Part shown: one piece after another, positions 1 through 64,000 of the stretch
Layout: each line of letters begins with the position of its first letter
How positions within the stretch are numbered: position 1 is the stretch's first letter
Assembly (NCBI RefSeq): GCF_014524565.1
Contig: NZ_CP060139.1
Span: 2,859,501-2,923,500, forward strand
From: Croceimicrobium hydrocarbonivorans
GTDB lineage: Bacteria; Bacteroidota; Bacteroidia; Flavobacteriales; Schleiferiaceae
Direction of reading: 5' to 3'
Length of the DNA stretch: 64,000 nt
Position numbers and translations under genes: made by a program
Notes under the pieces: generated by a model
Seen by the model: only the letters and a program-made list of their open reading frames with translations
Told to the model about the DNA's origin: nothing
The model's database searches: none

Positions 1-1008
1 ATCGATGGCGAAGAAGAGTCCGCGTCGGCGAACTTCTTTGATGCGCGGATTTTGTAGAAGACTTTCAATCAGAGCTCCCTTTGTTTCAATCGAATCTAAA
101 AGCTTCTCATCTTCAATCACCTTTAAGGTCGCATCCGCCGCAGCGCAGGCTACTGGATTACCGCCAAAAGTGGTGATATGACCTAACATGGGTCTTTCAG
201 TTAGGCATTGCATAATTTTCTGATCACTGATAAATGCTCCTAATGGTAGACCTCCACCCAAAGCTTTGGCTGTGCAAAGGATATCCGGTACTATATCAAA
301 TTGCTCAAAGGCAAACCAGGTTCCACAACGACCAATGCCGGTTTGAATCTCATCCAAAATAAGTAATGCACCTACCTCCGTACACCGCGCGCGCAGGGCT
401 TGCATATAGGCTTTATCAGGAATACGAACCCCTGCATCACCCTGAATGGTTTCCACTAAAACTGCAGCGGTGCGCTCTGTAATCTGCTGCAGGTCCTCCA
501 TCTTATTGAAATTCAAAAAGCGAACATCAGGGAGTAATGGACGAAAGGCTCTTTTCTTAGTTTCGTTGCCACTTAGGCTTAAAGCGCCATGGGTACTGCC
601 ATGGTAAGAGCCGCGAAAGCCAATAAGCTCGGTTCTTTCCGTATACCTTTTGGCTAGTTTTAAGGCGCCTTCAATACTTTCAGCACCACTATTTACAAAG
701 TAGGAACAGTTTAAGGTCTCCGGTAAAATTTTAGCTAAGCGCTCCGCCAGGCGATTGGGCGCCGACTGCACATACTCCCCATAAACCATAATGTGGAGGT
801 GCTTTTCCACCTGCTCATGGATGGCTTGCTTAATAGCAGGATGACCATGCCCCAGATTACTTACCGATACCCCGGAAATAAAATCTAGGTATTTTTCGCC
901 CTTCGGCCCATATAACCAGGATCCTTCAGCTTTTTCAATTTCGATGGCAATGGGAAAAGGGGTAGTCATTGCCAGGTGGGTACGGAAAATTTCCTCCTCT
1001 CTGTTCAT
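1..1008 (-). CDS. Class III aminotransferase (acetylornithine/ornithine-type), C-terminus cut off by window edge
   Basis: About 336 residues are visible, starting at ATG 1008; the frame stays open to base 1. It reads as a fold-type I PLP enzyme: the region around residue 244 contains CTAKALGGGLPLGA, where the lysine would bind pyridoxal phosphate, preceded by LLILDEIQTGIGR (the Asp that contacts the PLP ring nitrogen). A GAESIEGALKLAKRYT motif earlier is typical of the family, which moves an amino group between a terminal amine of a substrate such as ornithine, acetylornithine or a diamine and 2-oxoglutarate. Substrate cannot be read from what is visible. The start lies 4 nt after a TAAATTTG element, so the mRNA may be leaderless. 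Confidence 0.88.
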   Translation of the reverse strand, partial: MNREEEIFRTHLAMTTPFPIAIEIEKAEGSWLYGPKGEKYLDFISGVSVSNLGHGHPAIKQAIHEQVEKHLHIMVYGEYVQSAPNRLAERLAKILPETLNCSYFVNSGAESIEGALKLAKRYTERTELIGFRGSYHGSTHGALSLSGNETKKRAFRPLLPDVRFLNFNKMEDLQQITERTAAVLVETIQGDAGVRIPDKAYMQALRARCTEVGALLILDEIQTGIGRCGTWFAFEQFDIVPDILCTAKALGGGLPLGAFISDQKIMQCLTERPMLGHITTFGGNPVACAAADATLKVIEDEKLLDSIETKGALIESLLQNPRIKEVRRRGLFFAID

Positions 1009-1012
1009 AAGG

Positions 1013-1020
1013 CAAATTTA
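1013..1020 (-). promoter_or_regulatory. Bacteroidota -7 promoter element of the aminotransferase
   Basis: TAAATTTG on the reverse strand matches TAnnTTTG exactly and ends 4 nt before the ATG. With the usual position of this element the transcript would start at or next to the start codon. No TTG -33 element is seen at the usual distance. Confidence 0.45.
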
Positions 1021-1059
1021 GAACAGAGCACCAATTAGAATGGCCGCCTCCTGAATAAT

Positions 1060-1644
1060 TCAATAGAGGGAATATAGAAAAGTAGCGTAAAGGTAAAAGC
1101 GTAAAATACGGCTTAGGGCCACCAATGCATAACGAGTCCAGGGATAGTCTAGACTACCGGCAATGATCGAAACAGGAGAGAAGGGCAAGGGCGTTAAAGC
1201 CGCCAAAAAGATGGCTAGGGCCCCAAAGGTTCTAAATTCCGTGCTCAATTTGGTGTAGCGTTTATGAACCAGACGATCTATCGCCGGAATGCGATTTAAT
1301 AATCTGCCGATAGCAAAGGAAATTATTCCGCCCGCATAGCTTAAAAGGGCTAATAGGCTGAGGGCAGTCCAGGGATCTGCCAGGGACTTAGACCAAATAA
1401 TGAATAAGTCGGGAGGTAGGATCCCCAATAAGCTTTCGCTGGAGAAGAAAAGCAGGAACACACTCCATACCGGCATTTTTTCATTGAGCCAAAAACTGAG
1501 CTCATTTACATCGATAAAGAAGTAATTCACGGCCCAAATAAGCCCCATGAAAATCACGAATGTCCAGATAAGCTTCGCGATATTTTCACGAATAAATTGC
1601 TTGCTGCTTTTACTGCTTTCGTTTGGTGTGGAATTTTCGGACAT
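1060..1644 (-). CDS. DedA/YqaA-like (SNARE-associated, VTT) membrane protein
   Basis: 194 residues. After a polar N-terminus (about 1-22) come a membrane segment (about 24-45) and a DedA-like core with ESLLGILPPDLFIIWSK near residue 70, a glycine-rich helix LLSYAGGIISFAIGRLL, and FLAALTPLPFSPVSIIAGSL near residue 145. The PLPFSP loop is typical of VTT/DedA proteins, several of which recycle undecaprenyl phosphate or move phospholipids across the inner membrane. That would suit the glycan genes beside it, but the link is only positional. Its stop is 51 bp upstream of the aminotransferase start, so the two may be co-transcribed. Confidence 0.75.
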   Translation of the reverse strand: MSENSTPNESSKSSKQFIRENIAKLIWTFVIFMGLIWAVNYFFIDVNELSFWLNEKMPVWSVFLLFFSSESLLGILPPDLFIIWSKSLADPWTALSLLALLSYAGGIISFAIGRLLNRIPAIDRLVHKRYTKLSTEFRTFGALAIFLAALTPLPFSPVSIIAGSLDYPWTRYALVALSRILRFYLYATFLYSLY

Positions 1645-1651
1645 CTGGCGG

Positions 1652-1659
1652 CAAATTTA
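1652..1659 (-). promoter_or_regulatory. -7 promoter element of the DedA-like gene
   Basis: TAAATTTG on the reverse strand ends 7 nt before the ATG at 1644, an exact TAnnTTTG match giving a very short or absent leader. On the forward strand TACATTAG (1697-1704, one mismatch) is a weaker candidate for the divergent O-antigen ligase gene. Confidence 0.4.
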
Positions 1660-1722
1660 GCGCCTCTATGCATCGCTCTGAAAAAGGCGAAAACTTTACA
1701 TTAGCGCAAATTCCAATTATAG

Positions 1723-3624
1723 ATGGCAAAATCCCCAAATTCGAATAAGGCCTTTAGCTGGTTGTTTTGGTTATTGATGTTAGTCTTGCCTTTGTTTCGT
1801 CTGAAAGCCTTGCAAGATGAAACTTTGGTATCGCGCTATTTGCTTTTAGCCGTTTTTGCCGCAGGTATTTTAGTGCTGGATCGTAAGATTCTCAAAAGCA
1901 GCTTTCCACGATTAATCAGCATCTTAGTATTGGTCTTTGGATTCTTGCAATTGGTTAGTCTAAGCTGGGCTTATAACCCTTCTGAAAGTTGGGGAGTAGC
2001 CGCGAGGGTATTTGCCTTTAGTCCTTATTTCTTCATTCTTTATTATCAGCTTAAGGAGGCCCAATTCACTTGGACCGATTTATTGAAAGGCCTATTGATT
2101 TTCGCCATGGCCGCAGCTTTACCAGCCGCCTTCTATTTACTAAAAGCCATGGGGAGCGGCGATTTCTTCGATGATATCTATCAAATTACCGGCACCTTCG
2201 GGCATAAGAACTTATTAGCTTCAGCCTTAATGTTGAGCTTCCCCTTTGTATTGGCCTCCTGGGCTTTGCTGAAAGGGCTTTGGTCACGCTTGGCAATGGT
2301 TATCGCGCTTTTAATGCTGATCGAAATGTTTGTTTTGCGAACACGTGGGGTTTGGTTAGCCTTATTTGGTGCGGCTCTCTTTAGTGCGATAGTACTTCAA
2401 GTGAAGAAACCCAAGGGCATTAGCATTCCTCGCAAATGGCTTTTCATTTTTAGTGGTGGAGCCATAGTGATTCTGGTAGCTTTATTCCTGTCGCCTCAAA
2501 TTAAAGCGGGTTTTACCAATAGCAGCAACGTTCAAAAGCGTTTGGTTTTTTGGGAAAACAGCATGGATATGATTCAGGAGCATCCGGTTACCGGAGTAGG
2601 TGCTGGAAACTGGAAGATCATCTTCCCGAAATATGGCTTAGGTAAGGTGGATCGAGAAACCATGCAGGGCATTACCCACATTCAAAGACCGCATAATGAC
2701 TTCCTTTGGCTTTGGGCCGAAACCGGACCGCTGGGTTTAGCGCTGTATTTGGGCTTGTTCATTCTGGGATTCCTGCAATTGATTCGAAATTTGGGTGCAG
2801 GCCTGAATAAAGAAATGCAGATTGTGAATTTAGCGGCCTTCTTTGGCTTGGCAGCCCTGGCAATTTTCTCTTTTAGTGATTTTCCTTTCGAAAGAGCCAG
2901 TCATACCTTCTTCTTTATGTTGATTTTGGCCATCGCTTTTGCCTCTGCCCCTGCAGGAAAGCAGCAAGGTTATTTGGCTTATGCTCTTATTCCGATGTTA
3001 GCCTTGAGCCTCTTTGTGAATTATCAACGCTACCAAGGAGAATCGAAAATGGATGCAGTAATGGCAGCCAATGCCAATCGTAAGCCCGAGAGCTTAATTG
3101 CAGCTACCCAAGCAGCCTTTGATCCGCAATGGTATACTTTGGATAATTATGCCAATCCACTACCTTATTATAGTGGCAAAGCCTATATGTTCACCGATCG
3201 CTTACCGCAAGCCAAGGTGGATTTGGATATGGCCCGTTCCTATGCACCTTATAATATTTTGGTTTTGGAAGCTTTTACCCAGTATTATGCCCGTCAAGAT
3301 CAAGATGATAAAGCCTTGGCTTTGGCCGATAGCATTCTGGAAATCTCACCTCTTTTTGAGTCATTATTGCTGATGAAGGCTGAGATTCATCTCAAGCATA
3401 AAGATTATCCTGATGCCCTAGAGACCTTAAACTTGTACCCACCTACCAGCAATGATACACGCTATATGCAGGATTTAGCGCAGGCTTTACGTGGCAGCCT
3501 AGAAACCTATCCACAGCATGGTCGATTTGCACCTATGATGGAGCATTTGAAGCAAAGTGGACAATTGGTGAATCCAGTGGATTATGTGCGGGCCTATCGC
3601 CGAAAGCGCGGTCTCCTTAATTAA
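1723..3624 (+). CDS. O-antigen ligase/polymerase family protein (Wzy_C) with periplasmic TPR tail
   Basis: 633 residues. About 440 N-terminal residues form roughly ten to twelve membrane helices. The large extracytoplasmic loop holds the Wzy_C/O-antigen ligase features: QKRLVFWENSMDMIQEHPVTGVGAGNW followed by HIQRPHNDFLWLWAETGPLG, with the conserved H-N-D-x-L segment. The last 200 residues are soluble and helical with TPR-like periodicity (about 480-600). Family members either ligate O-antigen from undecaprenyl pyrophosphate to lipid A core or polymerise repeats. An ABC exporter (Wzm/Wzt) lies in the same locus, and that pathway needs a ligase but no Wzy polymerase, so ligase is favoured. It overlaps the convergent glycosyltransferase gene by 4 bp. 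Confidence 0.85.
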   Translation: MAKSPNSNKAFSWLFWLLMLVLPLFRLKALQDETLVSRYLLLAVFAAGILVLDRKILKSSFPRLISILVLVFGFLQLVSLSWAYNPSESWGVAARVFAFSPYFFILYYQLKEAQFTWTDLLKGLLIFAMAAALPAAFYLLKAMGSGDFFDDIYQITGTFGHKNLLASALMLSFPFVLASWALLKGLWSRLAMVIALLMLIEMFVLRTRGVWLALFGAALFSAIVLQVKKPKGISIPRKWLFIFSGGAIVILVALFLSPQIKAGFTNSSNVQKRLVFWENSMDMIQEHPVTGVGAGNWKIIFPKYGLGKVDRETMQGITHIQRPHNDFLWLWAETGPLGLALYLGLFILGFLQLIRNLGAGLNKEMQIVNLAAFFGLAALAIFSFSDFPFERASHTFFFMLILAIAFASAPAGKQQGYLAYALIPMLALSLFVNYQRYQGESKMDAVMAANANRKPESLIAATQAAFDPQWYTLDNYANPLPYYSGKAYMFTDRLPQAKVDLDMARSYAPYNILVLEAFTQYYARQDQDDKALALADSILEISPLFESLLLMKAEIHLKHKDYPDALETLNLYPPTSNDTRYMQDLAQALRGSLETYPQHGRFAPMMEHLKQSGQLVNPVDYVRAYRRKRGLLN

Positions 3625-4499
3625 ATACTCAGGCCGAGGGCATTAAGAATACGAAGGCCCAAAATCTTTAAGCTTTTAGCATCTGCCACCGAGTAGAATT
3701 GCTGGGCCTTATCATGCTTACCACCCTTTTGGTAAAAGCGCGCAGCTTCATAGTATTTCCTTTGGGTCGCTCGCTCGAAATCTTGTTTGCTGATATGATT
3801 CTCCTGGTAAAAATGCTCGTACACATTATTCACCTTAAAGAGATGCTCATCAATATTGCTGCTCATACCACCTTCTTCGCGATAGTAGGAGAGGGCCTCG
3901 GGCCAATAATGCAATTGCTCTCCGGCGATAAGCAATTCCAGCCAGAGGTATAAATCCTCGGCACCATGATAATCTAAATTTGTTTGAAAAGGGTGTTCCA
4001 GCGCCAAATCCCTTCGAATGATGCTGGCGGAAGGAACCAGGGGGCAACCTAGTAAAATCAGGTCTTTAAGAGATTTAATCGGGAAGGTTGGACGGCGATT
4101 ATGATTGCGGCCAAAATTCTCGACACTGTGATAGAGTACCGCCGTTTCCGGAGCGGATTTTAGAAAATCATAGCAGGCACTTAGTTTTTCAGGATGCCAG
4201 AGATCATCAGCATCCAATAGAGCGCAAAATTTACCGCTGGCCGCAGCGATTGCCGCATTACGGGCGGCTCCCAAGCCTTTGTTCTCCTGCTCAATAATAT
4301 GATAGCGCAATACGGCCTTTTCTTCCAGCCATTTTTCAGCAAAGGCTCCTGAACCATCGCTACTACCATCATCCGTTAAAATGATCTCATAATCGCTAAA
4401 GCTCTGAGACCAAACCGAGTCTAGGCAATCTTCGAGGGTGTCGATGGCTTCGTAAGCCGGGATGATGACTGAAAAGAAGGGCTGCTTCATGCGTTCCAA
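3621..4499 (-). CDS. Glycosyltransferase family 2
   Basis: 292 residues. It opens with the GT-A nucleotide-sugar fold: FFSVIIPAYEAIDTLEDCL, then ILTDDGSSDGSG, a mid-domain GLGAARNAAIAAASG, and the metal-binding LDADDLW near residue 97. No membrane segment is seen. It should add one sugar to a lipid-linked glycan on the cytoplasmic face. An in-frame Met at 4490 would also serve as start; both candidates lie close to the stop of the upstream gene (4487), consistent with translational coupling. It is the last gene of the reverse unit sulfotransferase - GT2 - GT2. Confidence 0.9.
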   Translation of the reverse strand: MERMKQPFFSVIIPAYEAIDTLEDCLDSVWSQSFSDYEIILTDDGSSDGSGAFAEKWLEEKAVLRYHIIEQENKGLGAARNAAIAAASGKFCALLDADDLWHPEKLSACYDFLKSAPETAVLYHSVENFGRNHNRRPTFPIKSLKDLILLGCPLVPSASIIRRDLALEHPFQTNLDYHGAEDLYLWLELLIAGEQLHYWPEALSYYREEGGMSSNIDEHLFKVNNVYEHFYQENHISKQDFERATQRKYYEAARFYQKGGKHDKAQQFYSVADAKSLKILGLRILNALGLSI

Positions 4500-5515
4500 T
4501 ATTTACCGGGGAAGATTCGGCCACGCAGTTTTTTAAGGGGCTTTAAAAGTCCGGTCCATCTTAAAAAATCACGCAGATAGGATATTACATAGGTAATAAA
4601 GATACGCCAGGCCAAATTGTTTTTATACTGCCCAAATATGCGATAGTGCACTTTGTTAAGCGCTCTGTTCTCGGCATTAATACTATGGTAGGGCAAATTG
4701 CCAATCCACCAGTTCGCAAATTCATCCATGGACTTATTCGCCTCTTCTTTTGCTTCGGGGATCCCCGCTCTTAAGAGTTGGTTTATCGCAATAAGCTCTT
4801 TGTATACTGAGGCCTGTTTACGGGAACGACTTCTTTGGGTTTGGGTATGTACCCTGAAATAATTGAGGATATCGGCTTTAAAAGCCAGATCGTATTGCAA
4901 GAGGATTTTAGCATAAAGATGCCAATCACCATTTAAACGCATTTCAGGATCACCGCCGCCAACCGCCAGATAGGCCGATTTCCGAAAGAGAGCTCCACTG
5001 GCATTAGGTATAGGGTTGTGAAAAAACAGCCATTGCTGGCAAGCCTGCTTTCCGCTGATGATGAAGTCTTTTTGCCAGGCCTCCGTTTTATAGAGGAAGC
5101 GCAAATTTTCCTCGTAGCTATTCAATTCATTGCCGGCCTCATCAATCAACATCGATTGAGCATAGGCAATGCCTACCTGCGGGTTTTCATCCAATAAGGG
5201 CACTAAGGCCGCCAGGAGATCAGGGTGGGCCAAATCATCGCTTTCGGCTACCCAGATGTATTCGCCCTGAGCCAGAGCTACGCCCTTGTTCCATTGCTTA
5301 AAAGGACTGCCACTGTTTTGATCATTGAGGATGAGTTGCCAATCGGGATTCTCGTCGGCATAAGCTTGGAGTATCGCGGCACTCCCATCTTTACTAGCAT
5401 CATCCAATAATATCACCTCATAGTCCTGAAAGCTTTGTTTTTTAATGCTTTCTAGGCGCTGCGCCAAATAGGCCTCATGCTGATAATTGGGAACAATAAT
5501 CGTGAGCTTGGGCAT
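4487..5515 (-). CDS. Glycosyltransferase family 2
   Basis: 342 residues. The N-terminus KLTIIVPNYQHEAYLAQRLES is followed by ILLDDASKDGS and the catalytic-site stretch GEYIWVAESDDLAHP near residue 93, where ESDD takes the place of DxD. The C-terminal 130 residues are more variable and contain basic and aromatic helices that may touch the membrane. The start codon shares a base with the stop of the sulfotransferase gene and the end overlaps the next GT2 gene by 13 bp, so the three genes form one transcription unit. The sugar added cannot be inferred. Confidence 0.9.
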   Translation of the reverse strand: MPKLTIIVPNYQHEAYLAQRLESIKKQSFQDYEVILLDDASKDGSAAILQAYADENPDWQLILNDQNSGSPFKQWNKGVALAQGEYIWVAESDDLAHPDLLAALVPLLDENPQVGIAYAQSMLIDEAGNELNSYEENLRFLYKTEAWQKDFIISGKQACQQWLFFHNPIPNASGALFRKSAYLAVGGGDPEMRLNGDWHLYAKILLQYDLAFKADILNYFRVHTQTQRSRSRKQASVYKELIAINQLLRAGIPEAKEEANKSMDEFANWWIGNLPYHSINAENRALNKVHYRIFGQYKNNLAWRIFITYVISYLRDFLRWTGLLKPLKKLRGRIFPGKYWNA

Positions 5516-6162
5516 TAATGCAGGTATTTCTTGAAATTGGCTTTGAGGGCTAAGCCGGTAAATTTTTGGAGGGCCTCGATACTGGCGGGGTCTTGAGCAC
5601 GGAGCTTTTCATATTCCAGTTCCAGATACCGATCTCCTAACTTTTGGGCATAGCTGCGACCTTGCTTCACATAGTCCTGACATAATTGATGGCAGTAATC
5701 CTGATCTTTGAGCTCAGGGGCGAAAACCTCGCCATTCACCTCATTGCGTTTTTGCAGGGAGGCTACCACATCATCTTCATTGCGCAGTAAATGAATAACC
5801 TTGGCCCCCGGAAATTTGGCCAGCCACATATCTAAGGTGAAGGTATTGCGCGGATCTTTCCAGCCCCACTTTTCATGGCGAAGGGCTTGTCGCCATTGAG
5901 CCAATCGACCGTTTAAGCGGAAGTGTTCTCTAAAAAGTTCTTGGGCGGGAATCTCATGCCAGTGCAGCTTTTCAGGAACTTTGGGCTTATGCCAATCGGC
6001 ACCGCTTTTCCATAAAACCTGCTGGTTGATGCTAAGGAAATGCATGGCCTCATAATTATGATCCTTCACCACACCCATAAAGATGCCGGATTTCTCCAGT
6101 ACTTTTGTGAGTATGGAGGTGCCGCTTCGGTGCATGCCAATAATGATGAAAGGAGGACGCAT
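5515..6162 (-). CDS. Sulfotransferase family protein
   Basis: 215 residues from ATG 6162. The PAPS-binding 5' phosphosulfate loop is at the very N-terminus: FIIIGMHRSGTSILTKVLEK. The middle holds KWGWKDPRNTFTLDMWLAKF and KVIHLLRNEDDVVASLQKR, matching the 3'-phosphate-binding region (Arg and Ser) of the family. It would transfer sulfate from PAPS to a hydroxyl of a carbohydrate; with glycosyltransferases directly downstream, a surface glycan is the likely acceptor. An in-frame TTG at 6171 would overlap the divergent gene; ATG 6162 is preferred because the core fold begins immediately. The start codon is 8 bp from that of the divergent sulfotransferase. Confidence 0.85.
   Translation of the reverse strand: MRPPFIIIGMHRSGTSILTKVLEKSGIFMGVVKDHNYEAMHFLSINQQVLWKSGADWHKPKVPEKLHWHEIPAQELFREHFRLNGRLAQWRQALRHEKWGWKDPRNTFTLDMWLAKFPGAKVIHLLRNEDDVVASLQKRNEVNGEVFAPELKDQDYCHQLCQDYVKQGRSYAQKLGDRYLELEYEKLRAQDPASIEALQKFTGLALKANFKKYLH
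6100..6107 (+). promoter_or_regulatory. Candidate -7 element for the forward sulfotransferase
   Basis: TACTTTTG fits TAnnTTTG and lies 63 bp before ATG 6171, within the coding region of the divergent sulfotransferase. A matching element for the reverse gene was not found. Confidence 0.3.
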
Positions 6163-6170
6163 TGCATTCA

Positions 6171-6887
6171 ATGAGTGATCAAAGAAAGATAATTTTTCTG
6201 CACTTGCCTAAAACAGGAGGCAGCACTCTGGTGAATATTTTACATCAACATTACGGTTTGGAGCAATCTGCCCTCATTGCCGGTGATGATAAAGTAGCTT
6301 TGGCTGATGCGATTCAGGCGGGGATTCCCTTTATTCATGGGCATTTTAGTGCCCATCTCCTGGAGACAGGCCCAGCTTATTTGAAGGCCACCATTTTAAG
6401 GGAGGCCAGCGACCGAGTGATTTCTCGCTATGTGCATTTAGCGCATTCTAAAGAAGAGCGCCTGCAAAAAGAGTTTGCATCTTATTTGAGCTTCGAAGAT
6501 TTTCTGCAAAGTACTTATGCCGATAATTGGCAAGTGCGCATGCTCGCTGGTCAATGGCATGAGGGGCGCGTAAATGAAGAGAGCTTTGTTAAGGCAGTCG
6601 ATCAGCTTTATGCCATGGATTGGGTGGCCACGGCCGATCAAATGGCGAAGGCCGCTCTGGATTTAAGTTTGAAGCTAGGCTTTGAGAGCTACTACCATCC
6701 CCATTTAAATACCCGCGCCTCGGAAGAATTGTGGCAGGAGCTCAATGCAAAATACCGTGATTTAATTGCCGACTTAAATCGCTTTGATGCCCAATTGGTA
6801 GTGGAGGCTAGGGCGCTTTTTAATCGGAATAAGGAGCTTCCTCTTGCTAAAAGATTAAAGCTGAAACTAAAAGGATTGCTGGCCTGA
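6171..6887 (+). CDS. Sulfotransferase family 2-like protein
   Basis: 238 residues from ATG 6171; an in-frame TTG at 6162 is less likely because it would overlap the divergent gene. The N-terminus KIIFLHLPKTGGSTLVNIL is the P-loop-like PAPS site typical of family 2 sulfotransferases (HS 2-O-like and bacterial relatives). An in-frame ATILREASDRVISRYVH near residue 75 matches the 3'-phosphate site, with RE and S/R residues. The C-terminal half is helical and less conserved. It belongs to a different subfamily from the sulfotransferase on the other strand, so the locus may sulfate two positions. A TACTTTTG element at 6100-6107, inside the opposite gene, could be its promoter. Confidence 0.8.
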   Translation: MSDQRKIIFLHLPKTGGSTLVNILHQHYGLEQSALIAGDDKVALADAIQAGIPFIHGHFSAHLLETGPAYLKATILREASDRVISRYVHLAHSKEERLQKEFASYLSFEDFLQSTYADNWQVRMLAGQWHEGRVNEESFVKAVDQLYAMDWVATADQMAKAALDLSLKLGFESYYHPHLNTRASEELWQELNAKYRDLIADLNRFDAQLVVEARALFNRNKELPLAKRLKLKLKGLLA

Positions 6888-6890
6888 TTA

Positions 6891-7250
6891 ATGAAATCTG
6901 CGTTTTCAAGTCAAATTTTGCTTCGTATTCTGCGCTGGATTTTTAAGCTAGGCCTTTTGAATGCTATTAATTTGGGATTAGCCTGTCTTTTGGTGCTTGC
7001 TCGTTTGGCATTTGAGCAAATTCCACTTTCTGATTTTCAATTCCCTTTTTTCCTTTTCATGACCGGCTTTGTGCTGATGAATTGGGTTTATAATCTGGGA
7101 TTAATTTATGAGTGGATTTACCATCGTTTATGGAGCCTGGATTTGGATTTTAAGAAAGTGGAAACACAGTTCTTTAAAGCTGGAGTACTGATGGTTTTTA
7201 TCGTGGATATTTTTGGGCTCTACTATTACCTGATCTGGTATAAGGCTTAA
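6891..7250 (+). CDS. Small integral membrane protein, unknown function
   Basis: 119 residues, 3 bp after the sulfotransferase stop, so co-transcribed with it. Three membrane helices are visible at about 17-40, 48-75 and 95-117, separated by short charged loops (YEWIYHRLWSLDLDFKKVE). No family recognised. Position suggests a role with the sulfated glycan or its exporter, but nothing in the sequence proves it. It overlaps the convergent ABC ATPase gene by 4 bp. Confidence 0.7.
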   Translation: MKSAFSSQILLRILRWIFKLGLLNAINLGLACLLVLARLAFEQIPLSDFQFPFFLFMTGFVLMNWVYNLGLIYEWIYHRLWSLDLDFKKVETQFFKAGVLMVFIVDIFGLYYYLIWYKA

Positions 7251-8377
7251 GACTGCCAGGAACTCTTAATCTCCACCCCGGGATTTTGCCTTTGCACCGC
7301 CACTTCATTTTGCTGCCATTCTTCGCTAAGGACTTCGAAATAACAAGCTCTACCCAGGAAATCGGCGCGAATGCCATCCAAATAAATATGAGCGTTAAAG
7401 AAAAAGCGTCCCGCCATTAAGGGCAGTTCCGGAATGCTTAATTGCGCCCTTTGCTGATCGCCAGATAAATAATGTTGAAAGCTGCTGAGGTAATTGCCGC
7501 GACTGTTGAATAAGTGCAGTTCTAAGCGAATCTCCTTGGCTTGCGCGGAACTTTCCCATGCCAAATCAAGTTGGAGGCTCTCGCCATTTTTAAGAAGCTT
7601 GGATCCGTCTTTGGCTTTAACTTCAATCTGCTGGAATCGAGCCCGTCCATCACCCTCGCGATCGCTACGTTCCGCGGGATTTCTATCGGCGTTTAGCTGT
7701 TCCAGGCCGCCTAAGTATTGCTCAATCATTTCATTGGGGGCTCCGGTGTCCTGCAGTTTACCTTGATTGATCCAGGCTACGCGATCACAGAGGCTATTAA
7801 TGGCTCCCATATTATGACTCACGAAAACTATGCTGCGAGCCTGGGCTTTGGAAATGTCTTCCATGCGAGCCAAGCACTTCTTTTGGAAGTCGGCATCTCC
7901 CACCGCTAAAACCTCATCGATGAGTAAAATATCTGAATCCAAATGAGCCGCTACCGAAAATGCCAGACGCACAAACATGCCACTGCTATAGCGTTTTACT
8001 GGCATATCCAAAAATCGACTAACCCCGGCAAAATCTACAATTTCATCAAAACGCGCTTTAATAGCCGCTCTGCTCATGCCCAGAATACTACCATTGAGAA
8101 AGATGTTTTCTCGTCCACTAAGTTCAGGGTGAAAGCCCGTACCTACTTCAAGCAGGGAGGCCATTTTTCCATGCACCTTAATCTGTCCTTTGGTGGGCGC
8201 CGTAATACGACTGAGGATTTTAAGCAGGGTAGATTTACCAGCGCCATTGGCTCCAATTAAACCTAATACTTCACCTTGCTTCAAGTCGAGATGGATATCG
8301 TCCAGAGCCCAAAAATGCTCCTTGCCGGCAATGCGATATTGCTTGGAAATGCCTTGTATTTCGAGGGCCTTTTTCAC
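7247..8377 (-). CDS. wzt: Polysaccharide ABC exporter ATPase (Wzt-type) with C-terminal substrate domain
   Basis: 376 residues. Walker A is GANGAGKST at 42-50, the signature is YSSGM at 130-134 (the usual variant in the Wzt/TagH group), and Walker B is ILLIDEVLAVGD at 150-161, followed by the switch His in VFVSHNM. Residues about 235-376 form a separate beta-rich domain like Wzt-C, which in characterised O-antigen exporters recognises the modified non-reducing end of the finished chain. The start overlaps the stop of the permease gene by 4 bp, so the two make one operon. Given the adjacent sulfotransferases, the C-domain might read a sulfated terminus; this is inference. Confidence 0.9.
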   Translation of the reverse strand: MKKALEIQGISKQYRIAGKEHFWALDDIHLDLKQGEVLGLIGANGAGKSTLLKILSRITAPTKGQIKVHGKMASLLEVGTGFHPELSGRENIFLNGSILGMSRAAIKARFDEIVDFAGVSRFLDMPVKRYSSGMFVRLAFSVAAHLDSDILLIDEVLAVGDADFQKKCLARMEDISKAQARSIVFVSHNMGAINSLCDRVAWINQGKLQDTGAPNEMIEQYLGGLEQLNADRNPAERSDREGDGRARFQQIEVKAKDGSKLLKNGESLQLDLAWESSAQAKEIRLELHLFNSRGNYLSSFQHYLSGDQQRAQLSIPELPLMAGRFFFNAHIYLDGIRADFLGRACYFEVLSEEWQQNEVAVQRQNPGVEIKSSWQS

Positions 8378-9171
8378 AGGAGATCAGCCATTTTTCGTTC
8401 TACTTTTTGAAAGTATATCCAGCCACTCAGGAAGAGAAGTAATGAGAATACAATGCTTAAGCCTATACCGCTACTATTAGCTGAAAAGCCCAATTCGAAT
8501 ATTCCGGCTCGCCATATTTCCAGGATGCCCATCATGGGGTTCAAGTACAGAAAGATTTGAAATTTTTCATGGAGGGCGGACTGCCATAATTCGGGGCTAT
8601 AAGCAATGGGGCTGAGGAAAAACAGCATTTGGGCAAAGAAGGGAATGATCTGTTGGAGGTCGCGGAATCGTAAGCTCAGCGCGGCAAACCATAGGGCTAG
8701 GCCCTGGGAAGCGAAGAAGCTCATGAAAAGGGCCGCCACAAAACTGCCCATACTTAACAGCGTGAAATGCGCATCGGCGAAAGCCACAAAAACAAACAGT
8801 ATAAGCACGAAGATGAGATCTATGGAGGCCACCAGACTTTTGGAAAGCACCAAGAGTATGCGCGGGAAATAGATTTTCTGCAGCATACTGCGAGCCTGAA
8901 TGAGGGAGGCGGCTCCCTGACTCAAATTGTAATTGAAAAAGCCCCAAAAGATCAAGCCACTAAGGGTGTAGCTTAAAAAGGGAATACCCTGGGTATCGGC
9001 CTGCAAAGCCCTTTGAAAAACCAAAAAGAGCACAGCCAGCGAAAGCAATGGCTGAATTAAGGCCCAAAGTGTGCCCAGCATGGTTTGGGCATAGCGTACC
9101 TTAAAATCGCGACGTGCCAAGCTGATACCCAAACTGCGGTATTGCATCAGCTCTTTCCATTGGCTGGCCAA
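8374..9171 (-). CDS. wzm: Polysaccharide ABC exporter permease (Wzm-type, ABC-2)
   Basis: 265 residues with about six membrane helices. The N-terminus ISLARRDFKVRYAQTMLGTLWALIQPLL is the amphipathic gate-helix region of Wzm/TagG permeases, and PIAYSPELW near residue 190 is the family's conserved periplasmic/TM5 motif. It pairs with the ATPase gene downstream (4-bp overlap) to move a lipid-linked glycan across the inner membrane. A TATATTTG promoter element lies about 50 bp upstream, between this gene and the T9SS cargo gene. Confidence 0.92.
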   Translation of the reverse strand: MASQWKELMQYRSLGISLARRDFKVRYAQTMLGTLWALIQPLLSLAVLFLVFQRALQADTQGIPFLSYTLSGLIFWGFFNYNLSQGAASLIQARSMLQKIYFPRILLVLSKSLVASIDLIFVLILFVFVAFADAHFTLLSMGSFVAALFMSFFASQGLALWFAALSLRFRDLQQIIPFFAQMLFFLSPIAYSPELWQSALHEKFQIFLYLNPMMGILEIWRAGIFELGFSANSSGIGLSIVFSLLLFLSGWIYFQKVERKMADLL

Positions 9172-9220
9172 ATTTTGGCGGCCCGCCCTAATTAATATGT
9201 AGCTATCCTTTGCGATGTCA

Positions 9221-9228
9221 CAAATATA
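9221..9228 (-). promoter_or_regulatory. -7 promoter element of the wzm-wzt operon
   Basis: TATATTTG on the reverse strand is an exact TAnnTTTG match in the 72-bp gap before wzm; it would give a leader of about 45 nt. No clear TTG at -33. Confidence 0.45.
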
Positions 9229-9243
9229 GCGGCCTCGGGGCTT

Positions 9244-11289
9244 CTAGTTCCGGATCAGCCTTAAAGTTGTTCGTTCTCCCTCGCGATTTAAATGCAAGAG
9301 GTAAATACCGGCCTGTTCTGGCAATTGGAATTCATAGTCCTCCGAGCCTTCAATCTGATCTCTAAACAAGATGCGGCCTTGTAAATCGCTAAGGAGAATT
9401 TGAGTGCCATGCAGCTCATAAGAGGCATTCAAATGCACAATGCCATTCGACGGGTTGGGGTAGGCGCTAATTTGCTTGAAATCTTGCTCCTCTTCCAAGC
9501 CAATGGGTTTCCAATATTGCAAGCAGGCACTGGTGTCGATGCAATTGCCATTATCTACAATCACTGCGTATTGTCCGCTGCTATCGGGATAGAACTCACG
9601 TCCTGTGGCACCTGGAATTGGGGTGAAGCTACTATCGCAAATCAACCATTGGTAATTGGCCCCAAATTGATTGGCTCTAAAGGTGGTGTCGTTAATTAGG
9701 CTTGCAGTAGAATCTATAAAGTTCATGTATACCGTGAGGTAGACCAAGGAATCGCAGCCGGATGAGCTGGGGATAATATAGCGATCGCCACTGCGACTGT
9801 CGCGATAGGTAAAGCTATTAATCCAAGTGTAGGAATTACAAGCCTGAACGGTATCATAGCCATAGCCTTCCTGGCAATAGGTGAGCTTAAGCATAAAGGA
9901 CTCCATACCTGGGCTGTTACCATTATCCACAATAGTTGGGTCGGGGTCAAAATCCATTTGGATGTCGAATCTACCGGCAACATAAACTTCACCTCTGCTG
10001 TTTACCATCGCCATTGCCGGGTAATCAAATTGACTGCTTCCCCAAGATTCTCCATAAAGGTAATTTCCTGCGGAATCCACTTTCGCGATAAAAATATCTT
10101 GAAGTCCATTGGAGGTTTTCATATTGGCTCCCAAGCTGGGATCCAGGTCGATGCTACCCATAAATGGTCCGGATACAATCGCTCCACCTGAACCATCTCG
10201 ATTCAGGAAAAGGCTGTTTTTGCCGATTTCAGCATCACCCCACATTCGAGCCCAGTCGACCGACCAGCTGGTGTCGAGTTTCCAGAGGAACAAGGGATTT
10301 TGATTACCGACGGCGCTTAAACTTAAAACTGTGGAAGTATCAGGGTCAAAGTCTTTGGTGCCTGTGAAATACCCCGAAAAGTATAGGGTTTCGCTATTCT
10401 GCATTTCCATTTTCTGCGGTACAATCGGACTGTTGAAGGCCGAGACGAAAAGACCAAATGGATTAAGTTTCAGGAAAAAGCCACTCCCGGAAGTAGGACT
10501 AAGCCAGTACTCTTTGCCAGCGGTAGTATCGGGATCAAAATCTACGGAACCACTGAAAAAGCCTTGGGCATAGACATCTCCATTATCTGCAATCTTCACA
10601 TTTAATGCCTGATCTTCAAGAGTAGAGCCTACGGAGCGGGCCCACCAGATGTTGCCACCGGGATGTAATCGCATAATGAAGACATCGGCTCTGCCTTTTG
10701 AAAAGACAGGAGCATAGCCACCCACACTGGGATCCAAATCGGCATTACCCCAAAAGAAACCGCCTATAACAATGTCGCCATTACTATTCACATCAATATC
10801 ATTTGGGCTTTCATAAGAGCGATCGCCAAAAACCTTGGCGTACATTAAATCACCATTGGCCTTTAAAACCCAAAGGAAAACATCTACATATCCAGCCGCG
10901 GTAAGGTTCGTAATTCCAGGGCCCGGGTCAAAATCCAGGGTGCGCGTAAATTCCCCTACAGCATATACGTTGCCATTAATATCCGTAGTAATGGCAGTGA
11001 TTTTTTCGGGATTATTATTGCCAAGAGAGTGAACCCATTTTAAATTCCCATAAGCATCGTATTTGGCAACGAACATATCGTAAAGGCCTACGGCGGTGTC
11101 GATTCGGGCATGTGGGCCATGATCGAAATCAACCACGCCAGAAAAGGTGCCAGCCACAATAATATTCCCAAAGGGATCCATCTGGCTGTCGATAATATTA
11201 ACCTGATCGTTTTGGGTGAACCAAGCTAATTGCAGGCTTTGACCCATTACACTCAAACTGAGAAGGCAGAGAAGTAAAGTTTTCTTCAT
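9244..11289 (-). CDS. Secreted beta-propeller-like protein with SBBP repeats and T9SS type A sorting domain
   Basis: 681 residues from the ATG at 11289; ten upstream in-frame codons lack signal-peptide character. The signal peptide is MKKTLLLCLLSLSVMGQS. About residues 30-480 contain repeated segments of the kind GNIIVAGTFSGVVDFDHGP / GDVYAQGFFSGSVDFDPDT, each with a DFDPD turn, the pattern of SBBP (seven-bladed-propeller-type) repeats. A short Cys-containing region follows, and the last 80 residues are the T9SS C-terminal domain (ISAYPNPSNGIVHLNAS and GIYLLHLNREGERTTLRLIRN). The protein should be exported by Sec, then through the type IX system and anchored on the outer surface or released. 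Substrate or partner unknown. It sits just upstream of wzm/wzt on the same strand. Confidence 0.88.
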   Translation of the reverse strand: MKKTLLLCLLSLSVMGQSLQLAWFTQNDQVNIIDSQMDPFGNIIVAGTFSGVVDFDHGPHARIDTAVGLYDMFVAKYDAYGNLKWVHSLGNNNPEKITAITTDINGNVYAVGEFTRTLDFDPGPGITNLTAAGYVDVFLWVLKANGDLMYAKVFGDRSYESPNDIDVNSNGDIVIGGFFWGNADLDPSVGGYAPVFSKGRADVFIMRLHPGGNIWWARSVGSTLEDQALNVKIADNGDVYAQGFFSGSVDFDPDTTAGKEYWLSPTSGSGFFLKLNPFGLFVSAFNSPIVPQKMEMQNSETLYFSGYFTGTKDFDPDTSTVLSLSAVGNQNPLFLWKLDTSWSVDWARMWGDAEIGKNSLFLNRDGSGGAIVSGPFMGSIDLDPSLGANMKTSNGLQDIFIAKVDSAGNYLYGESWGSSQFDYPAMAMVNSRGEVYVAGRFDIQMDFDPDPTIVDNGNSPGMESFMLKLTYCQEGYGYDTVQACNSYTWINSFTYRDSRSGDRYIIPSSSGCDSLVYLTVYMNFIDSTASLINDTTFRANQFGANYQWLICDSSFTPIPGATGREFYPDSSGQYAVIVDNGNCIDTSACLQYWKPIGLEEEQDFKQISAYPNPSNGIVHLNASYELHGTQILLSDLQGRILFRDQIEGSEDYEFQLPEQAGIYLLHLNREGERTTLRLIRN

Positions 11290-11366
11290 ACGAAGGGCAT
11301 AGGGAATTAAACCGCTCAAGTTAAAAAATTGACCGTATACATCGGCTGGGCAATGAGTGCTCGTTC

Positions 11367-11374
11367 TATATTTG
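11367..11374 (+). promoter_or_regulatory. -7 promoter element of recG
   Basis: TATATTTG, exact TAnnTTTG match, followed by 4 nt and then the recG ATG at 11379. This is the same 4-nt spacing seen at 1008 and 40057 and predicts a leaderless transcript. Confidence 0.45.
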
Positions 11375-11378
11375 TTTT

Positions 11379-13481
11379 ATGTCCATCCTGAGCACTGCCA
11401 TAGAATACCTGAAAGGAGTAGGGCCGGCCAAAGCCGATTTACTGAAGAAGGAGCTACAGATTTTTCGCTATGCCGATTTATTGCAATTGTATCCTTATCG
11501 CTATGTAGATCGCAGTCGTTTTTATAAGATCAATGAGTTAGGGGGCACTGCAGCTGAGGTACAGATTAAAGGCCGCATTACCAATATGGAGGTGCAAGGA
11601 CCAAAAGGTCGCGGCAGCCGTTTAAAAGCTACTTTCCAAGATGACACCGGAGAGGTGGAATTGGTTTGGTTTAAGGGGGTACAGTGGATTCAGAAATCCT
11701 TGAAATTGCATCAAGACTATGTGCTTTATGGAAAGCCGAACTTTTTTAATGGCAGCTTGAGTTTCCCACATCCTGAACTGGACCTGGAGGCGGATTTTAA
11801 ACGTAGCCCTTTGCGGGGATTGCAACCCTTATATCCAAGTACAGAAAAGCTTAATCAAAAAGGATTGAATAATAGGGGTTTAGCCAAATTAACCAAGGTG
11901 CTTTTGCCTCAGTTAAAAGGGGTTTTACCGGATTTCTTCCCGGCTCATTTTCGGGATCGTTATGCCTTAATGACGCGGGAAGAAGCATTAATGCAAATTC
12001 ATTTTCCTAGTAGTATTGATAAAGCGGAGGCCGCACGCTTACGCTTGAAATTTGAGGAGCTTTTCTTTTTTCAGATGGAGATGGCCGCCCAAAAGCGTCA
12101 GCATCACCGGGAATTTCAAAGTTTCGCTTTCGCGGAAGTCGGCGCACACTTCAATCATTTTTACGAAAAGGTTTTACCCTTCGAATTAACGGGAGCCCAA
12201 AAAAGGGTGCTCAAGGAAATTCGACAGGATATGCGCTATGGTAAGCATATGAATCGTCTCCTTCAAGGGGATGTGGGATCCGGGAAAACCATGGTGGCCT
12301 TAATGGCGATGTTAATTGCCATAGACAATGGTTTTCAGGCCTGCTTAATGGCGCCTACCGAAATTTTAGCCCAACAACATTATCAAGGTATTCGCGAATT
12401 ATTGGAAGATTCTCCTTTGCAAGTAGCCTTACTAACTGGCTCGGTAAAGACCGCTGATCGGAAGGTAATTCATGAAAATTTGCAATCGGGGGAACTTCAC
12501 ATTTTAATTGGCACCCATGCCTTATTGGAAGATAAGGTGAAGTATAAAAACCTGGGCCTGGCGGTAGTGGATGAGCAACATCGTTTTGGCGTTGCACAGC
12601 GGGCCAAGCTCTGGAAGAAGAATAAATTACCGCCTCATATTTTGGTAATGACGGCCACTCCCATCCCACGAACCCTGGCCATGAGTATTTATGGCAATTT
12701 GGACCTTTCGGTGATTGATGAATTGCCACCAGGTAGAAAGCCCATTACTACCAGTCATGCTTTTGATAAGGATCGCAATAAGCTCTTTGGCTTTTTGGAG
12801 ACGGAGATAGAAAAGGGTCGTCAGGTATACATCGTGTATCCGCTGATTGAAGAGTCGGAGAAAATGGATTATAAAGACCTGATGGATGGTTATGAAAGTA
12901 TCTGCCGTGCTTTCCCTCGACCCAAGTATCAGGTTAGTGTGGTGCATGGAAAGATGAAGCCTGAGGATAAGGATTTTGAAATGCAGCGCTTCGCTTCGGG
13001 TAAAACTCAAATTATGGTGGCGACCACGGTAATTGAAGTAGGGGTGAATGTACCTAATGCCTCAGTGATGGTAATTGAATCCGCCGAGCGCTTTGGATTG
13101 AGTCAATTGCATCAGTTACGCGGCAGGGTAGGGCGTGGCGCTGAAAAGAGCTATTGCATATTAATGACTGGTCCGAAATTAAGTCGGGATGCTCAAGTTC
13201 GAATGAAGACCATGGTGCGTACCCAGGATGGTTTTGAAATTGCCGATGTGGACCTCAAATTACGTGGACCGGGAGATTTAACCGGAACCCAGCAAAGTGG
13301 CATGCTCAATCTTAAACTAGCCGACCTTAGGCAGGATACTCCAATTATGGATTTATCGCGCCGGGCCTTACAAGATTTATTCAATGCGGATCCTTCTTTA
13401 AAAGCAGCTGAGCATCAGAGTATATTGGAGGAATTTGCCAAGCGAAAATCCGGTAAAATCGACTGGGGGCGTATCGCCTAA
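11379..13481 (+). CDS. recG: ATP-dependent DNA helicase RecG
   Basis: 700 residues, the usual length. An N-terminal helical region (GPAKADLLKKELQIFRYADLL) leads into the OB-fold wedge domain (about 60-160) that splits replication forks. The superfamily 2 motor follows: Walker A GDVGSGKT near 298, motif II VVDEQHRFG near 397, motif III MTATPIPRT near 425 and the C-terminal helicase motif VIEVGVNVPNASVMVIE. The end has QLRGRVGRG (motif VI) and the TRG motif region. RecG reverses stalled forks and processes Holliday junctions in recombination repair. It stands alone, with its own promoter. Confidence 0.97.
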   Translation: MSILSTAIEYLKGVGPAKADLLKKELQIFRYADLLQLYPYRYVDRSRFYKINELGGTAAEVQIKGRITNMEVQGPKGRGSRLKATFQDDTGEVELVWFKGVQWIQKSLKLHQDYVLYGKPNFFNGSLSFPHPELDLEADFKRSPLRGLQPLYPSTEKLNQKGLNNRGLAKLTKVLLPQLKGVLPDFFPAHFRDRYALMTREEALMQIHFPSSIDKAEAARLRLKFEELFFFQMEMAAQKRQHHREFQSFAFAEVGAHFNHFYEKVLPFELTGAQKRVLKEIRQDMRYGKHMNRLLQGDVGSGKTMVALMAMLIAIDNGFQACLMAPTEILAQQHYQGIRELLEDSPLQVALLTGSVKTADRKVIHENLQSGELHILIGTHALLEDKVKYKNLGLAVVDEQHRFGVAQRAKLWKKNKLPPHILVMTATPIPRTLAMSIYGNLDLSVIDELPPGRKPITTSHAFDKDRNKLFGFLETEIEKGRQVYIVYPLIEESEKMDYKDLMDGYESICRAFPRPKYQVSVVHGKMKPEDKDFEMQRFASGKTQIMVATTVIEVGVNVPNASVMVIESAERFGLSQLHQLRGRVGRGAEKSYCILMTGPKLSRDAQVRMKTMVRTQDGFEIADVDLKLRGPGDLTGTQQSGMLNLKLADLRQDTPIMDLSRRALQDLFNADPSLKAAEHQSILEEFAKRKSGKIDWGRIA

Positions 13482-13546
13482 AAGCAAGCTACCCATTTTT
13501 TGGCATGATATTTTTATGTTGTTGATGGAACGCAAAAACCATCACA

Positions 13547-14092
13547 ATGAAAAAGCTAATTGTACTCCTCTTGGGCCTCAGCATAGCCTCTTGTTCTTAT
13601 GAAAGCAATGTGCCCGGACCAGTAGGTCCACAAGGCCCTCCCGGACCCGGATTGAGTTATCGTATTATTGATGCCACCGCTCTTTTTGAGAACTGGTTGC
13701 CCTTTAATAATCCTGGTGAAATCGACTATCAATATTATCAGGAATTCAATGCCCCAGAAATTGATCAATACACCTTCGATAATGGATTGGTGATTGGTTA
13801 TCAGATTGATGGAGGAACTACTTATACACTGCCAAACACCATTAACTTCGATGGTTATACCCGCGAGTTTAGTTTGTATTACGGTGTTGGCTATGTAGGT
13901 TTTATCTGTAAAGATTCCGACTTACAATCTACTCCTCCTGATGTTGACCAATATTTTAAGGTGTATATCGTAAATCCTTCCAGTGGTAAGCGCGACCTCA
14001 GTGGAATGTCGCAAACAGAACTGGAGTTGTATCTTCGCGAGATGAAGGCCGAAGGATCGGCTCGCGAGATCAATCTTACCCGAAAGAAATGA
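13547..14092 (+). CDS. Lipoprotein with short collagen-like segment
   Basis: 181 residues. The N-terminus MKKLIVLLLGLSIASCSYE is a type II signal peptide with lipobox IASC (Cys16). Directly after it comes a collagen-like G-x-y run (GPVGPQGPPGPG, about residues 24-35), then a globular region of about 140 residues without recognised family. Short collagen-like linkers after a lipobox recur in Bacteroidota lipoproteins and may act as a stalk. Its TGA stop overlaps the ATG of the M1 peptidase gene (ATGA), implying translational coupling. No promoter element was identified in the 65-bp gap behind recG. Confidence 0.75.
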   Translation: MKKLIVLLLGLSIASCSYESNVPGPVGPQGPPGPGLSYRIIDATALFENWLPFNNPGEIDYQYYQEFNAPEIDQYTFDNGLVIGYQIDGGTTYTLPNTINFDGYTREFSLYYGVGYVGFICKDSDLQSTPPDVDQYFKVYIVNPSSGKRDLSGMSQTELELYLREMKAEGSAREINLTRKK

Positions 14093-16434
14093 CCTTAAAT
14101 AAGTGCTCTATATACAGACCGATGTTTCTAAGCATCGGTCTTTTTTTTGTGTTCGTATCTGGCCTGAAAGCTCAGGATTTTAAAAGCCTGCATTTGGTGG
14201 CGCGCTTCGACACTATTGATGAAAAGGTTTTAGGAACCGTTTACCATCAAGTGGCAGTAGGCGAGGATGTAGATCAATTGGTGCTCAATGCCATTCGCAT
14301 GGAGATTAAATCCTTGCAATTAGATGGTGAGGATTGGGATTTTGAGCAGAATGATACGGCTCTTTTCATTCCTATAAAGGAAGCTGAAAGGGGAGAGCTT
14401 CAATTGCGAATTGAGTATGAAGCTAAGCCCAATAAAGGAATCTACTTTATTGGCTGGCAAGATGAGACCCGCCGGGCCCGCCGACAAATCTGGACGCAGG
14501 GTCAGGGCATTGATCATCGACATTGGATTCCTCATCATGATGATCAAACTGATAAAATTCTTTTTTCGGCTGAGTGGATTTTTAATTCCGATTATCAGAT
14601 AATGAGCAATGGTCAACTGGATTCCATGGTGACCAAGGAAGGCGAGAGCCACTGGTATTACAGTATGGATAAGCCCATGAGTTCCTATCTAATCGCCATG
14701 GCTTTAGGAAACTATGTTGCCAGTGCTCAAATGATAAAGGGGACACCTCATATCTTATATCATTATCCCGATCGAATCGCAGATAGTGCCTGGTACTACT
14801 ATCGACATCAACATATAGCTTCTTTTCTGGAGGGGGAAATTAATTATGAATATCCCTGGCGCAATTATAAGCAAGCGCCAGTAATGGACTTCCGTCATGG
14901 GGCTATGGAGAATACCTGTGCTACCATTTTTGGAGATTTCTTTTTGGTGGATTCCATTGCCTTTAATGATCGTAATTATACCTATGTAGACGCCCATGAG
15001 TTTGCGCATCAATGGTTTGGGAATTTGGTGACTGCGGCAGGGTCCGAGCATCATTGGCTGCATGAGGGTTTTGCGACTTATTATCAGTGGTTAAGTGAGG
15101 AAGAGCTTTATGGTTCCAATCATTATGATTGGGAATTGTTTAAGGCTCGAGAATTAATTGAGGGGGCCGCTGCTCGTGATAGCCTTCCCTTGGCACATCC
15201 CAAGGCGGGAGTGGAACGTTTTTACCAAAAGGGTGGCTGGTTATTGCACATGCTTAGGAACTATGTAGGCGACTCGGTATACCGCGTGGTGATTGACGAT
15301 TATTTACATCGTTATACTCATCAGGTAGTGCACAATGAAGATTTGATTGCGCTATTTGAAAAGCACAGTGATAAAGATATCCGAGCTTTTTTTGATCTGT
15401 GGCTTTATGGAAAGAAGGAACCAAGTTTACGCATCAGGCACAGTCCTATTAAAGAGGCTTTGGTAACTGATTTAAGTGAAGCCATGCCTCAGGAATTGGA
15501 GTTCGCATTTTTGGTGAATGGTAAATGGCGTTTTCAAAAACATCAAATACCCAAAGGGCGCTCGATGGTCCTTATTCCAGACTCTTGTACCGCCTACTAT
15601 CTGGCGAAGGTGGATGATTTACTTCTGACGCTGGATGATGAAAGCATGACCTCAGAATACTATCGGATCGCTTTTGAGGCGAATGATGACTTGGCCGCCC
15701 GCTGTCGCTATATGCGCGAGTGGCCGCAATGGGAGGAGGATTTAGATTTCATCAAGTCAGTAGCGGAGAATAAGCAGAATTTTCATTGGCTTCGCGCCGA
15801 AGCGATACGAGCCTTTGTTCGAATTTCAAAAGACAGAAATCAAGAAAAGGCCTTGGTAGAAAGCCTGCTCCGCAGCACAAAGGATGTACAATTGCAAAAG
15901 GCGATTATGACTGTGGTTTTGAAAGAGAAAATGGACATTGATGCTCAGATCTTAGCGGATTTACGTCAGTATGGTGGCTCCTATGAATTGAGGTCTTCAG
16001 CCTTACAAGCCAGTATTGATCCCGATAATTTGGCGAATATGAAATGGCTCAATGATGCACATTGGGCGGAGCAACCAGGAATAGTAGGACACGATCTTTA
16101 TTTGCAAACTCTTTTTTATCGATTTGCCTTTTTTCGGGATCAAGAGGCCTTAGCCAAAATGTTGGATTTTGCCGGACCATCCTTCGATTTTAATACCCGC
16201 ATGAATGCCTTGAGCTTTTTGTCTTATCTACCGATTGATGCCGATTTGTATTGGCAGCGATTGTTTGAAGCCTTCCAAAACAAAAACTGGAAACTTAGTA
16301 AAATGGGACGTGAGAAACTCCTTGATTTACAAAGCAAGGAAGCTGCTCAGTTTAAAAAGGCTTACCGCAAGGCCAGGCGCGATTGGGATGATTTTCAAAA
16401 GCAAAAGGCAGAGCGTACTTTTGAGAAGGAATAG
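14089..16434 (+). CDS. M1 family zinc metallopeptidase (aminopeptidase N-like), secreted
   Basis: 781 residues. The substrate-amine motif GAMENT is near residue 272. The zinc site HEFAH near 302 is followed 18 residues later by Glu (WLHEGFATYY), giving HEXXH-X18-E; the family's usual WLNEGFA reads WLHEGFA here. A catalytic Tyr candidate lies downstream, and the C-terminal 350 residues are helical repeats. A signal peptide ends at GLKAQ, so it works outside the cytoplasm. Two starts are possible: ATG 14089, overlapping the previous stop, or ATG 14122 (MFLSIGLFFVFVSG). The stretch 14117-14148, inside these first codons, is a textbook intrinsic terminator; translation from 14089 would unfold it. 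Confidence 0.9.
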   Translation: MTLNKCSIYRPMFLSIGLFFVFVSGLKAQDFKSLHLVARFDTIDEKVLGTVYHQVAVGEDVDQLVLNAIRMEIKSLQLDGEDWDFEQNDTALFIPIKEAERGELQLRIEYEAKPNKGIYFIGWQDETRRARRQIWTQGQGIDHRHWIPHHDDQTDKILFSAEWIFNSDYQIMSNGQLDSMVTKEGESHWYYSMDKPMSSYLIAMALGNYVASAQMIKGTPHILYHYPDRIADSAWYYYRHQHIASFLEGEINYEYPWRNYKQAPVMDFRHGAMENTCATIFGDFFLVDSIAFNDRNYTYVDAHEFAHQWFGNLVTAAGSEHHWLHEGFATYYQWLSEEELYGSNHYDWELFKARELIEGAAARDSLPLAHPKAGVERFYQKGGWLLHMLRNYVGDSVYRVVIDDYLHRYTHQVVHNEDLIALFEKHSDKDIRAFFDLWLYGKKEPSLRIRHSPIKEALVTDLSEAMPQELEFAFLVNGKWRFQKHQIPKGRSMVLIPDSCTAYYLAKVDDLLLTLDDESMTSEYYRIAFEANDDLAARCRYMREWPQWEEDLDFIKSVAENKQNFHWLRAEAIRAFVRISKDRNQEKALVESLLRSTKDVQLQKAIMTVVLKEKMDIDAQILADLRQYGGSYELRSSALQASIDPDNLANMKWLNDAHWAEQPGIVGHDLYLQTLFYRFAFFRDQEALAKMLDFAGPSFDFNTRMNALSFLSYLPIDADLYWQRLFEAFQNKNWKLSKMGREKLLDLQSKEAAQFKKAYRKARRDWDDFQKQKAERTFEKE
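14117..14148 (+). terminator. Intrinsic terminator embedded in the peptidase signal-peptide codons
   Basis: GACCGATG (14117-14124) and CATCGGTC (14133-14140) form a perfect 8-bp stem with an 8-nt loop, followed by eight T residues (14141-14148). It lies just after the lipoprotein stop and would end that transcript, yet it is within the peptidase reading frame. Confidence 0.75.
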
Positions 16435-16436
16435 CT

Positions 16437-17795
16437 ATGCCTGCCAATCACAATCGACTTAGCCAGTTTCTGGTTTTATTAGGAGACTTTGCCCTCCTCA
16501 ATGCTGCATTTTTCGGAGCGGCTTGGCAGCGCTTTCGGGATTTGCCTTTTTTCGATACTCCCTATTACGACTATTACCTACAGCTCTGGTTGATCCTTAA
16601 TTTGCTGTGGTTGGTATTGAGCTTGATTTTCCGAACCTATGATTTGGCCTTAAAGCCCGAGCCTCGGCAATCGGTATCCAAGACCTTTAATGTATTTGTG
16701 AGTCACCTTTTTGTGGTGCTCCTATTATTAGTGGCCTTGCAGCGAAGTGAGCAGTACAGCCGTTTGTTCTTCGTGTATTTCTACAGCGGTGTGGCTCTCA
16801 CTATTTTACCCTGGCATTTCTTTTACCTTCGATTTTTACGCTCCTTTCGACGTCGATCACGGCCTTTACGCACCGTAGTCTTGGTAGGAGAGGGACGGGC
16901 TTTTGATGATTTCATTCAATTGGTGGGGCGCAATCCGGAATTAGGAATAGCGGTATCTCGCAGCTTTCGCATCGATAAATCGGATAGCCTGGAAGATCTG
17001 GAATCCTATCTGGAGCAATCTCCCGGTGAAGAATTATTTGTAGCCTTAAATCCTGGTCATGCTGCGTTTGGGAAATTGTACCGTTTGGCGGATCAGCATG
17101 TAATGAATTTCCGAGCCCTGCCTGATTTAGGTATGCCTCCCATGAAGAGCATGCGCATTGATTTTTACGATCATCTGCCGGTATTAAGCTTCCGGCCCGA
17201 GCCCTTACAGCAATGGCATAACCGCTGGTTGAAGCGCAGTTTTGATATCCTCTTTTCTTTGCTCTTAATTTTGATTTGCCTGCCCCTTTTATTTCCAATT
17301 CTAGCGATTGGGGTGAAATTATCGGGACCCGGTCCCATTTTCTTTAAGCAGAAACGCAGTGGTTATCGTGGGGAGGAATTCGTGATTTACAAGTTCCGAA
17401 GTATGGCCTTGAATGCCCAATCGGATACGCATCAGGCGAAAGCCGAAGACCCCCGCATCACTTCTTTCGGACGATTTATTCGGCGTTGGCATTTGGATGA
17501 ATTGCCCCAGCTTTTTCAGGTTTTAGGAGGAGAGATGTCGATGGTGGGACCCAGGCCGCATATGATTGCCCATACCGAAGAATACCGCAATTTGGTAGAT
17601 CGCTATATGCTCAGGCATTTGGTGAAACCTGGATTAACCGGTTTGGCGCAGGTGCAGGGTTATAAGGGGGAGCACGATTTACCCTCCATGGAAGCAAGGG
17701 TACGCGCTGATGTGTATTATTTGGAGAATTGGAGCCTGCTGCTCGATCTGAGTATCATCTTACGAACTTTGGCAAGCTGGTCTAAAACCAATTAA
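16437..17795 (+). CDS. Exopolysaccharide/O-antigen initiating sugar-phosphate transferase (WbaP/WcaJ type)
   Basis: 452 residues. Four or five N-terminal membrane helices (about 10-125), then a Rossmann-like CoA-binding-type domain (about 140-250), a further membrane-dipping helix (KRSFDILFSLLLILICLPLL, about 265-285) and the catalytic core. The core shows FFKQKRSGYRGEEFVIYKFR, then DELPQLFQVLGGEMSMVGPRPH with the conserved DELPQ and GPRP motifs. Such enzymes move hexose-1-phosphate from UDP-sugar to undecaprenyl phosphate and start a glycan. It begins 3 bp after the peptidase stop and is followed by a strong terminator. Confidence 0.93.
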   Translation: MPANHNRLSQFLVLLGDFALLNAAFFGAAWQRFRDLPFFDTPYYDYYLQLWLILNLLWLVLSLIFRTYDLALKPEPRQSVSKTFNVFVSHLFVVLLLLVALQRSEQYSRLFFVYFYSGVALTILPWHFFYLRFLRSFRRRSRPLRTVVLVGEGRAFDDFIQLVGRNPELGIAVSRSFRIDKSDSLEDLESYLEQSPGEELFVALNPGHAAFGKLYRLADQHVMNFRALPDLGMPPMKSMRIDFYDHLPVLSFRPEPLQQWHNRWLKRSFDILFSLLLILICLPLLFPILAIGVKLSGPGPIFFKQKRSGYRGEEFVIYKFRSMALNAQSDTHQAKAEDPRITSFGRFIRRWHLDELPQLFQVLGGEMSMVGPRPHMIAHTEEYRNLVDRYMLRHLVKPGLTGLAQVQGYKGEHDLPSMEARVRADVYYLENWSLLLDLSIILRTLASWSKTN

Positions 17796-17825
17796 AAAAG
17801 CCAGACCCTAAAGAATCTGGCTTTT
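17796..17825. terminator. Bidirectional intrinsic terminator
   Basis: AAAAGCCAGA (17796-17805) and TCTGGCTTTT (17816-17825) form a perfect 10-bp stem with a 10-nt loop, A-rich upstream and T-rich downstream. It sits between the convergent sugar transferase and DUF2892-type genes and can serve both. Confidence 0.85.
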
Positions 17826-17831
17826 CCATAT

Positions 17832-18032
17832 TTAAACTTTGCAAGTACTTATTCCGAAAAGGCGGTAAAGCGGGCAAAAGCTAATGATGCTAGTTAGGAC
17901 GAAAATACCTGCCAATACCATTAATACGATGCCCAGGGTGGAGCCAATAATACCACTAAAATACAAGTAGGCTACTACGGCGGCGATGATTACGCGGATA
18001 AGACGGTCGGCGTTGCTCATGTTCTTTTTCAT
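17832..18032 (-). CDS. Small DUF2892/YgaP-like membrane protein
   Basis: 66 residues. After MKKNMSNADRLIRVIIAAVVAYLYFSG comes a second hydrophobic segment and a C-terminal FCPLYRLFGISTCKV. The N-A-D-R-L-x-R start and the CPLY ending are the hallmarks of the DUF2892 two-helix protein, which is also fused to rhodanese domains in YgaP. It is the last gene of the long reverse operon, 63 bp after the Crp/Fnr regulator; this pairing is familiar from other Bacteroidota. Function unknown. Confidence 0.8.
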   Translation of the reverse strand: MKKNMSNADRLIRVIIAAVVAYLYFSGIIGSTLGIVLMVLAGIFVLTSIISFCPLYRLFGISTCKV

Positions 18033-18095
18033 AACATTTCATTTGGATTGTAGAGCTAAACTAGAACCTTCGTCAAGTCTGTGCAGTAACCGCAG

Positions 18096-18758
18096 TTACT
18101 GCTCCAAAACTATAATGCCTTCTTTGCGCTGTTCTACTTTTCCTTCGTTTTCGAGCTTCTTAATTACGCGACTAATAACCTCACGGGCACTGCCCAAATC
18201 ACGGGCAATTTCGCGATGCGACATTTTTATGGGCTGACCTTGATGGGCTCGGGCATGATCGCTGAGGTATTGCATTAATCGTTGATCCATACGGCCAAAA
18301 AGCAGGGATTGAATGGTCTCTAATAACTCCGAATAGCGCAATTGGTATTGATTGAAAAAGAGCTTATTAAAGTCCTCGTATTCTTTGGTCCAGCGTTTTA
18401 CGGCATCTCCCGGCAGGAGCAATACATCACATTCTTCGGTGGTATAGGCTTTTATCTGGCTGGGTGAATTCTCCAAAACTGCGGAGAAAGAAAGAGCACA
18501 GCTTTGGGCCGCACGGATATAATAGAGGAGGAGCTCCTTTTCATCGAAGTCGGCCATTACCTTAATGCTGCCCTTTATTACCAGTGGGATGACCTTTACA
18601 TATTGGCCTTCCCGCAGTAATTCGGTGCCGGCAGGGTAGGAGGCATAGGTTCCTTCATGACTAATTTCATCTATTAATTGAGGGCTAAGACCCGCTAAGC
18701 TTTGTTTGAGTTGCTCGCGTAAATGCATGGGCATGGATTTGCGATCCAAGGTAGGCAA
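18096..18758 (-). CDS. Crp/Fnr family transcriptional regulator
   Basis: 220 residues. Residues about 20-145 form a cyclic-nucleotide-binding beta-barrel (GTELLREGQYVKVIPLVIKG, then SCALSFSAVLENSPS). The C-terminal winged helix has MSHREIARDLGSAREVISRVIKKLENEGKV as helix-turn-helix. No FNR-type cysteine cluster is seen, so an iron-sulfur oxygen sensor is unlikely; the ligand is unknown. It follows the cation diffusion facilitator by 23 bp and precedes the DUF2892 gene. Met codons at residues 9 and 11 are alternative starts. Confidence 0.88.
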   Translation of the reverse strand: MPTLDRKSMPMHLREQLKQSLAGLSPQLIDEISHEGTYASYPAGTELLREGQYVKVIPLVIKGSIKVMADFDEKELLLYYIRAAQSCALSFSAVLENSPSQIKAYTTEECDVLLLPGDAVKRWTKEYEDFNKLFFNQYQLRYSELLETIQSLLFGRMDQRLMQYLSDHARAHQGQPIKMSHREIARDLGSAREVISRVIKKLENEGKVEQRKEGIIVLEQ

Positions 18759-18781
18759 TAGCCGGGCGGTAGAATATGATA

Positions 18782-19660
18782 TTAATCAGATGAGCTGGGC
18801 TCTACATGGATAAGCACATCCTGTATTTGGGGATAAACCTTGGTTAGGTGATCTTTAAGCTTATGAGCGATGGCATGCCCTTCCCGAACGCTTAATTCTC
18901 CATTTACTTCAATATGCAGATCTACCAGATAGCCGGAACCATATTTACGGATGAAGCATTTTTCAGTTTCCAAAACCTGATCAACTTCCAGGGCCGATTT
19001 TCGAATGGCCGATTCGAGTTCGGGATAAAGGTGTTCGTCCATTACCTCTCCCAAAGCGGGACGAAGGATGAGGTAGGAATTGTAAATGATTAAAACACTG
19101 GTAAGCATGGCGGCAATTTCATCGGCCATAGCCCAGGCCTCGCCACCCCAAAGACTTATGCCTACCCCTACCAAAGCTACCACGGAGCTCAATGCATCCG
19201 AACGATGATGCCAGGCATCTGCAATTAAAGAAGAGCTACCGGTTTTTTCACCTTGCCTTTTCTGATAGCGATAGAAGCCTTCTTTTACAGCAATTACAAA
19301 TAGGAGCACATAAAGGGTGAATCCTTCCGGTACGGGATTTTCGCCTTGCAGAGAATCGATGGAGCGCAAACCAATAATTACCGCCGAGCCAATTAATAGG
19401 GAGGTGATACCAAAGGTGACCAGGGCTTCAATTTTTCCGTGACCATAGGGGTGATTGTCGTCGGCCGGTCGCTGTGCATATTTAAGTCCGGCAATCACCA
19501 ATAAGGAGCTAAAAAGATCACTAATACTTTCGGTGGCATCGGCCATTAAGGCAGCACTGTTTCCGAAAATCCCGGCCAAACCCTTAATGATGGCCATAAA
19601 TAGATTTACGGTAAAACTGAGCCAGGCGGCAGATTTTGCTTTTTGGCTATCACTTTTCAT
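18782..19660 (-). CDS. Cation diffusion facilitator (CDF) family metal transporter
   Basis: 292 residues. Six membrane helices are expected; helix 2 has LMADATESISDLFSS with the D-x-x-x-S/D metal site and helix 5 has LIADAWHHRSDALSSV (the HxxxD pair). The C-terminal 85 residues are the cytoplasmic ferredoxin-like metal-sensing domain (YLVDLHIEVNGELSVREGHAIAHKLKDHL). Such proteins export Zn, Mn, Co or Fe with proton antiport; specificity is not readable. It overlaps the preceding glycosyltransferase by 4 bp. Confidence 0.9.
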   Translation of the reverse strand: MKSDSQKAKSAAWLSFTVNLFMAIIKGLAGIFGNSAALMADATESISDLFSSLLVIAGLKYAQRPADDNHPYGHGKIEALVTFGITSLLIGSAVIIGLRSIDSLQGENPVPEGFTLYVLLFVIAVKEGFYRYQKRQGEKTGSSSLIADAWHHRSDALSSVVALVGVGISLWGGEAWAMADEIAAMLTSVLIIYNSYLILRPALGEVMDEHLYPELESAIRKSALEVDQVLETEKCFIRKYGSGYLVDLHIEVNGELSVREGHAIAHKLKDHLTKVYPQIQDVLIHVEPSSSD

Positions 19661-20757
19661 GGTCGCTTTCGAATTAGGCCTTGTTGCATGGTGATTTCGT
19701 ACTCTTCAGCAATTAACTGCCAATTGTAGCGCTCCTCAATACGACGGCGATTTTCCTGAATCCGCTCCTTAAATACTGCATCTGTATCCATGTGGTCCAG
19801 GTGATTCGCAACATCAATATGATCACTAAAATAGGAGGCGTTTTCCCCTAATACTTCATAATTAAAGCGATTGCGATGCGCCACGATGGAACAGCCGCAA
19901 GCCATGGCTTCTAAGAGGCTGGGGTTAGTGCCGCCTACACTATGACCATGGAAGTATAAATGGCTGTAATAGCGTAAATTATTGATCTTATCCTTTTTGT
20001 AAGTGCCACGAACAAAGCGGATGCGGGCATCTTTAAATTTTTCTTTGAGGTATTCACCATAGGGGGTGTCGTGATTCCCAACGACCAACATCAGGCGTTG
20101 ACTTTCACTTTGCACCACGCCTTGCAGGATCATTTCTATATGATTCTCCGGTTCGAGGCGGGCTACCAATAAATTGTAATCTCCCGCATCTAAGCCATAA
20201 GCATCCAAAATTTCAGGATTTCCCTTTTTGAAGATATCCGCTCCATAGGGAATGAAAACGGTGTCATTGGGGTATTGCGATTCCAGGTATTCTTGAATCA
20301 CCGTAGAGTCGGCAATGAGGATATCGCTGCGTCTGGCGGCCCATTTCTCAGCGTATTTCAAAAATTTCTGAACTCGAGGACTGTACTTACTTCGCTTCCA
20401 TTCCAGGCCATCCATATTGCAAAGGATGAGGCTGCGCTTGGGGAGCAGTCTTTGCCAAACGGAGCTGCTGGTATATCCTAAAAGGAGGATGGCATCAAAC
20501 TTCCGTTTACGGCTATCGATAATACAGTTGAGGTCGTAGATGAACTGCCCAATGGTGCCATAGCGATGTTCGGGATCGTATTTGTGGATGATCTCAATGC
20601 CCTGATAATTTTTTTGGTCGTAGGGATGACGATGCGAATTGTAGACCCAAACTTGATGTCCCATTTCTACCAACCTCAAACCTAATTGCTGGGCGCATTC
20701 TTCAAATCCACCATAAAGGTTGGGGATACCACGGGTGCCGATGATTCCTATCTTCAT
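19657..20757 (-). CDS. Glycosyltransferase family 4 with DUF1972 N-terminus
   Basis: 366 residues. The N-terminus KIGIIGTRGIPNLYGGFEEC is the DUF1972 signature found in rhamnosyltransferase-like GT4 enzymes. The C-terminal Rossmann domain has LLVARLEPENHIEMIL, RFVRGTYKKDKI and HGHSVGGTNPSLLEAMACG with the E-x7-E-like nucleotide-sugar site. It adds a sugar to a lipid-linked glycan in the cytoplasm. It overlaps both neighbours by 4 bp inside the operon. Confidence 0.9.
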   Translation of the reverse strand: MKIGIIGTRGIPNLYGGFEECAQQLGLRLVEMGHQVWVYNSHRHPYDQKNYQGIEIIHKYDPEHRYGTIGQFIYDLNCIIDSRKRKFDAILLLGYTSSSVWQRLLPKRSLILCNMDGLEWKRSKYSPRVQKFLKYAEKWAARRSDILIADSTVIQEYLESQYPNDTVFIPYGADIFKKGNPEILDAYGLDAGDYNLLVARLEPENHIEMILQGVVQSESQRLMLVVGNHDTPYGEYLKEKFKDARIRFVRGTYKKDKINNLRYYSHLYFHGHSVGGTNPSLLEAMACGCSIVAHRNRFNYEVLGENASYFSDHIDVANHLDHMDTDAVFKERIQENRRRIEERYNWQLIAEEYEITMQQGLIRKRP

Positions 20758-21821
20758 GCGCCCCCTTTTTGATGTTTTAGGTAAATGGCCAGAATGCTTC
20801 GGGCAGCCTTAGCCCAGCTGAAGTTTTCTTTAAGCCATTCGCTGTGATCTTCCTTTTGCTTTAAGGCCTTATGGATGGCGTTTCGTAAATCTTCAGGATC
20901 CTCCACCCTGGCAAAATTGGCCTGATCTTGAAAAAGCTCGCGGTTGATAGGGTGATCATTCACCACAATTTGACAACCAAAATGCAAGGCTTCCAAACTG
21001 GATAAGCCAGTACTTTCATAGTGGGAGGGCAATACATGTACCTTGGCTTTATTGAACATGGAGGCGCATTCTTCATGATTACGTGCCCCTTGGAATAACA
21101 CTTTGGGACCTGCTTCGCGCTTGCATTTTTTTAGATAAGCCTGATGGGCCGGAGCCGCATCACCAATGATATGTAATTTCCAATCGCTGCCTTTTTGGGC
21201 TTCGATCAGGGCTAATTGATTTTTAAGGGGTTCGATACGAGCTACGCATAAAACATCCTTCTTTTCCCGTGGAGGGTTTAAGGGGGGCAGATGCTCAGTG
21301 CCTAATTTAACCACCGAATGTGCTCCTTCATAGCTGAAATCCTTACGCAGGATTTCAAGTTCCGCATTACTGGCGGTAATGAGGTGGTCACAGCGATTAA
21401 GTATCTTTTGGATGCTTCCACGTTGCCCTTCCATCAGGTAATCCAGGCCAGGCATTTTATCACGGCCCTTTAAGCTCCGCGCAATAAGTTTTAGATATTC
21501 TAGGGCATGCTGACCAAAGGCTCTTTGCAAAAAGGCTCGGAGGCCGGAAGCTTTGCGATCGGCTTGTTGGTAGTCGACATAGATGCTGGATACTACAAGT
21601 GGAACCCCCGACTTTAAAAGGGGCAATAGGATGGCGGGTCGACTTAAGCCAAAGAAGTGAATAAGATCGTATTCTTTGGGATTTTGATGGCCATCCCAAA
21701 AGTCGCATTGCACGCCAGCCTTGGTCAGAAATAGACGATTTTGCTCTACATGGACCGTATCTCCTCCAGCTTGACTGTAGAGGTTGGGACGGGATACAAA
21801 GAGAACTTTAATCGCTTTCAT
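20754..21821 (-). CDS. Glycosyltransferase family 4
   Basis: 355 residues, GT-B fold. The N-terminal domain has KVLFVSRPNLYSQAGGDTVHV; the C-terminal domain has VLCVARIEPLKNQLALIEA, then HVLPSHYESTGLSSLEALHFG (the nucleotide-sugar site, E..GLSSLEA). No membrane helices. It overlaps bioY by 14 bp upstream and the DUF1972 gene by 4 bp downstream. Together with the downstream GT4 and the genes in the first 18 kb it suggests a multi-operon glycan pathway. Confidence 0.88.
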   Translation of the reverse strand: MKAIKVLFVSRPNLYSQAGGDTVHVEQNRLFLTKAGVQCDFWDGHQNPKEYDLIHFFGLSRPAILLPLLKSGVPLVVSSIYVDYQQADRKASGLRAFLQRAFGQHALEYLKLIARSLKGRDKMPGLDYLMEGQRGSIQKILNRCDHLITASNAELEILRKDFSYEGAHSVVKLGTEHLPPLNPPREKKDVLCVARIEPLKNQLALIEAQKGSDWKLHIIGDAAPAHQAYLKKCKREAGPKVLFQGARNHEECASMFNKAKVHVLPSHYESTGLSSLEALHFGCQIVVNDHPINRELFQDQANFARVEDPEDLRNAIHKALKQKEDHSEWLKENFSWAKAARSILAIYLKHQKGGA

Positions 21822-22365
21822 TCGGCTCTTCTAAGCTAGCAATTTGATCAGTAACCGGAACCAGTTTAGCCCTTAATTGTGCCGCAATAATTCCTCCTAC
21901 TAGGCTCTTAATAATAAGACCGGGGATAAGGTGAATAAGGGTATTCCAAAGGTCGGCCCCAGGCATATAGTAATAGAGCACTGCAAAGCCCGGGATCAAT
22001 AATAGGAGATGGGCTCTCAGGAAAATTAGAATGGCGCGGAAAAAGTGAAATTCTTGTCGGGCACTGGCATAGGCGACATATCCGGCGCAAGCCACAAAGC
22101 CCCACAAAAAACCAGCAGTAGCCCCGTATAATTTAGCGAAACCTGAAGTGTGATGCCCAAATACCGGTAAGCCCAAAGCACCCAAAGCCAAATAGGCCCC
22201 CACCACTAAAATGGCAGTACGCCAAGGCAGGAGGCTAGCCCCAATAAATATGATAAGGGTTTGCAGGGTAAGGGGGATAAAGCCTAAATCTAAACTCCAG
22301 GGCGCCAGAATGAGGATGGCGATTAATACGCCCAGGGCCAGTTTATAATTGGTGTTTTTCAGCAT
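21808..22365 (-). CDS. bioY: BioY-type biotin transporter S-component
   Basis: 185 residues and about six membrane helices. The family features are ALGALGLPVFGHHTSGFAKLYGATAGFLWGF (near residue 60-90) and the closing ...LWNTLIHLIPGLIIKSLVGGIIAAQLRAKLVP. BioY binds biotin; it works alone or with an ECF module. No bioM/bioN gene is nearby and no biotin-synthesis gene, so it is an orphan S-component inside an operon of export and glycan genes. Overlaps the MATE gene by 23 bp. Confidence 0.85.
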   Translation of the reverse strand: MLKNTNYKLALGVLIAILILAPWSLDLGFIPLTLQTLIIFIGASLLPWRTAILVVGAYLALGALGLPVFGHHTSGFAKLYGATAGFLWGFVACAGYVAYASARQEFHFFRAILIFLRAHLLLLIPGFAVLYYYMPGADLWNTLIHLIPGLIIKSLVGGIIAAQLRAKLVPVTDQIASLEEPNESD

Positions 22366-23701
22366 GATGAAGGGCTAGGAGTTGTTTGCTCTTAATTTCA
22401 AAGCGCCAAGTTAATAAGCTGGAGGCGACTATCAAGCCTAAGGCCAATCCATACCAAATTCCCAGTGGACCCCATTCTAGTTCAAAGCCCATATAGTAGG
22501 AGCTTCCCAATGCAATTACCCAATAGGAAAACATTACAATTAAGGTGGGGATACGAGTTTCGGATAATCCTCTTAAGGCCGCCAACACCGCGACTTGCAT
22601 ACCATCAAAAAGTTGGAAGGCTACCGCTACAATGAGCAGTTGTGCTGCCAGATCAATTACCACCGGATCATTGGAATAGAAGGTGGGAAGCAGGTGACGA
22701 CCAAAGAAAAATACCAGTCCGGCAATGGACATTAAAATGAGCATCAAGGCAAAATTGGTATGAGCCGCCATGCGTAGAGCAGGAATATTACCGGCTCCCA
22801 ATTGGTTACTTACCCGCACATTCGCAGCGGCGCCAATGCCACTGGCGGCCATATAGCTTACAGAGGCCAGGGAGATCGCAATTTGATGCGCAGCCAAAGA
22901 TTCGGCACTAATCCAACCGGCCATGACTGCGGCAATGGCGAAGGCCGATACTTCGAAGATAAACTGTAAACCGGAGGGAACGCCTATATCCAGCAATTTC
23001 TTAAAGTGACTCCATTGGGTTTGAGCCCATTGAATTCCTTGAGTATAGACCTTAAATGCAGGTTTACGGAACACGTAGATCGCCATGGTGAGGGCCATGA
23101 TAATTCGCGCAATTAAAGTAGCTAGGCCAGCTCCGGCTAATCCCATGGCTGGAAATCCAAAATGGCCGTAAATTAAAAGATAGTTGAGACCAATATTGAG
23201 GAGATTGGCACCCAGGCTAATCAGCATGGCCATGCGGGTATCGCTCAGACCTTCGGCAAATTGCTTAAAGGTGAGGAAGGTTAGTAAGGGAACTAAGCTG
23301 AGGCAGATAATGCGGTAATAAGGTCGGGCGGTGTCCAATACCTCTTTCTCTTGACCCATAAAATGCAGGAAATGCTCCAGTCCTAATAGAAGGAAAAAGA
23401 TGAGCAGGGCAATGCCGGTATTCAGGTAAATGCCATGTTTAAGGTAGCTCCGGGCTTTTTCGGGTTTCTTTTCTCCGTCGGCATTGGCTACCGGGGTGGT
23501 GAGTCCAAATGCCAAACCAATTCCAAAAACCATGGGGACTACAAATACCGAATTGGCAAAGGCACCTGCCGCCAGAGCCACCGTTCCCAAAGCTCCCACC
23601 ATAATGCTATCCGCCAGGCCTACCATAACGTGGCCTATCTGACCCAACATTACTGGCCAGGCGAGTTCGATGTTTTTTCGGAAGTGCTCTTTATAGGTCA
23701 T
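22343..23701 (-). CDS. MATE family multidrug/organic cation exporter
   Basis: 452 residues from ATG 23701 (seven upstream in-frame codons from 23722 are less likely because they overlap the promoter element). Twelve membrane helices with the two-fold MATE pattern: NIELAWPVMLGQIGHVMVGLADSIMVG in helix 1 and a second half starting near residue 235 with LLDIGVPSGLQFIFEV. Such transporters export drugs or organic cations with Na+ or H+ antiport. It is the first gene of the seven-gene reverse operon. Confidence 0.92.
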   Translation of the reverse strand: MTYKEHFRKNIELAWPVMLGQIGHVMVGLADSIMVGALGTVALAAGAFANSVFVVPMVFGIGLAFGLTTPVANADGEKKPEKARSYLKHGIYLNTGIALLIFFLLLGLEHFLHFMGQEKEVLDTARPYYRIICLSLVPLLTFLTFKQFAEGLSDTRMAMLISLGANLLNIGLNYLLIYGHFGFPAMGLAGAGLATLIARIIMALTMAIYVFRKPAFKVYTQGIQWAQTQWSHFKKLLDIGVPSGLQFIFEVSAFAIAAVMAGWISAESLAAHQIAISLASVSYMAASGIGAAANVRVSNQLGAGNIPALRMAAHTNFALMLILMSIAGLVFFFGRHLLPTFYSNDPVVIDLAAQLLIVAVAFQLFDGMQVAVLAALRGLSETRIPTLIVMFSYWVIALGSSYYMGFELEWGPLGIWYGLALGLIVASSLLTWRFEIKSKQLLALHHAEKHQL

Positions 23702-23719
23702 GGGAAAAAAGAAAGCCTG

Positions 23720-23727
23720 CAAAAGTA
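23720..23727 (-). promoter_or_regulatory. -7 promoter element of the MATE operon
   Basis: TACTTTTG on the reverse strand, exact TAnnTTTG match, 18 nt before ATG 23701. It would drive the operon ending at the 17796-17825 terminator. Confidence 0.45.
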
Positions 23728-23846
23728 GTTAAATGATGTCCCTTGCGGCCGGATTAAGGTTTTAAGAAATTGCTAATGGCAGGTCTTAGACGAAGGGATT
23801 GGTGAAAGCTTAGGGCTAGCTATTAAAATTCTTTATTTCTGTTGAT
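23728..23846. other. Short spacer, nothing recognised
   Basis: Between the MATE promoter and the first repeat module I see no gene, hairpin or repeat. Confidence 0.5.
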
Positions 23847-24510
23847 GTTTTTTTCTTGATACAACCGAAGGTTTCTAGCCTGAGCACTCAAATCCTTTTG
23901 GGAATAAAGAGACGTTTGATGGGGTTCCTCAATACTTTTTTCTTGATACAACCGGAAGCGAAGCTGTAGCTCTCAAATTCCATTGAAAATTAAAAAGACA
24001 TTTGAAAAAGTATTCAAAAAATCAAGGCCCCTGAAAGGCGATTCCTTCGGACCGCCGCTTCTGGGGTCGGGCCAGCCTGATTAATGATTTACCTTGGATT
24101 GGAAATTACCTTTCAAATGAATTTAAGTTCTGAGGACTACACTGCGAACGGCTATCGCTGCTCAGGTGCCACAAGCTCCGAATTATTGTTTTTTTGGTAA
24201 AAGTGATATTTAGTGAAGGATTCCACTGAACTCAATCTGTAGCGACTACCATCATTTGGAAGATCCGCCTTTCCTCAGTGATAGTTCGGCGCTTCGCGGA
24301 ATTGCGTCCGCCGCAGACGGAAAGAGCATGAAGCGAAAAGTGCCGAACGATTTTGAAGACTGGAAGGAATCAAAAATCACCTAGGGAAAGGCCTAGGGTT
24401 TCCCGCCTACCGGAGCTGGAACAGCGGCGGGCAGGTTGGATACTTTTTGGCCGATGCAAAAAGTATCACCCAAAACGAAGCAAAAAATCAAGGCCCTTGA
24501 AAGGCTATTC
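23847..24510 (+). repeat. Mosaic structured repeat, locus I (A-fragment, A, B1, B2, tail)
   Basis: A partial A head at 23847-23905 is followed by a full A module (23931-24027). Its arms read AATACTTTTT (23931-23940) and AAAAAGTATT (24005-24014), both changed relative to the GATAC/GTATC of other copies and still fully complementary. B1 begins with the 39-nt hairpin 24028-24066. B2 (about 24242-24467) has a 65-nt stem-loop at 24284-24348 (GTTCGGCGCTT with AAGTGCCGAAC), a GGGAAA/TTTCCC hairpin near 24383, and the 29-nt hairpin 24439-24467 (GATACTTTTT, AAAAAGTATC). A degenerate tail runs to the stop codon of the next gene. No coding capacity is credible; frames differ from locus to locus. Confidence 0.9.
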
Positions 24511-24513
24511 ATT

Positions 24514-24876
24514 CTATTCGGATTCGGGAGTCACAATTTCAACACCTTTGATATTTGGATCTAATGGGCTTGATTTTAATAGTTCTTCCCAGCAGCTTTC
24601 TCGGATGGAAATTATCTTATGCTCTATATCAGTGTTTGGTATTTCCAGGTTTATGTTCTGTACTTGGGAATATTCAAAATCAGTCACAATTTTCTGCATA
24701 CAGCAATCCGCATAATCCTTAGTTGCTTCCTCACTAAAGAACATCTTTCGTAAGTCGTCGAGCTCTATTTTCTCTCGGATCTGCTTTTTATTAGTTTCTG
24801 TCCATGAGTTCCTATGGCAAGCAGATGAAAGGATGAGTAGAAGGCCTAGGATTGCTATTGCTTTCAATTGGTTCAT
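24514..24876 (-). CDS. Small lipoprotein, unknown function
   Basis: 120 residues. MNQLKAIAILGLLLILSSACH is a type II signal peptide with lipobox SSAC (Cys20). The mature part is charged, carries an adjacent cysteine pair (DYADCC) and a third Cys, which may form a disulfide in the periplasm. No family recognised. The stop codon abuts the end of repeat locus I, so the repeat may have inserted or recombined just behind the gene. The toxin gene ends 36 bp upstream on the same strand. Confidence 0.65.
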   Translation of the reverse strand: MNQLKAIAILGLLLILSSACHRNSWTETNKKQIREKIELDDLRKMFFSEEATKDYADCCMQKIVTDFEYSQVQNINLEIPNTDIEHKIISIRESCWEELLKSSPLDPNIKGVEIVTPESE

Positions 24877-24912
24877 GAGGATTCTTCTTGATTTTTAAAG
24901 GCTTACATTTTT

Positions 24913-25203
24913 TTATTTGAAAATCTGATCAATGTTTTGTCGTCCAATGATCATCATGATTTCAATGACCTTATTATTGATGCGGAAGAAGATACTATCT
25001 ACCCCACAAACACTTCTGCGGTATCCTGCTCTAATGTGATCAACGGATTCGAAGGAATATGGACGCGCCGCAATTATTTCGAATTGATTAAAGAGAGCAT
25101 CGATGTATTTGTCGGCTTGTGATGCACCGAACTTGATCATGCCATATTGATGAATTCGAACAAGATCTTCTTTGGCTATATTAGATAGTTTGTACTTGGC
25201 CAT
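24913..25203 (-). CDS. ParE/RelE superfamily toxin
   Basis: 96 residues. YKLSNIAKEDLVRIHQYGMIKFG at the N-terminus and FESVDHIRAGYRRSVCGVDSIFFRINNKVIEIMMIIGRQNIDQIF at the end match ParE-type toxins, including the R-x-x-x-C/V central strand and the closing I-G-R/H-Q. ParE proteins poison DNA gyrase, RelE proteins cleave mRNA on ribosomes; the sequence looks ParE-like, but the target is inference. The start overlaps the antitoxin stop by 23 bp, the usual antitoxin-first coupling. Confidence 0.88.
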   Translation of the reverse strand: MAKYKLSNIAKEDLVRIHQYGMIKFGASQADKYIDALFNQFEIIAARPYSFESVDHIRAGYRRSVCGVDSIFFRINNKVIEIMMIIGRQNIDQIFK

Positions 25204-25435
25204 TCAAACCTTCTCTGGATGCGCGTTTTATATCTTCTTTCGAGTCATTGCTGAAACCGCTGTTTTCAGCTGCCTTAAGTCTCAGTCGTAGCCAATCCAT
25301 TTGTTCTTCTTGCTTTCGAGCCTGACGAATAAGGTCGTTAACCAATTCGCTCTTGCTAGAGTATTCTTGATTGTCTACTTGACGTTTCAGCCATTCATCA
25401 TTGGGCTCTGTAAGAGAGATACTTTGTCTAGCCAT
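25181..25435 (-). CDS. ParD/CC2985-type ribbon-helix-helix antitoxin
   Basis: 84 residues. The N-terminal ARQSISLTEPNDEWLKRQV strand-helix and YSSKSELVNDLIRQARKQEEQ helix form a ribbon-helix-helix dimer for DNA binding. The C-terminal half is charged and probably disordered until it wraps the toxin. It precedes and overlaps the toxin gene. A perfect 22-bp palindrome lies 10 bp upstream of its start and is the obvious autoregulatory operator. Confidence 0.88.
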   Translation of the reverse strand: MARQSISLTEPNDEWLKRQVDNQEYSSKSELVNDLIRQARKQEEQMDWLRLRLKAAENSGFSNDSKEDIKRASREGLNGQVQTI

Positions 25436-25445
25436 TGATTTTCTA

Positions 25446-25467
25446 TTTGGTGTAAATTTACACCAAA
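25446..25467. promoter_or_regulatory. Perfect 22-bp palindrome, probable toxin-antitoxin operator
   Basis: TTTGGTGTAAA at 25446-25456 is followed directly by its reverse complement TTTACACCAAA (25457-25467). It is centred 21 bp before the antitoxin ATG. A TAAATTTA element, one mismatch from TAnnTTTG, spans the centre, so repressor binding would cover the promoter. Confidence 0.75.
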
Positions 25468-25496
25468 CCTGCCTTTAATGCTGTGATTTTTTTGAG

Positions 25497-25990
25497 TGAT
25501 TTTTCTCTTGATACAACCGGAAGCGAAGCTGTAGCTCTCAAATTCCATTGAAAAGTAAAGAGGCATTTGAAAAAGTATCCAAAAGATCAAGGAAGCTTGA
25601 AGGCGATTCGAAATTACCTGAACCTTCGGTCGGTTCTTTCGATCACAGAAGCATGGGGCATTTGTGGCTTTAAAATTTGGGTGGATGCACTTAGTGCTTC
25701 ATTTTTTCTTGATAAAACCGAAGGCGCAGCCAGAGCTCACAAATTCCTTTGAATTTAATATAGATCATTTGTAAAACGAAGCAAAAAATCAAGGCCCCTG
25801 AAAGGCGATTCCATTGGACCGCCGCTTCTGGGGTCGGGCCAGCCAGATTGATGATTTACCTTGGATTGGAGATGCTCCCACAATCGATTTTGAGTCCTAA
25901 GTACTACCCTACGAACGGCTATCGCTGCTCAGGTGCCGGGAGTTCCGAATTATTGTTTTTAGAAGGAGTATTATTTGGTGAAGGATTCGA
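25497..25990 (+). repeat. Mosaic structured repeat, locus II (A, C, A, B1)
   Basis: The 5' arm of the first A is degenerate, its 3' arm AAAAAGTATC is at 25570-25579. After ATCAAGG (25586-25592) comes module C (about 25593-25706), which is found once more at locus IV with three differences in roughly 130 bases. A second A head (25701-25794) then leads into B1 with the 39-nt hairpin at 25795-25833 and continues to about 25990. A 61-codon reading frame across C (25567-25752) changes its C-terminus completely between copies and is not treated as a gene. Confidence 0.88.
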
Positions 25991-26079
25991 TCGATCACCA
26001 GCTAAGCTTGGAGCTAAGTAAATAGAAGGCTAAGATTTTAGTTCATGATAAAACTATGGAAGGATAATTCCTTGTTTTT
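25991..26079. other. Spacer, nothing recognised
   Basis: AT-rich DNA between repeat locus II and the stop of the next gene; no hairpin or motif recognised. Confidence 0.4.
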
Positions 26080-26493
26080 TTAATCCTTAAGTTCTTCCAA
26101 AACACTCTTCAAACGAGCGGATATTCGTTCCTCTCTCATTTCATTGACGAAATGAATGGTATCCTCTTTTCCGATAAGGATATATTCCTGATATCTAGTT
26201 CCAGTTATTATCGTAATCATCCAAGTATGGAAAGAAGCCTTGCTTAAATTGGCTAGGCTAACTTTTGGAATCCCGAGTTGCTCAACTCGCTTTGCGAAAT
26301 TTTGGAAGTCAGAAGCTAGAATGTTAGCGTAGTAGGAGCCATCAATGACTTTCACATCAATGGAATCATTCGATACCAAGAATTCATATTTCTGCTTTCT
26401 GTCATAGCTTCCAACATTTTCGATGACAATAATCTGTGCGAAAATTGGTGTAGCACTTAGGATGAAAAAGATGCAGTATAAAAGGCGTTTCAT
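26080..26493 (-). CDS. Small secreted protein, unknown function
   Basis: 137 residues. MKRLLYCIFFILSATPIFAQ is a Sec signal peptide with A-x-A-like cleavage before IIVIEN. The mature part, about 117 residues, is mixed alpha/beta with no recognised motif. It is the most downstream of seven reverse-strand genes lying between repeat loci II and III. A TACCTTTT element (one mismatch to TAnnTTTG) lies 7 nt before the ATG at 26501-26508. Confidence 0.6.
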   Translation of the reverse strand: MKRLLYCIFFILSATPIFAQIIVIENVGSYDRKQKYEFLVSNDSIDVKVIDGSYYANILASDFQNFAKRVEQLGIPKVSLANLSKASFHTWMITIITGTRYQEYILIGKEDTIHFVNEMREERISARLKSVLEELKD

Positions 26494-26601
26494 TTTAGTG
26501 AAAAGGTATTAACCAGTTTGAAGCAAATTTCAATAGGAAATTAATTCTGCTTGGTTCAAGTTTAATTGGATTTCGTTTTAATAGGGTCTCAGCTAATTGG
26601 C

Positions 26602-26889
26602 TTAAAACATCACTGGTAAATGCGAAAGTATCCAGGGAATAATGAATGTCATATATCCTTTTAGCACGGTCCATTTACCACGAATAATTTGTATGCCGGA
26701 ATAGATGCCAATTAAACCGATTAAAAGCCTTACAATTAATAACCAATCCGGGAGGATGAAGATTCTGAGATAATTAGGGTGCTGAGTGTGATCGTAAAAG
26801 AGATAGGCACTATCGATGAGCCAAATAGCGGATAGGGTGATTTCCAATACTCCGGCCAAAATTCTATTGTTCTTGCTAAGTTGAGCCAT
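26602..26889 (-). CDS. Small membrane protein, unknown function
   Basis: 95 residues with about three hydrophobic segments (RILAGVLEITLSAIWLIDSAYLF, LLIVRLLIGLIGIYSGIQII, GYMTFIIPWILSHLPV). No family recognised. It is 27 bp from the start-proximal neighbour's stop and probably transcribed with it. Confidence 0.55.
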   Translation of the reverse strand: MAQLSKNNRILAGVLEITLSAIWLIDSAYLFYDHTQHPNYLRIFILPDWLLIVRLLIGLIGIYSGIQIIRGKWTVLKGYMTFIIPWILSHLPVMF

Positions 26890-26916
26890 GGACTAGACAA
26901 TACTTGTGCTATGATA

Positions 26917-27432
26917 TTAGCGATTTAAAAGCATCGCCTTTATCATCTCAAAACTTTTCCATTTCTCATCAATTCCTTCTTCCGGTTTTTGAGGATAGTA
27001 GCTTAGCCATTTTCCTTCAATCAACTCGAGGTAATATTCTATTTCAGTGTTTGACTTAAAGATTTCGACTTTTTGGGCTTTGCCTTTTCTAAAGTACACT
27101 TTGGATTCGAGTTGCTTATTGGTGTCAAAGTACCAATTGCATTGCAATTGATTTTTGTGGTAGCCGGAAATACGATAACCAAGCGGGCTGCTTTCTTGCT
27201 GTTTCCACTTGACCTTGAAATCCGTATTAAGGCTATCCCATTTAGTATGGCTGCTGTAAAATTGATGGTTGACAGAGCCAGTTCGGATTACTATAGCGAA
27301 TTCGTTTTCAGTATATATACTGTCTATATCTCTACTGTTCTTCAGTACATTAAAAATGGAGTCATAAGCTGTTTCACCCTGACAATAAGCGAAAATGGGA
27401 AGAAGAAGGAATAGGCTAAGGACTGCTTTCAT
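26917..27432 (-). CDS. Secreted protein, unknown function
   Basis: 171 residues. MKAVLSLFLLLPIFAYCQGE is a signal peptide; Cys18 could make it a lipoprotein only with a poor lipobox (FAYC). The second half contains MORN/YwqK-like short strands (YHKNQLQCNWYFDTNKQLESKVYFRKGK), but too few to assign a family. Orphan in the repeat-flanked block. Confidence 0.6.
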   Translation of the reverse strand: MKAVLSLFLLLPIFAYCQGETAYDSIFNVLKNSRDIDSIYTENEFAIVIRTGSVNHQFYSSHTKWDSLNTDFKVKWKQQESSPLGYRISGYHKNQLQCNWYFDTNKQLESKVYFRKGKAQKVEIFKSNTEIEYYLELIEGKWLSYYPQKPEEGIDEKWKSFEMIKAMLLNR

Positions 27433-27471
27433 TTAAAGGTTTTATATGTTTTAGGTAAATATTGTTTTTTT

Positions 27472-27594
27472 ATGGAGATAGGGTTTAGTAGCAAATTAGC
27501 TTTTAGAGATTCCAATGGTTTAAGAAGCTTTTATCCTGCAAATGGGCATCCCCAATATCAGCATGCTCCTAATCTTGGGTATAGGTGTGGATGA
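27472..27594 (+). pseudogene. 40-codon frame, possible gene remnant
   Basis: In the 178-bp gap between two reverse-strand genes, ATG 27472 to TGA 27592-27594 encodes 40 residues with protein-like composition (FYPANGHPQYQ, then NLGYRCG). It has no ribosome site or promoter element and no recognised homology. A chance frame or the remnant of a longer gene are both possible. Confidence 0.15.
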
Positions 27595-27610
27595 GGGGGC
27601 AAGTAATTGG

Positions 27611-28447
27611 CTAATAAGGTTTGTAGTATTTGAAATCTTCTTTAGTAAGTAAGTCGCCTTTTCCTGTGTAGGTTTTCAGGCTTATTAGTTTTCCATCTTT
27701 GGATAGTAAACTGTCGTAACGGAAATGAGTGTTGTTCAGCAGTTGTAAATCGGGTGTGTTTGTCCAGCTAGTAACCAAGTTTCCTTCCTCATCATATTCT
27801 CCTTTCCAATGAGTTGCTGTATTACCACAAATTCCTTCTTCGATATTTAAAATCCATTCTGTGCAGTTTCCCTGCTCGTCATACTTGAAGGATTTAGCCC
27901 CTGCTTTAATTAAGTTTCCACCTAGGTCATATTGGAAGAGAATAGAGTCAATTTGGTTTTGATAATCAATGCTTACCAGATTAAGCCGACTGTTTTCGTC
28001 GTAATGAAATTGTTCAGTGCGAATGAGCTTTTTCGATTGTGAATATTGAAGTCTCATTTGAATGCGCCCCTTTTCATCAAATTTGTAGCGATAATAATGT
28101 CCTTCTAAAATGGAGGGAACCTTCTCGAAAAGTAAATTTCCAAATTCATCGAACTCTAGTCTTCCGATTAGGCTGTCTTGGCCATTGTAATGTATACTGG
28201 TTATGGACTGAATTTTCTGAGAACGGATAGAGTCAGGGTGAAATCCGAGAGAGAAATTGTTAGGCAGGTTTTCTCTAATTTGCTGTGGAACCAGCTTGTA
28301 GTAGTTGTTATTGATTAGGTCACTGGGATAGGTCTGTTCAAAAAGCGAATCCGGAATATCGCTAGCCTGATGCTTTCCCAACATTTCCTCTGGTGAAGGA
28401 CTTTTACAGCTGGCTAGCAAGATTACTATTACGATTAGTTTTTTCAT
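27611..28447 (-). CDS. Lipoprotein with RHS/YD-like repeats
   Basis: 278 residues. MKKLIVIVILLASCKSPSPEE is a type II signal peptide with lipobox LASC (Cys14). From about residue 80 the chain is a series of YD-like units: GRLEFDEFGNLLFEK, YKFDEKGRIQMRLQY, FHYDENSRLNLVSIDY, FQYDLGGNLIKAG, FKYDEQGNCTEW, GEYDEEGNLVTSW. These are the building blocks of RHS shells, here a short surface or periplasmic version without any toxin domain. Function unknown; it belongs to the repeat-flanked orphan block. Confidence 0.7.
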   Translation of the reverse strand: MKKLIVIVILLASCKSPSPEEMLGKHQASDIPDSLFEQTYPSDLINNNYYKLVPQQIRENLPNNFSLGFHPDSIRSQKIQSITSIHYNGQDSLIGRLEFDEFGNLLFEKVPSILEGHYYRYKFDEKGRIQMRLQYSQSKKLIRTEQFHYDENSRLNLVSIDYQNQIDSILFQYDLGGNLIKAGAKSFKYDEQGNCTEWILNIEEGICGNTATHWKGEYDEEGNLVTSWTNTPDLQLLNNTHFRYDSLLSKDGKLISLKTYTGKGDLLTKEDFKYYKPY

Positions 28448-28493
28448 AAAAGCTTGAAAGCTATTAAATAATGTCAGGAGTCGAAATTGAGCT

Positions 28494-29225
28494 TTAATCC
28501 CTTATTTCTCTAAAGGGTAATACCTCCATATTCCAAGTCTTATCATTTTTAGTTAAATGCAAGTAAAATTCAGTGTTGGATAGTTTTAGGTGCACCACCA
28601 CATTATCTTTTTTCTTGTTGATTTGGCAACCTAAAATCATGGGAGGACTTGAAAACTCTTTCGGACTAGCGGTCGGTGGACAATTAATCCAGCTTGAAAG
28701 AAAGTATGATTTATCGAGATAGTCTTCTTCTAGAAAAATCCGTAGTACACTGGTATAGTAAGGGTTGTCGTAGATCACCTTAGTAGAATCAAAACTTAGG
28801 GAGGGGCTGTATTGCAGTGATTTCGAATTGCGACCACAGGTTTTCAGCGAATCTAAGGAGCTGAGGTAAATGGAATCTTTAATACAAATGGGAATAAGGT
28901 TTGGCAGAATTAGATATTCAGATTCCTTTGGATTGCGATTTGACTTCCAGCCGTAAATGGTATAATCATGAGCTTGGTAAGCCATTTGAAAAATGCTGTC
29001 CACAAAGCTTGCTGTGCGCTGTTTTGCCTTGGAGTCTTTTTCTAAAGACCATTTATGCCAGGATTGAAAAAAGGATTCAAAAATTTGCTGATCACCCTGT
29101 TTGAATGAAGCATTTAGCTTTTGAGCAAAATCACGGGGACTGGCATAGATTTCTTGATGAAGGGATTGTCCGCAAGTAGTTTGAAGTAGGAAACAGGAGA
29201 GAATAAGGACTAAGAATAATTTCAT
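28494..29225 (-). CDS. Secreted protein, unknown function
   Basis: 243 residues from ATG 29225; an in-frame upstream ATG at 29282 would place 19 polar residues before the signal peptide MKLFLVLILSCFLLQTTCGQS, so the shorter form is chosen. The mature protein has no recognised family. It has several Cys (LKTCGRNS, SWINCPP, LGCQINKK) that may form disulfides in the periplasm. Orphan in the repeat-flanked block. Confidence 0.6.
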   Translation of the reverse strand: MKLFLVLILSCFLLQTTCGQSLHQEIYASPRDFAQKLNASFKQGDQQIFESFFQSWHKWSLEKDSKAKQRTASFVDSIFQMAYQAHDYTIYGWKSNRNPKESEYLILPNLIPICIKDSIYLSSLDSLKTCGRNSKSLQYSPSLSFDSTKVIYDNPYYTSVLRIFLEEDYLDKSYFLSSWINCPPTASPKEFSSPPMILGCQINKKKDNVVVHLKLSNTEFYLHLTKNDKTWNMEVLPFREIRD

Positions 29226-29343
29226 CACAGGTTCAGGATCAGGCTTTTTGATTTTGAATAAGGAGGCATTTGTTTTTTTCAAAGTGACTCAAGCTGAAGA
29301 TAATTTGGAAGTGCGCGTCATAACCTTATTGCTAATAGGTTTG

Positions 29344-29772
29344 TTATTTTTCAGGTTCAAGATCTTCAGTGATGAGCTTTATTTCGGTGCAGCCAATCCG
29401 AATGACCTTCCCATCTTGAAAAAATAATATTAAATCGTCCTTGTCTTCGGGATTAGACTGTAGTCTTAGGCTGTCATTGATCATTCTCGATTCAGAAGGA
29501 AAAAAAGTGATGTCGCTCAGTCCTATGGCATCCTCCTTTAAAGCTTGTTCATCTCCTTCAATATAATATTGGTAGGACACATTCATGCAGTGAAAGTATA
29601 GGACATCAGGAACTTTAGCATTAAGCCAATCGCCTTTCGTTTTCTGAAATCGGATTAGGATATCATCCCCCTTTTTTATGAGCCCTTGAAAGTCGAAATT
29701 ATTGTGAAGGTCAAGATGAGTTCCAGCCAGTAGAACGGCATAGTTGTCTTCGATTTCAAAATTTGTTTTCAA
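29344..29772 (-). CDS. Hypothetical protein, probably cytoplasmic
   Basis: 142 residues, no signal peptide or membrane segment. Acidic and beta-rich (DDILIRFQKTKGDW, DDLILFFQDGKVIRIGCTEIKLI). It starts 4 bp after the stop of the small membrane protein upstream, so the two are probably co-transcribed. No family recognised. Confidence 0.55.
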   Translation of the reverse strand: MKTNFEIEDNYAVLLAGTHLDLHNNFDFQGLIKKGDDILIRFQKTKGDWLNAKVPDVLYFHCMNVSYQYYIEGDEQALKEDAIGLSDITFFPSESRMINDSLRLQSNPEDKDDLILFFQDGKVIRIGCTEIKLITEDLEPEK

Positions 29773-29776
29773 GTTT

Positions 29777-29989
29777 CTAAGCTTTTTTTCGCTTCAGTGC
29801 AATGAACCAGCAAAGAAGGCTTAGTAGAAAAATTAGGATGAATAAAAAGGAGGATAGATTTAGCTTTCCGCTCTGCCAGATCATCGTTTCTGATTGCTCA
29901 GTATTTAAAGCAATTGGATTTATGACTAAGCCTATTAAGGAGGTGATCATGATTAGGCCTAGGATTAATTTCAAGGGGAATTTGGACAT
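29777..29989 (-). CDS. Small two-helix membrane protein, unknown function
   Basis: 70 residues with helices at about 6-26 and 45-65 and a basic C-terminal KRKKA that should remain in the cytoplasm. It is the first gene of the seven-gene orphan block, about 100 bp from repeat locus III. Confidence 0.5.
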   Translation of the reverse strand: MSKFPLKLILGLIMITSLIGLVINPIALNTEQSETMIWQSGKLNLSSFLFILIFLLSLLCWFIALKRKKA

Positions 29990-30087
29990 GGTGCAGCTTA
30001 GAGTTTAGCATGCAAGGTAAGTTCTTAATTTTAGTAAGGATAGAATCCTGGAATGTCCTCACGACTTTAGGGTTCCAGGCTCTATTT

Positions 30088-30628
30088 GATACTTTTTTCT
30101 TGATAAAACCGAAGGCTTCTGGCCTGAGCTCTCAAATTCCATTGGAAGTTTAAGAGGCATTTGAAAAAGTATCCAAAAAATCAAGGCCCCTGAAAGGCGA
30201 TTCCTTCGGACCGCCGCTTCTTGGGTCGGGCCAGCTTGATTGATGATTTTCCTTAGAGTTACAATTCTCTTTAAAGCGAATTTGAGTCTTAAATACTACC
30301 CTGTGTAGGGCTATCGCTGCTCAGGTGCCGGAGCCTCTGATACATTGTTTTAAGGTTGGGGTGATGATTTGTGAAGGATTCGGCTAAATACGGGAGTTTG
30401 CAGTTCCCATCATTTGGAAGATTCGGCCTTTCCTCAGTGATAGTTCGGCGCTTCGCGGAATTGCGTCCGCCGCAGGCGGAAAGAGCATGAAGCGAAAAGC
30501 GCCGAACGATTTTGAAGACTGGAAGGAATCAAAAATCACCTAGGGAAAGGCCTAGGCTTTCCCGCCTACCTGAGCTGGAACAGCGGCGGGCAGGTTGGAT
30601 ACTTTTTGGCCGATGCAAAAAGTATCAG
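30088..30628 (+). repeat. Mosaic structured repeat, locus III (A, B1, B2)
   Basis: A has complete arms GATACTTTTT (30088-30097) and AAAAAGTATC (30164-30173), with CTTGAT right after the first and ATCAAG shortly after the second. B1 starts with the 39-nt hairpin 30187-30225. B2 has the 65-nt stem-loop at 30443-30507 (perfect GTTCGGCGCTT/AAGCGCCGAAC), a GGGAAAG/CTTTCCC hairpin near 30543-30563 and ends in the 29-nt hairpin 30598-30626. The whole locus is in the same orientation as loci I, II, IV and V. Confidence 0.9.
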
Positions 30629-30668
30629 AGCTTTCTTTGAAATGAAGTTTTTGTATAATGCTTTGGTT

Positions 30669-30935
30669 GATACTTTTTTCTTGATAAAACCGAAGGCTTT
30701 TGCCTGAGCTCTCAAATTCTATTGGAGGTTTAAGAGGCATTTGAAAAAGTATCCAAAAGATCAAGGAAGCTTGAAGGCGATTCGAATTTACCTGGACCTT
30801 CGGTCGGTTCTTTCGATCACAGAAGCTTGGGGCATTTGTGGCTTTAAAATTTGGGTGGATGCACTTAGTGCTTCATTTTTTCTTGATAAAACCGAAGGCT
30901 TCTGGCCTGAGCTCTCAAATTCCTTCAATACTGAC
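30669..30935 (+). repeat. Mosaic structured repeat, locus IV (A, C, A head)
   Basis: A has arms GATACTTTTT at 30669-30678 and AAAAAGTATC at 30744-30753, then ATCAAGG (30760-30766). Module C (30767-30880) is nearly identical to that at 25593-25706. A truncated second A head (TTTTTTCTTGATAAAACC..., from 30876) ends at 30935 where locus V begins without a spacer. Confidence 0.88.
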
Positions 30936-31505
30936 GATACTTTTTTCTTGATAAAAAAGTATCCAAAAAATCAAGGCCCCTGAAAGGCGATTCCCTTGGA
31001 CCGCCGCTTCTTGGGTCGGGCCAGCCTGATTGATGTTTTTCTTTGGATTGGAAATTCACCCACAATCGATTTTGAGTCCTAAGTACTACCCTTCGAATGG
31101 CTATCGCTGCTCAGGTGCCACATGCTCCGAAAAATGTTTTGGCGTAGAGGCAATGTTTAGTGAAGGATTCGACTGAACTCTATCTGTAGCGACTACCATC
31201 ATTTGGAAGATTCGGCCTTTCCTCAGTGATAGTTCGGCGCTTCGCGGAATTGCGTCCGCCGCAGGCGGAAAGAGCATGAAGCGAAAAGCGCCGAACGATT
31301 TTGAAGACTGGAAGGAATCAAAAATCACCTAGGGAAAGGCCTAGGGTTTCCCGCCTACCGGAGCTGGAACAGCGGCGGGCAGGTTGGATACTTTTTGGCC
31401 AATGCAAAAAGTTTCACCCAAAACGGAACAAAATATCAAGGTCCTTGGGAGGCGATTCCTTTGGATCGCAGAGTCTGGGTTTGGGCCAACCTGATTACGG
31501 ATTTT
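30936..31505 (+). repeat. Mosaic structured repeat, locus V (minimal A, B1, B2, degenerate tail)
   Basis: The A module is reduced to a single hairpin (30936-30963): arms GATACTTTTT and AAAAAGTATC with loop TCTTGATA. B1 begins with the 39-nt hairpin at 30977-31015. B2 has the 65-nt stem-loop at 31232-31296, nearly identical to locus III, and the GATAC hairpin at 31387-31415 with one arm mutated (AAAAAGTTTC). A decayed B1 copy follows at about 31441-31505, in which TCC-TTT-GGA is still recognisable. Between 31506 and 31570 nothing is recognised. Confidence 0.88.
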
Positions 31506-31571
31506 CATTTGAGCATCAATTCTTAGATCATAATCCATCTTGAAAGAGTTTTTTCAAAAAAACAAGACATG

Positions 31572-31620
31572 TTGTTCCGCAGCTAAATAGCTTCGCGTAT
31601 ATTCGCAGTCAAATAGCTGC
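31572..31620 (+). promoter_or_regulatory. Promoter and candidate operator of the ArsR cassette
   Basis: TTG at 31572-31574 and TATATTCG at 31599-31606 (one mismatch to TAnnTTTG) are 24 bp apart. Between them AGCTAAATAGCT (31581-31592) is a palindrome of two 5-bp halves, and a half-site AAATAGCTGC recurs at 31611-31620 just before the ATG. These fit an operator for the ArsR-type repressor encoded next. Confidence 0.4.
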
Positions 31621-31623
31621 ACA

Positions 31624-31953
31624 ATGGAAACGCGAAGAGATGTATTTCAAGCCATAGCCGATCCCACACGAAGAGCCATTCTTAGTTTGGTGGCAGCTGG
31701 CGCCATGACACCCGGTACTATCGCCGAAAATTTTGATGCTACTCGTCAAACCATATCCCGGCATATCCGCATCCTAAATGAATGCGATCTGCTGGAGCAG
31801 AAGCAACAGGGGCGTGAAATACTCTATTACTTCAATCCGGATAAGATGAAAGAGGTAAGCGATTTTATTGAGCCCTTCCGGAAGATGTGGGAAGCGCGTT
31901 TCGATCAGTTGGAAGCAGTGATGAAGCAATATCAATCCAAAAATAAATCTTAA
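31624..31953 (+). CDS. ArsR family winged-helix repressor
   Basis: 109 residues. [51 protein letters not shown] is the ArsR helix-turn-helix (recognition helix [12 protein letters not shown]), followed by the wing [20 protein letters not shown]. No metal-binding CxC motif is present, so it belongs to the non-metal branch commonly paired with SRPBCC proteins. It should repress its own operon by binding the palindrome upstream; the ligand is unknown. The next gene begins 2 bp after its stop. Confidence 0.92.
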
Positions 31954-31955
31954 GC

Positions 31956-32417
31956 ATGGAACTAAAAACGCAGGTTAAAGCGGGGCAGGGGCAACAAGAA
32001 ATTGTAATTAGTCGGCAATTTGATTTACCGCTGGAACTCTTGTTCAAGGCTTTTACCGAAGCCGATCTTTTTGCCCAATGGATGGGCACCAAAGTCCTAA
32101 AGTTGGAAGCCGAAAATCATGGTAGCTATCGATTTGAAACCTCAGATCCTAGCGGCAAAGTGGTGTTTAGTGCCAATGGTACTTTTCATGAGATTGATGT
32201 GAACCGTAAAATTGTTCGCACCTTTCAAATGGAGGGCACTCCCTTTCCTGCTCAATTAGAATTCTTAGAATTTGAAAGTCTGTCAGAGCATTCCAGTCTT
32301 TTGAAAATGCAAATCATCTTTCGCTCCGAGGCTTTTAGGAATCAATTGCTGCAAATGCCCTTTGCATCCGGTTTAAGCATGGCCCACGACCGTCTTCAAA
32401 ATTTAATGACTCAGTAA
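31956..32417 (+). CDS. SRPBCC (AHSA1/START-like) domain protein
   Basis: 153 residues. IVISRQFDLPLELLFKAFTEADLFAQWMGTK is the beginning of the AHSA1-type fold (the W-x-G tryptophan loop included) and FEIDVNRKIVRTF-like strands follow, with the C-terminal amphipathic helix LSMAHDRLQNLM. Such proteins form a hydrophobic cavity for small ligands or interact with Hsp90. With an ArsR repressor before it and a DoxX-like protein after it, it is part of a common three-gene cassette of unknown purpose. Confidence 0.88.
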   Translation: MELKTQVKAGQGQQEIVISRQFDLPLELLFKAFTEADLFAQWMGTKVLKLEAENHGSYRFETSDPSGKVVFSANGTFHEIDVNRKIVRTFQMEGTPFPAQLEFLEFESLSEHSSLLKMQIIFRSEAFRNQLLQMPFASGLSMAHDRLQNLMTQ

Positions 32418-32427
32418 TTCAAGTAAA

Positions 32428-32802
32428 ATGAAAAAGAGAGATAAGATCATTTATTGGATTGCCACTATCTGGCTAAGCATGGGCATGGTATCCTCAGGCC
32501 TGGTACAAATCCTGCAAATAGAAGAAGAGAGAATCATGATGCAGCGTTTGGGTTACCCTGACTATTTCATGATAATTCTGGGGGTTTGGAAACTACTGGG
32601 AGTAATAGCAGTATTAATACCCAAAGCTGCGCTATTGAAGGAATGGGCCTATGCGGGCTTCTTCATCGCCATGTCCGGGGCATTAGTTTCCCATTGGGCC
32701 GTGAATGATCCGGCAATGGAGTCTTTCGGTCCCAGCCTATTATTGGTTTTAACAGTACTTTCCTGGTATTTCCGCCCGGAGTCGCGGAGGCCTAAAGCTT
32801 AA
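32428..32802 (+). CDS. DoxX-like membrane protein
   Basis: 124 residues with four membrane helices. IIYWIATIWLSMGMVSSGLVQILQ and GYPDYFMIILGVWKLLGVIAVLIPKAALLKEWAYAGFFIAMSGALVSHW match the DoxX-like (DoxX_2/3) family, which includes quinone-related small membrane proteins. It is the last gene of the ArsR cassette and overlaps the convergent gene at its 3' end by 4 bp. Confidence 0.82.
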   Translation: MKKRDKIIYWIATIWLSMGMVSSGLVQILQIEEERIMMQRLGYPDYFMIILGVWKLLGVIAVLIPKAALLKEWAYAGFFIAMSGALVSHWAVNDPAMESFGPSLLLVLTVLSWYFRPESRRPKA

Positions 32803-33029
32803 GCCTCAGCCTCTAATCTCTGCATTTCCCTTTCGAAGAAGGCCTCGGCGGTTTCCATCAAAGAGGCTACTTCATTCACCAATTCTTCTTCTTCCCCTTC
32901 CAGCTCATCGAGCCATTCTACGTCGTCGCCGTAGATGTCCCAAATAAAGCGGGGGTATTGTGTATGGATAATGTAGAGATTATCAGGGGTATCGGTATTG
33001 TCGGCGAGTAAAAAGTGAGGTAGTTCCAT
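32799..33029 (-). CDS. Small acidic conserved hypothetical protein
   Basis: 76 residues, strongly acidic: LPHFLLADNTDTPDNLYIIHT, then DIYGDDVEWLDELEGEEEELVNEVASLMETAEAF. I recall similar short proteins with the PHFLLADN start in other Flavobacteriia, but no function is known to me. It lies after the NtrC-like gene on the same strand, separated by a hairpin. Confidence 0.65.
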   Translation of the reverse strand: MELPHFLLADNTDTPDNLYIIHTQYPRFIWDIYGDDVEWLDELEGEEEELVNEVASLMETAEAFFEREMQRLEAEA

Positions 33030-33044
33030 GGCTATGGGGTTGAT

Positions 33045-33069
33045 ACTGAAATATATAAAAAATTTCAGT
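33045..33069. terminator. Hairpin, possible terminator of the grpE-to-ntrC operon
   Basis: ACTGAAAT (33045-33052) and ATTTCAGT (33062-33069) form a perfect 8-bp stem with a 9-nt A/T loop, 12 bp beyond the stop of the NtrC-like gene. There is no clear T-run, so its role as terminator is uncertain. Confidence 0.35.
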
Positions 33070-33080
33070 AGCGCTGTTTT

Positions 33081-34244
33081 TTATTTTCGTGCAAATTTTT
33101 GGACATCATCCGCGCTTACTTCTTCGGCGCTCAGAATGATCAATCGTTCTATAACATTTCGCAGTTCCCGGATATTTCCGGTCCAGTCGAGTTCCATTAA
33201 TGCTTTCATCGCATCTTTGCTAAAAGGCTTGGGGGCATTGCCATATTCGCTGGCAATTTGCTGTGCGAAATGCTCTGCTAATAGTGGAATATCTTCTCTA
33301 CGATCATTCAATGCGGGCACCTGAATCAGGATCACGCTTAAGCGATGGTAGAGGTCTTCGCGGAAACGACCGGCGGCAATCTCTTCCTGCAGATTTTTAT
33401 TGGTGGCCGCCAATACGCGTACATCCACCTTTATTTCCTTATCGCTGCCTACCGGGCTTACCCGACCTTCTTGCAAGGCGCGTAATACTTTGGCTTGGGC
33501 CGATAGACTCATATCTCCAATTTCATCTAAAAAGAGGGTACCGCCATTGGCTTGTTCAAATTTACCGGCACGATCTCTCACGGCCGAGGTAAAGGCTCCT
33601 TTCTTATGTCCGAAGAGTTCACTTTCAATCAGCTCCGATGGAATGGCGGCGCAGTTTACTTCGATCATTGGGCCTTTGCTACGTTCGCTCTTCTGATGCA
33701 CCCAATGGGCTACCAGTTCCTTACCGGTTCCATTAGGGCCGGTAATTAAAACCCGGGCATCGGTAGGCGCTACTTTTTCGATAATCTCTTTGATGTCTTC
33801 CAGGGCCTGACTGGTACCAATCATTTGGTACTTACGGCTGACCTTTTTACGGAGGGTTTTATTCTCCTTTTCAAGAGTATTACGGTCCAGGGCATTGCGC
33901 ACTGTATTAAGCAGGCGATTTAAATCAGGGGGCTTAGAGATATAATCATAGGCTCCTTTACGCATACTGTCTACGGCGGTTTCCAAGTCACCATGACCGG
34001 AAATCATTACCACGGTAGTCTCTGGATATTTGGCTTTAATATGCTCTAAAACCTCAATGCCGTCCATGCCGGGCATCTTAATATCGCAGAGCACCAGGTC
34101 GTGTTCTTCGTTTGCGAGCAGGTCGATGGCAGCTTTGCCATGCTCTGCTTCGGAGATTTGATAGGATTTATCTTCGTCCTGAAGGATGTTTCTCAGGACA
34201 TTACGTATTGCTTTTTCGTCTTCTACAAGGAGGATCTTTGCCAT
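33081..34244 (-). CDS. Sigma54-type response regulator (NtrC family) without Fis domain
   Basis: 387 residues from ATG 34244 (an upstream in-frame ATG at 34301 adds 19 basic residues and is unlikely). Receiver domain 1-120 with phosphoacceptor Asp54 (VLCDIKMPGMDG) and Lys in YISKPPDL. AAA+ domain from about 140: Walker A GPNGTGKE 169-176, sigma54-contact loop GAFTSA 216-221 (usual form GAFTGA), Walker B TLFLDEIG 236-243. It ends at VSADDVQKFARK directly after the AAA+ lid, so the Fis-type helix-turn-helix is absent. It would activate sigma54 polymerase from solution or through a partner. Overlaps ppx/gppA by 22 bp. Confidence 0.92.
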   Translation of the reverse strand: MAKILLVEDEKAIRNVLRNILQDEDKSYQISEAEHGKAAIDLLANEEHDLVLCDIKMPGMDGIEVLEHIKAKYPETTVVMISGHGDLETAVDSMRKGAYDYISKPPDLNRLLNTVRNALDRNTLEKENKTLRKKVSRKYQMIGTSQALEDIKEIIEKVAPTDARVLITGPNGTGKELVAHWVHQKSERSKGPMIEVNCAAIPSELIESELFGHKKGAFTSAVRDRAGKFEQANGGTLFLDEIGDMSLSAQAKVLRALQEGRVSPVGSDKEIKVDVRVLAATNKNLQEEIAAGRFREDLYHRLSVILIQVPALNDRREDIPLLAEHFAQQIASEYGNAPKPFSKDAMKALMELDWTGNIRELRNVIERLIILSAEEVSADDVQKFARK

Positions 34245-35167
34245 TGCTCCGCTTCGTTTTCGAGAGCGTAATATAAGCCTTCTTTTAAAGCGTAATTGCA
34301 TTGTTGCAAGAGACGTATCCCAAAGCGTTTGATGATAAAATTGATCTCAATACAAGCCATCACAATCATGTCGGCTCGCATGGGAATCATACCCGGAGTA
34401 TTCAAACGTTCTTCGAAGGTAGATTCCAGCATTTTCTTGGAAATCTGCATGTACTCATGCATGGAGAAGGTATAGCTGGTTTCGTCTTCCTCAAAGCGAG
34501 AAGTTTTGAAATTATCTGCACACATCTGAGCCAGGGTGTCGAAGCTACCACTGCTGCCAATTAATACCCTGGGGTATTCCTTACCGCAGGCTTCCTTAAG
34601 GGAGATGAGCTTTTCATCGAGGTAATCGTCGATGGCATCAATCTCTTCCTTTTGGATAGGGTCGGCAGGACGAAAACGATTTAGCATAACACTGCTGCCA
34701 ATGGGGAAGGAGGCTTGCCAAACGGGTTTTTGATCGCGAAGCAATATGAATTCGGTACTGCCACCGCCGATGTCCATAATCAGGGTAGGAGCTTCTTTAA
34801 ATTCGATGCCTTGCTGTACCCCTTCGTAAATGAGGCGAGCTTCGGTATCTCCAGTAATTACATTAATACGGATGCCCAATTCACTTTCGGCCCGAGCCAC
34901 TAAATCCGGACCATTGGGGGCAGTGCGCACCGCTGCGGTAGCTACCACATACAGGGCTTCGGCTTGCCATTCGAGGGCGGTTTCTCGATGCGATTTAAGG
35001 GCGGCCATGGCACGCTCCATCGCTGCATCACTAATGCGGAGCTCATCATCGGCATCTTCCGCTAAGCGAACCGGAATCTTCGTGTTAAAGAGGGTGCGGT
35101 TCTCTTCCTGAGAGCGGATCAACAAGTTAAAGGTGTTGGTACCGCAATCAATTATGGCAATTTTCAT
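34223..35167 (-). CDS. Ppx/GppA family exopolyphosphatase/pppGpp phosphatase
   Basis: 314 residues from ATG 35167. The actin-like ATPase fold shows phosphate-1 KIAIIDCGTNTFNLLI at the start and phosphate-2 LIMDIGGGSTEFILL near residue 135, with catalytic Glu in AEARLIYEG. The C-terminal HD-like domain of long Ppx is absent; the length fits the short two-domain type. It hydrolyses polyphosphate or pppGpp. Four-base overlap with mscS upstream and 22-bp overlap with the regulator downstream put it inside the grpE operon. Confidence 0.92.
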   Translation of the reverse strand: MKIAIIDCGTNTFNLLIRSQEENRTLFNTKIPVRLAEDADDELRISDAAMERAMAALKSHRETALEWQAEALYVVATAAVRTAPNGPDLVARAESELGIRINVITGDTEARLIYEGVQQGIEFKEAPTLIMDIGGGSTEFILLRDQKPVWQASFPIGSSVMLNRFRPADPIQKEEIDAIDDYLDEKLISLKEACGKEYPRVLIGSSGSFDTLAQMCADNFKTSRFEEDETSYTFSMHEYMQISKKMLESTFEERLNTPGMIPMRADMIVMACIEINFIIKRFGIRLLQQCNYALKEGLYYALENEAEQWQRSSL

Positions 35168-36015
35168 TCTTCGTTTGCTGTGTTTGGGGCGTTTCGAAAC
35201 CAAAGGTCTCTTTGAGGGAAAGGTATACTCACCTTATTATCGCGGAATTTCTGATCGATCTCGTAGCGCATTTCGCTTTTGGTTTTTTCGATCTGAAACA
35301 AATTCCGTGAAAAGAAATACAAGTGGAAGTCTAGGGAGCTATCGCCAAAGTCTTTGAAGAAAACCATCGGCTTGGGGGCTTTCAAAACATCGGGATGCTT
35401 TTCCGCTACTTCCAATAATAGCTTCTCCACCAATTTAGTGTCGCTTCCATAAGCAACCCCCACCGGAATGGAGAAACGCGTAACATGATTGTTCTGACTC
35501 CAGTTGATCACATTATCGGTAGTAAGCTTCACATTGGGAACAATTAATATAATTTGCTCCCGAGTAAGCAAGGTAGTAGTGCGTAAACCTACATCCTTAA
35601 CCTGGCCAATAGTGCCATTTACTTCTACAATATCGCCGGCGGTTACAGTTCTTTCGAAGAGGATGATAAATCCTGCAATCATATCTCTAAAGAGGTCTTG
35701 TAATCCCAGACCCAAGCCAATCAATACCCCACTCGAAGAAGCTAAAAGTACGGTGACATTAAAGCCCAGGGAGTCGATGGAGGAGATGATGGCAATGATG
35801 AAAATGATATAGGTGCCGATGGAATAAATCGCATAGGACTTACCTCTATCTAGGCGCTCCAATTTTTCGAGTCGTCGCAGGTATTTCTTAAAAAGCCAAC
35901 GCATGAGGATGGCGACTAAGATCACCAGCACCACCCATAAGAGATTGGCAACGGTAAGACTCCAATCGTCTACCTTAATAAGTTCCAGTTCGAAAAAGTC
36001 CTTCAGAGAATCCAT
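35164..36015 (-). CDS. Small-conductance mechanosensitive channel (MscS family)
   Basis: 283 residues. Membrane helices at about 20-40, 60-80 and the pore helix near 85-112 (VTVLLASSSGVLIGLGLGLQDLFRDMIAGFIILFE), followed by the beta domain GDIVEVNGTIGQVKDVGLRTTTLLT, a typical MscS motif, and a C-terminal alpha/beta cage domain. It releases solutes in hypo-osmotic shock. Start and stop overlap both neighbours by 1 and 4 bp. Confidence 0.93.
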   Translation of the reverse strand: MDSLKDFFELELIKVDDWSLTVANLLWVVLVILVAILMRWLFKKYLRRLEKLERLDRGKSYAIYSIGTYIIFIIAIISSIDSLGFNVTVLLASSSGVLIGLGLGLQDLFRDMIAGFIILFERTVTAGDIVEVNGTIGQVKDVGLRTTTLLTREQIILIVPNVKLTTDNVINWSQNNHVTRFSIPVGVAYGSDTKLVEKLLLEVAEKHPDVLKAPKPMVFFKDFGDSSLDFHLYFFSRNLFQIEKTKSEMRYEIDQKFRDNKVSIPFPQRDLWFRNAPNTANEE

Positions 36016-37328
36016 CAGTTCTTATAACGTGTCCAACGATAAAGTTCCTTGAAGGTAGGTTTTTTCCCATACATCAAGATTCCAACTCGATATATTTTGG
36101 CGGCCAACCAAACGCTGCCAAAGAAGGTGATGGCCAATATGCCCATGGATAAAAGCAATTGCCAAGTAGGCACATCGAATGGTACTCGCGCCATCATCAC
36201 CAAAGGAGAAGTTAGAGGGATCATCGACATCCAAACCGCTAAACTTCCATCCGGATTATCCAGAGCCCTTAAGATTACAATGAGGCTTAAGATTAATGGA
36301 ATAGTCAAGGGAAGCATAAATTGCTGAGAGTCGGTTTCCTTGTCCACCGCCGAGCCAATAGCTGCGAAAAGAGCACCATAAAGCAGGTATCCACCAAAGA
36401 AATAATAGAGGAAGCTTAGTAAGACCTTAGTAAAAGGTATGGATTGTAAACTGCGGTAAATATCAAAAGCGGCATTATCGGGCAGGGCATTCATGCCTTC
36501 CATCTGCACTGCAGTACCACTGCTTAAACTAGGGTCAATGAATACCGCGGTGAAGATGGTGAAGATCAATAAGCCCAATCCTATCCAAATCACAAATTGC
36601 AATAAGGCTAGGGCGCCGATTCCAAGAATTTTGCCCATCATTAATTCGAAAGGACGAATACTGCTGACCATCAATTCCATAATGCGATTGGTCTTTTCTT
36701 CGATCACTCCGCGCATAATTTGGGCACCGTAGATAAAAATGAAGAGGTAAATCGCGAAAGCTGCTACATAGCCAATACCCATCTTTACAATGGTGGCATT
36801 TTCCGTTTCCCGGCCTTCTTCGGTATTGATGATGCGTAGATTGACCTGGGTCTTGGTGCGGGCCACAACTTCAGGGTCTACACCTTCCGCTTTCAGTTTT
36901 TCCTTTTGGATGTATTTTTCAAGGCTGCGCTCTAAATAGCTTTCTACAGAAAGGCTCAAATCGCCCGCTCGGAATACCCGAATATTACGAGCGATAAAAT
37001 CAGGATCACCACCCTCGCTTACAGGAACATGCACAAAGGCATAGTCCTCACGGCCTTCTACCAATGCTTTCGCGGTTTCAAAATCAAAATCTTTAGGATT
37101 CAGATATTTGAAGCTGATTTCTTCATTCCCTTTATCGTAGATGTCCATTAAATAGGACTCATCCAAAATGGTGATCACCTTTTCATCACCGGGTAGGGTG
37201 GCCAGATAGGCGGGTAAAAACATCACTGCCGCCATTAATATGGGGGCTAGCAGGGTTAGGATGATAAAGGATGGTTTGCGTACCCGGGTTAGAAATTCCC
37301 GGCGGATTATAAGGCCTAGGTTTTTCAT
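36015..37328 (-). CDS. ABC-2 type permease (NatB-like)
   Basis: 437 residues. One N-terminal membrane helix (FIILTLLAPILMAAVMFLPAYL, about 20-42), a long extracytoplasmic domain (about 45-180) and five or six C-terminal helices starting near 190. RGVIEEKTNRIMELMVSSIRPFELMMGKILG is the conserved ABC-2 coupling-helix region of NatB/YhaP permeases. It pairs with the ATPase gene just upstream (4-bp overlap). The exported substrate is unknown; sodium has been proposed for NatAB. Confidence 0.9.
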   Translation of the reverse strand: MKNLGLIIRREFLTRVRKPSFIILTLLAPILMAAVMFLPAYLATLPGDEKVITILDESYLMDIYDKGNEEISFKYLNPKDFDFETAKALVEGREDYAFVHVPVSEGGDPDFIARNIRVFRAGDLSLSVESYLERSLEKYIQKEKLKAEGVDPEVVARTKTQVNLRIINTEEGRETENATIVKMGIGYVAAFAIYLFIFIYGAQIMRGVIEEKTNRIMELMVSSIRPFELMMGKILGIGALALLQFVIWIGLGLLIFTIFTAVFIDPSLSSGTAVQMEGMNALPDNAAFDIYRSLQSIPFTKVLLSFLYYFFGGYLLYGALFAAIGSAVDKETDSQQFMLPLTIPLILSLIVILRALDNPDGSLAVWMSMIPLTSPLVMMARVPFDVPTWQLLLSMGILAITFFGSVWLAAKIYRVGILMYGKKPTFKELYRWTRYKN

Positions 37329-38218
37329 GCGTTGCGGGTGCTTTGAATGAATATTTCGTTGAGGGAGGGAATTTCTTCGCGGAACTCAATCAGGCCGGAG
37401 GAAAGTAAGCTTTCTAATAATTCAGCCCGGCTGTTTTGCTCCGGATGAATGCGATACGCCTTACCTCCCAATTGGGCATTAAGCTTTTCCACCTGCCAGT
37501 TTTTTCCAGTGGGAATTTGCCATTCCTTTTCGGTTTCCACCTGATACCAGCCACTTTTATATTGGGCCTTAACCTCATGCAATGGACCTCCCAGGAGGCG
37601 ACTGCCTTTATTGATCAGCACTATGTCTTCACAAAGTTCCTCTACCGATTCCATGCGGTGGGTAGAGAATATAATGGTGGCGCCTTCCTCGCGTAAGCGA
37701 AGTATTTCCTGCTTAATATGCTCGGTATTAACCGGATCAAAACCGGTGAATGGCTCATCTAAAATGAGTAATTCCGGTTCGTGGATGACGCTGGCAATGA
37801 ACTGGACCTTTTGCGCGAGTCCTTTGGAGAGCTCTTCTACCTTGGTTTGCACGCGATCCGTCAATTCAAAGCGCTTCAGCCAATAGGCAATACGCTCTTT
37901 GGCCTGGCTTTTACTTAAACCCTTCAATTGAGCGAGGTAGAGCAATTGCTCCCCGATTTTCATTTTAGGGTATAAACCACGCTCTTCTGGCAGGTAGCCA
38001 ATACGGCTGATGTGTTTTCCCGATAGGGCTTCTCCTTTTATGAGAACTTCGCCCTCGTCGGGAGCTAATATTTGATTTAAGATGCGGATGAAGGTGGTTT
38101 TACCTGCTCCGTTAGGGCCCAGTAAGCCAAAAATGCTACCCTCTTTAATGTTGAGGTCCAGGCCCTTTAATGCCTGATGCGAGCCATATGTTTTACGTAT
38201 ACCCCGGGCTTCAATCAT
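37325..38218 (-). CDS. ABC transporter ATPase (NatA-like)
   Basis: 297 residues. Walker A GPNGAGKT at 34-41, a Q-loop, signature LSKGLAQKVQF near 134, Walker B LLILDEPFTGFDP near 155 and switch FSTHRM. The C-terminal 80 residues form the DUF4162-like regulatory tail typical of the NatA/CcmA group. It is 1 bp from dnaJ's stop and couples to the permease below. Confidence 0.93.
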   Translation of the reverse strand: MIEARGIRKTYGSHQALKGLDLNIKEGSIFGLLGPNGAGKTTFIRILNQILAPDEGEVLIKGEALSGKHISRIGYLPEERGLYPKMKIGEQLLYLAQLKGLSKSQAKERIAYWLKRFELTDRVQTKVEELSKGLAQKVQFIASVIHEPELLILDEPFTGFDPVNTEHIKQEILRLREEGATIIFSTHRMESVEELCEDIVLINKGSRLLGGPLHEVKAQYKSGWYQVETEKEWQIPTGKNWQVEKLNAQLGGKAYRIHPEQNSRAELLESLLSSGLIEFREEIPSLNEIFIQSTRNA

Positions 38219-38219
38219 A

Positions 38220-39359
38220 TTAGCTGAACATTTCTTTTACTTTATCGAAGAAGGATTTCTCACTGCGATCGGGTTTCGGCTGAAAGGCCTCATTCTCTTG
38301 CATTTCTTCGAACATTTTCTTGTACTTGGAGTCCATATGCTTGGGAGTCCAAACATTTACGTGAACTAAGATATCACCCGTGCCATAGCTTTCCACACTG
38401 GGTAATCCTTTGTTTCGCAATCTTAGGATTTTTCCGCTTTGAGTACCGGCATCCAGCTTTATGCGTGCTTTCCCGTTAAGGGTTGGGATATCTACCTTGG
38501 TACCTAATACTGCATCCGGAATACTGATGTACAATTCGTAATGCAAGTTTTGTCCGTCGCGTTGCAACTCATCATGCGGAACTTCCTCAATCTGAACCAG
38601 CAGGTCGCCATTAACTCCGTCCAATGGACCGGCATTTCCTTTTCCGGAAACTTTTAATTGCATGCCTTCGGCTACCCCGGCAGGGATTTTCACCTCTACC
38701 ACATCATCCTTGCGGATCATGCCATGCTCATCGGCACCAGCCGGCTTCTTATCGAGGGTTTTACCCAAGCCACCACAAGTAGGACAGGTGCTGGCCGTTT
38801 GCATTTGACCTAAAATAGTGTTGGTAACGCGGTTTACCTGACCACGACCTCCACAGGTATTACAGGTGCTAAAGCTTAGTCCTTCGGCAGGTACCAGGCG
38901 TTTGATGCGCAATTTTTTAGTAGCGCCATTGGCAATTTCTTCCAAAGTGAGTTTTACGCGTACCCGGAGGTTGGAGCCTTTGAACACCCGACGACCACCG
39001 CCGCCGCGACCTCCAAAACCACCAAAGCCACCGCCACCTCCGAAGGCACCACCAAAGATGTCTCCGAATTGCTCGAAGATATCATCCATGCTCATGCCGC
39101 CTCCGAAGCCACCACGACCGCCACCGGCCGCACCGCTCATGCCGGCATGACCGAATTGATCGTAACGCTGACGTTTTTCTTTGTTGCTAAGTACCTCGTA
39201 AGCTTCTGCCGCTTCCTTAAACTTAGTTTCCGCCTCGGGGTTATCGGGGTTTTTATCAGGGTGATACTGAATGGCCAGTTTGCGGTATGCCTTTTTGATA
39301 TCGGCATCCGTGGCATTCTTTGATACTCCTAATACTTCGTAATAATCTCGCTTCGCCAT
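38220..39359 (-). CDS. dnaJ: Chaperone DnaJ (Hsp40) lacking zinc centre I
   Basis: 379 residues. J domain 1-70 with HPD at 33-35; glycine/phenylalanine-rich linker about 72-122; then a shortened zinc region and the two C-terminal peptide-binding domains (from about 220). Ordinary type I DnaJ has four CxxCxGxG motifs. Here only two remain: CNTCGGRG (Cys166, Cys169) and CPTCGGLG (Cys192, Cys195), corresponding to motifs 2 and 3, which build zinc centre II. Motifs 1 and 4 are replaced by LVPAEGLS and [10 protein letters not shown]. DnaJ delivers unfolded proteins to DnaK and stimulates its ATPase. It follows grpE by 8 bp. Confidence 0.97.
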
Positions 39360-39367
39360 GCTCTTTC

Positions 39368-39949
39368 TTATTCACCAACCACTACACGGGCGTAGCGGAT
39401 GATTTTCGTTCCCAAATGAAAGCCTTGCTCAATTTCATCCACCACTTTGCCCTTCATGTCTTCGCTCGGGGCGGGGATGCGCGTAATGGCCTCCATTGTA
39501 TCTACATTAAATTCTTTACCAATGGTGCTTTCCATCGGTTTCAGGCCCTTCTGTTTGAGAGTGTTCTCAAATTTGTTGAAAATCAAAGAGATTCCTTCTT
39601 GGTCCTCTTCATTTTTTAAATTGCTCAGGGCACGTTTAAAATCATCGATAATTGGCAGAAGGGCTGACATTAATTCTTGATTGGCACTGCCAAAGAGTTC
39701 CACTCTTTCCTTTGCAGTACGCTTGCGATGATTCTCAAAATCGGCATAGAGCCTTAATTTTTGATCTTTCTCCGCTTTAAGCTCCTCTTCCAATTCTGCG
39801 ATACGAGCCTCTAATTGCTCTTCAGGGCTCATTTCTTCTTGTGTTTCAACTGATTCTTTATCAGTGTTTTCGGCTTGGGTTTCCGCTAAGTTTTCTTTGG
39901 GATCCAAGGCTTCTTTATCTGGGTCTTGTACTGTGTTCTTAGTACTCAT
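39368..39949 (-). CDS. grpE: GrpE nucleotide exchange factor for DnaK
   Basis: 193 residues from ATG 39949; the frame extends upstream to 40000, but the earlier residues are not GrpE-like. An acidic low-complexity head (about 1-45), a long coiled coil ([33 protein letters not shown]) with the family's FENHRKRT motif, and the C-terminal beta domain ending [18 protein letters not shown]. It releases ADP from DnaK. First gene of a seven-gene reverse operon. A CAAATTTG sequence just upstream is one mismatch from the -7 element. Confidence 0.96.
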
Positions 39950-40044
39950 CCTGCTCAAATTTGTGCCATTAAAGGCAAATTGTTTGCCAAGGGGGGGCAA
40001 AGTGTCAGAGTGGCACAGTATACGGAAGCTTGGGCTTTATGCCC

Positions 40045-40052
40045 TACATTTG
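40045..40052 (+). promoter_or_regulatory. -7 promoter element before the short HTH regulator
   Basis: TACATTTG, exact TAnnTTTG match, followed by 4 nt and ATG 40057. It makes the TTG at 40030, upstream of the element, an unlikely start and predicts a leaderless transcript. Confidence 0.5.
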
Positions 40053-40056
40053 GGCT

Positions 40057-40977
40057 ATGAGCCCCGAAAACCCTGGATTAAGCGGAAGATTTCTTCTCTC
40101 GATTAGGCATCCTCTTTGGATAATGATTGGGCTTTTCCTCCTGGCAGGATTTAGTGTGCAGGCTCAAGTAGATAGTTTGCAAAGTTTAAAGTCGGAGATA
40201 CGGCGAGATTCTGCTGAGAGAGCGGCCCTGCAGGTAGAAAGCGACCATAAACTTTCGATTTTAAAGCTAGAGCAACAAAGGCAATTGCAGGAGCAAGATT
40301 TGGTCGAACTCGCTAAGGCGGAAGCGGCCCAACGAAAATTAGCCTGGTGGATATCGGCCATGGCCCTCTTAATTCTGGTTTCGGTATACAGTATTTACCG
40401 CAGTAGGAAGTCTGCAGCTCTAAGGCAAAAGGCTTTGCTAGAAACCAAGGCCGAAAAACTCAAACTGGAAGAAGCCTTATTGGCAAATCAAGTAGAGCAA
40501 AGTCAATTAGAACAAGATTTATTAGAGGCCGAGCAAGCACAGAATCACGAACGACGTTTGGAGTTTGAAGCGGTGTTGAAGCAGCAACAACAAGCATCTG
40601 GAATCTTAAAAGACTTTGTGAAAGATCAGATTCAAGAATTAGAACCCGAAGAAGCAGAACCCCTGCGCGAGATCTTTTTGCAAATGACGCAAGAGCGCTT
40701 CCGCAATGAACATCTGGAAAGGTATCAAGAGGAGCTTTCCAAATTAGATTCGGAGATGGCCCATCGTTTACAACAGCGATTTATCGACCTAAAGCAGGAA
40801 GAAATGGAATTGCTGGTTTTCATTTTAAATGATTTAAGTCTCAGTGAAATTGCTGAGATCTACCATTTGGAATCAGCCAGCATTAATAAAAGGCGCTATC
40901 GACTCCGTAAGAAACTGGCCTTAGAAAAGGGAGCAGATTTTAAAGAATTCATTGAAAAATCCCTGAACGAAGAATGA
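40057..40977 (+). CDS. Membrane-anchored LuxR/GerE-like HTH regulator without TPR sensor
   Basis: 306 residues from ATG 40057. A first hydrophobic stretch (IMIGLFLLAGFSVQAQ) looks like a signal peptide or anchor. A short periplasmic coiled-coil segment (LQSLKSEIRRDSAERAALQVES) and a second membrane helix (WWISAMALLILVSVYSIY) follow, then a long Glu/Gln/Leu-rich coiled coil (about 115-215). The C-terminal domain LSLSEIAEIYHLESASINKRRYRLRKKL is a LuxR-like helix-turn-helix. It resembles the C-terminal half of the next protein but lacks its TPR sensor. The stop overlaps the next start by 4 bp, so both are made together. Confidence 0.78.
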   Translation: MSPENPGLSGRFLLSIRHPLWIMIGLFLLAGFSVQAQVDSLQSLKSEIRRDSAERAALQVESDHKLSILKLEQQRQLQEQDLVELAKAEAAQRKLAWWISAMALLILVSVYSIYRSRKSAALRQKALLETKAEKLKLEEALLANQVEQSQLEQDLLEAEQAQNHERRLEFEAVLKQQQQASGILKDFVKDQIQELEPEEAEPLREIFLQMTQERFRNEHLERYQEELSKLDSEMAHRLQQRFIDLKQEEMELLVFILNDLSLSEIAEIYHLESASINKRRYRLRKKLALEKGADFKEFIEKSLNEE

Positions 40978-42575
40978 GGAAAATAGTCATGGGTTTTGCC
41001 TTGCTCTCGCTATGGGCTTGCAGTAAGGATGATTTAATGCCTTCTCCTTTACGGGAAGCAGAGGCCCAGGCCTTAATGGACTCACGGCCAGATTCTGCAG
41101 TAACCTGGTTGGAAACTCAAATTCGTTTAAAACCCAAGAAGCAAGCAGCTTGGACCTACAAAATGTTAGGTACTTACTATATGCAGAGTGGGGATAATGA
41201 GCGGGCCGCTAGCTATTATTTTGAGGCTTTGGCCAAATATCAGGAAGCAAAGGATACGGCCGGGATGGCCGCAATCTACCTGAATCTTACCAATGTGGAA
41301 GATCGCTCGGAACAGTCTTGGGAATGGCATCAAAAGAGCATTGGTTTATACCGCAGTATTGGTAATTTTCAAGGGGTGGCCAAGAACTATGTGAATTTGG
41401 GTACCAGCTATATGGATAGCAATAAGCTCCAAAGGGCAGCGGATTTTTACCAGAAGGCCAGAGACCTTAGTCAGGAGCATAAGATTGAAAAGACCCTGGT
41501 AAGTTCTTCCCTCAATCTAGCCATATTAAGGCATAAAATGGGAGAGAAGGACCTGGCAATTGAATTGATCCATCCGGTTTTAAAGCATTATCAGGAGTCT
41601 AATAATCGCATTGGCTTGGTATACAGCTATTTCAATTTGGGGCAATTTTACTGGCCGGAACAAAATGATTCAGCCGTTTATTATTCCCAAAAAGCTATTG
41701 AAGAGGCCGGTACAGACTATCCGCAACTTCAAGCTTTGGCCTATCAAACCCTTAGAGATTTGGCCATGCGGCAAGAACGCTATGCCCTGGCCCAAAGCTA
41801 TCATCGCAAATTTGATAGCATTGCCGATTTGCAGGTACAGATCAATGGGGCCAATCTGGTAACTAAGGTGGAAGCGGAGTTTGATTTGGCTCAAAGCAGA
41901 CAGCAAGCCGATTTCTTGTATGAGGAACTGAAAAGGCAAAAGCGCATCAATCTTTGGATCGGGATTTTAGCGATTGGCGTGCTTTTGTATTTGGGCTTCT
42001 TTCTTTGGAGCTTGCGCCGCAAATCCAAAGAAACTAAGATCTTAATGGAGCAAGATCGTGCTCTGATTAAAGCGCGTAATGAACTTAATCGAGCGCGACT
42101 TTTAAAGTTGGAAACTGAGGAGAAGGTGATGCGGCAAAAGCTAAATCAGCAAAGAAGTGAACTTTCGCAGATGGCCGCCCGAATCGTAAAGCATAAGAGC
42201 CTCATTCAGAAAATGGAAGCTCTGGCTTCGAATTGGAAGGGGAAAACAGCCTCGCCAAAGTTTAAGGATTTTGCCCGCTCTTTGCGAAAATTAATGCGCG
42301 AGCAAGATGCTGCCCCTCTTTTAATTAAGGAAGCCTTTATAGTGTACCAGCGCTACTTGAAAGTCTTTAGTGAGCGCTATGCCCAATTAACGGATAGCGA
42401 TTTGGAGTACATCATCTTATTTGATTTGAATCTCTCCACTAAGGAAGTAGCGGCCTTTTTAGAGGTGCAGGATCAAACGGTGAACATGCGTCGCTATAAA
42501 TTGCGGAAGAAGTTGAACCTAGCTAAGGGACAAGAATTAGAAGCCTGGTTGAGAGAGGTTCGGAGTAGTATATAA
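40974..42575 (+). CDS. Periplasmic-TPR, membrane-spanning HTH regulator
   Basis: 533 residues. MRKIVMGFALLSLWACSKDD carries a lipobox-like LWAC (Cys16). About six to seven TPR units occupy 60-310 (for example MAAIYLNLTNVEDRSEQSW, GVAKNYVNLGTSYMDSN, LVYSYFNLGQFYW). A membrane helix at about 323-343 (INLWIGILAIGVLLYLGFFLWSL) is followed by a cytoplasmic coiled coil and a C-terminal HTH, LSTKEVAAFLEVQDQTVNMRRYKLRKKL. This is the Bacteroidota one-component design in which a periplasmic TPR domain controls a cytoplasmic DNA-binding domain. Ligand and target genes are unknown. Confidence 0.82.
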   Translation: MRKIVMGFALLSLWACSKDDLMPSPLREAEAQALMDSRPDSAVTWLETQIRLKPKKQAAWTYKMLGTYYMQSGDNERAASYYFEALAKYQEAKDTAGMAAIYLNLTNVEDRSEQSWEWHQKSIGLYRSIGNFQGVAKNYVNLGTSYMDSNKLQRAADFYQKARDLSQEHKIEKTLVSSSLNLAILRHKMGEKDLAIELIHPVLKHYQESNNRIGLVYSYFNLGQFYWPEQNDSAVYYSQKAIEEAGTDYPQLQALAYQTLRDLAMRQERYALAQSYHRKFDSIADLQVQINGANLVTKVEAEFDLAQSRQQADFLYEELKRQKRINLWIGILAIGVLLYLGFFLWSLRRKSKETKILMEQDRALIKARNELNRARLLKLETEEKVMRQKLNQQRSELSQMAARIVKHKSLIQKMEALASNWKGKTASPKFKDFARSLRKLMREQDAAPLLIKEAFIVYQRYLKVFSERYAQLTDSDLEYIILFDLNLSTKEVAAFLEVQDQTVNMRRYKLRKKLNLAKGQELEAWLREVRSSI

Positions 42576-42590
42576 AGGGCTTTAAAAAGA

Positions 42591-42617
42591 AAAGAGCCGG
42601 CCCTATGCCGACTCTTT
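42591..42617 (-). terminator. Intrinsic terminator of the giant T9SS protein gene
   Basis: AAAGAGCCGGC and GCCGACTCTTT form an 11-bp stem with one position mismatched as forward RNA but a U-G wobble on the reverse transcript, which then continues into a T-rich run. This points to reverse-strand use. It lies between two convergent genes. Confidence 0.65.
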
Positions 42618-42654
42618 CCCGTAACTATCCTAAGAAAAGATAAGTCCCCAATAC

Positions 42655-45600
42655 CTAGTGTTTCACCAAAGTACCTTGTCTTTGTAATTGACCACCTTCC
42701 AGACGGATGTGGTACATACCCTGCGGCAGAGATTGCAGCGGCAGTTTCAGGATGGGATCGTTTTGGATGAGGCTTTCATTCCAAACCTCTTGTCCAGAGC
42801 TGTTAAATAGTTGCACTCGAATCTTACCTCTCATTTCACTTGGTACTTCAATATTGAGGATCGATTCTACTGGATTGGGATACATACTTAGAGCCCGGAT
42901 ATGATAATCGGCCAATCCAATATTTACCGTAAAGCTTTGCACCAAAGTATCGCTACCACAAGCATTGCTTACAATGAGTTGTACATCAACCGGGCCATTT
43001 TGACTGTAGCTGCTGCTGGCCATCATGCCGGTATCTTGTTGTCCGTTACCGAAATCCCAATGGTATTGATGGCTTTGGCTGCTGCCGGATGCGTCTACAG
43101 AGATCCATTGCATGCCCAGGCTGTCTACAATGCTATAGGTGAAGGCAGCATTTGGTAGGGGCACCGAATCGGTTTGGAAGCTAATCGGACCTTCCCAGTC
43201 AGAGCTATCTACGCCATTGCAAATGTTCTGATAATAAACTTCATAAGTATGATTAGCTAGCAATTGATCCAGACTCACCAGCGAATCTGTACCACTAATA
43301 ATAGTTCCGCTTCCTGGATTAAAACCATTAAGGCCGTATTCCACTATCAGGGTGTCCCCAAGATCTCCAAATTCTACTACCACACTATCGCAGCTAGTAA
43401 ATGCCACTTGGGTGAAGGATGGACTAGCACAATTATTATCCTGTAATTCAGTGATACAGAAATCATCAATAAAAAATTCATTAGAACCCCCGAAACTTCC
43501 TGGGGCAACAAAGCTTAAGCCGGTTAATTGAGCAGGTGGGAAAAAGGCGTTCTGACTGTAGCTCCAGCCGATACCTTGATCTTGACCATTAATTTTAATA
43601 TAGCAGGTATCCAGATCGAAGTCGATAATTTGATCTACATCAAACCATACTCCAGTGCTGTAGTTAAAGGTACCTACGGTATTAGGTGGTCCAAATCCAT
43701 TGGGAGCTAAAACATTCGCCGTACCTCCAAAGAAATCCAGGCTAAAAGCCAGATTGGAGTTTTGATAATCCTTGAAGAAATTGATGAAGCCAGAGTTCCC
43801 CATCGGAATATAAACTGCCATAGAAACCTCAATTTGCCCGCTGTCAATTGGGTTGAAAGAGGCACCAGTATTGCTGGCATCCAGTCCAAAGGCAACTACG
43901 TGCATAGATTGGGTTCCTGAGCTAGCTTGTAAATTGCTGATTTCGGTAACATCATTAATACTCAGGGATTCAAAAAGGGTGGATTGACCCTTAAAGGTAC
44001 CCAGATTATAGGCCTCGAAATCATCACAGAGAATGGGGCTCACTGAAATGTCGATAGGGCCTGCCCAAAGACTGGTATCTCCAGGCGCACAGATAGAACG
44101 CACAAATACCTGATTGGGAACATTGGCCGCTTGTAAGCCTACCGTTGCAGTAGTGGCCGAAGTACTTACTCGGGTACCACTACCTATGCTAAAGCCTTTA
44201 ATGCCATATTCGTATTCATATTGACCGGTAGTGCCATTCCATGAAACATCCGCTGAAGTGGCAGTAGAGGATACCAAATTAAGGTTGGTGGGCTCTGCAC
44301 AACTGGGAATGAGCTCATAATGCAACTCATCAATATAGATAGGCTCGAATGAGTTCAAAACTCCGTGCTTGAAAGCGAAGTTCTTGTCCGTCATATTGTA
44401 ACCGGTAGAGGCATCAAAATTGAGGGTATAGGTATTAAAATTTGTGTTCAAGTGAATGGTGTCCAACGCTTGGAAACTGTTGATATCACTAGGATTACTG
44501 ATGGTGCCCACAATTAAATCTTCGCTAGGAGCGCTGCTGTTTCTCGCTTTAAAGCGGATGCGCTTATTGCCGAGATCCATGTCACTGAAATTGGGACTCA
44601 CAAGAATTAGGTCGCTAGGGAAGAAGTCATTATAGATTTGAACACTTTGACTTCCGCTGGAAAATTGATTGCCAGTTACTTCAATGCTCCCAGCAGCAGA
44701 AAGCAATCCCTCGTAACAATCAGGGGTATTACCCATATTGAAGTTTTCAAAGTCTTCGAAATAAGGAGCACTAAATGAAGTACAAGGGGTCTTAAAGCGG
44801 TGGGGGCCTACCCAGTTTGAACTGTCGCCAGGGCCACAAATTCCACGAACTACAAATTCATAGAAAGTATTTGCCGTTAAACTATCCAGAAGCTTTTGAG
44901 CATTGTTGGAGGTAGTTTTAGTGCCTCCGGTAGTGGTAGTTCCTTGATAAAATCCTTGGGGACCAAACCATATTTCATAGGAACCAGCAGCACCAACGGC
45001 CGACCAGCTTAAATTGGCGGTACTGTCATTCTGCAATGCAGCTGCTAATCCTACCGGATCAGGACAAGTTGGTGCTTCGTCAATGCTTAGTTCATCAATG
45101 GAGCAATCACCGCTATTAGGACCATTACTCACAATTACAAAGCGAATTTGCACCGTATCGGGATAGCTAGAGATATCAATTCCGATATTTTGGAAAGGAG
45201 CTACACTGCTATTTTGAGGACTGCCGCTAATGCGAGTAATTTCTCGCCATGTTCCGCTGGAGTCGATTAGTACGGCAAGCGCTGGCATATTAGGCCCAAA
45301 GCGATGAACTGCAAAGCTCAAGAAGGGCTGGCTTAATGCCGATATGTCGATACGTGGACTCTCTAAAATGGCACTGTCTCCAGAAAAGCCATAAGAACCA
45401 TGACTGTATATATAGTTACCACTACCAGACACATCTTGATCCGGTCCAGTGCCAAAGCCGGGTGAGGGGCCATTACCAACTGTCCATCGGTATTGACCGC
45501 CATTTACAGGACTGCGCCACCAACAATTGTCAATGGTGTCGCCAGCATTATCGAATCCGTTACCCATAGCCCAATTAGCTCCATCGAAGTTCTCGAGATA

Positions 45601-47385
45601 GGGCGCGGCAATTTCGGTACAAGCGGTGCTAAAGCTTAGGGGGCCTAACCAATAGGTGTAAGATCCATTGCTACAAGAGTCTCTTAGATAGACCTCGTAG
45701 GCGGTATTTGAATTTAGGCCGCTGATTAGGAAGCTGCCACTGTTATCGTTGATGGAATCACCAGCGATATTAGGATCGAAGCCAGCATTTCCCCATTTAA
45801 TTTGACTGTGAATACCTTGACCAGTAGTCCAATTTAACTGTGCACTATTGGTGGTGATATTGTTTAAAGCTAGGCTATTGAATGAAGGTGGATTACAGGC
45901 AGGAACGAGCTCATAGTGGAAATCATCGATATAAATGTTTCCATAGGAGGCACTGCTTTTACTTAGGACAATGGCAATGTAGGAGTCCGTTCCATTGTAG
46001 CCATTGCTGCTGCTAATTTCGGTGATGAATTCGGAATAGCTTGGGAAGTCGCGAGTGGGACTGCTACTCGGGATAAAAATGCTATCCAATTGCTGGAAAC
46101 TTCCTGGGTTTAAGGGATTGTCTACCGTGCCAATTAGGAAGGAGGCGTCACCTCTGGTAGCGGCGGCCATAAAGCGGATTTGTTTGTCGCCAAGGTTTAA
46201 GTCTGAAAAGGAGGGACTAATCAACATGGTGCGATGACTAGCATTAGTGCTTCCGCTGAGGAAAAACTCTAGGTGTTGCGTTCCACTAAAGGCACTGCTA
46301 CCATTGTTATAGGATTTTACTTCCGTTCTATTGCCGCCATTTCCTGCTAAGCTGGGTGTCCAACAATTGGGTTCATCATAGAGGGCTTCATTTTCGAAGT
46401 TATTAAAATAGGGTGCTTGGAAAGGACTACAGCCGGTGGTGAAAAAGAAAGCTTGACTAGAATCTGAAATTTCAGAACCACAATCTCTAAAGATGTAGAG
46501 TTCGTATTCGGTATTGGCTTGTAAAGGGTGAATTTGAGCCGGGGCGGTGCTTAATAGCGAATCACCTTGGCTGGTAACGGTTCCCTGAGTATAACCACGT
46601 GGCCCCCAGTGAAAGCGAAAGTTGCCGGTATTGTCATTGAAGTCGATACCAACGCTAGTATCTCCAATCGAAACCAAAAAGGGATTGGTCACCTTTTGGC
46701 AAGGAGGGATGGTGTCGTATTCTACTTCATCGATAAAGAGAGTAGTGAAAGTAGATTCGTTGCCATGTAAGAAAGCGAGGTGGCTATCTTGCATATTATA
46801 GCCATTGGCAGCTGTAACTGGAATTATATATTCTCGGTATTGTGAGCTTTCAGTAAAATGAATGGTATCGAATGCTTGAAAAGCCGAGAGATTAGTTTGG
46901 TTGGGCATAGATCCGATAACCAAGGTGGAGCTGGTATCACTGGTGCCAGCCATAAAGCGGATTTGCTTTTGACCTAGGCTGAGATCACCAAATTGGGGTG
47001 AGATCAGCATGGTTGTATCTCCAAATTCATTGAAGAGTACCACATGCTTAGAACCACTAAAAGGATCGTAATTTTCTACTTGCGCGGCGGAACCAAAGCC
47101 CATGGTATTCACTAAACCGGATTCCCAGCATTGTGGACTTTGAAAGAGGGTGTCATTTTCAAAACCAGTGGCGTATCCAATATAATAGCTATTGCTGCAT
47201 GCGGCTGCAGCTTGTTGTAGGCTAGAAGCATTTGGATGAGCCGGTTTTTTAGTTTCTGTTTCCCCGGCATCTTTCTCCTTCATTTCGGTAGGAGCATGGC
47301 TGAGCTTTAATTGCACCTGCCAGGTTCCCCAGGCGAGGGTACTAAGCGTCAGGGATGCAAAAAGCAGGGTGACGATCTTTTTCAT
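42655..47385 (-). CDS. Giant secreted multidomain protein (five jelly-roll/FN3 units, PKD, T9SS sorting domain)
   Basis: 1576 residues with signal peptide MKKIVTLLFASLTLSTLAWG. Five repeated units of about 260 residues follow: a MAM/choice-of-anchor-like jelly roll (pattern Y-F-x-x-F-E...CW, ending I-Y-I-D-E/D-x-x-Y) and a fibronectin III domain (pattern WGPxGYxxGT...L.ANTxYEFYVRxxC). The third unit is a true MAM-like variant (WRSPVNGGQYRWTVGNG). After the fifth FN3 comes a PKD domain (YHWDFGNGQQDTGMMASSSY, about 1400-1455) and the T9SS type A tail (LSMYPNPVESILNIEVPSE). It should be displayed on or shed from the cell surface, as adhesin or glycan-binding protein; no catalytic domain was seen. 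Confidence 0.9.
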   Translation of the reverse strand: MKKIVTLLFASLTLSTLAWGTWQVQLKLSHAPTEMKEKDAGETETKKPAHPNASSLQQAAAACSNSYYIGYATGFENDTLFQSPQCWESGLVNTMGFGSAAQVENYDPFSGSKHVVLFNEFGDTTMLISPQFGDLSLGQKQIRFMAGTSDTSSTLVIGSMPNQTNLSAFQAFDTIHFTESSQYREYIIPVTAANGYNMQDSHLAFLHGNESTFTTLFIDEVEYDTIPPCQKVTNPFLVSIGDTSVGIDFNDNTGNFRFHWGPRGYTQGTVTSQGDSLLSTAPAQIHPLQANTEYELYIFRDCGSEISDSSQAFFFTTGCSPFQAPYFNNFENEALYDEPNCWTPSLAGNGGNRTEVKSYNNGSSAFSGTQHLEFFLSGSTNASHRTMLISPSFSDLNLGDKQIRFMAAATRGDASFLIGTVDNPLNPGSFQQLDSIFIPSSSPTRDFPSYSEFITEISSSNGYNGTDSYIAIVLSKSSASYGNIYIDDFHYELVPACNPPSFNSLALNNITTNSAQLNWTTGQGIHSQIKWGNAGFDPNIAGDSINDNSGSFLISGLNSNTAYEVYLRDSCSNGSYTYWLGPLSFSTACTEIAAPYLENFDGANWAMGNGFDNAGDTIDNCWWRSPVNGGQYRWTVGNGPSPGFGTGPDQDVSGSGNYIYSHGSYGFSGDSAILESPRIDISALSQPFLSFAVHRFGPNMPALAVLIDSSGTWREITRISGSPQNSSVAPFQNIGIDISSYPDTVQIRFVIVSNGPNSGDCSIDELSIDEAPTCPDPVGLAAALQNDSTANLSWSAVGAAGSYEIWFGPQGFYQGTTTTGGTKTTSNNAQKLLDSLTANTFYEFVVRGICGPGDSSNWVGPHRFKTPCTSFSAPYFEDFENFNMGNTPDCYEGLLSAAGSIEVTGNQFSSGSQSVQIYNDFFPSDLILVSPNFSDMDLGNKRIRFKARNSSAPSEDLIVGTISNPSDINSFQALDTIHLNTNFNTYTLNFDASTGYNMTDKNFAFKHGVLNSFEPIYIDELHYELIPSCAEPTNLNLVSSTATSADVSWNGTTGQYEYEYGIKGFSIGSGTRVSTSATTATVGLQAANVPNQVFVRSICAPGDTSLWAGPIDISVSPILCDDFEAYNLGTFKGQSTLFESLSINDVTEISNLQASSGTQSMHVVAFGLDASNTGASFNPIDSGQIEVSMAVYIPMGNSGFINFFKDYQNSNLAFSLDFFGGTANVLAPNGFGPPNTVGTFNYSTGVWFDVDQIIDFDLDTCYIKINGQDQGIGWSYSQNAFFPPAQLTGLSFVAPGSFGGSNEFFIDDFCITELQDNNCASPSFTQVAFTSCDSVVVEFGDLGDTLIVEYGLNGFNPGSGTIISGTDSLVSLDQLLANHTYEVYYQNICNGVDSSDWEGPISFQTDSVPLPNAAFTYSIVDSLGMQWISVDASGSSQSHQYHWDFGNGQQDTGMMASSSYSQNGPVDVQLIVSNACGSDTLVQSFTVNIGLADYHIRALSMYPNPVESILNIEVPSEMRGKIRVQLFNSSGQEVWNESLIQNDPILKLPLQSLPQGMYHIRLEGGQLQRQGTLVKH

Positions 47386-47647
47386 GTATAGGGCTTTAGA
47401 ATTTTAAATCGAAGACCAATTAAGAGTATATGCTTCGCTTCCCCTATTTTTCAATATGGACAGAATGTATATGTTGGAAATAAGTAATTGTTTTTCAGGT
47501 GTTAAAAGAGTGGTAAGCCGTTTTTATATCGGAAGTATTTTACTCTTATATCGGAACAGGACTCAAGAATAAGCCTGAATTTTTGCTCTGTTTTTAGGTC
47601 GATAGTGCATTGTATGAATAGCTTTTTTAGGACTAAAGGGCAAAAAA
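47386..47647. other. Intergenic region with two TTATATCGGAA direct repeats
   Basis: Between the giant gene and the TlpA terminator. TTATATCGGAA occurs at 47524-47534 and 47546-47556, 22 bp apart start to start (about two helical turns), suggesting a binding site for a dimer or two monomers about 140 bp upstream of the giant gene. No exact TAnnTTTG element was found. Nothing else recognised. Confidence 0.4.
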
Positions 47648-47671
47648 AAAGCGCCTCGATTGAGACGCTTT
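47648..47671 (-). terminator. Intrinsic terminator of the tlpA-like gene
   Basis: AAAGCG-C-CTC (47648-47657) and GAG-A-CGCTTT (47662-47671) with a GATT loop. On the reverse transcript the odd pair becomes a U-G wobble and the stem is followed by a run of nine U, a good rho-independent terminator 20 bp after the stop at 47692. Confidence 0.85.
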
Positions 47672-47691
47672 CTAAAAGGCTTATCCTTTTC

Positions 47692-48246
47692 TTATTTCTT
47701 CATTTTTTCCAGCACATTTCGCAAGGCACGACCGCGCAGGTTTTTGGCAAGGATGGTTCCATCGCCGCCTATTAGGAAGGTGGCAGGAATGGACTGAACT
47801 CCGTAAGTGGCCGCTGCAGCATTGCTCCAACCTTTCAGATCACTCACATGATTTTCCCAGGCCAATTTATCTTGTTCGATGGCGGCAATCCACTGACTCT
47901 TGTTTTGATCCAGAGATACACTTAAAACGGTAAAGCCTTCGCCTTCCTTAAAGCTGGTATTTTTGTAGTCATTATAAGTGGCTACCACATTAGGGTTCTC
48001 TCGGCGACAAGGTTTACACCAAGCGGCCCAGAAGTCGATCAATACCACTTTTCCCTGGAGGTCGGAGAGCTTCCGTACTTGTCCATTAGGATCATTCATT
48101 TCAATCTCTGGAGCTTTGCTGCCAATACCTAGGCCGCGGCTTTGCTCCTCATCCGGCATTTTATTCAAACCTTCCACAAAGCTTAGTCCAACAAAGCTTA
48201 AAGCGGCTAGTCCGATAATGAATAGGGGTTTTCTAAAGATGTTCAT
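47692..48246 (-). CDS. TlpA/ResA-like thioredoxin-fold protein
   Basis: 184 residues. An N-terminal membrane anchor or signal (FIIGLAALSFVGLSFVEGL) is followed by APEIEMNDPNGQVRKLSDLQGKVVLIDFWAAWCKPCRRENP, with the redox motif CKPC, and a cis-Pro segment VQSIPATFLIG. Such proteins reduce disulfides in the periplasm or in cytochrome c maturation. It begins 9 bp after the murA stop, so it is in the DUF4290-murA-tlpA operon. Confidence 0.9.
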   Translation of the reverse strand: MNIFRKPLFIIGLAALSFVGLSFVEGLNKMPDEEQSRGLGIGSKAPEIEMNDPNGQVRKLSDLQGKVVLIDFWAAWCKPCRRENPNVVATYNDYKNTSFKEGEGFTVLSVSLDQNKSQWIAAIEQDKLAWENHVSDLKGWSNAAAATYGVQSIPATFLIGGDGTILAKNLRGRALRNVLEKMKK

Positions 48247-48255
48247 CTCCTCTTT

Positions 48256-49563
48256 TTAGTTAACTCTTACAATTTGTGCGCCAATTGCCCGGAGGCGTTC
48301 ATCGATATTCTCATATCCACGGTCGATTTGCTCAATATTGTGGATGGTGCTGGTGCCTTCAGCGCTCAAGGCAGCAATCAGCAATGAGATTCCGGCGCGG
48401 ATATCGGGGCTGGTCATGGTGGTTGCCTTTAGCGGCGTGGCCTTGTCCATACCAATAACTGTAGCACGGTGTGGATCGCAAAGAATAATCTGTGCACCCA
48501 TATCTATAAGTTTGTCGACAAAGAACAGTCGACTCTCAAACATTTTCTGGTGGATCAATACCGATCCTCTGGCCTGAGTGGCTACTACCAAGGCAATACT
48601 CAATAGGTCTGGTGTAAAGCCTGGCCAGGGAGCATCTGCAATGGTAAGGATAGATCCATCTATAAAGGTTTCAATCTCGTAATGATCCTGTTGGGGTACA
48701 ATCAAGTCATCGTTTTCACGCTGCACCTTAATTCCCATTTTACTGAATACAGTAGGGATTACGCCCAAATCATCGAAGCTTACGTCTTTGATGCGCAATT
48801 CTGAGGAGGTCATGGCGGCCATACCGATCCAAGATCCGATCTCAATCATATCGGGAAGCACACGGTGATCGCAGCCTCCTAATTCGCTTACGCCTTCAAT
48901 ACTTAATAAATTGGAACCAATACCGGAAATTTTAGCGCCCATGCGATTCAGCATTTTGCAAAGCTGTTGCAAATAAGGTTCGCAAGCGGCATTATAAATG
49001 GTAGTAGTTCCTTCGGCCAAAGCCGCTGCCATTACAATATTGGCGGTACCGGTTACTGAAGCTTCATCCAAAAGCATGTAAGCGCCCTTAAGTTTTTTAG
49101 CTTCTACACCATAAAAGGACTCGCCGGGTTTATAACGGAATTTGGCGCCTAATTTCTGGAAACCTTCAAAGTGGGTATCCAAACGACGACGGCCAATTTT
49201 ATCACCTCCTGGTTTTGGGATATAACCTTTGCCAAAGCGCGCTAATAAAGGACCAACAATCATAATACTTCCTCTTAAGGAAGCGCCCTTTACTTTGAAT
49301 TCATCCGATTCGAGATAATCCAAATTAAGGTCATCGGCTTTAAAGCTGTAAATGCCATGGCCCTTGCGTTGTACTTTAACACCCAGGTCGGCCAAGATGT
49401 CGATAAGCTTATTTACATCTACAATATCCGGGATATTGGAAATGGTAACACGCTCCGCGGTAAGCAGGGTGGCACAGATTATTTGCAGGGCTTCATTCTT
49501 AGCTCCTTGTGGAGTGATGGAGCCGCTTAGGCGTTGTCCGCCGGTGATTTGAAAAGTTCCCAA
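48256..49563 (-). CDS. murA: UDP-N-acetylglucosamine 1-carboxyvinyltransferase MurA
   Basis: 435 residues from a TTG at 49563. The frame is open back to ATG 49647, but those 28 residues are Thr/Lys/Asn-rich and come from the low-complexity 3' end of the DUF4290 gene in another frame. From the TTG, (M)GTFQITGGQRLSGSITPQGAKNEAL aligns with the usual MurA start. The enzyme adds enolpyruvate to UDP-GlcNAc, the first step of peptidoglycan synthesis. The PEP-loop reads KPGGDKIGRRRLDTH, so the usual catalytic Cys (Cys115 in E. coli) is Asp (codon 49201-49203). The substrate-site Lys (QGAKNEAL) and Arg are present. Confidence 0.95.
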   Translation of the reverse strand: MGTFQITGGQRLSGSITPQGAKNEALQIICATLLTAERVTISNIPDIVDVNKLIDILADLGVKVQRKGHGIYSFKADDLNLDYLESDEFKVKGASLRGSIMIVGPLLARFGKGYIPKPGGDKIGRRRLDTHFEGFQKLGAKFRYKPGESFYGVEAKKLKGAYMLLDEASVTGTANIVMAAALAEGTTTIYNAACEPYLQQLCKMLNRMGAKISGIGSNLLSIEGVSELGGCDHRVLPDMIEIGSWIGMAAMTSSELRIKDVSFDDLGVIPTVFSKMGIKVQRENDDLIVPQQDHYEIETFIDGSILTIADAPWPGFTPDLLSIALVVATQARGSVLIHQKMFESRLFFVDKLIDMGAQIILCDPHRATVIGMDKATPLKATTMTSPDIRAGISLLIAALSAEGTSTIHNIEQIDRGYENIDERLRAIGAQIVRVN

Positions 49564-49567
49564 GGAA

Positions 49568-50203
49568 TTATTTTTTCTTGTTGATTTTTCGCTTCGAACG
49601 GTTATTGTTGTTGCGTTTGTTTTTGTGGTTGTGTTTGTTTCCACCATGATTTTGCAACAAATCCCGTTTCTCGGAAAGACTTACATCTGCAACCTGCAAT
49701 TTGTTGTTCGACATCTCCTTGAGGTTGTTCAGAATTACATCATCTTCAACATGGTCTTTATTCCAAACGATGTAATTTTTCTTCATCACATTGGCCAAGG
49801 CCTCAGTAAGCGCGGTTTTTTCGTCACCTTCTTCCAGCGCTACGGCGTAGTCAATCATTTTACGGGTAATATTTCCGTAATGACGGTAACGTCGACTGGT
49901 TTGAGGATACTCCACTGGCTGAGGCTTTTCCAATAAGCTTTCTGGCGCGGGAGGAGGATAGGGAGAATCTACATCCAATTTGAAATCAGACATAATATAT
50001 AAATGGTCCCATAACTTGTGCTCAGGATCATCATCGGTCTCGTATACCTGAGGATTCAGGTTCGCGATAATGGCGATTAGATTACGAGCTTGTTTATTGC
50101 GTTCGTCCCGATTTTCGATGGTCAGCAGGTAGTCTACCATGCGCTGAACATTACGACCATACTCAGGGATGATCATGCGGGGTCTGCTAGTATTGTATTC
50201 CAT
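49568..50203 (-). CDS. DUF4290 protein
   Basis: 211 residues. EYNTSRPRMIIPEYGRNVQRMVDYLLTIENRDERNKQARNLI and the later SRRYRHYGNITRKMIDYAVALEEGDEKTALTEALANVMKKNY define the DUF4290 family, which I know as a Bacteroidota protein encoded next to murA. The last 25 residues are a Lys/Asn/Arg-rich tail (NKHNHKNKRNNNNRS), possibly nucleic-acid binding. Function unknown. murA starts 5 bp after its stop. Confidence 0.9.
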   Translation of the reverse strand: MEYNTSRPRMIIPEYGRNVQRMVDYLLTIENRDERNKQARNLIAIIANLNPQVYETDDDPEHKLWDHLYIMSDFKLDVDSPYPPPAPESLLEKPQPVEYPQTSRRYRHYGNITRKMIDYAVALEEGDEKTALTEALANVMKKNYIVWNKDHVEDDVILNNLKEMSNNKLQVADVSLSEKRDLLQNHGGNKHNHKNKRNNNNRSKRKINKKK

Positions 50204-50215
50204 AGTCTATTGAGA

Positions 50216-50411
50216 AGGCAATATAAAAAATCAGATTGCAGAGTATTGCCTTTGAAGTCCTAAAAGTACAAAGATAGGGATAGATTGTACTTTGAAGGTT
50301 GGCAATGTCACATACAGGAATTGAGCCCAGCTTTAAAAAATCTGGGGCAAGCTCCTTAATTGGAGCAAAGAACGACTTAAACCAGCCATTGACCTTAATC
50401 AGGTTCAGCTT
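50216..50411. other. Intergenic region with two hairpins
   Basis: GCTCC/GGAGC with a 6-nt loop at 50351-50366 and CCCAG/CTGGG nearby (about 50327-50347) lie beyond the helicase stop. No T-run follows either on the reverse strand, and no riboswitch motif was recognised. Confidence 0.3.
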
Positions 50412-52754
50412 TTAAATCTTCTCCAGCTTAGCGAACTTGAGCAGCAGTTTTTTCTCGCCCACATTCTCAAAGTGAATGATGGCCTTTTTGTTGGCACCGC
50501 TGCCTTCCATGGATTTAATTTCGCCCATACCAAAGCGTGGATGCTTTACTCTTTGTCCGGCATCAAGGTCAGTATGGATTTCGAAATTGCCGCTTACAGA
50601 ATCTTGATCGCTCAATTTCTTCATACCAGCCGGTGGGCGTACCGGGCTTCGGGGACTATTGCGCTGCGGCCGAGCGCTGCGTCGATCACCACCAGCCATG
50701 GGATTGCGTTGTGCTGCGGTATTCGGGCGTTTCTGGCGAAAGCCTTGTAGTTCTTCCGGTGATAGGAAAGGGCTAAATTCAGGAGTACTTTGATTGAGAT
50801 ATTTATCGTCTATTTCCTCTAGGAAACGTGAAGGCTCACAATCGACCAATTTACCCCAGCGATAACGCATTTGGGCAAAAGATAGATAGGCTTGCTTCTC
50901 GGCGCGAGTGAGGGCAACGTAGAAAAGACGGCGTTCTTCTTCCAGGTCAGCCCGACTGTTTACGGTCATCATGCTAGGGAAGAGGTTTTCCTCCATCCCC
51001 ACGATAAATACCACCGGAAACTCTAATCCCTTTGCCAAGTGAATCGTCATTAGTGATACCTTATTCCGATCATTGGGATCATCTTTATCTTGATCGGTTA
51101 ATAAGGCCACATCTTGCATGAAACCTTCCAGTTTGGGGTTTCCTTCTTCGATCTCAGCCTGACCTTCTACAAACTCTTTTACGGAGTTCAGCAATTCTTC
51201 AATATTCTCTACCCGACTAACTCCTTCTGGGGTTTTATCCTCACCCAAGGTGCGCATCAGGCCAGAGGTTTTGGAGATGTGATTCACCACCTCAAAGGCA
51301 TCGGAGTTCTCCGCTAAGATGCGGTAGCTATTGATCTTGGTAACATAGTCTTTCAACTTGTTTATCGCCCCGCGATTAATATCTAAATCTGGGAAGAAGT
51401 CGATGTTTTCCAAAATTTCCCAGATAGCGCGATTCTCCTGATTGGCTTTTACAGTAAGCCTTTCAACGGTGGTGTCGCCAATACCTCGCTTGGGATAATT
51501 TATGGTGCGACGCAAGGCTTCCTCATCCTTAGGGTTAATAGCCAATCGGCAATAAGCCAAAAGGTCTTTTACTTCCTTACGTTGATAGAAGGAAAGTCCG
51601 CCATAAATGCGATAGGGGATATTCTTGCGGCGAAGATTATCTTCCATGGCCCGAGATTGGGCATTGGTGCGATAGAGAATGGCAAAGTCCGAATAGTCGA
51701 AATGCTCATTCATCTGTCTTTCGAAAATAGTGCGTGCTACCCAGGCTCCTTCATCGGAATCACTTACGGTTTTATGAACCACGATTTGATCGCCGCCATC
51801 ATTTTCGGTGAATACATTTTTAGGAAGCTGATTCTTGTTTTTCGCAATCAGGCTATTCGCTGCTCCAACAATATTTTTGGTACTGCGGTAATTCTGCTCC
51901 AGCTTATAGACTTGCACATTGTCATAGTCGCGCTGGAAGTTGAGGATGTTCTGAATGTTCGCTCCCCGGAAGGCATAGATACTCTGAGCATCATCACCAA
52001 CCACACAAATGTTCTGAAAACGGTTGGCCAGGGCCTTTACAATAAGGTACTGAGCGTGGTTGGTATCCTGATACTCATCCACCATGATGTAGCGAAAGCG
52101 ATCCTGGTATTTGGCTAATACTTCTGGGAAGTTCCGCAAAAGGGTATAGGTTTGAAGCAGGATATCATCAAAATCCATTGCTCCGGCCCTAAAGTTTTTC
52201 TCATTATAGGCATTAAACACATCACCTAATTGGGGCATGCGTGCAGCGGCATCTTGTTCCTGAAGGTCAGGGCTGTTGAAATACTCCCGAGGGGTGATCA
52301 AGCCGTTCTTAAAGGCCGAGATTCTGCGGGCTACATTGCCGGTCTTATAAATCTCTTTATCAAGGTTCAATTCCTTGATAACATTATTAATGGCCTTCTT
52401 ACTGTCTTCGGCATCGTAAATAGTGAAGTTGGAAGGGTAGCCTAAGAGGTGGCCTTCAACCCTTAAAATGCGAGCGAATACCGAGTGAAAGGTTCCCATC
52501 CAAATATTCTTAGCCTCGGAGGGGCCAACAATTTTACCAATCCGCTCTTTCATTTCGCGAGCGGCTTTATTGGTAAAGGTCAGGGAAAGGATATTAAAAG
52601 GGTCCACACCTTTATTTGCCATGAGGTAAGCAATGCGCATGGTCAGCACCCGGGTTTTTCCCGAGCCGGCACCGGCAATAACCATAATGGGGCCCTCGGT
52701 AGCTTCTACCGCGGCTTTTTGAGGTGGGTTGAGTCCCTGGAGGAAGTCCGTCAC
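50412..52754 (-). CDS. UvrD/PcrA-type superfamily 1A DNA helicase
   Basis: 780 residues from GTG 52754; the open frame reaches ATG 52805, but the sequence before the GTG (PPYHNIRTFVPQIIF) is not helicase-like, and a CACCTTTG element (52775-52782) sits between the two starts. From the GTG, TDFLQGLNPPQKAAVEATEG is the Q-motif region; Walker A is GAGSGKTRVL; motif II is VDEYQDTNHAQY; then GDDAQSIYAFRGA, LEQNYRST and, near the C-terminus, VSLMTIHLAKGLEFPVVFIVG and VALTRAEKQAYLSFA. The last 60 residues include the Tudor-like RNA-polymerase-binding module (RVKHPRFGMGEIKSMEG) of PcrA. It works in excision repair and in removing stalled polymerase. Confidence 0.95.
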   Translation of the reverse strand: MTDFLQGLNPPQKAAVEATEGPIMVIAGAGSGKTRVLTMRIAYLMANKGVDPFNILSLTFTNKAAREMKERIGKIVGPSEAKNIWMGTFHSVFARILRVEGHLLGYPSNFTIYDAEDSKKAINNVIKELNLDKEIYKTGNVARRISAFKNGLITPREYFNSPDLQEQDAAARMPQLGDVFNAYNEKNFRAGAMDFDDILLQTYTLLRNFPEVLAKYQDRFRYIMVDEYQDTNHAQYLIVKALANRFQNICVVGDDAQSIYAFRGANIQNILNFQRDYDNVQVYKLEQNYRSTKNIVGAANSLIAKNKNQLPKNVFTENDGGDQIVVHKTVSDSDEGAWVARTIFERQMNEHFDYSDFAILYRTNAQSRAMEDNLRRKNIPYRIYGGLSFYQRKEVKDLLAYCRLAINPKDEEALRRTINYPKRGIGDTTVERLTVKANQENRAIWEILENIDFFPDLDINRGAINKLKDYVTKINSYRILAENSDAFEVVNHISKTSGLMRTLGEDKTPEGVSRVENIEELLNSVKEFVEGQAEIEEGNPKLEGFMQDVALLTDQDKDDPNDRNKVSLMTIHLAKGLEFPVVFIVGMEENLFPSMMTVNSRADLEEERRLFYVALTRAEKQAYLSFAQMRYRWGKLVDCEPSRFLEEIDDKYLNQSTPEFSPFLSPEELQGFRQKRPNTAAQRNPMAGGDRRSARPQRNSPRSPVRPPAGMKKLSDQDSVSGNFEIHTDLDAGQRVKHPRFGMGEIKSMEGSGANKKAIIHFENVGEKKLLLKFAKLEKI

Positions 52755-52837
52755 AGTAAAAATAATTTGAGGGACAAAGGTGCGTATATTATGGTAAGGC
52801 GGCAAGGGCCTAATGAATAAGCTGGCTACCTAATATA

Positions 52838-53509
52838 TTAGTAGTTGATCGCATGTTGGTAGCCAAAATGAATACCTGCATTGTAGTAGTTATAGATTTC
52901 GGAAACGCCGGTGATCCGAAAAGGTTGGAATCGAAATTGAGTAATATATAAGTCGAAGCCGATTAGAATTTTCACTTCATCGTTAACCGGGATGGCAAAA
53001 TCAACGCCAACTTTCACAAAATCATTTAGGGCTGTTTGACCTCCAAAAAGCCTTTGTGTAGGTGTTCTAACTCCTTCAGGTAATTCAGTTAATAACGCAT
53101 AATTGACACCGTAGGCAAAACTTGGTTGGAAAAATATCTTGCTATCTGATTCACCGAATCGTCGATATACCTCCAGCATAAGGTTTAAACAGTTGAGGGC
53201 TCCACTAGGGTTGGCAATTATAGACTGAGGAACTGAACTAACATTATAGAGGTAGGGGGCTGGAACCTCACTCCGCATGTATCCACCAGCAAGGCTTAAG
53301 CCGATTTGAGTTTTTTTAATAAAGTATTCATAGGTCTGGTTTATACCTATTCCCATTCCGTGTAAGGAATAGTTGCCGCCAGTTATAAGGGGCGTTCCGA
53401 TAGGTGAATAAACGGAAAGCCGGGTGCTCATGTAGAGCTGGTAATCTTTTTGACTATATCCTTTAAGGCAAAGAAGAATAAAAATGGGGAGAGAAAGGTT
53501 TCGGAACAT
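52838..53509 (-). CDS. Outer-membrane beta-barrel-like protein, unknown function
   Basis: 223 residues with signal peptide FRNLSLPIFILLCLKGYSQ. Alternating hydrophobic strands with aromatic ends (KDYQLYMSTRLSVYSP, GIGINQTYEYFIKKTQIGLSLAGGY, FDLYITQFRFQPF, AGIHFGYQHAINY) suggest an eight-strand outer-membrane barrel. No family is certain. It is divergent from the T9SS gene that follows, with AT-rich DNA between them. Confidence 0.65.
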   Translation of the reverse strand: MFRNLSLPIFILLCLKGYSQKDYQLYMSTRLSVYSPIGTPLITGGNYSLHGMGIGINQTYEYFIKKTQIGLSLAGGYMRSEVPAPYLYNVSSVPQSIIANPSGALNCLNLMLEVYRRFGESDSKIFFQPSFAYGVNYALLTELPEGVRTPTQRLFGGQTALNDFVKVGVDFAIPVNDEVKILIGFDLYITQFRFQPFRITGVSEIYNYYNAGIHFGYQHAINY

Positions 53510-53606
53510 GAAGTTTGGTTATCAAAATTAAACTAGAGGGGGATTTTTAGTCTCTGTATTTTAGTCTAAGGATTATGAAATTAGTCTTTTATCTCTCGTT
53601 ATGAAT

Positions 53607-53614
53607 TAAGTTTG
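53607..53614 (+). promoter_or_regulatory. -7 promoter element of the third T9SS gene
   Basis: TAAGTTTG, exact TAnnTTTG match, 18 nt before ATG 53633. No TTG at the expected -33 position. Confidence 0.4.
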
Positions 53615-53632
53615 CTCCAAATCTGAAAAATC

Positions 53633-56101
53633 ATGCGCAGCTTAAACCTTAGCTTATTGTTTTTGTGTGCTTTACTTTCTTTCAACGCGAGTGGAGCACA
53701 TGTTTTTGGTTCTTATTACGAACATAGAGTCGATCCTGTTAATAATACTTGGGAGGTTCAATATCATTTATTTAAAAATATTTACGGTTTCAGTCCAATT
53801 CCGGCACCTACTCATGTCACTTTGGATGGGCCAATATCAATTGTCTTGAACCGCGTAGGTAATGCCCCTTTAGATACTGTCGAAGTTGAAGATTTTGCAT
53901 GCGGGGGCTTTGCATACGAAGAGAATTTGTATACGGCTATCATTCCAATTTCTAGTCTTCCTTTAAATTCTTCCTTGACTCCTCTTGAGTTTACAATAGG
54001 AAATGTTGCTTGTTGTGTCGCTGATTATAAAAATATAGATGCTTTAAATACCTATAACACTAGTACATCTGTAACTGTATATCCGAAGGTGGGGGTAAAT
54101 GGTCAGCTAACCTTGGAGTATTTTGACAATATTGGCACAACCCCCGTGCCTTTACAAGCTGCTTTTGCTTATACCATTAATTACACTTCTTTTAAGATGT
54201 TTCCAGGTATGCAAGGTGCAGATTCTGTGGCCTATGAATTAGTGAATCCAAAGTCGACTCCATCCCAGAACATTGGATTTGCGGCTGGATATAGTGCTTT
54301 AGCGCCATTACCGGATTATACCGAGGATACTTTAAATGGGCCATGTACTTACTTTCCGCAACAAAACATTATCAGTTCTACAGTAGTGCCAGGAGGCTAC
54401 CAACCGGGCTATTATGTGATGGCATTCGAGAAGCGGTATTATCTCGCCGGGAATTTGATATTTAAGGATGTCACTTTAGGAATGGTGTATTTTAAGATGT
54501 TTGATGGAACAAAGTCAATTCCTACCGTTGAGGTAAGTGATAAGGATACTAGTTGGATTATATCAGATAACCCCGAGGTGCTCCAATACAATTTAGAGTA
54601 TGGCGATACTTTGAGATTGCAATTTAAGGTTGGGGTAGGGCAACCTGGTGATAGTTTGTATGTGTATTCGCAGCAAAGCTTTGTTGATTCAAGTCGTATT
54701 CCTGCTTTTGTTAGTTCTGGATATGAATTTCCCGAGTTAAAGTCCCATAACCCTGGAGGGCAATGGAAGGCAATTGACACGAATCTGGTGGAGTTAAGTT
54801 TTATACCTGGTCCGGCCAACTTTTGGAATGGAGGAGAATTCTGGGTTTGTCCGATCACTTGGAGGTTATACGCTTGCGGAGGCGTTGTTAACGGAGTTAG
54901 GGTGCGCATTCAGTTAATTGGAAGTCCTGGAATTACAGTTAATACACTTCGTTTGGATACTGCGAATTTCTGCGATACTAAAAGTGTACAACTTACTTCG
55001 CTGGGCTTTTCACAGGGCGATTACTGGAGCCCCGGAATCTTAGCTGATGATTCTACAGCTATAAAGACGGAAATAAACCCGCTTAGCTCTCAATGGATTT
55101 ACTGGATGGCTGCGAACGGAAGTAAAAGGGATTCCATTTTTTTAAGGAGAGTACCTGCCGACTCAATCTATTCTCTGCAATCAACTGGCTCAAGCATTCA
55201 GAAGCTGGATGCTGATAATTCCCTTAGTCAAGTATGGACCATGGCGGGGCGCGTGGAAATGAATGGAGTTAAGGAGGATCAGTTCCCTATTGTGGGTGCG
55301 GGTTCCTACAGTGCGAAAAGCGAAGTCTATGGGGTCAATAATTGTGATCACTATTCAGATACTTTAAGGGTGGGGCAGGATTTTATTTGGGGTTCCAATA
55401 TGGCGGATGATGGACGTTTTACAGCGTCTGTTTTATCTACGGATTCGATTTTAGGAATGTATGAATGTAAAATTAGAGTTCCTTCTAGCGTTCGTGAGTT
55501 TGAATACCTATACATCCTGGGGCTTGAAAACATTAAGCCAGATGTGCCAAGAAAAGTTAGAGTACGTGTATTTAATAGCGGACCTTACCTGGATACCATC
55601 TGTTATGTCGGTAAGGAGTCTTATCTAAAGATTCCCGTGGATATTGTTCTGCAGAATTGGGATTTCATTAGGTTGGAGGTCCACTTCCTGGAGAACCTCG
55701 GTATTCAGTTATTGGAAAACACTGGTTCGAGCCTAGCTGTAAATTTGGTGGAGAACTACGAGTTTAATGAGATAATGCCAAATACTCCCATTGCCTTGAG
55801 TAATTATAGGTTGCCTTTGGGCTATAAGTTTAAAGGTACAATTGGTTTAGATGAGGATAAAATTGCTCAGACGGGAATCCGGTTGTTTCCCAATCCTGGT
55901 TCTGATTATATTGAAGTGGAGTTGGTTGATTCAAAGGAAATTGAATATTGTAAGGTGTATAATAGCCAAGGTCAATTGATGCTGGAAAATAATTTTGAAG
56001 TTATTGAATCAAAGTTTAAAATAGGTCTTGATCAATTGCCAAATGGTGTGTATTTGCTTCATGTTGCTGGGCAACAAGTGAAGTTTCAGGTTATGCATTA
56101 A
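53633..56101 (+). CDS. Secreted surface protein with T9SS type A sorting domain
   Basis: 822 residues. Signal peptide RSLNLSLLFLCALLSFNASG is followed by AHVFGSYYEHRVDPVNNTWEVQYHLFKNIYG, a start I associate with large Bacteroidota surface proteins whose first domain describes a beta-sandwich; the remainder is beta-rich with no catalytic motif. The C-terminal 75 residues are the sorting domain (IRLFPNPGSDYIEVELVD, then LPNGVYLLHVAGQQVKFQV). Codon use is more AT-rich than in the housekeeping neighbours on both sides, hinting at a variable locus between the helicase and the ribosomal operon. Confidence 0.85.
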   Translation: MRSLNLSLLFLCALLSFNASGAHVFGSYYEHRVDPVNNTWEVQYHLFKNIYGFSPIPAPTHVTLDGPISIVLNRVGNAPLDTVEVEDFACGGFAYEENLYTAIIPISSLPLNSSLTPLEFTIGNVACCVADYKNIDALNTYNTSTSVTVYPKVGVNGQLTLEYFDNIGTTPVPLQAAFAYTINYTSFKMFPGMQGADSVAYELVNPKSTPSQNIGFAAGYSALAPLPDYTEDTLNGPCTYFPQQNIISSTVVPGGYQPGYYVMAFEKRYYLAGNLIFKDVTLGMVYFKMFDGTKSIPTVEVSDKDTSWIISDNPEVLQYNLEYGDTLRLQFKVGVGQPGDSLYVYSQQSFVDSSRIPAFVSSGYEFPELKSHNPGGQWKAIDTNLVELSFIPGPANFWNGGEFWVCPITWRLYACGGVVNGVRVRIQLIGSPGITVNTLRLDTANFCDTKSVQLTSLGFSQGDYWSPGILADDSTAIKTEINPLSSQWIYWMAANGSKRDSIFLRRVPADSIYSLQSTGSSIQKLDADNSLSQVWTMAGRVEMNGVKEDQFPIVGAGSYSAKSEVYGVNNCDHYSDTLRVGQDFIWGSNMADDGRFTASVLSTDSILGMYECKIRVPSSVREFEYLYILGLENIKPDVPRKVRVRVFNSGPYLDTICYVGKESYLKIPVDIVLQNWDFIRLEVHFLENLGIQLLENTGSSLAVNLVENYEFNEIMPNTPIALSNYRLPLGYKFKGTIGLDEDKIAQTGIRLFPNPGSDYIEVELVDSKEIEYCKVYNSQGQLMLENNFEVIESKFKIGLDQLPNGVYLLHVAGQQVKFQVMH

Positions 56102-56296
56102 ACTGGGTGGTTAACTCAAATTTGGAAGTTTGCAGGATTGATTACTTATAGGATTTCAATTATATACATGGGTCGATCATAGTAGGAGGTATTCCTTGGG
56201 ATCCAAATAGCTTAGCTTTCTAGCAATGGATTTCACTCAATTAAGCAATGCTAAATCCTTGGCTTGGGTTCGTTTCCTAATTTCGCGATCTGATTA

Positions 56297-57034
56297 ATGC
56301 AGATCATGGCTCAATCCTTAAAATCAATACTGCTAATTTGCTTCTTGTCTTGCCTTTCTTGGGCATGTACTCAGATAGCTGAGTCTGAATACCCAAGTTC
56401 TAATACAGAGCAAGTTCAGATTTCAGAAGCTGAGTTTAGCATCTCTGAAGATTCGACGGAGCAAGAGCTAGAATCTTTTCCAGAAGATGTCTTGGCTCTA
56501 ATTAAAAATTCAAGTCAGGATTGGCGACCAGGGATTAAGGACATTGATAAGAATGATGCATCGGATTCAGTTCCGGCCTGGTTTGTAAATCGATATCTAA
56601 AAGGCGTGCCAGTAAAACCGGATGGCGAGCGATTGTACCACGAATCCTTTCTTCCTTTTTATTGGGATGCGTATTGGGAAGACGATAGCCTTTGTTTCTT
56701 TAGCTTGGTAAAGGAAGATGAGGTTTGCTGCATCACTTTATATGGATTTACCAGTACGCGGGATAGCCTGCATATTATAGATGCGCAAGTATTAGCTCTT
56801 AAAGGGGGTGATGGCGGTTGGACCGAAGAGGATGTATTGGAGGTATTAAGTGATAGCTCTTGGTTGCGTCTAAAGCAAGAAACTTATCTCGATTTTGATG
56901 CAGATAGTGGGGGCTTTGCGCCGATGTTTTTCGACACCTTAATAATGGAGGGATATTTTAATCGGGAAGGTGTTTTTTACGAAATCACCCAAGATAGTGT
57001 TCACAAGTCCAAAATTGTGAAGCTGGAATATTGA
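56297..57034 (+). CDS. Lipoprotein, unknown function
   Basis: 245 residues from ATG 56297 (ATG 56306, MAQSLKSILLICFLSCLSWACTQ, is an equal alternative). The lipobox is SWAC. The mature part begins with a Ser/Glu-rich linker (about 30-65) and then a globular, acidic domain with DDSLCFFSLVKEDEVCCITLYGF, including a Cys pair. No family recognised. A TAATTTCG element (56278-56285) may be its promoter. It ends 178 bp before the ribosomal operon. Confidence 0.65.
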   Translation: MQIMAQSLKSILLICFLSCLSWACTQIAESEYPSSNTEQVQISEAEFSISEDSTEQELESFPEDVLALIKNSSQDWRPGIKDIDKNDASDSVPAWFVNRYLKGVPVKPDGERLYHESFLPFYWDAYWEDDSLCFFSLVKEDEVCCITLYGFTSTRDSLHIIDAQVLALKGGDGGWTEEDVLEVLSDSSWLRLKQETYLDFDADSGGFAPMFFDTLIMEGYFNREGVFYEITQDSVHKSKIVKLEY

Positions 57035-57126
57035 TTGAAAAGGAGGGAAATAGACTTCCTTAGCTCAAGCTGCGCATCGTTTTCTAAGTATCTGAACAAA
57101 AGCCTAAAACATTTTTTCTCAAGGGC

Positions 57127-57156
57127 TTGCTACGTTGTTGAATTGTTCTACATTTG
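57127..57156 (+). promoter_or_regulatory. Promoter of the ribosomal str/S10 operon
   Basis: TTG at 57127-57129, 19 bp spacer, TACATTTG at 57149-57156: an exact Bacteroidota housekeeping promoter. The transcript would start near 57161 and carry a leader of about 50 nt that includes a small CCCC/GGGG hairpin (57161-57176). Confidence 0.7.
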
Positions 57157-57212
57157 CAGTCCCCAAAAAAGTGGGGTAGCGAATTTATTAAATAGCTTAT
57201 ATATAAAGGTGT

Positions 57213-57593
57213 ATGCCAACGATTCAGCAATTAGTACGAAAAGGACGTACTAAGATTACTAAGAAGAGTAAGTCTGCAGCCCTGCAGTCTTCACCACAGC
57301 GTCGTGGAGTATGTACGCGTGTGTATACCACCACTCCTAAGAAGCCTAACTCAGCCATGCGTAAAGTAGCGCGTGTACGCTTAACCAATGGAAATGAGGT
57401 GAATGCCTACATTCCTGGTGAGGGTCACAACCTGCAGGAGCACAGCATTGTATTGGTTCGCGGTGGTCGTGTGAAAGACTTGCCAGGTGTGCGTTACCAC
57501 ATTGTGCGCGGTGCATTGGATACCGCTGGTGTTAATGGTCGGATGCAACGTCGTTCTAAGTACGGCGCGAAACGTCCTAAAGCGAAAAAATAA
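57213..57593 (+). CDS. rpsL: 30S ribosomal protein S12
   Basis: 126 residues. [11 protein letters not shown] at the start, [21 protein letters not shown] (the decoding-site loop with wild-type Lys) and [17 protein letters not shown] identify S12. The streptomycin-site lysines look unmutated. S12 helps check codon-anticodon pairing. First gene of the operon. Confidence 0.99.
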
Positions 57594-57614
57594 TCCTGTT
57601 AGAGAAAAAGATTC

Positions 57615-58088
57615 ATGAGAAAGGCAAGAGCTAAAAAAAGACCCTTATTACCAGATCCCAAGTTCGGTGAGCCACTGGTAACTCGTTTTGTAAATATGAT
57701 GATGTTGGATGGGAAGAAGAGTACTTCCTACCGCATTTTTTATTCGGCCATTGATATCGTTTCCGAGAAAACCGGAGAGGGTAATGGTTTAGAATTATGG
57801 AAAGAAGCCTTAAACAATGTTATGCCTCACGTAGAAGTACGTTCTAAGCGTGTGGGTGGTGCTACTTTCCAGATTCCTGTTCAGATTCGTCCAGATCGTA
57901 AAATCTCTGTAGCCATGAAATGGTTAATCTCTTATGCTCGTAAGCGTAATGAGAAATCTATGGCGAACCGTTTAGCAGCTGAGATTATGGCCGCTGCTAA
58001 AGAAGAAGGTGCTGCAGTTAAGAAGCGTTTGGATACTCATAAAATGGCGGAAGCTAACAAGGCTTTTGCTCACTTTGGCAGATTCTAA
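57615..58088 (+). CDS. rpsG: 30S ribosomal protein S7
   Basis: 157 residues. [29 protein letters not shown] and [21 protein letters not shown] identify S7, which nucleates assembly of the 30S head by binding the 3' domain of 16S rRNA. In E. coli S7 also represses translation of its operon; whether this holds here is unknown. It follows rpsL by 21 bp. Confidence 0.99.
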
Positions 58089-58113
58089 ATCCCTCAAATA
58101 GGAAAGATAAATC

Positions 58114-60216
58114 ATGGCAAAAAGAGATTTAAAATACACCCGTAACATCGGTATTGCAGCGCACATCGACGCGGGAAAAACCACTACCACCGAACGTATC
58201 CTTTATTACGGTGGGGTAAGTCATAAGATTGGTGAGGTGCACGACGGTGCCGCTACCATGGACTGGATGGAGCAAGAGCAAGAGCGTGGTATTACCATTA
58301 CTTCTGCTGCTACCACCCTTAACTGGCCTTACCGTGGCGATAACTACCATATTAACATTATCGATACTCCCGGACACGTTGACTTTACCGTTGAGGTAAA
58401 CCGTTCTCTTCGTGTATTAGACGGATTGGTATTCTTGTTCTCTGCGGTTGATGGTGTTGAGCCTCAATCTGAAACTAACTGGCGTTTGGCTAATAACTAC
58501 AACGTTCCACGTATTGGTTTCGTAAACAAGATGGATCGTCAGGGTGCCGACTTCCTGAACGTTTGTGGTCAGGTTAAAGAAATGTTGGGTTCTCATGCTC
58601 TTCCTCTTCAGTTACCTATTGGTGCTGAGGCCGACTTTAAAGGGGTGGTTGATTTGATCAACTTCCGCGGAATCGTTTGGAACGAGGAAGATATGGGTAT
58701 GACTTTCGAAGAAGTTGAAATCCCAGCTGATATGTTAGACGAAGCTACTGAGTACCGCGAGAAATTACTCGAGGCCGTAGCTGAGTTCGACGATACCTTA
58801 ATGGAAAAATACTTCGAGGATCCAGAGTCTCTTACCGAGCGTGAAATCCTTGATGCATTACGTGAAGCGACTATCGCTAACAAAGTAGTGCCTATGATGT
58901 GTGGTTCTGCCTTTAAAAACAAAGGTGTTCAGGCCATGCTTGATATGGTAATGGAATTAATGCCTGCTCCGGTAGATATTGAAGCTATCGTAGGTACTAA
59001 CCCAGATACCGATGCTGAAGAGAAGCGTAAGCCTTCTTTCGAGGAGCCTTTCAGTGCTTTGGCATTTAAGATCGCAACCGATCCATTCGTAGGTCGTTTG
59101 TGCTTTACCCGTGCCTATTCAGGTGTTCTTCCTTCCGGTTCTTATGTGTTGAACACTCGTACCGGTAAGAAAGAGCGTATCTCACGTATCTTCCAAATGC
59201 ATGCTAACAAGCAGAATCAAATTGATGAGCTAGGTGCAGGAGATATCGGTGCATTGGTAGGATTTAAAGACATTAAAACTGGTGATACCCTTTGTGCAGA
59301 GAATGCTCCTATCATTCTTGAATCAATGGACTTCCCAGAGCCAGTAATCGGATTAGCGGTTGAGCCTAAATCTAAAGCTGATGTGGATAAGTTAGGTATG
59401 TCTTTGGCCAAATTGACCGAAGAGGATCCAACCTTCCGTGTACACACAGATGAGGATACTGGTCAAACTGTAATCTCTGGTATGGGTGAGCTTCACCTGG
59501 ATATTATCATCGACCGTTTGAAGCGTGAATTCAAGGTTGAGGTTAACCAAGGTGCTCCTCAGGTATCTTACAAAGAAGCGATCAACGGTTCTGTAGATCA
59601 CCGTGAAGTTTACAAGAAACAAACTGGTGGTCGTGGTAAGTTTGCCGATATCATCGTAACCATTGAGCCAAGCGAAAGCGAAGAGCCAGGATTGGTATTC
59701 GTTAACGAGGTAAAAGGTGGTAACGTACCTAAAGAATTTATCCCTTCTGTAGAGAAAGGATTTAAAGAAGCTATGTCTACTGGCGTTTTAGCTGGTTACC
59801 CTGTAGATAGTATTAAAGTGACTTTGAAAGACGGATCTTTCCACCCTGTGGATTCGGATCAACTTTCTTTCGAGGTTGCAGCCAAAATGGCATTCCGTCA
59901 CGCAGTTCCTAAAGCCAACCCGGTATTATTAGAGCCTATTATGAAATTGGAGGTATTAACTCCAGAAGAGTATATGGGTGATATCGTAGGTGACTTGAAC
60001 CGTCGTCGTGGTGTGGTAGAAGGCATGGGCGATCGTAATAATTCAAAAGCGATCAAAGCCAAAGTGCCACTGTCTGAAATGTTTGGTTATGTAACTGACC
60101 TGCGTACTAACTCATCTGGTCGTGCGACTTCAACTATGGAATTCTCTCACTTCGCTGAGGCTCCTAAGAACATCGCCGAGGATGTTATTGCAAAGGTTAA
60201 GGGTAACAAAGAATAA
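58114..60216 (+). CDS. fusA: Elongation factor G
   Basis: 700 residues. GTPase motifs: P-loop [11 protein letters not shown] near 17, switch [10 protein letters not shown], and NKMDRQGAD. Domains II to V follow, with GMGELHLDI and the C-terminal [17 protein letters not shown]. It moves tRNAs and mRNA through the ribosome after peptide transfer. Among the two EF-G classes of Bacteroidota, the position in the str operon supports the main translocase. Starts 25 bp after rpsG. Confidence 0.98.
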
Positions 60217-60229
60217 GTTTATTAAGAAG

Positions 60230-60535
60230 ATGAGTCAGAAAATCCGCATTAAGCTTAAGTCTTACGACCATAATTTGGTGGATAAGAGTGCTGAGAAAAT
60301 CGTAAAGACTGTTAAGAGTACCGGTGCGATCGTGAACGGTCCAATTCCGCTTCCGACCAACAAGCGTATCTACACAGTATTGCGTTCTCCTCACGTGAAC
60401 AAGAAGTCACGTGAGCAGTTCCAGTTGTCTTCCTTCAAGCGTTTGCTCGACATCTACAGTTCTTCATCTAAGACCATTGATGCCTTGATGAAATTGGAGT
60501 TGCCAAGTGGAGTGGAAGTAGAGATTAAAGTCTGA
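60230..60535 (+). CDS. rpsJ: 30S ribosomal protein S10
   Basis: 101 residues from ATG 60230 ([20 protein letters not shown]). The frame is open further upstream into fusA, but that part is not S10. [29 protein letters not shown] is the family's rRNA-contacting loop. It begins 13 bp after fusA; tuf is not found between them, unlike in proteobacterial str operons. Confidence 0.98.
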
Positions 60536-60566
60536 GTTTAGAGTATTAATTTAAATAGATTGTCAA

Positions 60567-61193
60567 ATGCCTGGAATGATCGGTAAAAAGATCGGGATGA
60601 CAAGCCTCTTTGACGAAAACGGTAAAAACTTACCGTGTACCGTCATCGAAGTGGAACCCAACGTGGTAACCCAGATCAAGACCGCTGAGAAAGACGGTTA
60701 CGAAGCCGTACAGTTAGCTTACGGCGAGCAAAAAGAGAGTCGTGTACCTGCAGCTATGGTAGGACACTTCAAGAAGGCTGGAGTGAGCCCTCGCAAAAAA
60801 GTAAAAGAATTCGATACCAACTTCAAAGAAGTGGAATTGAAGGAAGGTGTAGCAATTAGCGTAGACCAATTTTTTGCCGAAGGACAATTCGTTGATATCT
60901 CCGGTGTATCTAAAGGAAAAGGTTTTCAGGGTGTAGTAAAGCGTCATGGCTTTGGTGGTGTAGGTCAGTCTACCCACGGTCAGCACAACCGCTTACGTGC
61001 TCCTGGTTCAATTGGTGCCGGTTCGGATCCATCACGTGTATTTAAAGGTATGCGAATGGCTGGACGCATGGGAGGAGCCATGACTATGGTAGAGAATCTC
61101 CGTGTAATTAAGGTAGATGCCGATAAGAACCTTTTGGTTGTTAAAGGGTCGGTTCCCGGTCCTAAGAACTCAATCCTAATTATCACCAAGTAA
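60567..61193 (+). CDS. rplC: 50S ribosomal protein L3
   Basis: 208 residues. [27 protein letters not shown] and [29 protein letters not shown] (the loop reaching the peptidyl-transferase centre) identify L3, one of the first proteins in 50S assembly. Its stop shares a base with the rplD start. Confidence 0.99.
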
Positions 61194-61819
61194 TGGAATT
61201 AGCAGTATTAAATAAAGAAGGTAAGGATACCGGACGTAAAGTGACCTTGGCTGATGACATTTTTGCGATTGAGCCAAATGAGCACGCCCTGTATTTAGAT
61301 GTTAAGCAACATCTTGCCAATAAGCGTCAAGGTACTCACAAAGCGAAAGAACGAGATGAGATTTCTCGTACAACTAAGAAGTTCTTCCGTCAGAAAGGTA
61401 CCGGTAATGCCCGTGTAGGATCTTTAAAGAGTCCTGTACAACGTGGTGGTGGTACCGTATTCGGTCCCCGTCCTCGTAACTACGGTTTCAAACTCAACAA
61501 AAAGTTGAAAGCTTTGGCCCGTCGTTCTGCATTAGCACAGAAGGCCGCTGACCAAAATATTATCGTTTTGGAAGCCCTTCAAATGGACAAGCCAAACACT
61601 AAAAGCTACGTACAGATTTTGAGCGCATTAGGCCTCCAAGACAAAAAATCTTTACTGGTGCTTGGTGAGTCAAATAAAGCTGTATATTTGTCGTCCCGAA
61701 ATTTTAAGGGTTCCGACGTGTTAAGTGCTTCAGAATTAAACACTTACGCTGTAATGAAGGCGCAAACTGTGATTTTATCTGAAGATTCGTTGGAGAAGCT
61801 TGAAACTGTTTTAAGATAG
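61193..61819 (+). CDS. rplD: 50S ribosomal protein L4
   Basis: 208 residues. The extended loop VQRGGGTVFGPRPRNYGFKLNKK, which lines the exit tunnel, is clear. L4 in some bacteria also regulates the S10 operon; no evidence here. Overlaps rplC by one base. Confidence 0.98.
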   Translation: MELAVLNKEGKDTGRKVTLADDIFAIEPNEHALYLDVKQHLANKRQGTHKAKERDEISRTTKKFFRQKGTGNARVGSLKSPVQRGGGTVFGPRPRNYGFKLNKKLKALARRSALAQKAADQNIIVLEALQMDKPNTKSYVQILSALGLQDKKSLLVLGESNKAVYLSSRNFKGSDVLSASELNTYAVMKAQTVILSEDSLEKLETVLR

Positions 61820-61825
61820 TAAACC

Positions 61826-62116
61826 ATGGGCATTTTGATCAAACCAATCATCACTGAGAAGGCTACCGCTGATAGCGAAGACAATAATCGTTTTGCTTTC
61901 GAAGTTGCGGTGGATGCCAACAAGGTTGAGATCCGCAAGGCAGTGGAAGAGCTCTACGGTGTAAACGTAGAAAGTGTAAAAACTATGGTAATGCCAGGTA
62001 AGAGCAAGTTCCGCTATACCAAACAAGGTATTACCCGTGGTAACACTGGTAAGTATAAGAAAGCCATTGTGCAGGTTCGCAGTGGTGAAACTATTGACCT
62101 CTATAGCGAAATATAA
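61826..62116 (+). CDS. rplW: 50S ribosomal protein L23
   Basis: 96 residues. [51 protein letters not shown] is the L23 fold. It sits at the tunnel exit and is the docking site for trigger factor and SRP. Six bp after rplD. Confidence 0.98.
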
Positions 62117-62118
62117 TC

Positions 62119-62943
62119 ATGGCTGTACGTAAGTTAAATCCGGTTACTCCCGGACAGCGTTTTAAGGTTGTAGGTCAGTTTGAAACTGTAACCGCCAGCA
62201 AGCCTGAGAAGTCTCTTGTAAAAGGGAAGTCTAAGTCGGGCGGACGTAACAATAGTGGTAAAATGACTGTTCGCCAGTTAGGTGGTGGTCATAAACGTCG
62301 TTATCGTGTGATCGATTTCAAACGCGAAAAAGACGGCGTTCCTGCAACTGTAAAGTCAATCGAGTATGATCCTAACCGTTCAGCTCGCGTGGCTTTGTTG
62401 TTTTATGCAGATGGAGAGAAGCGTTACATTATCGCTCCTAACGGTTTACAAGTTGGGCAGCAGGTATTAAGTGGTAAAGATGCTACTCCTGAAATCGGTA
62501 ACACCATGTTCCTAGAGAATATTCCTTTAGGTACAGTAATCAGTTGCATTGAGATGCGTCCTGGACAAGGAGCAATCATTGCACGTTCTGCCGGATCTTT
62601 TGCCCAATTAGCGGCTCGCGATGGTAAGTATGCTATCGTGAAAATGCCTAGCGGTGAAACCCGTATGATCTTGACTACTTGTAAAGCTACCATTGGTGCT
62701 ATCGGAAACTCAGATCACCAGTTAGAGCGTAGTGGTAAGGCAGGTCGTAGCCGTTGGTTAGGCCGTCGTCCTCGCGTTCGTGGTGTAGCGATGAACCCAG
62801 TAGATCACCCCATGGGTGGTGGTGAAGGTCGTGCCAGCGGTGGCCATCCACGTTCACGTACTGGTATTCCAGCCAAAGGGTACAAAACTCGTACTCCTAA
62901 GAAGGCTTCGAACAAGTATATCATTGAAAGACGTAAAAAGTAA
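62119..62943 (+). CDS. rplB: 50S ribosomal protein L2
   Basis: 274 residues. [30 protein letters not shown], the OB/SH3-like domains and the C-terminal [25 protein letters not shown] with its peptidyl-transferase-proximal His identify L2. Two bp after rplW. Confidence 0.99.
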
Positions 62944-62949
62944 TTAGCT

Positions 62950-63231
62950 ATGGCGAGATCACTAAAAAAAGGTCCTTTTATTCACCATAAGCTGGAGCAG
63001 CGAGTATTGGCACAAGCCGATAGCGGTAAGAAGTCGGTAATTAAGACTTACAGCCGTGCCTCCATGATCTTTCCTGAAGCAGTAGGTCAGACTATAGCTG
63101 TACACAACGGAAGAACCTTTGTTCCTGTTTTTGTAACTGAAAACATGGTAGGTCACAAATTCGGTGAATTTGCATTGACTCGTACCTTCCGTGGACACGG
63201 TGGTAATAAGAAAGATAAAGGTAAGCGCTAA
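62950..63231 (+). CDS. rpsS: 30S ribosomal protein S19
   Basis: 93 residues. [19 protein letters not shown] and [52 protein letters not shown] identify S19, part of the 30S head near the A-site finger. Six bp after rplB. Confidence 0.99.
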
Positions 63232-63240
63232 GAATAGGTT

Positions 63241-63675
63241 ATGGGATCTAGAAAGAAACAATCTGCTGAAGCAAGAAAGGAAGCCCGTAAGAACGTGGCG
63301 ATTGCTCAGCTGCGCAATTACCCAACCAGCCCTCGCAAGATGCGTTTGGTAGCTGATATGGTACGTGGAATGGATGTTGAAAAAGCTTTGTACCTCTTGA
63401 AGTACAGCCCTAAGCATGCCAGTATCCCCATGGAAAAATTATTGCGCTCAGCGATTAACAACTGGGAGCAGAAGAATGAAGGAGAGCGTATCGAAGATGC
63501 CGGATTATTTGTTTCCAGCATTCAGGTTGACTCCGCTCGTATGTTGAAGCGTATTCAAGCCGCCCCACAAGGACGTGCTCACCGCATTCGCAAACGCAGT
63601 AATCATGTAACCATTGTGGTAGATGCTCGTAGCAACGACGAAGCAGCCGCAGAATCTAACGAAGTAAACGAATAA
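63241..63675 (+). CDS. rplV: 50S ribosomal protein L22
   Basis: 144 residues, longer than the E. coli protein (110) by an N-terminal basic extension ([18 protein letters not shown]) and a C-terminal acidic tail ([14 protein letters not shown]). The core [32 protein letters not shown] and [19 protein letters not shown] are typical; its hairpin lines the exit tunnel. Confidence 0.98.
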
Positions 63676-63679
63676 CCGC

Positions 63680-64000
63680 ATGGGACAGAAGACTAATCCA
63701 ATAGGAAACCGATTAGGATTTATCCGCGGCTGGGATAGCAATTGGTACGGTGGCCGTAATTATGGCGACAAGATCGCGGAAGATGCCAAAATCCGCAATT
63801 ACTTGTACGCACGTTTAAATAAGGCCAGCGTTAGCCGTATCATTATTGAGCGTACCCTTAAACTGGTTACCATTACCATTACTACCAGTCGTCCTGGTAT
63901 TATCATCGGTAAAGGTGGTCAGGAAGTTGATAAATTGAAGGAGGAGCTTAAAAAGCTCACCAAGAAAGAAGTTCAGATTAACATTTTCGAGATCAAGCGT
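63680..64000 (+). CDS. rpsC: 30S ribosomal protein S3, cut off by window edge
   Basis: 107 residues visible from ATG 63680 ([24 protein letters not shown]); the frame is open at 64000. The KH domain [20 protein letters not shown] is present. S3 lies at the mRNA entry channel. Four bp after rplV. Confidence 0.97.

Follow-up and report, generated by a model that had tools for sequence, protein, structure and literature searches.

How can the first codons of one gene also be the predicted transcription terminator of the gene before it? The question is raised by a junction in the window, a 64,000-nucleotide stretch of the Croceimicrobium hydrocarbonivorans genome. This genome (G000) was compared with six other members of the genus (G001–G006), making seven genus genomes in total.

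The junction lies downstream of recG (11379–13481, + strand), which was recognized by its DEAD, RecG_wedge and RecG_dom3_C domains. The next gene (13547–14092, +) encodes a lipoprotein-like product (181 aa) that contains a collagen-like segment, GPQGPPG, and a lipobox read by eye; a Pfam search matched no family to it. It is followed by a gene of peptidase family M1 (14089–16434, +; 781 aa), in which both Peptidase_M1 (PF01433, E 3.4e-35) and Peptidase_M1_N (PF17900, E 1.3e-14) scored over the Pfam cut-off, and which begins with a signal-peptide-like segment. A bacterial sugar transferase gene (16437–17795, +; PF02397) lies directly 3' of it.

Relatives of the lipoprotein gene and of the M1 gene were present in all seven genus genomes, and the sugar transferase followed M1 in all seven and in G013. 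Of 88 genomes covered by a family search, 21 had a relative of the lipoprotein, and seven of these were the genus. Among the 14 lipoprotein-bearing genomes outside the genus, neighbors were examined in G013 only, where M1 and the sugar transferase were present and the stretch searched around M1 contained no lipoprotein match.

The sequence at the junction was read directly. The TGA stop of the lipoprotein gene and the ATG of M1 overlap as ATGA (14089–14092, +), in agreement with the initial annotation. A 23-nt spacer (14093–14115, +), which doubles as codons of the peptidase n-region, separates the stop codon from a stem-loop (14116–14141, +) encoding R-P-M-F-L-S-I-G-L. The stem thus starts 23 nt past the TGA and 27 nt past the ATG, and the proposal of a hairpin inside the first M1 codons was borne out. 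The 8-bp stem and 8-nt loop described at first turned out to be the core of the hairpin, whose complete fold has 11 pairs and a 4-nt loop. A run of eight T (14141–14148, +) provides the U-tract inside Leu-Phe-Phe codons, its first T pairing with A14116. The residues encoded at the hairpin are RPMFLSIGLFFV.

The 34-nt element folded at -15.8 kcal/mol, and none of 200 shuffled sequences folded as well. A scan of 10 kb for terminator-like patterns gave 12 matches against 11.0 (sd 3.4) in shuffles. With no excess over shuffles, the simple scan proves nothing, and the case rests on the quality of the hairpin and its conservation. The exact pattern GACCGATG-N3..9-CATCGGTC occurred once in the 4.04-Mb genome. 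The stem-loop is stable and contains G+C, the U-tract comes directly after it, and the distance from the TGA falls inside the 18–29 nt peak seen in a sample of the genome (below). Judged by structure and position, this is a predicted intrinsic terminator after the lipoprotein gene and inside the first codons of M1, at which transcripts would end in the cell.

The M1 N-terminus read from 14089 is MTLNKCSIYRPMFLSIGLFFVFVSGLKAQ, and its counterpart in G006 is MIHNPLNIVRPMFFIGLFFVPNLQAQ. M1 family relatives whose starts were inspected have a hydrophobic N-terminus just before the conserved region, and we presume, on reading by eye, that the segment here is a signal peptide. The suggestion that the hairpin encodes the core of a signal peptide thus held for the coding (RPMF..IGLFFV lies inside the M1 ORF), the signal peptide itself being a judgment by eye. 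A start at the ATG within the stem (14122–14124) would give no charged residue, and a very short segment in G006. Since the inspected M1 proteins outside the embedded group have other N-termini, the terminator-derived N-terminus is derived within the genus.

A matching terminator was found 3' of the lipoprotein stop in all seven genus genomes. It lies inside the M1 ORF in four (G000, G001, G003 and G006) and outside M1 in three (G002, G004 and G005). All four embedded cases have the ATGA overlap, and in each the stem begins exactly 23 nt after the stop codon and 27 nt after the ATG. Their hairpins are 26, 26, 26 and 23 nt long, all 2 mod 3. Only such lengths put the 3' arm and the T run in the IGLFFV frame, so the embedded hairpins read RPMF..IGLFFV. 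The three separate cases have a TAA stop, no ATGA, stop-to-stem distances of 10, 18 and 24 nt and hairpins of 24 nt each; translated in the register of the embedded ones, these give ..HRSFF or ..HRPFF. In G004 the terminator begins 114 nt upstream of the M1 ATG. In G002 and G005 a convergent ORF (386 and 382 aa), which we take to be ATP-grasp-like, lies between the terminator and M1, which is about 1.28 kb away.

Changes in the stem preserved the pairing: an A-U pair in G000 is G-C in G004, and wobble pairs were found in G004 and G005. Stem energies ranged from -14.8 to -15.8 kcal/mol inside M1 and from -11.7 to -16.3 kcal/mol outside. The hairpin is not weakened where it is embedded in the gene. 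Just upstream of the separate M1 genes, G002 (L057) and G004 (L059) have a ATTTCGATTTTAGC box in common, which is perhaps part of these genes' own promoter.

Constraint at the nucleotide level was examined between species. Outside the first 35 alignment columns, M1 of G000 and G003 are 60% identical in amino acids, and the codons of residues shared by these genomes agree in 42–50% of cases (four genes). The longest exact DNA match between them over a 6.4-kb block was 35 nt and covered the hairpin and the T run. Another exact match, of 23 nt, lies just upstream of the hairpin, in a stretch not conserved in G006. Between G000 and G006 the exact match at the hairpin was 18 nt, with longer ones elsewhere (up to 25 nt, in the lipoprotein gene and recG), a point against the explanation preferred below.

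All hairpin codons for the same residue were identical, with probabilities, from the per-residue codon agreement, of about 9e-5 (G000–G003), 5e-4 (G000–G006) and 1e-3 (G003–G006), the three pairs not being independent. These comparisons indicate that the hairpin codons are conserved beyond chance and are not a coding accident. The native 33 nt of the 11 hairpin codons folded at -15.3 kcal/mol, and 91 of 20,000 random synonymous recodings reached -14 kcal/mol or better. The encoded peptide itself leans toward hairpins, another point against that explanation.

The history of the junction was approached with trees of rpoB and gyrB (G001, G013 and the G022 gyrB row left out). These rejected a clade of the embedded genomes G000, G003 and G006 (AU p 0.0006), and also a clade of the separate genomes G002, G004 and G005 (AU p 0.0012). 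Both rejections became stronger when recG and the sugar transferase gene were added. Supports at the contested nodes of the rpoB and gyrB tree were weak (47–84). A single origin of the embedded state as one clade is ruled against by the former p value, with this weak branch support. With both clades rejected, the junction was lost and regained, was exchanged by recombination, or arose twice. The identical spacings of the embedded cases argue for one origin, which would need recombinational exchange, or loss and regain. The convergent ORF between terminator and M1, present in G002 and G005 and absent in the other five genomes, also has a distribution that disagrees with the trees.

Terminators elsewhere were sampled in two genomes: over 864 kb, or 21%, of G000 (the window plus L066–L085 and L103–L122) and over 400 kb of G003 (L123–L142). 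A strict scan gave 103 terminator-like sites in G000: 82 outside ORFs, five no more than 180 nt into a sense ORF, two deeper in sense ORFs and 14 antisense to or partly overlapping an ORF. In G003, 40 of 48 sites were outside ORFs and two were near a sense start. The five near-start sites of G000 comprised M1, a tandem paralogue that is presumably gldN-like, an ORF that presumably is VanZ-like, one site with a likely ATG after the hairpin and one with a poor tail.

The gldN-like paralogue (L072:1036–1899, +) looks similar to the M1 case: its signal-peptide-like start reads through the terminator of the first copy. In G000 only a TTG start is available upstream; in the relative from G001, an ATG immediately follows the T run. 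The VanZ-like ORF (L115:10598–10981, +) has a terminator-like hairpin in PALLW codons, where chance pairing from codon content is possible.

Next genes often began close to a terminator. An in-frame ATG of a sense ORF lay within 60 nt past the stem end, in some cases within 6 nt, at 20 of 93 terminators in G000 and 13 of 46 in G003; these are upper counts, at least one (L106) being an internal Met. Start codons 3–6 nt after the stem were seen at L077:13541–13575 (+), L072:16401–16431 (-) and L128 (G003). TAnnTTTG-like boxes were noticed by eye in the tails of some other terminators (e.g. L069 and L081), which suggests that terminator and promoter overlap at some such sites. M1 is the extreme case of terminators crowding the next gene.

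Stop-to-stem distances were collected for terminators with an ORF stop at most 100 nt upstream (n=69 in G000, n=31 in G003). Distances of 18–29 nt accounted for 46 of 69 and 24 of 31, distances of 12–17 nt for one of 69 and none of 31, and those below 12 nt for 13 of 69 and 2 of 31. A control of 200 kb of E. coli K-12 gave ten usable terminators, four below 12 nt and three at 18–29 nt, a number too small to compare. The clustering at 18–29 nt and the gap at 12–17 nt may be a mark left by ribosomes interfering with terminators in this genus. The gap fits ribosomes at stop codons hindering hairpins, which would imply some coupling of translation and transcription, and hence that the position of the ribosome could matter at the M1 hairpin.

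From the structure, spacing and double conservation of the element, and its presence in all seven genus genomes, we infer a leaky, polar terminator that ribosomes help to pass to a modest degree, and that has been captured as the core of a signal peptide. We give this reading as a whole a probability of roughly 0.55. The hairpin would be the lipoprotein gene's own intrinsic terminator, common to the genus, and the overlap of the two genes would have turned it into coding sequence for the core of the M1 signal peptide. The same bases would then be doubly constrained, by base pairing and the U-tract for termination and by reading frame and hydrophobicity for export. The majority of lipoprotein transcripts would end at about 14148. 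A minority would read through to give a shared, attenuated mRNA for the peptidase and the sugar transferase, and ribosomes crossing the ATGA would probably raise this read-through modestly.

Several published measurements bear on how much a ribosome could do here. A ribosome extends no more than about 10 nt beyond its A site (PMC4824070). One positioned at 14089 therefore leaves a stem 27 nt downstream uncovered, and must first translate several codons. E. coli constructs described in the same source had a terminator 30 bp downstream of a used AUG in a second ORF; it remained largely efficient, translation lowering its efficiency by only about 10%. Terminators recovered with distance from a stop codon: one series gave about 0.12 at 17 bp, another 0.8 at 18 bp, and efficiency was near the maximum beyond 30 bp (PMC4824070). 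A review puts terminator efficiency close to 100% within the first 100 nt of ORFs. As for coupling, the phyla that one paper classed as showing runaway transcription do not include Bacteroidota, although its text never names that phylum (PMC13323073). This absence, the predominant avoidance of 12–17 nt and the unweakened state of the embedded hairpin speak for melting of the hairpin by a re-initiating ribosome. One cost counts against the preferred reading: transcripts ended at the hairpin would contain the start codon of M1 but no stop codon for it, and this would have to be tolerated. Such a cost of non-stop mRNA was observed in E. coli with a terminator placed after a start codon (PMC4824070).

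A stricter dependence on translation comes next in rank, and we consider it doubtful. A ribosome finishing the lipoprotein would restart at the ATG close behind the RNA polymerase, enter the stem and melt the hairpin while decoding the export signal, so that the peptidase and the sugar transferase would be transcribed only during translation of the lipoprotein; the captured terminator would again be doubly selected. The ATGA with its exact spacings in all four embedded cases is in line with this, as are the clustering of stop-to-stem distances at 18–29 nt and their near-absence at 12–17 nt, expected if ribosomes at stop codons hinder hairpins. The pil1 terminator of Streptococcus gallolyticus is relieved by translation into it (PMC3894217), and a ribosome that restarts at ATGA is already near the polymerase, which makes this a faster case than the E. 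coli construct. However, the relief in that construct was small, and distances below 12 nt do occur in both genomes. ATGA overlaps are, moreover, common in operons. A single fold of 13990–14150 (G000 only) kept the terminator in both the MFE and the centroid structure and contained no competing antiterminator stem. An antiterminator was rejected; inspection by eye showed a short complementarity between lipoprotein codons (GGATCGG) and the 5' arm in G000 and G003, but not in G006. The E. coli relief of about 10% and the review, set against the relief at pil1 and the faster restart, placed the leaky polar terminator ahead of the strict translational switch.

A separate promoter inside the lipoprotein gene might mainly transcribe the peptidase and the sugar transferase, the terminator only trimming those transcripts; this is improbable. 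A one-mismatch TAnnTTTG box (TAGGTTTT), with TTG 19 nt before it, lies 193 nt before the M1 ATG in G000 and G001, but at that position G003 has the box without TTG and none was listed in G006. TAnCTTCG boxes without TTG lie 56–59 nt before the ATG in all four embedded genomes; they fall in conserved lipoprotein codons, and one-mismatch boxes are frequent. In G003 another one-mismatch box, TAGAATTG with TTG at 16 nt, lies 73 nt before the ATG. Transcripts from any such promoter would still meet the same terminator. Even less probable is an inert hairpin, an accident of coding or composition at which no termination occurs in vivo. The 10-kb scan, with no more matches than shuffles, would allow this, whereas the matching terminators outside the ORF in three sister genomes, with their paired changes, and the conserved codons speak against it.

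We regard as very improbable a leaderless transcript starting in the 5' arm near 14122, with the in-stem ATG as the start codon and an mRNA that cannot form the hairpin. That ATG is present in all four embedded cases, and several genes in this genome begin very close to terminators. Against it, the protein would begin MFLSIGLFFV without a charged n-region, leaving in G006 about 14 residues before the likely cleavage site (by eye), and no TAnnTTTG box (at most one mismatch) was found between the M1 ATG and the stem in the four embedded genomes. A promoter between the M1 ATG and +120 nt was likewise rejected: the same scan gave no box in G000, G001 or G003, and in G006 an exact TAATTTTG 104 nt after the ATG that has no TTG partner.

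When a terminator is predicted within a coding sequence, it is easy to dismiss it or to assume that ribosomes silence it. Under the reading of a leaky terminator captured by the peptidase gene, the junction would be a natural case in which the same bases have to form a terminator and also code for an apparent export signal, while the enzyme has diverged to 44–60% identity. The sister species with the terminator outside the gene are ready-made controls, and the junction makes the sharing of one sequence by ribosome and polymerase testable in Bacteroidota. It also shows one way in which a signal peptide may arise. More speculatively, terminators, with A-rich stems and U-tracts that code for Lys/Arg followed by Phe, may repeatedly serve as raw material for signal peptides in the compact genomes of Flavobacteriales. 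A search of titles and abstract openings in open-licence PMC, a partial coverage of the literature, found no description of a natural terminator inside a signal-peptide sequence.

Known attenuators provide the closest comparisons. In the trp and pyrBI attenuators, the position of the ribosome decides the fate of the terminator (as cited in PMC3894217 and PMC4824070). Unlike these, the M1 junction has no separate leader peptide, and no antiterminator fold in the one fold examined (13990–14150). The tR2 constructs of E. coli resemble it in having a terminator about 30 nt after the AUG of a later ORF in an operon, and in the resulting non-stop mRNA (PMC4824070). They differ in being artificial, with their own initiation site and no ATGA restart.

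In the pil1 leader of S. gallolyticus, transcription downstream of a stem-loop terminator increases when ribosomes translate into or through it, and isolates with a leader ending 28 nt or more short of the terminator resemble the mostly-off reference strain (PMC3894217). The likeness holds here at the level of the open reading frame: the M1 ORF from its ATG spans the hairpin in all four embedded cases. At pil1 the ORF encodes a short leader peptide and contains phase-variable repeats (PMC3894217), whereas at this junction the ORF is the enzyme itself, started at an ATGA. The working principle is thus known, and the new part is the conserved dual coding, in which the predicted terminator is also the coding sequence of the presumed signal peptide.
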